This document shows, piece after piece, positions 1-34,841 of a stretch of 34,841 bases of DNA. Every line of letters starts with the position of its first letter. Within the stretch, counting starts at the first letter, position 1. The notes beneath the pieces are model-generated. The model searched no databases and had not been told where the DNA came from. It was given only the letters and a program-made list of their open reading frames with translations. The stretch lies in NCBI GenBank assembly GCA_022562935.1, contig JADFOI010000026.1, forward strand, positions 1 to 34,841, given 5' to 3'. This DNA is from Acidobacteriota bacterium (GTDB lineage Bacteria; Acidobacteriota; UBA6911; RPQK01; JADFOI01). The position numbers were made by a program, and so were the translations under genes.

Positions 1-267
1 TTTCAACAAATCGATGGTCCAGTCGACCGGCTCACCCGCCTTGATCATCATCATGATTTTGCGTGGCCTTTCCAGCGAGTCGATCAATTCTTGGATGGAG
101 TGGGAACCTAGAATCTGCTTGTCTTGAGCCTGATTCTTGATGAATTTCTCCACCTCCTCCGGCTCTCGGTCCCAGACGGCAGTCGTATAACCGTTACGCT
201 CAATATTGAGGGCCAGGTTCCTCCCCATCACTCCCAGTCCGAGCATGCCAAACTTAACCTTGGACAT
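1..267 (-). CDS. gnd: 6-phosphogluconate dehydrogenase, N-terminal 89 codons (runs off the window edge)
   Basis: Reverse-strand translation MSKVKFGMLGLGVMGRNLALNIERNGYTTAVWDREPEEVEKF...RPRKIMMMIKAGEPVDWTID: Rossmann GxGxxG and the MMxxAGxPVD motif of 6PGDH. Absent from the ORF track because it has no stop in the window. Confidence 0.93.
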   Translation of the reverse strand, partial: MSKVKFGMLGLGVMGRNLALNIERNGYTTAVWDREPEEVEKFIKNQAQDKQILGSHSIQELIDSLERPRKIMMMIKAGEPVDWTIDLLK

Positions 268-302
268 CTGGGCAACCTCCTGATTCACACGAGTGAGTCT
301 CC

Positions 303-435
303 AGCCCGGATGATGCATAAATTCTCTACCGCATCGCCGAAATCACTCGTCCTGACTGTGTTGCGCGACCCGCAGGCGGGTGCCACCGGCTCGCCCCTGG
401 CCCTTCGTGACGAGAACCTATGCATCATCCGGGCT
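303..435. repeat. Family A inverted-repeat element (MITE-like), copy 1
   Basis: Ends AGCCCGGATGATGCATAA ... TATGCATCATCCGGGCT are inverted repeats; internal GCGCGACCCGCAGGCGGGTGCC is shared with the copy at 18563-18717; no transposase inside. Confidence 0.85.
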
Positions 436-492
436 AGGGAAATTCAGGGCCCTCAGCAACCCCCTTCTTGCACAGCGCTGAGCAATCCCTTC

Positions 493-945
493 TTACCTGG
501 TAAGTCGTGTCTCCATTTTCATGACCTTGTCCAGCCGCCGCTGATGTCGCTCAGCCTTGGAAAAACGCGCCGCCAGGAAGGCACGAATCAAGTCATCCGC
601 CAGCGATGGACCGATGACCCTGGGACCCAGGCAGAGAACATTGGCATCATCATCCTCGCGACTCTGGCGGGCTGAGAACACATCGTGGCAAAGGGCGGCC
701 CGAATACCCGGCACCTTGTTGGCCGCAATGCTGGTCCCCACACCGCTACCACAAAGGAGAATTCCCAGTTCGGCTTCTCCCTTGACCACAGCCTCGCCCA
801 CGGCTTTCGCATAGTCCGGATAGTCCACAGGATCTGTGTTGTGAGTGCCAAGATCCAAAACGGCATGTCCCTCTTTTTTCAGTAATTCGATGACTTGGTC
901 CTTCAGGGGAAAACCTGCATGATCGGCCCCAACGGCTACGCGCAT
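493..945 (-). CDS. rpiB: Ribose-5-phosphate isomerase B
   Basis: 150 aa, MRVAVGADHAGFPLKDQV...GILLCGSGVGTSIAANKVPGIRAALCHD, RpiB/LacAB signature. Confidence 0.95.
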   Translation of the reverse strand: MRVAVGADHAGFPLKDQVIELLKKEGHAVLDLGTHNTDPVDYPDYAKAVGEAVVKGEAELGILLCGSGVGTSIAANKVPGIRAALCHDVFSARQSREDDDANVLCLGPRVIGPSLADDLIRAFLAARFSKAERHQRRLDKVMKMETRLTR

Positions 946-1072
946 CTTTTTCTCCTTAAAAGTGAAATGGTGAAGGCCCGAAACATCGAACTAATGGTCT
1001 CCAATAAATGGACAAATAGCAACCGGGAAAACTGCGGATGTCCCCATATTTCATATTTCCCCATATTGCACA

Positions 1073-2158
1073 TTAACGGATCTTTCCACGGGCCTTAACA
1101 ATCCACGATTCTACAACTTCTTCGCCCCGACAGCCGAAAATGACATCGTGCATGTTGACCGTAGCGCAGATATGATTGGGAATGACTTGCACCGTCTGGC
1201 CGACCTCCAGCTTGGCCTCATCAGGAACCTTCAAATAGCCATGTTCTTCATTCATCTTCACAAACTGGACCTCCGGGAAGCCTTTCACCAAACCGAAGCC
1301 TCCTTTTTTTCCCACTCTGAGCGGGTCACTGGAGAAGGTCTTTGAACCCCCATCGATGATGGCCTGTCCGGTGACAGCCCGACTCACCACCGTCGTCACA
1401 ACGGAGGCCGCACAATGGTCCTCGCTACAGGTCTTCCATTCCAGGGAATGACGGTCGTTAAAAATATAGGTGCCGGGACGGATTTCGGTTAGAGCGGGGA
1501 TATGGTGAGAGTAAAACGCCGACGGGGTGCTTCCACCACTTACCCGGTGAACCGGGACTTTCTGTTTCTCAAAGAACTCCACCTGTCGCTGGAGATCCGA
1601 GTTGAGCTGGTCCAATTTTCGACTGCTGTCTTCCCAATCGGGGTAAATATGCCCCGGGTAAAACATGAGCCCCTCAAAGCGGAGTCCTGCCGTAGAATCG
1701 ATCAACCGCGCCAGCTGAACTGCAGCAGGTCCCGGCTTCAAGCCACAGCGCCTCATACCTACATCGATCTCCACCAACACATCGATCGATTTGCCATCAG
1801 CGGCCCGGGCAACCCAACTGAGAGATTCCTCCGAATCGAGAGAGACGGTGATGCGGGCTCTTTCCAGCACTGCACCCAAGCGAAGAGCTTTGGCATCTCC
1901 AAAGAGAGGATAGGCCAGCAAGAGATCGTCAAGGCCTTCTTCACTCATGACCTCTGCTTCACCCACCTTGGCCACCGTAATTCCACGGGCTCCGAGGTCC
2001 ATTTGCTTTTGGGCGAGCTGAGGGATTTTATGGGTTTTGGTGTGAGGTCGAAGATTCAGGCCGTGCTCATGGCAATAATCGGCCATCCGTTGCAGGTTGC
2101 CTTCCATCCTGTCCAGATCAACGATCAGGGCGGGTGTTTCCAATTCATGAATTTTCAT
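1073..2158 (-). CDS. D-threonine aldolase / D-serine dehydratase-like PLP enzyme (alanine racemase N-terminal fold)
   Basis: 361 aa; ETPALIVDLDRMEGNLQRMA...LRPHTKTHKIPQLA is the PLP-Lys region of this family; C-terminal metal/substrate region VIPNHICATVNMHD. Confidence 0.88.
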   Translation of the reverse strand: MKIHELETPALIVDLDRMEGNLQRMADYCHEHGLNLRPHTKTHKIPQLAQKQMDLGARGITVAKVGEAEVMSEEGLDDLLLAYPLFGDAKALRLGAVLERARITVSLDSEESLSWVARAADGKSIDVLVEIDVGMRRCGLKPGPAAVQLARLIDSTAGLRFEGLMFYPGHIYPDWEDSSRKLDQLNSDLQRQVEFFEKQKVPVHRVSGGSTPSAFYSHHIPALTEIRPGTYIFNDRHSLEWKTCSEDHCAASVVTTVVSRAVTGQAIIDGGSKTFSSDPLRVGKKGGFGLVKGFPEVQFVKMNEEHGYLKVPDEAKLEVGQTVQVIPNHICATVNMHDVIFGCRGEEVVESWIVKARGKIR

Positions 2159-2169
2159 CCCGAGGGGTT

Positions 2170-2604
2170 TCAGTTATTTACGGTGTATGCGAAATTCCAG
2201 TTGAACTCCCCCCAGGGCAGGCTGATGGGGACCATGTATTTCACGGTAATAAAGACAAAACCACCTTCCTTCTCCACGAGGATATTGTCCCTGCTCAAGG
2301 CTATTCGCAGATCTATGGCCTCCAAGAGGACGGCCTCCCTGATTTGCTCAATCTCCTCTCGCCCTCTGCCGGTCCCATATTTGGTCTCAGCAAGTACCCC
2401 GGCCGCGGCATAACCGGCAATTCGAAGCGCTGCATTTCGAAACTGGTAATCGTCTATAGAGGGAGGACCAAATTTGTAACCCCCATAGGCGAGAATCATG
2501 ATCGCCAGAATAACGATAAGGCACCCTGCATTGGTCGCGCCGTGCTCGTGAACAATTCGCTTTCGAAAACGGTGAATTTTCAATGCTTGTTCCCTCTTGT
2601 CCAT
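2170..2604 (-). CDS. Hypothetical membrane-anchored protein
   Basis: Start at MDKREQALKI (2604) avoids overlap with the upstream gene; one hydrophobic segment NAGCLIVILAIMILAYGGYKFG; no family recognised. Confidence 0.6.
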   Translation of the reverse strand: MDKREQALKIHRFRKRIVHEHGATNAGCLIVILAIMILAYGGYKFGPPSIDDYQFRNAALRIAGYAAAGVLAETKYGTGRGREEIEQIREAVLLEAIDLRIALSRDNILVEKEGGFVFITVKYMVPISLPWGEFNWNFAYTVNN

Positions 2605-2623
2605 CTCAAAGCTGTCCTTGATC

Positions 2624-3724
2624 TTACCCCTCACGTTGCCGTGGGGAAAGGGCGATCGTGACGGCCGCACCGTCGCCAAGCTTCAAAGCCTCCCGCAGGT
2701 TCACAGGGGCCAACAATTCAACGACATCCGTGGTATCGGAGGGGACCTCAGGCAGTACAATGGCACCCGCAATCTGGCCCTCCACGCTGACTGAGTAACA
2801 ACGTGCCGCACAGTAACCCGTCTCCGGCTCCAGAGTCTTGCCGGGATGACTGCAGAGTTCCTTCCACATGGTTTTGTCTTGGGCCCTCTCCAGCCGAATA
2901 TTGAGTGTACCGGGGTAGGGCTCAAAGTGAAACCCATCGGCCACTTGTTTCCGAACCCATGGGAGCCGGGTGAAGGCAGCTGCCTCACCCTTTCCGCTTA
3001 CGATTCGTCCGCGCAACCAGCCAAAGGCCCTGGCAAGAGGCAGGACTTCCTTGAGCGAAGAGATCCGCGGCGAGTGATGGATCTCATCGGAACCATCACG
3101 CTGAATCAGCACTGCTCGAATGCCCAGGGACTCCGCAGGCTCGATGTCTTCCACGGGATCATTCCCCACGTGGATCACTTCTTCCGGCCGGGTTGTGGCT
3201 CTCTCCAATGCCAGCTCGAACAGTCGCGTCCCCGGCTTGGCGTATCCCTGAACCTCGGAAACCACCATGAAATCGAAATAATGGGCAATTCCCAGGTTCT
3301 CACACAACTCCTGGAGTCTGGGTTCCCAGTTGGAAACCGCCCCCACCAGAAACCCAGATTCCTTCAGCCCTTGCAACATAGGAATGGTCTCCGGGAAAAG
3401 GCGGAAAACGGGTGCACTCACCCACGAGTCCCAGATCCCCTTCTGGCAGCTGTCGAAGTGCTTCCTCACCCCCGCTTGGCGGAGAAAAACCGCAATCAGG
3501 TTCTCACGCCGTGCTTGCTCCTTACGGGCGGAGACTTTAAACCCTGGACCAGATCCGCTGGAGACCACAGGACCGGTCTCCTCTTGTGCCTTTCTGATCC
3601 AGGCACCAATCTGCTCTCTTGTGGAGGGATAGCCATATTGGTCCAGAATATCCGCATAGGCCGACTCCGGGTCTCCCATCTCCAGTAGGGTCCCGCCAAC
3701 ATCCAGGAAGATTGCTTTAGTCAT
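2624..3724 (-). CDS. HAD-superfamily hydrolase fused to a DUF120 / CTP-dependent riboflavin kinase-like domain
   Basis: N-terminal HAD motifs FLDVGGTL, VGAVSNW, YAKPGTRLFELAL, HVGNDPVEDIEPA; C-terminal RGRIVSGKGEA...GFHFEPYPGTLNIRLE...AGAIVLPE...DVVELLAPVNLREALKLGDGAAVTI matches the archaeal RibK (DUF120) pattern. Confidence 0.82.
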   Translation of the reverse strand: MTKAIFLDVGGTLLEMGDPESAYADILDQYGYPSTREQIGAWIRKAQEETGPVVSSGSGPGFKVSARKEQARRENLIAVFLRQAGVRKHFDSCQKGIWDSWVSAPVFRLFPETIPMLQGLKESGFLVGAVSNWEPRLQELCENLGIAHYFDFMVVSEVQGYAKPGTRLFELALERATTRPEEVIHVGNDPVEDIEPAESLGIRAVLIQRDGSDEIHHSPRISSLKEVLPLARAFGWLRGRIVSGKGEAAAFTRLPWVRKQVADGFHFEPYPGTLNIRLERAQDKTMWKELCSHPGKTLEPETGYCAARCYSVSVEGQIAGAIVLPEVPSDTTDVVELLAPVNLREALKLGDGAAVTIALSPRQREG

Positions 3725-3797
3725 CGCGTCGTCGCTTCGCGAACTCAACACCGTCGCGCTCGCCGCAAACGTCCTCGTATTTATGAAGCGAGGCACT
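3722..3797 (-). repeat. Family B inverted-repeat element, half copy (one terminal repeat plus adjacent arm)
   Basis: Reverse strand AGTGCCTCGCTTCATAAATACGAGGACGTTTGCGGCGAGCGCGACGGTGTTGAGTTCGCGAAGCGACGACGCGATG aligns with the left arm of 18425-18852. Confidence 0.8.
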
Positions 3798-3951
3798 GAC
3801 CTCTTAACATGGCTCGATCAGTATAACCTGTGGGGGAGAATGGACACATCTGAAGGGTACCAGGGAAGCGTCCCGTCAGAAACATTTTCGAGCAGGGTAC
3901 GTACTGACAGGGGCAGAATATAAGGAAGAGTTTTCGAGTTCGGAGATCGTC

Positions 3952-5688
3952 ATGCGGATTTCGGCTTCAGGAAAAACAAGGCAAACCATGGGAACTTTCT
4001 TGCTTTGTCTTTTGTTGATCATTCCCGGGTCGGCCACCTATTCGCGGGCTGGTGATGAGTCCAAAACCCTGACGGAAGAGGAAAAGATCGTTCACGTACT
4101 CAACCGCCTGGGCTTCGGGCCCCGACCGGGAGACATCGAGAAAGTGGCAGCCATGGGACTGGAAGCCTATATCGAACAGCAACTCCAGCCCCAGGAGATT
4201 CCCGATCCTGTGATGGAGGAAAGACTCTCCAGCTTCAAGACACTGAAAATGACCCCTAAAGAATTGGCTGAATTTTATCCCGCTCCCAATCGGCTGAGAA
4301 ACAAAAGGCAAAAGCTCCAGGCGGAAAGACCAGACGAAGGTGCGCGGAACAGCCCACAGATGGAGGGTGAATCCGTCCCTGAAACAACGAGGGAGATGCA
4401 AGAGGCTCGCCGACAGATGCGAGCCAGCTTGCAAAGGATTCGATTCGAGTTTTCTGAAGCCAAAATCATGCGCGCCGTGTACAGTGAGCGCCAACTTCAA
4501 GAGGTGATGTCCGACTTCTGGATGAACCACTTCAATGTTTTTCTGGCCAAGGGTTTGGATCGGGTATACACGACAGATTTCGAGGAGAATGTGGTGCGTC
4601 CGCTGGCCCTGGGAAAATTCGAAGATCTTTTGATGGCGACCGCCAAGAGTCCGGCCATGCTTTACTACCTGGACAACTGGATCAGCACCGCACCGGCTGA
4701 AGTCATGGAGAAGCGAGTATCCGCCCTAAGAAATCGACTGCGCTCCCAAAGACGCAAGGGCACGGGTGGGCAGCAGGCAGAGAGGGCACTCTTGAGGCTC
4801 TTACAACGTGCCAAGGGGCTCAATGAGAACTATGCCCGGGAGCTCATGGAACTCCACACTCTTGGGGTCGACGGAGGATATAGCCAGGAAGATGTCATCC
4901 AGGTCGCCAAGTGCTTAACAGGCTGGACCATTAGGGCGCCCCGACAGGGTGGCTCTTTTCAATTTCGACCCGTTCTGCACGAGGATGGGAACAAAGTGGT
5001 TTTGGGACACCGGATTCGATCCGGCGGCATTGAAGAAGGAGAGCAGGTCCTCAGGATGTTGGCTAACCATCCGTCCACCGCCCGCTTTATTTCCACCAAA
5101 CTGGTTCGGCGCTTCGTCGCCGATGATCCTCCCCCAGACCTGGTGGATGCGGCAAGTCTCACCTTCGAGAAAACGGGTGGAGACCTCCGAGAAGTCTTGC
5201 GGACCCTCTTTACTCATCCTCACTTTTTCTCCCCCAAAGTCTATCAGGCCAAAATCAAAAAACCCCTTGAATTGGTGGCAAGCGCCTTGCGCGCTTCGGG
5301 GGCAGAGATGAAGCCGGCACGTCATCTGGTGCGGATGCTGGCCGAAATGGGGGAGGCCCTTTACCTGTGCCAGGAGCCGACCGGATACCCGGATGTGGCC
5401 TCTGCCTGGATCAATACCAACTCCCTGTTGAAGCGTCTCAACTTCGCCCTGGCTCTAGCCTCCGATCGAATTCCTCAGATTCGGGTAGATCTCGAATCGG
5501 CCTGGCCTCTGTTTCAGCAGCTCCGATTGCCTGAACCCAGCGCCCAGCAACTCGAACAAACCCGTTCACTCCTGGGTCAGGTCGGTGAAGAGGAGAACCA
5601 GCGAGGCGATCTCCGACCCGCTCGCTTTCCCAAGCAGGTCATCGCCTCTGCCTTCATGCTGGGCTCACCTCAATTCCAAAAGAGGTAA
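3952..5688 (+). CDS. DUF1800 family secreted protein
   Basis: 578 aa, signal peptide, HVLNRLGFGPRPGDIEKVAAMGLEAYIEQQL, NFNVFLAKG-type core and ARELMELHTLGVDGGYSQEDVIQVAKCLTGWTI typical of DUF1800. Confidence 0.9.
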   Translation: MRISASGKTRQTMGTFLLCLLLIIPGSATYSRAGDESKTLTEEEKIVHVLNRLGFGPRPGDIEKVAAMGLEAYIEQQLQPQEIPDPVMEERLSSFKTLKMTPKELAEFYPAPNRLRNKRQKLQAERPDEGARNSPQMEGESVPETTREMQEARRQMRASLQRIRFEFSEAKIMRAVYSERQLQEVMSDFWMNHFNVFLAKGLDRVYTTDFEENVVRPLALGKFEDLLMATAKSPAMLYYLDNWISTAPAEVMEKRVSALRNRLRSQRRKGTGGQQAERALLRLLQRAKGLNENYARELMELHTLGVDGGYSQEDVIQVAKCLTGWTIRAPRQGGSFQFRPVLHEDGNKVVLGHRIRSGGIEEGEQVLRMLANHPSTARFISTKLVRRFVADDPPPDLVDAASLTFEKTGGDLREVLRTLFTHPHFFSPKVYQAKIKKPLELVASALRASGAEMKPARHLVRMLAEMGEALYLCQEPTGYPDVASAWINTNSLLKRLNFALALASDRIPQIRVDLESAWPLFQQLRLPEPSAQQLEQTRSLLGQVGEEENQRGDLRPARFPKQVIASAFMLGSPQFQKR

Positions 5689-5698
5689 CGAGGTAAAT

Positions 5699-6946
5699 AT
5701 GATTACCCGAAGGATCTTTCTCAAAAACAGCGGTCTAGCCCTTGTGGGGATGGGAGCAGTGCCCAGTTTTGTCTTTCGTACCGTCCTGGCAGCTCCTGGA
5801 GACGACCAGCGCAAGAAGATTCTCATCACCGTCTTTCAGCGAGGAGGAGTGGACGGGCTCAGCACCGTAGTGCCTTTTGGCGAGAAGGGGTACTACTCAA
5901 GTCGCCCGACCATTGCCATTCCGGCTCCAAGCTCCAAGCGAGAATCTGCGCTCGACCTGAACGGATTTTTTGGACTCCACCCCGCCCTGAAACCCCTTCA
6001 CGGTCTCTACAAAAGGCAGCAACTTGCCATCATACATGCCGCCGGTTCCCCTCACTCCACGCGCTCACATTTTGATGCTCAGGACTTTATGGAGTCGGCC
6101 GCTCCAGGTGCCAAGAACACTTCTGACGGATGGTTGAATCGTTACCTGCAACACAATCCCGACCCGGAGGCAACCTCCTTTCGAAGCGTTGCCATGGGAA
6201 CAACGCTTCCTCGTTCTCTTAAGGGTGAGGCTCCGACAATCGCATTGGGGAACATCGATTCCTTTGACCTGAGAGCGGGTTCCCTCCAACAACAGGCTCG
6301 TTCCACCTACGAAACCCTTTACGATCAAGAGACCAACTCTCTCCTATCGGGCACGGCTCAGGAAATGTTCCAAGCCATTGATCTCCTCAAGGAAGCCAAC
6401 CCGGCTCAGTACCGTCCCGCCGCGGGGGTCCAATATCCGCGAGGTCGTTTCAGCCAGAGTCTCAGACAGGTCGCCCAGTTGATCAAAGCCGACATCGGAT
6501 TAGAGGTGGCCTTCCTGGATATCGGCGGGTGGGATCATCACGTTAATGAGGGGGGTATCACCGGTCAACTCAGCAACCGGCTGAGGGAGTTCAGTCAGGG
6601 TCTAGCGGCCCTCTATCAAGATCTGGGAGATCGAATGGAAGACGTGCTGATTCTCACCATGTCGGAATTTGGACGTACGGTTCGGGAAAACGGCAACGCC
6701 GGCACCGATCATGGCCACGCCAACGTGATGTTTGCCCTGGGTGGCTCGGTCAAGGGTGGAAGGATCTACGGGCAGTGGCCGGGTCTTGCCTCTGAGCAGC
6801 TTTATGAGGGACGGGATCTCGCTTTAACCACCGATTTTCGTGATGTGTTCTCGGAAGTGCTGGTTCGCCACCTCGGCTGTTCCAATACAGACCCCATCTT
6901 CCCGGATTTCCAAGTCGATGCGAACCGATTCAAGGGGATGCTTTAG
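5699..6946 (+). CDS. DUF1501 family protein with Tat-like signal
   Basis: Start MITRRIFLKNSGLALVGMGAVPSFVF (5699) with AACGAGG upstream; RGGVDGLSTVVPFGE...HAAGSPHSTRSHFDAQDFMESAAPG; GWDHHVNEGG; MSEFGRTVRENGNAGTDHGHAN. Confidence 0.92.
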   Translation: MITRRIFLKNSGLALVGMGAVPSFVFRTVLAAPGDDQRKKILITVFQRGGVDGLSTVVPFGEKGYYSSRPTIAIPAPSSKRESALDLNGFFGLHPALKPLHGLYKRQQLAIIHAAGSPHSTRSHFDAQDFMESAAPGAKNTSDGWLNRYLQHNPDPEATSFRSVAMGTTLPRSLKGEAPTIALGNIDSFDLRAGSLQQQARSTYETLYDQETNSLLSGTAQEMFQAIDLLKEANPAQYRPAAGVQYPRGRFSQSLRQVAQLIKADIGLEVAFLDIGGWDHHVNEGGITGQLSNRLREFSQGLAALYQDLGDRMEDVLILTMSEFGRTVRENGNAGTDHGHANVMFALGGSVKGGRIYGQWPGLASEQLYEGRDLALTTDFRDVFSEVLVRHLGCSNTDPIFPDFQVDANRFKGML

Positions 6947-6960
6947 GGAAGGCTGAGCCG

Positions 6961-7026
6961 CAGCCGGCAGACCGGCTGAAATTCAAAATCCCAAACAAAT
7001 CCCAAATCTCAAATTCAAAATTCAAT
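6961..7026. repeat. Heptad-periodic intergenic array with an 18-nt hairpin at its 5' end
   Basis: CAGCCGGCAGACCGGCTG hairpin followed by GAAATTC AAAATCC CAAACAA ATCCCAA ATCTCAA ATTCAAA ATTCAAT. Confidence 0.7.
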
Positions 7027-7117
7027 TAGTGCCAGCCCCAAGAATTCTCCTTTGAATTCAGGGGTTTCCGCCAGAATTCTGGGCCTGTCCCCGAACGCTC
7101 CCGAAGGGCGCTCTGCG

Positions 7118-8032
7118 CTACATCATCCTTTTGATGATGTTCTGACCTTGCTCCTTGCTGAGGCCCAGGGATCGATAGGCCAAGGGACCCCCTTCATCCA
7201 GCACGGGTTCCAGCTGGCCCAAAGTCGGTTGCTCCTTTTGCAGGAACAGTCCCGTGTAGATGGTATCTCCCCACATCAGGGCTTTCTCACAGGCGCTTTT
7301 CCAATCGCTGGTGTCATGGCCCTCGTCCTCGAGTTTCTTAACCCGTGGTTTGAAAAACTTGTAGTCGTTATCGTGGTTGAAGGTCACGCAGGGACTAAAG
7401 ATGTCAATCAGAGAAAACCCCTTATGTCGGATCGCCTTTTTCATCAGGTCCACCAGATGCTTGCCATCGCCGCTGTAGCCACGGGCCACAAAGGTCGCTC
7501 CGTTCATGATGGCCGAGGTGATCGGATTGACCGGCATTTCCACGCTGCCAAAGGGTGTACTCTTGGTCTTCATCCCCTTGGAGCTGGTGGGAGAAATTTG
7601 TCCCGTGGTCAGACCATAGATCTGGTTGTTCATGACGATATAGGTCAGGTCCACATTGCGACGGGCCGTGTGCACAAAGTGGTTCCCACCAATACCGTAT
7701 CCGTCCCCATCCCCACCCGTGGCAATAATGGTGAGTTCGTGGTTGGCCAACTGCACACCGGTGGCCACGGCCAAGGGTCGGCCATGAAGGGTATGCATCC
7801 CATAAGAATTGATGTAACCGGGCAAATTGGAGGAACAGCCGATCCCACTCACGGTTACAATCTGGTGGGGCAGGAGGCCCAGCTCCGCACAGGCTTTCTG
7901 AAGGCCCTTCAGGACTCCAAAATCGCCACAGCCCGGGCACCAGTCGGGTTCAACGGGTCCCTTAAAATCCTTGGCCTGCAATGAAGCAGGCGGCTGGTCC
8001 GGCATATCCTGTGTCGTATCTCTAATCGTCAT
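7118..8032 (-). CDS. korB: 2-oxoacid:ferredoxin oxidoreductase, beta subunit
   Basis: 304 aa; WCPGCGDFGVLKGLQKA, GCSSNLPGY, THLGRPLAVATG-like region, GDGDGYGIGGNHFVHTARRNVD: TPP-binding beta subunit. Confidence 0.92.
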   Translation of the reverse strand: MTIRDTTQDMPDQPPASLQAKDFKGPVEPDWCPGCGDFGVLKGLQKACAELGLLPHQIVTVSGIGCSSNLPGYINSYGMHTLHGRPLAVATGVQLANHELTIIATGGDGDGYGIGGNHFVHTARRNVDLTYIVMNNQIYGLTTGQISPTSSKGMKTKSTPFGSVEMPVNPITSAIMNGATFVARGYSGDGKHLVDLMKKAIRHKGFSLIDIFSPCVTFNHDNDYKFFKPRVKKLEDEGHDTSDWKSACEKALMWGDTIYTGLFLQKEQPTLGQLEPVLDEGGPLAYRSLGLSKEQGQNIIKRMM

Positions 8033-8042
8033 ATCATTACCT

Positions 8043-8088
8043 TTCTTAGACCATGATTTCCTGAATTCTTAGACCATAATTTCCTGTA
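8043..8088. repeat. 23-bp tandem duplication covering the 3' end of the korA-like gene
   Basis: TTCTTAGACCATGATTTCCTGAA followed directly by TTCTTAGACCATAATTTCCTGTA. Confidence 0.9.
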
Positions 8089-9847
8089 TCGGCACGGTAT
8101 GATCGACCGTCCCGGCCAGCTGCTCCATCACCCCTTCAACAATGTGGTGGGGCATAAACGGCTCGCCATCGTACTTACGGATGTGTCCGTCGACGCTCAG
8201 TCCGGTTTCACTGCGCAGATAGCGGTAGAACTGACCGGAGTGATTGTTCTCGACAATAATCGTTTTCTTCGAACGGGACACAATCTCACCCACAGCCTCT
8301 GCGTGAAGGGGAACGATCCATTTGATGGCTAGCTGATTGGCGGTAATCCCCTGGAGGTTCAACTGCTCCACCGCCTCTTTGATGACACCGTAAGTGGATC
8401 CCCATCCGATGAGTGTGACCTGGGCATCCTCCGGACCCTCCAGCTGCGGCGCTGTAATGGCCTTCTCGATGTCTTTGAATTTTCTGGCCCGTTTCTCGAC
8501 CATCATCCGCCGCTTGTGGGGGTTGGTGAACTCGTCGCTGAGCAAGATACTGTCTTCGTCGTGCTCGTCCGTGGCCACCAGGTGAACGTAACCTTCCAGA
8601 CCGGGCAAGGCACGCGGAGAGATGCCGCTTTCTGTATTCTTGTAGCGCATGTAGCCGTTGCCCTGGGAGGGAGTATCAATCAACTCTCCTCGATCGATCT
8701 CCGGATGCAGGTTCATCTTGTCGGGATCAATGCTAAACGTACCTTCTGAGATCAGCAGATCGGAAAGGACAATGCCGGGGCACTGATATTTGTCCGTCAG
8801 GTTAAAGAGCTCGGGCATGATATCAAAGGCATCCAGAGCATTTTTGGGGGCCACGATGAAACGCTGGAAGTCTCCTTGGCTGGCGCCCAGCACCTGCCAC
8901 AAATCCCCCTGCTCGGTCTTGGTGGGCACACCCGTGGAGGGACCGGCACGCTGAACGTTGATAAAAACCACGGGAACCTCCATCATTCCCGCCATGCCGA
9001 TGGCCTCGGTCATCAAGGCGAACCCGCCGCCGGAGGTGGCACACAGGGTCCGGCAACCGGCGTGAGCTGCTCCCACGGCCATATTGGCCACAGCGATTTC
9101 GTCCTCTACCTGCCGAACCATGATTCCCAGATCGCGGGCATTCTTGGACATCCAATGGAGTACTCCGGTGGCAGGACTCATCGGATAGGCACAGTAAAAT
9201 TTGACCCCTGCGGCAGCTCCCCCCATCGCCAGAGCCTCATTACCGGTCCAGACAGCCAGCGCTTTGGGGCGCCTGGGGAGGGGCACGGCGAAAGGCTCGA
9301 AGTTCTCCTGTGCGTGATCAAATCCAGCGCGGGCTGCAGCGACGTTCTGGTCGACCAGTTCCTGGCCCTTTCGCTTGAATTGGAGGGTCAGGGCCTCCTC
9401 AAGGACCTGGAACTCCAGCCCCAGTAAAGAGAGGAAGGTCCCCAGGGCAACGGTGTTCTGAATCATCCTTCCACCACCGCCGCTCAACTCGGTAACGGGT
9501 AGCGGGCACAGGTGGGCGCCTTTTTGGGCTTTACCCGGTTGAATGGTGTCGCTGTTAAAGACCACCCGGCTGCCCGGCCCCATCAACCCCAGATGCCGAT
9601 TCATGGTGTCCTGATTCAGGCACAGCAGCAGGTCCAGTTTATCCCCGTGGCTGTGAATTTCCTGGTCGCTGACCCGCACAGTGAGAAAAATGTGCCCGCC
9701 ACGGATAATCGATTGGTAGGCGTTGTAGGCGTAAAGGTGCAAACCACGGCGAACAAATATTCGGGCAAGAATATTGCCGGGCGTTGCGATCCCCTGTCCA
9801 GCCGCACCACCAATACTGAGGGCAAAATCAAACTTTTCTGAGGTCAT
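8069..9847 (-). CDS. korA: 2-oxoacid:ferredoxin oxidoreductase, fused gamma-alpha subunit
   Basis: 592 aa; N-terminal gamma domain GGAAGQGIATPGNILARIFVRRGLHLYAYNAYQSIIRGGH; alpha domain GNEALAMGGAAAGVKFYCAYPMSPATGVLHWM. Confidence 0.92.
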   Translation of the reverse strand: MTSEKFDFALSIGGAAGQGIATPGNILARIFVRRGLHLYAYNAYQSIIRGGHIFLTVRVSDQEIHSHGDKLDLLLCLNQDTMNRHLGLMGPGSRVVFNSDTIQPGKAQKGAHLCPLPVTELSGGGGRMIQNTVALGTFLSLLGLEFQVLEEALTLQFKRKGQELVDQNVAAARAGFDHAQENFEPFAVPLPRRPKALAVWTGNEALAMGGAAAGVKFYCAYPMSPATGVLHWMSKNARDLGIMVRQVEDEIAVANMAVGAAHAGCRTLCATSGGGFALMTEAIGMAGMMEVPVVFINVQRAGPSTGVPTKTEQGDLWQVLGASQGDFQRFIVAPKNALDAFDIMPELFNLTDKYQCPGIVLSDLLISEGTFSIDPDKMNLHPEIDRGELIDTPSQGNGYMRYKNTESGISPRALPGLEGYVHLVATDEHDEDSILLSDEFTNPHKRRMMVEKRARKFKDIEKAITAPQLEGPEDAQVTLIGWGSTYGVIKEAVEQLNLQGITANQLAIKWIVPLHAEAVGEIVSRSKKTIIVENNHSGQFYRYLRSETGLSVDGHIRKYDGEPFMPHHIVEGVMEQLAGTVDHTVPIQEIMV

Positions 9848-9884
9848 AAATTCTCTCCTCTTTCGGCTTGAGGATAAGCTCCGC

Positions 9885-9922
9885 TCCGGATGATGAATGC
9901 TCTAGTCTGGATTATGCATAAC
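9885..9922. repeat. Two tandem family-A end remnants
   Basis: CTCCGGATGATGAATGCT then CTAGTCTGGATTATGCATAA, both resembling the family A left end; no matching right end seen. Confidence 0.5.
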
Positions 9923-10144
9923 ACGTGCTACTAGGGCGCGATTGATCGGGCATGGAATTATAGAGGTTGGGAATCCTCTTCGCCCACATAGTGTCTGCTC
10001 TCAGCCTCCAGACTCCTGCTTTTCACTCGATCCATATTACTCATTTTCAATCCGCCTTGGCAAACCTCGAAAGAGCCGGTTGCAGGTCAACAGACAAGGG
10101 GCATGGGGCATCTGAAGAGGAGTTTGTTCCCTGAAAATCCGCGA

Positions 10145-11374
10145 TTAACTCTTCACCCTCATCTGTTGCTGTTCCAGCTGTGGATCGCTGGGTTGGAGTT
10201 TGTCCAAGCAGCGGCGAATATTTCGAACGGCCTGGCGCAGCCGGTGCTCATTCTCCACCATGGCGATTCGCACATACCCTTCTCCCAGGTTACCGAATGC
10301 GATCCCGGCCGCAACGGCCACGTGGGCCTCCTGCATCAGCAGTTTAGAAAATTCCATGGAGCCCATTTTTCGATAGGGTTCAGGAATTGGCGCCCAGGTA
10401 AACATACCAGCTTTCGGCGACTTGACGGACCAGCCGATGCGGTTGAGGCCGTCGCACAGCACGTCTCGTCGGCTTTGGTAGATCTTGGCCTGCTCGACAA
10501 CGCAGTCCTGGGGACCGTCCAGGGCGGCGATGGCGGCGACCTGAATGGGAGTAAAGATTCCGTAATCGTAGTAACTCTTGATCTTGGCCAGAGCCGCCAC
10601 GATGTCTCGATTTCCGACGCAGAATCCGACTCGCCAGCCAGCCATGTTGTACGATTTGGATAAAGTATAAAACTCGATTCCTACTTCCTTGGCACCCGGA
10701 ACCTGCAGGAAACTGGGAGCCCTGTAGTCATCAAAGGTGATTCCCGCATAGGCCATGTCGTGGACGACGATAATATTGTTGTCCTTGGCAAAACGGACGA
10801 TCCCCTGGAAGAAGTCGAGACTGACGGTGGCGGTGGTGGGGTTATGAGGGAAATTCAGGGTAATGACTTTGGGTCTGGGCCAGATCTCACGGGTAATGTA
10901 CTCCAGATCGGGAACAAACTCCTCTTCCTCGCGCAGAGGAATGGAGACAACGTTCCCCCCCGCCATGACCACACTGTAGATGTGAATCGGATAAGTGGGG
11001 TTGGGTACCAGCGCCAGATCGCCGGGATCCAGCAAGGCCAGCATGAGATGGGCCAAGCCTTCCTTGCTGCCGATGGTGGCAATGCACTCGGACTGCCAGT
11101 CCAGATCCACATCAAAGCGGTTCTTGTAAAAGCGGCAGATCGCCCGCAACAGACCCGGGATACCCCGGGAGGCAGAATAGCGATGGGTTTTGCGGTCCTG
11201 GACCACCTCGGTCAGCTTGTCGATGATGTGCTGAGGAGTGGGCTGATCGGGGTTGCCCATGCCCAGATCGATGACATCGGCTCCTTCCTGGCGCAGACGA
11301 AGTTTGATCTCATTGAGTTGTCCCAAAAGATAGGGCGGTAGACGCTTCAGCCGTTGCGTGTCGATGGTGGGCAT
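10145..11374 (-). CDS. Class I/II PLP aminotransferase, AlaC / LL-diaminopimelate aminotransferase-like
   Basis: 409 aa; [56 protein letters not shown]-lysine motif. Confidence 0.9.
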
Positions 11375-11397
11375 GAAACCTCATGGTACCGTAATTT

Positions 11398-11493
11398 GTG
11401 CGGTCGTGCAGTTGTCACTTCGTGACTTCGTGCAGTCGTGCGGTTGTGCGGTTGTGCGTTAGTGACTTCGTCACTTTGTGCTGTCGTGCGTCG
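11398..11493. repeat. Degenerate octamer array (12 units)
   Basis: GTGCGGTC GTGCAGTT GTCACTTC GTGACTTC GTGCAGTC GTGCGGTT GTGCGGTT GTGCGTTA GTGACTTC GTCACTTT GTGCTGTC GTGCGTCG, all in one phase. Confidence 0.9.
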
Positions 11494-11580
11494 CGCTCCG
11501 CGCGTGTGCGGTCGTGGTTTGGGATTTGGAATATCGGATTTCAGTCGGTCTGCCGGCTGTGGTCAGGAGGTCAGTTTCTG

Positions 11581-11595
11581 GCGCGCTTCGCGCGC
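11581..11595. repeat. Perfect palindrome GCGCGC-TTC-GCGCGC, also present at 31147-31161
   Basis: Identical 15-mer at two intergenic sites; here it lies just downstream of msrB. Confidence 0.75.
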
Positions 11596-11624
11596 TCCGA
11601 CAGCACTAAGTCACAGGAGCGCGA

Positions 11625-12020
11625 CTAATCCTTGTCCAGCTTGAGGCTGACGGAGTTGATACAGTAGCGCTGACCGGTCGGCTGAGGTCCATCGGGGAAA
11701 ACGTGACCGAGGTGAGCCTCACATTTGCCGCACAAGACTTCGGTTCTGCTCATGGAAAGACTGTCGTCCATGTCCGTACTCACACCCTGTTCTGAGACGG
11801 GGGCCCAGAAACTCGGCCAACCTGTGCCGGAATCAAATTTGGTGTCTGAATGAAACAGCTCGTTGCCGCAACCGGTGCAATGGTAAATCCCCTCTTCTTT
11901 GCAATCCCAGTATTTTCCAGAGAAGGGCGCTTCTGTACCCTTATTGCGACAGACTTCAAACTCTTCCGGTGAGAGCTGCTCTCTCCATTCCTCTTCAGTT
12001 TTCGATACCTTGTCTGACAT
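11625..12020 (-). CDS. msrB: Peptide-methionine (R)-S-oxide reductase
   Basis: Start [73 protein letters not shown]. Confidence 0.95.
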
Positions 12021-12033
12021 ACTGTGCATCATT

Positions 12034-12801
12034 ATGTTCATTAAGGGAAAAAGCGCAATGGTTACAGGAGGAGCCTCAGGACTGGGCTCAGCCACGGTGC
12101 GGAGGCTTCACTCCCTGGGCGCCAAGGTGCTTATCGCCGACTTGAACCAGAAGGCGGGTAAAACCTTGGAAGACGAATTAGGTGAGGGGGCACTGTTTCT
12201 CGAAACCGATGTCACCCGGGAGACATCCGTCAAAAGGGCGATTGAGGGTGCCGTGAAACAGCACGGTGGCGTTCACATTCTGGTCAACTGCGCGGGCATT
12301 GCCATCGCCGAAAAGATCCTGGGTCGAACCGGACCCCACGACTTGGAACACTTTAACCAGATCATTGAAGTCAACCTCATCGGCACTTTCAACGCTCTTC
12401 GCTTGACCGCTGCAGCCATGGAGCAAAATCAGCCCACTGAAGAGGGAGAACGCGGGGTCATCGTCAACACCGCTTCCGTAGCAGCCTTTGAAGGTCAGAT
12501 CGGTCAGGCAGCCTATGCCGCCTCAAAGGGTGGGATTGTGTCCTTGACCTTGCCAGCGGCCCGGGAACTCTCCCGCCAGGGCATCCGCGTCGTCAGTATT
12601 GCTCCCGGCATCTTTGACACCCCGCTCTTAGCCGGACTCCCAGAACGGGCACGGATCTCGCTCGGGAAACAAATTCCCTTTCCCCCTCGATTGGGCCGCC
12701 CCGATGAGTATGCGGCTCTTGTCCAGCATATCGTCGAAAACGTCACCCTCAATGGCGAGACCATTCGTCTGGATGGGGCATTGCGAATGGGTCCCCGATA
12801 G
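12034..12801 (+). CDS. Short-chain dehydrogenase, 3-hydroxyacyl-CoA dehydrogenase type-2-like
   Basis: [54 protein letters not shown] (YxxxK); C-terminal [20 protein letters not shown]...[17 protein letters not shown]. Confidence 0.92.
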
Positions 12802-12808
12802 AGTTTTT

Positions 12809-12829
12809 TCGTCGTGCTGTTGTGCAGTC
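12809..12829. repeat. Short octamer array of the GTGCNGTY type
   Basis: TCGTC GTGCTGTT GTGCAGTC; same unit as 11398-11493. Confidence 0.6.
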
Positions 12830-12934
12830 CCGGCTTGCCAGTCGTTCTAATTCCAAACCACTATTTGCAGGATTCATGGGCCGCCTATTCGTCAGACCCA
12901 CTCCTGGCCACTCCAGTTAAATTGTGGCATGATC

Positions 12935-12964
12935 CTAGCCGGGATAATGCATAGTCCCGGCTAG
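12935..12964. repeat. Family A collapsed palindrome (solo terminal repeats)
   Basis: CTAGCCGGGATAATGCATAGTCCCGGCTAG, near-perfect 30-bp palindrome of family A ends, 8 bp upstream of the next start codon. Confidence 0.8.
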
Positions 12965-12972
12965 GTGAGCAA

Positions 12973-13569
12973 GTGAACATCCTGGAGTTTGAAAGTTCCG
13001 CTATTCAAGATGAGGCAGGGGTCTCTGCCGCCGTGGAATCTGTCGTGAACTCCCGACAGGATGAACCTCTTGTTCTGGTGGCGGGAATGGGAAAAACGGA
13101 ACAACGTCTCCTGGAAGCTGGAGAAAAATCTGCCGCTCAGGATCTTGTTCTTGCCTCCACAATAGCTGAGGGGGCCAGAACCTTTTACATGCAGGTGGCC
13201 CGACAGCTCACTTCTGAAGCCGTGTGGTCAGAAACACAAAATCTCCTCTCCGGACTGTTCGAAGAGTTCTCCAACCTTTTACACGGCGTTTACCTCATCG
13301 GTGAACTCAGCCCCCAGGGCAGCAGGATCCTTCAATCTTATGCTGAAAGGGCAAGCTGCGTCGTGGTGGCCCAGGCGCTCAAAGAGAAAGATGTTCAAGC
13401 ACAACCCGTTGGTGGACGGCAACTCTATTGCACCAATAGTGCTCACCTTTCCGAAAGCCTCCAGGAGAAGACCCTCACCGATTTTCAGCAGGAAATTTCG
13501 CTTTTGTCCAAAGGCGGAACAATCCCGGTCATTCCCTTTTCCCTGCGATCGATGGCCACAGAAGAATGA
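12973..13569 (+). CDS. Degenerate, truncated aspartokinase-like (amino acid kinase superfamily) protein
   Basis: 198 aa; aligns by eye with the aspartokinase N-terminal domain: AVESVVNSRQDEPLVLVAGMGKTEQRLLEAGEKS, LIGELSPQGSRILQSYAERASCVVVAQAL, VGGRQLYCTN, GGTIPVIPF. KFGGTSV has become EFESSAI. GTG start. Confidence 0.6.
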   Translation: MNILEFESSAIQDEAGVSAAVESVVNSRQDEPLVLVAGMGKTEQRLLEAGEKSAAQDLVLASTIAEGARTFYMQVARQLTSEAVWSETQNLLSGLFEEFSNLLHGVYLIGELSPQGSRILQSYAERASCVVVAQALKEKDVQAQPVGGRQLYCTNSAHLSESLQEKTLTDFQQEISLLSKGGTIPVIPFSLRSMATEE

Positions 13570-14018
13570 TCGAGAGGGTCATCTCGGGTGGACAGACGGG
13601 CGTAGACAGAGCTGCTCTGGACGTCGCTTTGAAGCTAGGAGTTCCTTGCGGAGGGTGGTGTCCCCGCGGCCGACGGGCCGAGGACGGGCCACTCAAGGAA
13701 ATCTATCCTCTCCAGGAGACCCCCTCAGCCGATTACGCACAGCGAACTCGATGGAACGTACGAGACTCAGATGGAACAGTGGTTCTCTACAAGAGTTCTC
13801 TTTCAGGAGGTAGTGCCTTCACCGTAAAACTCGCCAAAAAACAAAACAAGCCCTGCCTGGTGATCGACCTGTGTGAGTATTCCTCCCCTGAGATATTTCT
13901 GGATTGGTTAAAACGGCACAAAATACGAACTCTGAATGTTGCGGGGACAAGAGAGAGTGGCAGCACAGGCATCTACGATGAGGCTTGTCAATTCCTGGGT
14001 AAGTGCCTCGTTCCATAA
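13566..14018 (+). CDS. cpYpsA-type (SLOG superfamily, annotated 'putative molybdenum carrier') protein
   Basis: 150 aa; MIERVISGGQTGVDRAALDVALKLGVPCGGWCPRGRRAEDGPLKEIYPLQET...YAQRTRWNVRDSDGTVVL. ATGA overlap with the upstream gene. Confidence 0.85.
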   Translation: MIERVISGGQTGVDRAALDVALKLGVPCGGWCPRGRRAEDGPLKEIYPLQETPSADYAQRTRWNVRDSDGTVVLYKSSLSGGSAFTVKLAKKQNKPCLVIDLCEYSSPEIFLDWLKRHKIRTLNVAGTRESGSTGIYDEACQFLGKCLVP

Positions 14019-14073
14019 ATACGATGATGTTTGTGGAAGGGGCTTGTGAGGGGAGGTCAAGGAGCGAGGCACT
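14002..14073. repeat. Family B inverted-repeat element, internally deleted copy
   Basis: AGTGCCTCGTTCCATAAATACGATGATGTTTGTGG ... GGGGCTTGTGAGGGGAGGTCAAGGAGCGAGGCACT; ends AGTGCCTC/GAGGCACT. Confidence 0.8.
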
Positions 14074-14193
14074 AAATGTTTCGCTCCCAGTGCTTGATGG
14101 ATCAAAAGAGGCACTTATTCTAAAAAACTTTCAGAGGCTCCTGGCATCATTAACTATAGTAAGTGATCAGGAAAAATCCGGTGAGGGTGTGAT

Positions 14194-14322
14194 ATGAACA
14201 AAGAACCCAAGAAAAACAGCCGTACCAAAGCAGCTGAGAGTGAAAAGAAGCCCCCTGCAGGATGGAGGCTAACTGAAGAGGATAAAGTATTTCTCCGGTC
14301 CTGTGGAATTCTTCCTGATTGA
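14194..14322 (+). CDS. Candidate small protein (42 aa)
   Basis: MNKEPKKNSRTKAAESEKKPPAGWRLTEEDKVFLRSCGILPD* with GTGAGGG about 7 nt upstream; below the ORF track length cut-off. Confidence 0.5.
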   Translation: MNKEPKKNSRTKAAESEKKPPAGWRLTEEDKVFLRSCGILPD

Positions 14323-14334
14323 TTCGTGTTGGCC

Positions 14335-15141
14335 TCAGATCTCCAGAATCTGCACCAGCACCACGGTGATGTTATCCAGCCCCCCTCTTTCGTTAGCCAT
14401 CGCTGTCAGCTGGTCGGCAGCCTCGCTGATAGGACAAGTCGTCAAGACAGATTGAATCTCCTGGTCAGAAAGAGCGTCGGTCAAGCCATCCGTGCAAATC
14501 AAAAAAATATCGTCTGAGGTCAGAGGGACCGAGAGAACGTCCGCTTTCACTTGAGGAGATACACCCAGCGACCGGTCCAACAAGTTCTTCTGGGGATGCC
14601 GCTGCATCTGATCTTTGGTGAGCACCCCTTGCTTGAACAGGCGAAAAACGGGAGAATGGTCCTCCGTCAACTGCTCGAGTTCATCTTCCCGCTGCAAATA
14701 CATTCGGCTGTCTCCCACATGCCCAATCCAACCGGTCCCTGAGTTCTCGGGCACCAGCCAGAGAGAGGTGACCGTGGTTCCCATCCCCCGGTGCTCAGGA
14801 TTGGCAGCCTGGTCACTCAAGATCCGTCTATTGGCCTCCTGGATACCGGACTCCAGGGTCTCCTCAGGAGACTCGGATGCCTTCTGGGCGAATTCCTTTA
14901 GTGTTTTCGCCGCAATGGAACTTGCGACTTCACCTGCAGCATGGCCTCCAAGTCCGTCGCACACTCCAAACAATCCCATAGTGGGTTCTTCAATAAGAGT
15001 GTCTTCGTTATTACTTCTGACCTGACCCACATCGGATCGAGCCTGGCACACGTACTGGAGTGATCCTTTCTGGTACCGTTTTGATCCCCTAGTTGAGTTT
15101 TTCTTCTTTCTTCTCAACTTTTCCTCAGTACTCTGGGCCAC
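14335..15141 (-). CDS. PP2C-family serine/threonine phosphatase
   Basis: 268 aa; SDVGQVRSNNEDTLI, GLFGVCDGLGGHAAGEVAS, GMGTTVTSLWL, IGHVGDSRMYL, DIFLICTDGLTDALSD, GGLDNITVVLV. Confidence 0.95.
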   Translation of the reverse strand: MAQSTEEKLRRKKKNSTRGSKRYQKGSLQYVCQARSDVGQVRSNNEDTLIEEPTMGLFGVCDGLGGHAAGEVASSIAAKTLKEFAQKASESPEETLESGIQEANRRILSDQAANPEHRGMGTTVTSLWLVPENSGTGWIGHVGDSRMYLQREDELEQLTEDHSPVFRLFKQGVLTKDQMQRHPQKNLLDRSLGVSPQVKADVLSVPLTSDDIFLICTDGLTDALSDQEIQSVLTTCPISEAADQLTAMANERGGLDNITVVLVQILEI

Positions 15142-15200
15142 TTGTAAAAGTTACGGCTTCTGCTTGGGGCACGGCAGGATTTTGTCTCGTGACACCAATT

Positions 15201-15397
15201 CTAAAATCCTTCCAACCCATCGAGCATCCGAAAATGACACCTCACCAGACCATAGCTGATTAAAATGAGCAAAATCCAGGCCCCCATCTTCTTCCACAGG
15301 GGATGGGTCAGTTGGGTTCCGCAATAGGGGCAGTAGGTGCTCCTTTCAATGAGTGTATAGCGACAATTAGGACAACTTTCCAGTTTAATTGGAGACA

Positions 15398-15398
<1 letters not shown>
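15201..15398 (-). CDS. Small zinc-ribbon membrane protein
   Basis: 65 aa; CPNCRYTLIERSTYCPYCG followed by TM segment GAWILLILISYGLV; TAATG overlap with the upstream gene. Confidence 0.75.
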
Positions 15399-18852
<3,454 letters not shown>

Positions 18853-18909
18853 AATAGCATAAGCTACCTTTGCCCGGTCCCCCAAATTTGTTATCATAAA
18901 CACTATTGT

Positions 18910-19122
18910 ATGAGTACTCCGCTGATCACCAAATTCATGTTCACAATCACTTTCCCGACTGACAGTCGGCCCATCCATGTCCCTCCGATGAAACTCCGGT
19001 CTCTCGCAGAACATCAGCTCACGGATACAGAAGTCATCGATACCATCGAGCACCTTTTCGGATGCCAGCGCTGCTTTGAGCAATATCGTTTTATCAGAAC
19101 GTCCTGCCAGGCATTCCTTTAG
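18910..19122 (+). CDS. Candidate small CxxC protein (70 aa)
   Basis: C-terminal LTDTEVIDTIEHLFGCQRCFEQYRFIRTSCQAFL resembles small zinc-finger-like HxxxCxxC proteins; AT-rich promoter-like sequence (TATCAT) just upstream; start uncertain. Confidence 0.45.
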   Translation: MSTPLITKFMFTITFPTDSRPIHVPPMKLRSLAEHQLTDTEVIDTIEHLFGCQRCFEQYRFIRTSCQAFL

Positions 19123-19136
19123 CCCACTCGGTTCTC

Positions 19137-20084
19137 ATGCCATCCAACCTCTTTAAGTTAGATTTGCAAGCCTTCTATTATCTCTCCAAGAGGGAGTTCT
19201 GGCTCGCTTTGTGGAAGGAGATCAGTGGTGACGATTGCTGGGGAATGGCCGCCCGACTGAGTTTCTACTTCTTGCTGGCCTTTTTCCCTTTTCTCATTTT
19301 TTTGAGCGCGATCATTGGGTTCATCCCGATCGAACCCGGCTTCTTGGACAAGATGCTGGTGGAAATGAATCAGTTTCTGCCCGAGCGGACCTACACCTGG
19401 GTGCGCACGTTCACTCTGGAGCTGACCAGTCACCAAAATAAGGGAGTGGTCTCGCTGGGTATTTTGTTGGCGCTTTGGTGGGCATCGGTAGGCTTCAGCG
19501 GAATGGTGGGGGACTTGAATCGAGCTCTGGCCATTCAAGAGACTCGCTCCTATGTAAAAATACGACTGCTGGCCATAGGTGTGACCATTCTGGTGTCCCT
19601 CTTTGTCATCGCTTCAGGTATTCTTCTTTTCTTTGGCGACTGGCTGATTCAACTGTTTCTTCAAAGCATTACCGTCGCACCCTATCCGTCATTCCAGGCT
19701 CATCTAGCGACCATTTACACTACCACTCGCTGGATCCTGATCTTTATTTTTCTCAATATTGGAATGCAGATTGTTTATTCCGCTCTTCCCGCCCGGCCCC
19801 TTCCCTGGACTCTTCTATCGCCAGGTAGCGTTATCTTTAGTTTGTGTTGGATCTTGGGATCGAGCGGTTTCGCGGTTTTCATAAATCGATTCGTGGGCTA
19901 CGAAATCTATCAAGAGCTCTACGGAAGTCTGGGGACACTTATCTTGCTGATGCTCTGGTTATACCTCTCCAGCTTCTTCCTGCTCATTGGAGGTGAAGTC
20001 AACTCCCAGGTCCACCGCTTTCGCGAGGAAGTCGGGATGAATACCGCTCAACTCAGTGTGATTGAATGGAGCCTGTCCGAGTAA
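19137..20084 (+). CDS. YihY/BrkB family inner membrane protein
   Basis: 315 aa; SGDDCWGMAARLSFYFLLAFFPFLIFLSAIIGF; RFVGYEIYQELYGSLGTLILLMLWLYLSSFFLLIGGEVNS. Confidence 0.93.
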   Translation: MPSNLFKLDLQAFYYLSKREFWLALWKEISGDDCWGMAARLSFYFLLAFFPFLIFLSAIIGFIPIEPGFLDKMLVEMNQFLPERTYTWVRTFTLELTSHQNKGVVSLGILLALWWASVGFSGMVGDLNRALAIQETRSYVKIRLLAIGVTILVSLFVIASGILLFFGDWLIQLFLQSITVAPYPSFQAHLATIYTTTRWILIFIFLNIGMQIVYSALPARPLPWTLLSPGSVIFSLCWILGSSGFAVFINRFVGYEIYQELYGSLGTLILLMLWLYLSSFFLLIGGEVNSQVHRFREEVGMNTAQLSVIEWSLSE

Positions 20085-20340
20085 TAGGTAGGGTCGCTCG
20101 GATGGGGCTTGCGTGTGCAGGTCGAGGAGCGAGGAGGAGGCGATGCAGGGACATCGGCGACGACAAGCGACGAAGAGATGCACCGCAACCCCCGTCCGCC
20201 CGAAAGGTTACGGCGGCACCGGGTCATCTACGGTGTTGGCGCTCCTCGACAATGTCCAGACATTGCCTGCGTCGCGCCGCCTGGCATCTGACCCGGCGAC
20301 GCCTGTAAAGCTACCTCACCTATTACTCGGACAGGTTCCT
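20068..20340. repeat. Family C inverted-repeat element
   Basis: GGAGCCTGTCCGAGTAATAGGTAGGGT ... ACCTCACCTATTACTCGGACAGGTTCCT; internal GAGGAGCGAGGAGGAGGCGATGCAGGGACATCGGCGACGAC is shared with family B. Confidence 0.85.
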
Positions 20341-20346
20341 AAGGTG

Positions 20347-20417
20347 GGAAGGGGGCAGTCACTTTGGGGTGTGTCCTTTCTGGGACTTCCAGGAGGAGAG
20401 AAGGACTGTCCCCTTCC
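20347..20417. repeat. Long imperfect stem-loop (REP/BIME-like) upstream of hslV
   Basis: GGAAGGGGGCAGTC ... GACTGTCCCCTTCC outer stem with inner CTGGGACTTCCAG hairpin. Confidence 0.65.
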
Positions 20418-20572
20418 ATAATCAACTCATCTACTTACTAAGATGTCATTGTTATCAAGAAGTTCTACAAACTCGAAGAAAGGCTTCGGGGTACGACCGC
20501 CAGCGGGTGCTAGCCGGGAGACTCGACGTTTTTGCTCGCCCCATGAGTCTTATACTATACTGGCAGGGAATC

Positions 20573-21106
20573 ATGGCAGCGCTCCGAGGGACGACGATAC
20601 TCTTGGTCAGGAGGGGCAAACAGGTGGCCCTGGCAGGGGACGGCCAGGTCAGTCTGGGAGACACCATTATCAAGAGTACAGCAAAAAAAATCCGTCGACT
20701 CCACGAGAATCAGGTCCTGGCTGGCTTCGCCGGATCAACGGCTGACGCTTTCTCTCTTTTTGCACGATTTGAGAGCAAACTGGAACAATTTCAAGGGAAC
20801 CTCCCCCGAGCCGCTGTAGAACTTGCCAAGGAGTGGCGTACCGACAAAGTGTTAAGACACCTGCACGCCCAACTGATCATTAGCGACAAGAAGCATTCCT
20901 TTTTGGTTTCCGGAGATGGCGACTTAATCGAGCCGGATGATGGAGTGATCGCCATTGGATCGGGAGGTCCCTATGCCCTGGCTGCTGCTCAGGCTCTTCT
21001 GCAATTCACCAAAATATCGGCCCAAAAAGTTGCCCTGGAGGCTCTGAAGATTGCCGGGGGGATTTGTATCTATACGAATTCCGCTATCACTGTTGAGACC
21101 CTCTGA
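20573..21106 (+). CDS. hslV: ATP-dependent protease subunit HslV (ClpQ)
   Basis: Start [72 protein letters not shown]. Confidence 0.96.
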
Positions 21107-21108
21107 TC

Positions 21109-22542
21109 ATGACTACTTCCACCACCTCCCTTCAACCCCTGGAAAACAAACTCGCAGACAGCCCTCTCAACCTGGATGAGATGACGCCTCGCCAGATTGT
21201 GGAGGAGCTGGATCGACACGTCGTCGGTCAACGCAAAGCCAAGCGCGCAGTGGCCGTGGCCCTGAGAAATCGAGTTCGAAGACAGAAACTGAAGCCGCAA
21301 ATGGCCGAAGAGATCCAACCCAAGAACATCCTCATGATCGGATCGACAGGTGTGGGTAAAACGGAAATCGCCCGGCGGCTGGCTCGGCTAGCTAATTCTC
21401 CCTTTCTGAAAGTAGAAGCCAGTAAATTCACCGAAGTCGGTTATGTGGGCCGTGACGTGGAGTCGATTATCCGTGACCTGGTGGATATTTCGGTGGACAT
21501 GCTGCGTCAGGAAAAGATGGCCATGGTGGCCAAGAAGGCAGAGCAGAACGCCGAGGAACGGTTGCTCGATCTGCTGCTCCCCCCTTCCTCCCCCAAAAAG
21601 CGCAAAGCTCCAAAGGGCCGGAAGACCACCCCACAACGGGGTGCCCCAATACTGGACACATTCAACAAGACTCGTGAAAAACTGCGCCGTCAGCTTCGAG
21701 AGGGAAAGTTAGACCATAGAAACGTCGAGTTAGAGGTTCCAGAGCGTGGCTTCCCCTCCTTCGAGATCCTCCCAGGTCAAGGCATCGAGGACATGGACAT
21801 CAACATCAAAGACTTGTTGCCCGGTATCCTGGGGACACGGAAACGAAAGCGCAAAATGCCCGTCGAGGAAGCCATCGAGTGCCTCATTATGGAAGAGGAA
21901 TCCAGACTCATTGATATGGAACAGGTGACCCGCGAGGCCCTGGACCGGGTGGAAAACTCGGGCATCGTTTTTATCGACGAAATTGACAAGATCGCCGGAA
22001 GAGAAACGGGGCAAGGACCCGAGATCAGCCGGGAGGGAGTACAAAGAGACATCCTACCCATCATTGAGGGAACCACCGTGAGTACCCGCCACGGAATGGT
22101 TCGCACCGATCACATCCTGTTTATCGCAGCTGGTGCTTTCCATGTCTCGAAGCCCTCCGACATGATTCCCGAACTGCAAGGGAGATTTCCCGTCAGAGTG
22201 GAGATGCACTCGCTGGGCAAGGAGGACTTTATTCGAATTCTTCAGGAGCCGCAGAATGCTTTGGTCAAACAATATCGGGATCTTCTGGCCACAGAGGGCG
22301 TGCGCTTGAAATTCCTGAAGTCCGGCATCAACGAAATTGCCCATTTTGCCAGCGTCGTCAACGAGACGACTGAGAACATCGGTGCCCGTCGGTTACACAC
22401 GATCATGGAAGCACTTCTGGAGGACATCTCCTTCGATGCTCCTGATCTACCCAAGAAACAAGTGATCATCGACGCAAACTACGTGAAGGAAAAGTTGGCA
22501 AACATCGTCAAGGATCGAGATCTGTCGCGCTACATTCTGTGA
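21109..22542 (+). CDS. hslU: ATP-dependent protease ATPase subunit HslU (ClpY)
   Basis: 477 aa; [65 protein letters not shown]-terminal [10 protein letters not shown]. Confidence 0.97.
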
Positions 22543-22546
22543 AAGG

Positions 22547-22581
22547 CTGACAACTGACAGTTGACAACTGACAACAGACCG
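22547..22581. repeat. Heptad array, orientation 1
   Basis: CTGACAA CTGACAG TTGACAA CTGACAA CAGACCG. Confidence 0.85.
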
Positions 22582-22653
22582 AAAAAGGCAAACCGTAAAG
22601 AATAATTCCCATTCTTGTTGGTTAAGTGGCTTTCCTCCCGGTGACGATAGAGC

Positions 22654-23679
22654 ATGCGTCCGTTAATTTCCTTAATCAGCGCCACAACTAAGGATTTGCT
22701 GTCAGCTGTTAGTTGTCAGTTGTCAGTTGTCAGCTGCCTCTGTTGTCTGTTGCTTCCCCTGGCCTCCTGCGCCAAGGTGGGGGACCCGCTTCCTCCACTG
22801 GTTAGCTATCCGGAGACGGTCACTGATCTGAAAATCGTTCAAGTCGGAGATCACTTCCAGATCGTGTTCTCCCTTCCCCCTGGGGAGATTGAACGGGTGG
22901 AAATTTACCGGCAGTGTGGAAGCAACCCCTCCCTCACTGAAGAGACTGAAGCGACGGCCCGTTTACAACGCAACCAACTCTCGCCCTACCATGAGGAAAC
23001 CCAGTTCGTATTCGAGGATAGTCCCGGCTTAGACCAGGCCTGTATCTACGGCCTTCGGTTCGCCAACAACCAGAACCGTCGCTCCCTTTTTTCGAACTTC
23101 GTACAAACGATACCTCTCCCTTCGGCACGGCCGCCGACTGCTCTCAGGTATCAGGTGCTCCAGGACCGGATCGTAGTGAACTGGGACCCTCCAACAGAGA
23201 ACATCGATGGCTCCCGGCCGCCTCAAATCGTGGGCTATCTCATGAACTCAACACATCGAGTCAGCACTGCAGAATATTCGGACCTTGAATTTCAGTTCGG
23301 AGAGGTGCAGTCTTACCGCGTGCAGAGTATTAGTCGGGATGCAAACCCCTTAATCTTGAGTCCATTCAGTAATACGCTGAAAATTATTCCCAGTGATGAG
23401 TTCCCCCCGGCAACACCTCAAAATATTACTGCTTTTGTTTTGGAGGGAAAGGTCCAAATTTTCTGGGATGAAAATAAAGAAGCCGATCTTAAAGGATACT
23501 TCCTCTATTCCGGCACGGATGTGAACCATCTCAAAAGGTCATCCTCATCGATTACGATCAATCGATACGTGGATGAATCCGTCGTCCCAGGTCAATCCTA
23601 TTACTATCAGCTCAGTGCGGTGGACCAGGTTGGAAACGAAAGTTCCAAGTCTGAACCGGTAAGTGTTACTGTACAATGA
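22654..23679 (+). CDS. Lipoprotein with fibronectin type III-like repeats
   Basis: Lipobox LLLPLASC-AKVG; repeated beta-sandwich pattern (PLVSYPETVTDLKIVQVGDHFQIVFSLP; PPTALRYQVLQDRIVVNWDPP; PPATPQNITAFVLEGKVQIFWDENKEADLKGYFLYSG). Start codon uncertain. Confidence 0.75.
   Translation: MRPLISLISATTKDLLSAVSCQLSVVSCLCCLLLPLASCAKVGDPLPPLVSYPETVTDLKIVQVGDHFQIVFSLPPGEIERVEIYRQCGSNPSLTEETEATARLQRNQLSPYHEETQFVFEDSPGLDQACIYGLRFANNQNRRSLFSNFVQTIPLPSARPPTALRYQVLQDRIVVNWDPPTENIDGSRPPQIVGYLMNSTHRVSTAEYSDLEFQFGEVQSYRVQSISRDANPLILSPFSNTLKIIPSDEFPPATPQNITAFVLEGKVQIFWDENKEADLKGYFLYSGTDVNHLKRSSSSITINRYVDESVVPGQSYYYQLSAVDQVGNESSKSEPVSVTVQ
22701..22749. repeat. Heptad array, inverse orientation to 22547-22581, inside the 5' end of the lipoprotein ORF
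   Basis: GTCAGCT GTTAGTT GTCAGTT GTCAGTT GTCAGCT GCCTCTG TTGTCTG. Confidence 0.9.
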
Positions 23680-23701
23680 AACATAAAAAAGGAGAGGTAC
23701 T

Positions 23702-24358
23702 ATGAAATTCTTTCTGGACACCGCCAATATTGAGGAAATTCGTAAAGGGGTGTCTCTGGGACTCGTGGATGGCGTTACCACGAATCCTTCCCTGCTCGCC
23801 AAAGAGGGAAGATCTCTGGAAGAAGTGGCGAGGGAGATTTTGGACCTGGTCGATGGTCCGGTGAGCCTGGAGGTGGTGTCAACCCAATCCGATGAAATCA
23901 TCTCGGAAGCACGGCAATTGGCAAAGATCCATAAGAACGTCATGGTCAAGATCCCGATGATCTCTGAAGGCCTGAAGGCTTTACACGTGGTCGCCCAAGA
24001 AGGCATTTCGGTCAATGTCACCTTAATTTTCAGTGCGACACAGGCACTTCTGGCGGCTAAAAACGGAGCAGCCATCGTCAGCCCTTTTGTAGGGCGCTTG
24101 GACGACATTGGTACCGATAGCATGGATCTGATCTCGGATATCCTGACTATCTACGACAACTACGAGTTTCCCACCGAAGTTTTAGTGGCCTCGGTTCGCC
24201 ATCCGGTACACATTCTGGAGACGGCCCGGATGGGAGCCCACATCGCCACGATGCCTTTAAAGGTCATGGAGCAACTCCTCAAGCATCCCTTGACCGACAT
24301 CGGACTGGAAAAGTTCCTGGCCGACTGGGAAAAACAGAAACAACTGGTAAGCAGCTGA
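23702..24358 (+). CDS. Transaldolase / fructose-6-phosphate aldolase-like
   Basis: 218 aa; [64 protein letters not shown]. Confidence 0.94.
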
Positions 24359-24375
24359 AGATACCCACATGGGCT

Positions 24376-25926
24376 ATGGATGCTGACGACAAGCGCAAGG
24401 AGCTCCAACGTCGCCACCTTGAGGCGGAAGAAGGCGGCGGCAAGGAGCGAATTGAGCGTCAACACAAAGCGGGTAAGCTGACCGCTCGAGAACGAATCCA
24501 TCAACTTCTCGACGAAAACACCTTTGAGGAAATAGATAAGTTCGTCGTGCATCGGTGCACTCACCTGGGAATGGAGAAGAAAAAGATCCCAGGGGACGGC
24601 GTGATTACCGGCTACGGCAAAATTGAAGGCCGCCTGGTCTATCTTTTTTCTCAGGACTTCACCGTTTTTGGCGGCAGCCTCTCGGAGACGTACGCTGCCA
24701 AGATCTGCAAGATCCAAGACCTGGCTATGAAGATGGGTGCTCCCGTCATTGGCTTCAATGACAGTGGCGGAGCCCGTATTCAGGAAGGGGTGGTCAGCCT
24801 GGCCGGCTATGCCGATATCTTCCTACGCAACACCCTGGCCAGCGGTGTCATTCCACAAATTTCCGCCATTATGGGTCCCTGCGCTGGCGGTGCGGTCTAT
24901 TCTCCTGCCCTTACCGACTTCACATTTATGGTACACAAAACCAGTTACATGTTTATTACAGGACCCGACGTCCTCAAGGCGGTCACCCAGGAGGAAGTGA
25001 CCAAATCGGAACTGGGAGGAGCAACCACCCACACCACCATCAGCGGAGTTGCTCACTTTGCTGCCCAGAGTGAGGAAGAATGTCTGAGCCAAATTCGTGA
25101 GTTGCTCTCCTTCCTTCCCTCAAACAATATGGAAGATCCCCCTTATCAAGAGTCTGCGGACGATCCCGACCGAGTCGATCCCCAGCTGGACGAGCTGGTC
25201 CCAAGCGACCCCAACCAACCTTATGACATCAAAGAGCTCATCGTTTCGGTTATGGACGAGCATCAATTCTTTGAAGTTCAGCCTAAATTTGCTGAGAACA
25301 TCGTCGTTGGATTCGCTCGATTGAATGGATTCCCAGTGGGAATCGTCGCCAACCAACCCGCTGTTCTGGCCGGAACCCTGGACATCAACTCTTCCCTGAA
25401 GGCGGCCCGCTTCGTTCGCTTCTGTGACTGTTTCAACATTCCTCTGATCACCTTCGAAGACGTGCCCGGGTTTTTGCCCGGAATCAGACAGGAGCATGGA
25501 GGTATCATCCGATCCGGGGCCAAACTTCTCTATGCCTTTGCCGAGGCGACGGTCCCCAAGATTACCGTCATCACACGCAAAGCCTATGGAGGAGCTTACT
25601 GTGTCATGGCTTCCAAACACCTCCGCACCGACGTGAATTATGCCTTTCCCACGGCCGAAATTGCGGTGATGGGGCCACAAGGGGCCGTCGAAATCTTGTA
25701 CCGAAAAGAACTTGAGGAAAGCTCTGATCCGGAAAAATTCAAGCAGGAAAAAGTCGAAGAGTTTCGAAAGACATACGCCAATCCTTATATTGCCGCGGAG
25801 CGAGGCTATGTGGACGAGATCATTGAGCCCCGTCAGACACGAACAAAATTGATCCGTGCCCTGGAAATGACCGCCAACAAGCGCGATACCAATCCGCCCA
25901 AAAAGCACGGGAACATACCCTTGTAA
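24376..25926 (+). CDS. Acyl-CoA carboxylase carboxyltransferase (propionyl/methylmalonyl-CoA type)
   Basis: 516 aa; [107 protein letters not shown]. Confidence 0.95.
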
Positions 25927-25928
25927 GA

Positions 25929-25949
25929 GCTGACAGCTGACAGCTGACA
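25929..25949. repeat. Perfect heptad triplicate GCTGACA x3
   Basis: GCTGACAGCTGACAGCTGACA between the carboxyltransferase stop and the biotin carboxylase start. Confidence 0.9.
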
Positions 25950-25968
25950 GTCGATGAAGAAAGGTTCG

Positions 25969-27483
25969 GTGTTTAAAAAACTTCTTATCGCCAATCGCGG
26001 GGAGATCGCAGTCCGGATCATTCGGGCCTGTCGGGATCTCGGCATCTCCCCGGTCGTGGTCTTTTCCGAGGCGGACCGGGAAGCTCTGCACGTTAGACTC
26101 TCCGATGAGGCGCATTTCATCGGACCCTCTCCCTCTTTGGAAAGCTACCTGGTGGTCGAAAAGATCATCGATGCGGCTCGCAAGTCAGGGGCAGAGGCCA
26201 TTCACCCCGGCTATGGGTTTCTGTCTGAGAACGAACTCTTTGCTCAAGCCTGTGAGGACTCCAAATTGGTATTCATCGGTCCTTCGACGGCTTCCATAAA
26301 GCTCATGGGCAGCAAAATCGCCAGCCGGGCGGCGGTTCAGAAAGCAGGTGTGCCCATCGTTCCCGGTACCACACGGCCTCTGCGATCCAGGGAAGACGCG
26401 TTGAAAGCGGCTTCTGAAATCGGCTACCCCATCATGCTCAAGGCCAGTGCCGGCGGCGGGGGTAAGGGCTTGCGGCTGGTCTCGAGCGAGGAGGAACTCA
26501 CCTCCCTGTATGAAACAGCAGGCAGCGAGGCCCGGGCATCCTTTAACGATTCGACCCTCTTGATCGAAAAGTACTTGATGAAACCTCGTCACATCGAGAT
26601 TCAGGTACTCGGTGATCTGAAGGGCAATGTGATCCACCTCGGCGAAAGGGAATGCTCCATCCAGCGTCGCCATCAAAAACTGGTGGAAGAAAGCCCTTCG
26701 CCCCTGGAGGACGAGGAGTTTCTAAGAAAAATCGGAGAAGCGGCCTTGGCCGTTGCCAAAACAGCCGATTATTACAATGCAGGTACGGTCGAATTTATCG
26801 TTGAGTCCGCAGAAACAGGGGAACATAAATTTTATTTCCTGGAAATGAACACCCGCCTTCAAGTGGAACATCCGGTTACCGAGCTGGTGACCGGCATTGA
26901 TCTGGTAAGCGAACAAATCCGGATTGCGGCAGGATCAAGACTGGCCTGGAGACAGGAAGAGATCCGCCCCCGGGGGACAGCGATTGAATGTCGTATCTAC
27001 GCCGAAGATCCCTATACTCATTTCTGTCCTTCGCCGGGGACCCTCACCACCTACGTTGAGCCCTCCGGGCCTGGCATCCGCACCGACAGCGGAGTATGTT
27101 CCGGTTCCACGATCCCGGTGGAATATGATCCACTCATCTCTAAGGTCATCGCCTATGGTGAAGATCGCCAACAAGCCATCCTCCGCATGCAAAGAGCACT
27201 GGGTGAATACAAAATCGGAGGGGTACGAACCACCATCCCTTTTTTCCAAGTCCTTCTCTCTCATCCCGCCTTTATTGAAGCGGACCTACACACCCATTTC
27301 ATTGACGAGCAGCAACTCATCCAACGTCTGGAAGAGGAGTCGGGAGAAAGCGACACCGTTCCCCTGATCGCTGCGGCACTCAACCACTTTTACGAAGCCC
27401 AGAAACCCAAATCCCAGGTTTACGGCAAACGCAATCTTTGGAGAAACTCCCAACACCATTCCGATCCCTTCCACAAATGGTGA
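25969..27483 (+). CDS. Biotin carboxylase subunit of acyl-CoA carboxylase
   Basis: VFKKLLIANRGEIAVRIIRACRDLGI; GYGFLSEN; KASAGGGGKGLRLV; ERECSIQRRHQKLVEE; FLEMNTRLQVEHPVTE. The track gives ATG 25954; GTG 25969 preceded by AAAGG fits the usual N-terminus better. Confidence 0.93.
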   Translation: MFKKLLIANRGEIAVRIIRACRDLGISPVVVFSEADREALHVRLSDEAHFIGPSPSLESYLVVEKIIDAARKSGAEAIHPGYGFLSENELFAQACEDSKLVFIGPSTASIKLMGSKIASRAAVQKAGVPIVPGTTRPLRSREDALKAASEIGYPIMLKASAGGGGKGLRLVSSEEELTSLYETAGSEARASFNDSTLLIEKYLMKPRHIEIQVLGDLKGNVIHLGERECSIQRRHQKLVEESPSPLEDEEFLRKIGEAALAVAKTADYYNAGTVEFIVESAETGEHKFYFLEMNTRLQVEHPVTELVTGIDLVSEQIRIAAGSRLAWRQEEIRPRGTAIECRIYAEDPYTHFCPSPGTLTTYVEPSGPGIRTDSGVCSGSTIPVEYDPLISKVIAYGEDRQQAILRMQRALGEYKIGGVRTTIPFFQVLLSHPAFIEADLHTHFIDEQQLIQRLEEESGESDTVPLIAAALNHFYEAQKPKSQVYGKRNLWRNSQHHSDPFHKW

Positions 27484-27509
27484 GCTGGAGGGGACAGCAG
27501 GAGCGAAAC

Positions 27510-27615
27510 CGTCCGCCCTGACTGCCAGTGGCTTTCGACGAGTTACGTTCCGTCGTCAGCCACCGGCTCGCCCCTACCGCGCTTACTACCAGAACCTATG
27601 AATAATCCTGGCCAG
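27510..27615. repeat. Family A inverted-repeat element, 5'-truncated copy
   Basis: CCACCGGCTCGCCCCTACC and right end CAGAACCTATGAATAATCCTGGCCAG match copy 1; no clear left end. Confidence 0.65.
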
Positions 27616-27677
27616 GGTTTACAATTCAGAGTCAGTAGTAACCCGGTCTGCGGTCTGTGGTTCAGGAGGAGTTGGGC

Positions 27678-29114
27678 ATGCAGCATACCATCAGGGACAA
27701 TTCCTTATTGTGTTTTTTCCTGTTGGTCCTCTTGTTTTGCTCACCCGGTTGTGGGCCGGCAGAGCAAACCTCCCAGTCGTCAGCGACTCCCGGGGTTATC
27801 GTCATCGAGGGGGGAACGCTGATTGATGGGACAGGTGCCCCTGCCGTTTCGGGTACCCGCATTCTGATTGAAGAGGGCCGCATTCAGGACATCGTCCAAC
27901 AGGGGGAACTGAGCATCCCGGCAGGCGCGCGCGTCATTGACGCGGCCGGCAAATACATCATCCCCGGCCTGATCGATGCTCATGTTCATTACGATATGCC
28001 CTGGCTCCATCGACTCTATCTGGCCAACGGTGTGACCACGGTTCGGGACCTGGGAAGCTCCATTGAAAGGACCCTCACGCTGCGGCAAGAGATTGCTGTG
28101 GGAAATATTCTGGCACCCAGACTGTTCGTCTCCGGACCGGGCATTAACCCGGGCTCGGTCCGGGCCATGAATCTGGGAAGCGCCAAAGAAATGGCGACCA
28201 AGCTGGTGGAAGCGGGAGTCGACGGAATCAAGGTCACCGGCTACACCACGGACGAACTCCGGGAAATCGTTGAGGTCGCCCACGCCAATGGATTAATTGT
28301 TTATGGGCACACGGGACCCAAGCGGGGAAATCGGGCTCCCGGGGCACGCCTGGCCGTGGAAGCGGGACTCGACGGAATCGAGCACGCTCTGGGAGTTCTG
28401 GAAGATGCCATGGAGAAAGCCGTCCCGGTGCCCGCCGACTACGACCCATTCGACTCCACCCATATTTTCCGCTACTGGTATGGTCGAATGTACTCGGTCG
28501 TGAATTCCGAGACAATGGATGAGCTGATCCAGTTGATGGTCAAAGAAGAGGTCTACTTTGCTCCCACACTGATCAACTTCGTTCGCAACTTTGTCCAGCG
28601 CAACACTCCCGAAGTGGATTCGGATCCCAATCTCAAGTATATCCCTGAAGATGAACCGGATCGCTTCGGACGCTTCACAGAGGAGGAGCGCCAGGATTGG
28701 AGAAAAACCATGGAGCTGATGAAGGAGGCCACTTACAAGTTTCATGAAGCCGGTGGACTCCTCATCAACGGAACGGATTCCCCTGGGGCAGCCCTTCCGG
28801 GTTGGAGTGTACACCAAGAAATGGAGCTTTTTGTGGAGGCCGGCTTAACACCTATGGCGGCGCTCCAAGCCACTACCCTGAACAACGCCAAGGTTCTCAA
28901 CAAAGAAGACGAACTGGGCACCGTCGAACCGGGTAAATACGCAGACCTGGTCATCCTTGACGCTGATCCTCTGCAAGACATTACCAATACCCAAGAGATT
29001 CACCTGGTCATTAAGGACGGTCTGGTGCTCGATCCTGCCGTCCTGCTGGAAGAGAATCTGGAACAATTCGGGGCAAGAGGGGAGCGACATTTTGATCGCC
29101 ACCAGAAAAACTAG
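27678..29114 (+). CDS. Lipoprotein amidohydrolase (imidazolonepropionase-like)
   Basis: Start MQHTIRDNSLLCFFLLVLLFCSPGCGPAEQ (lipobox SPGC); GLIDAHVHYDMPWL, GVTTVRDLGSS, KVTGYTTDELREIVEVAHANGLIVYGHTG, GTDSPGA, GTVEPGKYADLVILDADPL. AGGAGG ribosome-binding site. Confidence 0.9.
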   Translation: MQHTIRDNSLLCFFLLVLLFCSPGCGPAEQTSQSSATPGVIVIEGGTLIDGTGAPAVSGTRILIEEGRIQDIVQQGELSIPAGARVIDAAGKYIIPGLIDAHVHYDMPWLHRLYLANGVTTVRDLGSSIERTLTLRQEIAVGNILAPRLFVSGPGINPGSVRAMNLGSAKEMATKLVEAGVDGIKVTGYTTDELREIVEVAHANGLIVYGHTGPKRGNRAPGARLAVEAGLDGIEHALGVLEDAMEKAVPVPADYDPFDSTHIFRYWYGRMYSVVNSETMDELIQLMVKEEVYFAPTLINFVRNFVQRNTPEVDSDPNLKYIPEDEPDRFGRFTEEERQDWRKTMELMKEATYKFHEAGGLLINGTDSPGAALPGWSVHQEMELFVEAGLTPMAALQATTLNNAKVLNKEDELGTVEPGKYADLVILDADPLQDITNTQEIHLVIKDGLVLDPAVLLEENLEQFGARGERHFDRHQKN

Positions 29115-29304
29115 TTGGGTCATCCTGACCCTCTTGGTCCTACCGTTGATGGTCTCCGGCTGGGACATCACCGGCTATCGAGGTCCGCTGACCTGGGAGC
29201 AGGAAGAGAAGCAACGAGCTCAAGTGCAGAAGATCCATTGGCACGACAATATTGAAGATCTGGTCGTTCGCTATCGACCAAAGCCGCCAGAAAAGGAGGC
29301 TTAG
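29092..29304 (+). CDS. Small secreted/membrane protein (70 aa, TTG start)
   Basis: (M)IATRKTSWVILTLLVLPLMVSGWDITGYRGPLTWEQEEKQRAQVQKIHWHDNIEDLVVRYRPKPPEKEA; GAGGGG upstream; overlaps the end of the amidohydrolase by 23 nt. Confidence 0.6.
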   Translation: MIATRKTSWVILTLLVLPLMVSGWDITGYRGPLTWEQEEKQRAQVQKIHWHDNIEDLVVRYRPKPPEKEA

Positions 29305-29335
29305 CCATTCCGGGCACGATTCCACTACACTGCCC

Positions 29336-29863
29336 ATGGTGAAGCTCGAGGCCAGCTACAACAATCGGACTTATGCCGTCGAACTCGAAACGAAAAAGAG
29401 TTCCGAACCGGGATCCCATTTTGAAATCAAGATCCACAGGCCGGACGGAGAACAGGTCGTACCGGTTCGCGTCGTCAGCCGTGCTCAGGACCACTGGACG
29501 TTAGAAATTGACGGGCAAATCGAAGACGTCCTGATTTCCAGGAAAAGGGAAGAGGTACTCATTGACTGGAATAATCGAACCTTCACCGTCCAGATCGGCC
29601 GACCGAAAGAGAAACGACTCAGCGACTCAGTTCCCACTGAATCACAGCGGGCCCTATCCCTGACGGCTCAGATGACCGGAAAGGTCATCGCCATTCTGGC
29701 GAATGAAGGTGAAGAGGTCAAGATGGGACAGGGTCTGGCTATTATTGAAGCCATGAAGATGCAAAATGAACTCAAGTCTCCCAAATCCGGCATGGTGATC
29801 CGGTGCAACATCCGTGAAGGAGAGACGGTGAACACGGGAGATCTGCTATTCGAGATTGACTAG
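29336..29863 (+). CDS. Biotin carboxyl carrier protein of acyl-CoA carboxylase
   Basis: Start MVKLEASYNNRTYAVELETKK; C-terminal MTGKVIAILANEGEEVKMGQGLAIIEAMKMQNELKSPKSG with the EAMKM biotinylation motif. Confidence 0.92.
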   Translation: MVKLEASYNNRTYAVELETKKSSEPGSHFEIKIHRPDGEQVVPVRVVSRAQDHWTLEIDGQIEDVLISRKREEVLIDWNNRTFTVQIGRPKEKRLSDSVPTESQRALSLTAQMTGKVIAILANEGEEVKMGQGLAIIEAMKMQNELKSPKSGMVIRCNIREGETVNTGDLLFEID

Positions 29864-29906
29864 GAGCCTGTCCGGGCTAGCTGCCGGCTTGCCTTGACAG
29901 GTTCCT
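29862..29906. repeat. Family C collapsed copy (45 bp)
   Basis: AGGAGCCTGTCCGGGC ... GCCTTGACAGGTTCCT inverted ends match the 20068-20340 termini. Confidence 0.7.
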
Positions 29907-31139
29907 AAGAATCTCCCCCACAAGATAGAAGGATCCGGCTACCACCACGGTTGCAACGGGGGAAGCCAGGGCTTGACGGTAAGCAGCAGAGGAATCTTCC
30001 ACCGCGATGCCTGAGGGACACAACTTCTTGAGCTCCTCAATACTTGCCGCCCGCCGGGAGTTGACGCGGGTGAGGTAGAACCGCTCGAAGGTCGCTTCCA
30101 GAATCTTCAAAACCGAGGCAATGTCTTTGTCGCTCATCATGGCAAACAGAAGTGCGCGGGGAGCTTGAGTATGGCGATCCAGAAACTTCACCAGTGCATG
30201 AGCGGCATCTAAATTATGGGCTCCGTCCAGAACGATTCTGGGATCTGTTCCGAAGACCTGGATTCTTCCCATCCAACACGTTTCTTCAATCCCTTTTCGC
30301 ATACAGGAGGTGGACAACGAAAAACCGGATTGGCCCAGGACCTCGGCAGCCTGTATGGCCAGAGCTGCATTTTCCACCTGGTGTTGACCGTAAAGGGGAA
30401 GCTGGAACTCCATCTCGTGGAAGCGAAAAGCATACTTCCCGTCAGAAGACTCCGAGCATTGAATTGCCCCGGAATCCAATTCCTGAAGCTCGACCTTGTT
30501 CTTGGAGGCCTCGCTCCGGAAGACCCGCTGTACCTGAGACCGTTGAGGAGCCATCAGCGCGAATTTAGCGCGGTCCAAAATGCCCGCCTTTTCAAACGCC
30601 ACTTCTTCCATAGTGTCGCCTAGAAATCTTTGGTGATCGAGTCCCACCGGAGTCAGAATGGCCAGCAGAGGATCCACCACATGGGTACTGTCCAAGCGTC
30701 CTCCCATACCCACCTCCAAAATGGCCAGTTCCACTTTCTGTTCCAGGAAGTAGAGGAAAGCGACAGCCGTCAAGGTCTCGAAGTAGGTGGGGTGAAAGGA
30801 GCGCTCCAGTCCCTCGATCGCATCAACCACACGAGTGAGATGGTGAGCAAACCTCTCGGAGTCGATGGGACCCTGATCCACTACAAAACGTTCTTCCACC
30901 CGTATGAGGTGGGGTGAGGTATAGAGTCCATTTCGAATCTCACAGGCCGTGCAAACTGAGTTGAGAAAGCGAGCGACCGAGCCCTTCCCATTGGTCCCAC
31001 CAATCAGAACGGAAGGGTACTTCAAATGGGGATTGCCGAGTGTCTCAAGGAGTGCTCGGATCGTCTCCAATCCGAACTTCATGGTCATCACTTCATCGCC
31101 AAGCTTTTCCAGATAGGTCATACACTGGGCGTAGTTCAT
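29877..31139 (-). CDS. folC: Bifunctional folylpolyglutamate synthase/dihydrofolate synthase
   Basis: Start MNYAQCMTYLEKLG; YPSVLIGGTNGKGSVARFLNSV; TSPHLIRVEERF; LEVGMGGRLDSTHVVDP; DGAHNLDAAHAL. Confidence 0.94.
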   Translation of the reverse strand: MNYAQCMTYLEKLGDEVMTMKFGLETIRALLETLGNPHLKYPSVLIGGTNGKGSVARFLNSVCTACEIRNGLYTSPHLIRVEERFVVDQGPIDSERFAHHLTRVVDAIEGLERSFHPTYFETLTAVAFLYFLEQKVELAILEVGMGGRLDSTHVVDPLLAILTPVGLDHQRFLGDTMEEVAFEKAGILDRAKFALMAPQRSQVQRVFRSEASKNKVELQELDSGAIQCSESSDGKYAFRFHEMEFQLPLYGQHQVENAALAIQAAEVLGQSGFSLSTSCMRKGIEETCWMGRIQVFGTDPRIVLDGAHNLDAAHALVKFLDRHTQAPRALLFAMMSDKDIASVLKILEATFERFYLTRVNSRRAASIEELKKLCPSGIAVEDSSAAYRQALASPVATVVVAGSFYLVGEILRNLSRQAGS

Positions 31140-31146
31140 GGCTCCT

Positions 31147-31161
31147 GCGCGCTTCGCGCGC
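31147..31161. repeat. GCGCGC-TTC-GCGCGC palindrome directly upstream of the folC ribosome-binding site
   Basis: Reverse strand GCGCGCGAAGCGCGC-AGGAGCC-ATG; same 15-mer as 11581-11595. Confidence 0.75.
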
Positions 31162-31266
31162 GTTCCAGGTTTCAAGTTCCAGGTTTCAGGTTTCGAATTT
31201 GGAATTTGTTTTGAATTTTGAGTTTTGAATATCGAATTTCAGCCGGTCTGTTGTCTGTTGTCTGTA
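31162..31266. repeat. Degenerate heptad array, 15 units in one phase
   Basis: GTTCCAG GTTTCAA GTTCCAG GTTTCAG GTTTCGA ATTTGGA ATTTGTT TTGAATT TTGAGTT TTGAATA TCGAATT TCAGCCG GTCTGTT GTCTGTT GTCTGTA. Confidence 0.9.
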
Positions 31267-31304
31267 CAAGGTTCCGGTTGGAATTGGGTCTCTGAATTCT
31301 GGCT

Positions 31305-32192
31305 TTAACCTGGAACCTGGAACTTGGAACCTGAAACTGACTTTCCGTTCCCCATAAAGACCAGCCAATCGGCAATGAAGTCGGGAAGATCTTTTCGTGA
31401 GAGCACAGCATCCACCATCCCATGCTCCAGCAGAAATTCGCTCCGCTGGAAGCCCTCGGGGAGCTTCTGGCGGATGGTCTGTTCGATCACCCGGGGACCG
31501 GCGAATCCAATCAGGGCCCTTGGCTCTGCAATATTCAGATCCCCCAACATGGCGAAACTGGCAGTTACTCCTCCTGTGGTCGGATCGGTGAGCAAGGAGA
31601 TATAGGGAACACGCTGCTCGTCCAGTCGAGCCAAGGCAGCACTAATCTTGGCCATTTGCATCAGCGAAAGAACACCCTCCATCATCCGCGCCCCGCCGCT
31701 TGCAGAGACAACAATCAAGGGCTTTCGGCTATCCAGAGAGTTCTCGATGGCTCTGGTGATCTTTTCACCCACTACCGAGCCCATACTGCCCCCGATAAAG
31801 CTATATTCCATGGCAGCACAGATCACAGGGTGACCATGGATGGTGCCTTCTGCATTCACCACGGCTTCATTGCTGCCCGTTGACTTCACGGCTTTGGCAA
31901 GACGTTCCTTATAGTTCTTCTTGTCAACAAAGTGCAATGGATCAGAGGACTTCAGGTGGGCATCGAATTCCTTGTATCGACCCTCATCCAGTAGAAACTC
32001 CAGACGCTGGCGGGCGCCGATCTTGAAGTGATGGTCACATTTGGGACAGACATGAAGGCTGCTTTCCAGTTCCTTCTTCCAAATCACGTTCTCGCAGTTC
32101 GGACACTTGGTGAAAAGCCCCTCGGTCTGGACCCGCTTCTCCTGATGAACAGGGGTTTGGAGCGGGGATTTATCCCTTTGAAACCAAGCCAT
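31305..32192 (-). CDS. accD: Acetyl-CoA carboxylase carboxyltransferase subunit beta
   Basis: Start MAWFQRDKSPLQTPVHQEKRVQTEGLFTKCPNCENVIWKKELESSLHVCPKCDHHF (zinc ribbon); SASGGARMMEGVLSLMQMAKISAAL; SLLTDPTTGGVTASFAMLGD. Confidence 0.95.
   Translation of the reverse strand: MAWFQRDKSPLQTPVHQEKRVQTEGLFTKCPNCENVIWKKELESSLHVCPKCDHHFKIGARQRLEFLLDEGRYKEFDAHLKSSDPLHFVDKKNYKERLAKAVKSTGSNEAVVNAEGTIHGHPVICAAMEYSFIGGSMGSVVGEKITRAIENSLDSRKPLIVVSASGGARMMEGVLSLMQMAKISAALARLDEQRVPYISLLTDPTTGGVTASFAMLGDLNIAEPRALIGFAGPRVIEQTIRQKLPEGFQRSEFLLEHGMVDAVLSRKDLPDFIADWLVFMGNGKSVSGSKFQVPG
31307..31341. repeat. Heptad array AACCTGG, inverse orientation to 31162-31266, at the 3' end of accD
   Basis: AACCTGG AACCTGG AACTTGG AACCTGA AACTGAC. 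Confidence 0.85.
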
Positions 32193-32323
32193 TTGCTCAT
32201 GATAGTGGAAATGAACGGGAAGGAACAACTCTTCAATCCTGGACGAGAGACCCCAGTGGAAGAGTTTTGACAGGTAAAGTCGGCAACGATATACTTTTCT
32301 CACCTGTGGAGACCCTGCACTAA

Positions 32324-32349
32324 AGCCCAGACGATGCATAATCCGGGCT
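32324..32349. repeat. Family A collapsed palindrome
   Basis: AGCCCAGACGATGCATAATCCGGGCT, imperfect 26-bp palindrome of family A ends between accD and xseA. Confidence 0.75.
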
Positions 32350-32384
32350 AGCAGGCCAAGCTTTCAAGGAATCCAAAAACACCG

Positions 32385-33662
32385 ATGCAACAGCAAGAAT
32401 TCAAGATGTTTGAGGAGCGAAAAATCCTTTCCGTGTCTCAGATTGTCAACGATGTCAAAGTGCAACTGGAAACCCAATTTCAGGACATTTGGGTTCGGGG
32501 AGAAATTTCTAACTTTAAAACGCCCAGCTCCGGTCACAGTTATTTCACCCTCAAAGACAGTGATGCTCAAGTTAGAGCAGTCTGCTTTAGAATGCAGAGG
32601 CGTCTCTTAAAGTTTCGTCCCCAAGACGGGATGGATGTGATCGTTCACGGTTCACTCTCCGTTTACCCTCCTCGTGGCGAGTTTCAGTTGGTCGTGGAGT
32701 TCATGGAGCCGGTAGGCCCTGGAGCTCTGCAACTCGCCTTTGATCAATTGAAATCGAGACTGAAGTCTGAAGGTCTCTTTGAGGAAGTTCATAAAAAAAG
32801 TCTACCGCTTTTGCCCAGCAAGATAGGGATCGTGACCTCATCCACTGGAGCCGCGATCCAAGATATCTTAAGGGTGCTCTCACGACGTAATGACCGGTTG
32901 AACATCCTGATCTTTCCAACTAAGGTTCAAGGAACGGGATCCGCTCAGCAAGTGGCTCGGGGAATCCATTATTTCAACACCAGAGAGGACATTGATGTGA
33001 TCATCGTAACTCGGGGCGGTGGATCTCTGGAGGATCTATGGGCCTTCAACGAAGAGGAGGTAGCCCGCGCCATCTTTGATTCGGACCTTCCCGTCATCTC
33101 AGCTGTGGGTCACCAGGTCGACTTCACCATTGCTGATTTTGTCGCCGACCTCAGGGCACCTACTCCATCAGCAGCTGCCGAGATTGTCTCGGGAACGCGG
33201 GAGGATTTGTGCAACCGTGTGGAAGGCTTGCATCAGCGATCCGTTCAAGCTATTCAACTCTGCCTCAAGGACAAGCGTGAAAAGCTTCGTAAACTGGCCT
33301 CCAGTCGTGCTTTCGTGGACGCTGAGAGCAAATTGCGATTCTTCCTACAACGTCTGGATGAACTTCAGGCCCGATTGATTCAAACCATTCCTTCCCTGAT
33401 TCGTGGGACTCGCCAAAAGTTTACTCAACAAGAACAAAGTTTAGGCCAGCAGATCCATTTTTATCTGAAGAACAAGAAACATGCGCTCACAACTCTGAGT
33501 ACCCAACTTCAGGCCTTCTCTCCTCTGGCGGTTTTGGAGCGAGGCTATGCTATCGTTACCGGGAAAGACAGGGAAATTGTCCGTGACCCCGATCATGTAG
33601 AGAAAGGAGACACGATCGGAATTCGAGTAGAGCGAGGCGAATTCCGAGCGAAGAAGATATAA
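32385..33662 (+). CDS. xseA: Exodeoxyribonuclease VII large subunit
   Basis: 425 aa; SVSQIVNDVKVQLETQFQDIWVRGEISNFKTPSSGHSYFTLKDSDAQVRAVCF; GIVTSSTGAAIQDILRVLSRR; DVIIVTRGGGSLEDLWAFNEEEVARAI; SAVGHQVDFTIADFVADLRAPTPSAAAE. Confidence 0.96.
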   Translation: MQQQEFKMFEERKILSVSQIVNDVKVQLETQFQDIWVRGEISNFKTPSSGHSYFTLKDSDAQVRAVCFRMQRRLLKFRPQDGMDVIVHGSLSVYPPRGEFQLVVEFMEPVGPGALQLAFDQLKSRLKSEGLFEEVHKKSLPLLPSKIGIVTSSTGAAIQDILRVLSRRNDRLNILIFPTKVQGTGSAQQVARGIHYFNTREDIDVIIVTRGGGSLEDLWAFNEEEVARAIFDSDLPVISAVGHQVDFTIADFVADLRAPTPSAAAEIVSGTREDLCNRVEGLHQRSVQAIQLCLKDKREKLRKLASSRAFVDAESKLRFFLQRLDELQARLIQTIPSLIRGTRQKFTQQEQSLGQQIHFYLKNKKHALTTLSTQLQAFSPLAVLERGYAIVTGKDREIVRDPDHVEKGDTIGIRVERGEFRAKKI

Positions 33663-33677
33663 AGAAAGAGAGAGAAG

Positions 33678-33917
33678 ATGGAGTATAAGGACTTCGAAAA
33701 TGCATTGGCCCGCTTGGAAAGTATCGTCGGGGAACTGGAAGAAGGAGAACTTGCGCTTGAAAAGGCACTGAAACTGTTTGAGGAGGGCATTAAGATCTCC
33801 CGATTTTGTAGTACCAAACTCGACGAAGCCGAGCGAAAGGTAGAAATCCTGTTGAAAGACAAGAAGGGAGAACTCACCGAAAAAGCCTTCCAGCCTGAGG
33901 GAGAGCCCTCAGCTTGA
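33678..33917 (+). CDS. xseB: Exodeoxyribonuclease VII small subunit
   Basis: 79 aa; DFENALARLESIVGELEEGELALEKALKLFEEGIKISRFCSTKLDEAERKVEIL. Confidence 0.95.
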   Translation: MEYKDFENALARLESIVGELEEGELALEKALKLFEEGIKISRFCSTKLDEAERKVEILLKDKKGELTEKAFQPEGEPSA

Positions 33918-34807
33918 AAAGAGAAACGACCCCTGTCCTGACAAACGACTTGACCTTCCAAGAGTACATGGACCAGCGAAAGCTGACCATAGACAAACAC
34001 CTGGATCATTGCTTACCCCCCCTCCATACCCCTCCGGAAATCATTCACCAGGCGATGCGTTACAGCGTCTTCCCAGGGGGCAAGAGGATTCGGCCCATAC
34101 TGGCTTTAACCACGGGAGAAGCTGTGGGAGGTGACTTTCAGAAATTGATTTCTCTGGCTGCTGCGCTGGAGATGATCCACACCTACTCACTCATCCATGA
34201 TGACCTCCCTGCCATGGATGACGATGATTATCGCAGAGGTCAACCGAGCACACACAAGAAGTTTGGAGAAGCGATCGCCCTTTTGGCTGGAAATGGGCTC
34301 CTGATCCGGGCCTTCCAGCTGCTTGCGGAACTTCCCGCTCAGGCAGCGGAGAAGGAATCCAAGGTTGCGGTTCTGGATCAGATTTGTCGGGCCATTGGAA
34401 CCACCCAGGGGATGTTAGCAGGCCAGGTGATGGACCTGGTGAAGAAAGGTAAACCCTTCTCCGCCCAACAACTGGAACAGATCCACTCCGCCAAAACGGG
34501 CGCCTTAATCGAGGCTTCAGTTTGCTGCGCCGCCTTCCTGTCGGGAGCTTCAGAGGAAGCCTGCAAGAAGCTCGGTACCTTTGGCCGAAGGATAGGACTT
34601 GCCTTTCAGATTGTGGACGACATTCTCGACTCTTCGCAGGCCTCGAGCAAACCGCCCGCGACCTATCCTGCAATGTACGGTTTTGAGGCCAGTAGGAAAA
34701 TGGCCATCGAGTTGGTGGAAAAAGCCCTTCAGGACATCGAGTTTCTGGGTTCTCGAGGTGAAACCCTCACAGAATTGGCTCGATACATCTCGGTGCGAAG
34801 AATCTGA
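33914..34807 (+). CDS. ispA: Polyprenyl synthetase (farnesyl/geranylgeranyl diphosphate synthase type)
   Basis: 297 aa; VFPGGKRIRPILAL; SLIHDDLPAMDDDDYRRGQPSTHKKFGEA; FQIVDDILD. TTG start overlapping the xseB stop. Confidence 0.9.
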   Translation: MKRETTPVLTNDLTFQEYMDQRKLTIDKHLDHCLPPLHTPPEIIHQAMRYSVFPGGKRIRPILALTTGEAVGGDFQKLISLAAALEMIHTYSLIHDDLPAMDDDDYRRGQPSTHKKFGEAIALLAGNGLLIRAFQLLAELPAQAAEKESKVAVLDQICRAIGTTQGMLAGQVMDLVKKGKPFSAQQLEQIHSAKTGALIEASVCCAAFLSGASEEACKKLGTFGRRIGLAFQIVDDILDSSQASSKPPATYPAMYGFEASRKMAIELVEKALQDIEFLGSRGETLTELARYISVRRI

Positions 34808-34814
34808 GGAAGAG

Positions 34815-34841
34815 CCTGACCACCTGACCACCTGACCGCCT
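34815..34841. repeat. Octamer array CCTGACCA, cut by the window end
   Basis: CCTGACCA CCTGACCA CCTGACCG CCT. Confidence 0.75.

Follow-up and report, generated by a model that had tools for sequence, protein, structure and literature searches.

Why should a bacterium keep an archaeal-type riboflavin kinase, and why should this kinase be joined to a HAD hydrolase? The question is raised by a gene (P0001) located at positions 2624..3724, on the reverse strand, of the window, i.e. the whole stretch of 34,841 nucleotides that was analyzed; the host is an Acidobacteriota MAG (G000) of 3.44 Mb, 89% complete. The gene starts with the ATG at 3724, ends with the stop codon at 2624-2626, which is counted in these coordinates, and codes for 366 amino acids.

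The original prediction of a HAD hydrolase at the N-terminus and a DUF120/RibK domain at the C-terminus was borne out by Pfam. PF00702 matched residues 3-201 (3122..3718, reverse strand; E 7.5e-17, 62.8 bits against a cut-off of 26.4), and PF01982, the CTP-dependent riboflavin kinase (DUF120) domain, matched residues 241-358 (2651..3004, reverse strand; E 2.2e-26, 92.6 bits against a curated cut-off of 25) nearly at full length, positions 1-120 of the 121 in the profile being covered. No match to the flavokinase profile PF01687 was obtained anywhere in the protein. It is confirmed that a HAD domain and an archaeal-type RibK domain are joined in one bacterial protein.

When the C-terminal 129 residues alone were compared with the PDB, riboflavin kinases were the only matches: the MJ0056 structures 2oyn, 2p3m and 2vbs-2vbv (approximately 1e-12) and Thermoplasma 3cta (4e-4). 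The alignment with MJ0056 extends over the whole domain and shows conservation of GTLN (residues 272-275; 2900..2911, reverse strand), of the GxGE loop as GKGE (residues 244-247) and of the E-hhAP-LRE stretch as ELLAP..LRE. In MJ0056, the GTLN, ELLAP and LRE segments contact Mg, flavin and nucleotide, the Thr and Asn of GTLN being Mg ligands. From these conserved segments, CTP-dependent phosphorylation of riboflavin by the domain is likely but unproven. Scores for the NCBIfam equivalogs were under the cut-offs (NF040694, ribK_Meth, 68.5 against 168 bits; NF010762, 72 against 279 bits), and the AlphaFold2 model, computed with the window protein and its 91% relative alone in the alignment, was not usable (pLDDT 37.6). 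The window protein differs from MJ0056 in having a bacterial host with RibF, a fused HAD and a place in a separate clade, described below. In the archaeal RbkR (TA1064; 3cta) the RibK domain is also the C-terminal part of a fusion, but its N-terminal partner is a DNA-binding (HTH) domain and not a HAD. Archaeal RibK fusions such as RbkR, and the annotation of DUF120 in bacteria, e.g. in Azoarcus, are already known; no description of a HAD-RibK protein was found in a search that covered mainly open papers.

A profile search of 396 Acidobacteriota genomes detected PF01982 in nine. The order HAD-RibK was found in five of these: G000 and, with identities to the window protein of 91, 76, 57 and 44%, G226, G306, G140 and G095. 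Since the same fusion recurs in other genomes, it is not an accident of assembly. The closest public relative (91%) is JACZQQ01, a MAG named 'Acidobacteria bacterium'. In a sixth genome, G330, which belongs to a sister genus of the same family, the order is reversed to RibK-HAD within a single reading frame of at most 367 amino acids. The HAD of G330 belongs to the phosphoglycolate phosphatase/PpaX type and bears a canonical DIDGT, whereas the window-type HAD is REG-2-like with DVGGT. Two different HADs at opposite ends of RibK argue for two separate fusion events, and the repeated joining suggests a functional link between both activities. The remaining PF01982 genomes contain stand-alone proteins of another type (G217 and G241) or a fragment at a contig end (G193). 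Viral contigs and phage records yielded no relative of the window protein.

The stand-alone proteins of G241 (L012 1489-1902, reverse strand) and G217 (L013 1462-1884, reverse strand) represent a divergent second DUF120 type on a long branch, in which the CAARC region described below is missing and VATD-LRD replaces the AP-LRE segment.

On contig C91 of G000 (L116 and L002, compared with window positions 1-3724) lies another RibK copy, which is incomplete because the contig ends within it. It has the same 152-aa and rpiB neighbours and lacks the hydroxyaspartate aldolase-like gene; gnd-zwf-pgl-like genes lie beside it. Both arrangements occur in G226 as well (L004 and L005). Most parts of the two regions, with rpiB as the exception, show higher identity between the species (93-95%) than between the two copies (89-93%), so that the second region looks like the product of an old duplication with gene conversion; the same identities disfavour contamination or a strain mixture as its source. 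Within the window, an unannotated protein of about 150 amino acids without a Pfam match (2170-2679, reverse strand) adjoins RibK in G306 and in both copies of G000 and of G226. Next to it (1073-2158, reverse strand) is an alanine-racemase/D-serine-dehydratase-type protein, near the 3-hydroxy-D-aspartate aldolase BhcC although far under the cut-off (220 of 690 bits), which is the gene that the second region lacks.

RibF had been named as the usual bacterial enzyme, and this proved correct: a RibF-type flavokinase is encoded in the window genome, in all nine PF01982 genomes and in 37 of the 38 genomes of the class, the only genome without it being 65% complete. As every tested PF01982 genome also encodes RibF, the RibK domain supplements RibF and does not replace it. 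Neither a recognizable riboflavin gene nor, in an Rfam search, a riboswitch was found in the window.

Among the bacterial proteins of the plasmid collection, the closest relative was AZKH_RS23515 (WP_015451796.1) of Azoarcus sp. KH32C, with 37.7% identity. In a maximum-likelihood tree this protein, the HAD-RibK fusions and the RibK-HAD fusion of G330 formed a clade (support 100/99) apart from archaeal RibK and from the G217/G241 type; the support for the HAD-RibK group alone was moderate (86/84). The clade shares a CAA[RK]C region, which reads CAARC in the window protein (residues 305-309; 2798..2812, reverse strand) and CAAKC in Azoarcus, G330 (CAARS) and G140 (CAGHC) being deviant. GT[LF]N was present in every member for which that region was available, and the GxGE loop, intact in the window protein, is altered in G140 (GKRE), G095 (GVKA) and G330 (GQGK). 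The Azoarcus protein is stand-alone and has a NUDIX gene adjoining, whereas the window protein has its HAD fused. The Azoarcus gene lies in a phenylphosphate carboxylase operon with the order ppcB-ppcD-ppcA-ppcG-ubiD-ubiX-DUF120-NUDIX, where the DUF120 gene begins at locus base 7968 and overlaps by 4 bases the end of ubiX at 7971. This single record is the operon evidence for a RibK gene beside ubiX.

UbiD was taken from this operon for a test of co-occurrence, and not from a screening of many families. The genomes of the RibK clade contain 14 (G000), 14 (G226), 15 (G306), 12 (G140), 15 (G330) and 13 (G095) UbiD genes; those with the other RibK type contain two (G217) and one (G241). Across the phylum, where counting was resolved up to seven per genome only, at least seven UbiD genes were found in just 7 of the 396 genomes, and all six genomes of the RibK clade are among those seven. 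Within the class, G131 has 14 UbiD genes without RibK, and the other genomes without clade RibK have 0-6. Uncorrected Fisher tests of RibK against UbiD richness gave p values of 1.4e-12 at the level of genomes, 6e-8 for genera and 8e-4 for families. Given the relatedness of the genomes, the family-level value is the fairest of the three, the six representing two families and so few independent events. Neither RibK nor UbiD was found in G258 and G282, of the same family, and four UbiD genes but no RibK in G218, of the genus of G095; these are incomplete MAGs (65-77%), in which absence is less certain. Three UbiD proteins sampled from G000 scored above the TIGR00148 UbiD cut-off. One ubiX above the cut-off was found in each RibK genome, and no RibK gene lay in the ubiX neighbourhoods of the six genomes, nor does the Acidobacteria RibK gene stand beside ubiD. 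The clade is thus associated with ubiX/ubiD by genome co-occurrence and by the Azoarcus operon. No report linking a riboflavin kinase to UbiX/UbiD was found in the open literature, to which the search was largely confined.

The UbiD expansion itself, in these six genomes and G131, amounts to 12-15 copies in 2.7-3.5 Mb with a single ubiX, the number in most Acidobacteriota being 0-2. Four of the copies of G000 lie within about 23 kb on contig C85.

The supply of the UbiX substrates FMN and dimethylallyl phosphate (DMAP) in cells is understood only in part, and without the mature cofactor many recombinant UbiD enzymes fail. This cofactor of UbiD enzymes is prenylated FMN, which UbiX forms from reduced FMN (PMC10865409). 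As RibK is almost confined to genomes packed with UbiD, it probably aids the synthesis of the prenylated-flavin cofactor, which is the simplest use for a second FMN source that tracks the number of UbiD genes. We give a probability of roughly 0.45 to the reading that the window protein is an accessory CTP-dependent riboflavin kinase, fused to a HAD, that feeds FMN to UbiX for prenylated FMN. RibF would remain the housekeeping kinase and FAD synthetase. The RibK domain, to judge by homology and conserved ligand residues, would turn riboflavin into FMN with CTP being spent, and co-occurrence and the Azoarcus operon suggest that this FMN would go mainly to UbiX and serve the large UbiD set. What was observed is the fusion with its homologues and motifs, the co-occurrence with UbiD and the order of the genes in Azoarcus; the whole chemistry of this scheme we infer. 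Several observations speak against it: RibF should already provide FMN; the Acidobacteria gene does not adjoin ubiX or ubiD; G131 manages 14 UbiD genes without RibK; the independent events are few (two families) and the operon record is one; the GxGE loop is altered in three members; and the HAD lacks Asp+2 and, in the window species, has Asn in motif IV. Extra copies of RibF as an alternative in UbiD-rich genomes were ruled out, at most one RibF being found per genome of the class.

The closest family of the window HAD is TIGR02252 (REG-2-like), with 120.5 bits, under its cut-off of 155.2. In motif I, DVGGT (residues 8-12; 3689..3703, reverse strand), the nucleophile Asp8 is kept and Gly10 takes the position of the Asp+2 acid/base. 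DVGGT was found in G000, G226, G140 and G095, i.e. in all HAD-RibK fusions with an available N-terminus; the DxD of HAD phosphatases is absent from this type of HAD, and DIDGT occurs solely in the reversed fusion of G330. Motif II Ser131 and motif III Lys163 are present in the window protein. Motif IV is GNDxxxD in the window genus, its first Asp being replaced by Asn in the window species, and GDDxxxD or GDNxxxD in G140 and G095. A guess at the role of the HAD is that it acts on a related phosphate, either DMAPP, giving DMAP as the prenyl donor of UbiX, or a flavin phosphate, or that it regulates only. Because Asp+2 is absent and motif IV begins with Asn, supply of DMAP is doubtful for the window HAD, which is possibly a regulatory or inactivated domain; an inactive partner has a precedent in plants, where an FAD synthetase is joined to a dead pyrophosphatase (PMC9678776).

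In E. coli, DMAP is produced from DMAPP by NudJ and other Nudix enzymes and from prenol by ThiM (PMC12359138), and UbiD, UbiX and Nudix are reported to share a polycistron (PMC5852087). The Azoarcus NUDIX gene and the fused HAD could be DMAP suppliers for UbiX. A narrower version of the accessory-kinase reading, in which the bacterial RibK clade is a dedicated supplier for prenylated FMN and the fused or adjoining HAD or Nudix partner gives DMAP, both substrates of UbiX then coming from a single protein, seems unlikely.

The intact GTLN, ELLAP and LRE segments across most of the clade also bear on the idea that RibK has changed its substrate, for example to make DMAP from prenol or to act on dephosphorylated prenylated FMN, or that it merely binds prenylated FMN as a chaperone. 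A non-catalytic chaperone of this cofactor, LpdD, exists (PMC10865409), and the constant presence of RibF, the distinct clade marked by CAA[RK]C and the altered nucleotide loop of three members would all fit; given the retained segments, we consider such a change improbable.

A flavin make/break switch, in which RibK makes FMN and the HAD hydrolyses it, had been proposed in analogy to the plant enzyme AtFMN/FHy. The parallel stands for the order, HAD and then riboflavin kinase, and for the kinases being of different families (PF01982 here, RibF/flavokinase type in the plant); it fails for the HAD, which is an active FMN hydrolase in the plant and lacks Asp+2 here. Because FMN hydrolases, like other HAD phosphatases, have this residue and DVGGT does not, the 'break' half is doubtful. 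AtFMN/FHy does pair the same activities in one bifunctional enzyme (PMC9678776), and HAD and RibK were joined twice, once with a canonical DIDGT-bearing HAD. Nevertheless, with RibF always present, REG-2-like proteins and not FMN hydrolases as the nearest HAD family, no riboflavin gene or riboswitch recognized in the window and the UbiD link left unexplained, the proposal is weakened to a slim chance, and the evidence points to the prenylated-FMN (UbiX/UbiD) system instead.

An equally slim chance is given to neutral, lateral acquisition of an archaeal-type kinase, the UbiD link then reflecting the shared ancestry of a few genomes. The small number of independent lineages, with its family-level p of 8e-4, and the lack of chromosomal linkage to ubiX/ubiD agree with this explanation, but the protein retains at least 44% identity and most of its motifs, a HAD was fused on two separate occasions, and the clade member of another phylum, Azoarcus, sits inside a UbiX/UbiD operon. 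That the fusion is a late riboflavin-pathway enzyme, its HAD being the 5-amino-6-(5-phosphoribitylamino)uracil phosphatase, is very improbable: HAD enzymes carry out this step in bacteria, but the similarity to YigB is weak (30.6 bits against a family cut-off of 225), Asp+2 is absent, the genome has other HADs, and nothing ties the gene to riboflavin genes, none of which was recognized in the window.

If the accessory-kinase reading is true, a kinase that tracks UbiX/UbiD would be a new accessory factor, and it would explain why an archaeal-type kinase is kept beside RibF in some bacteria.
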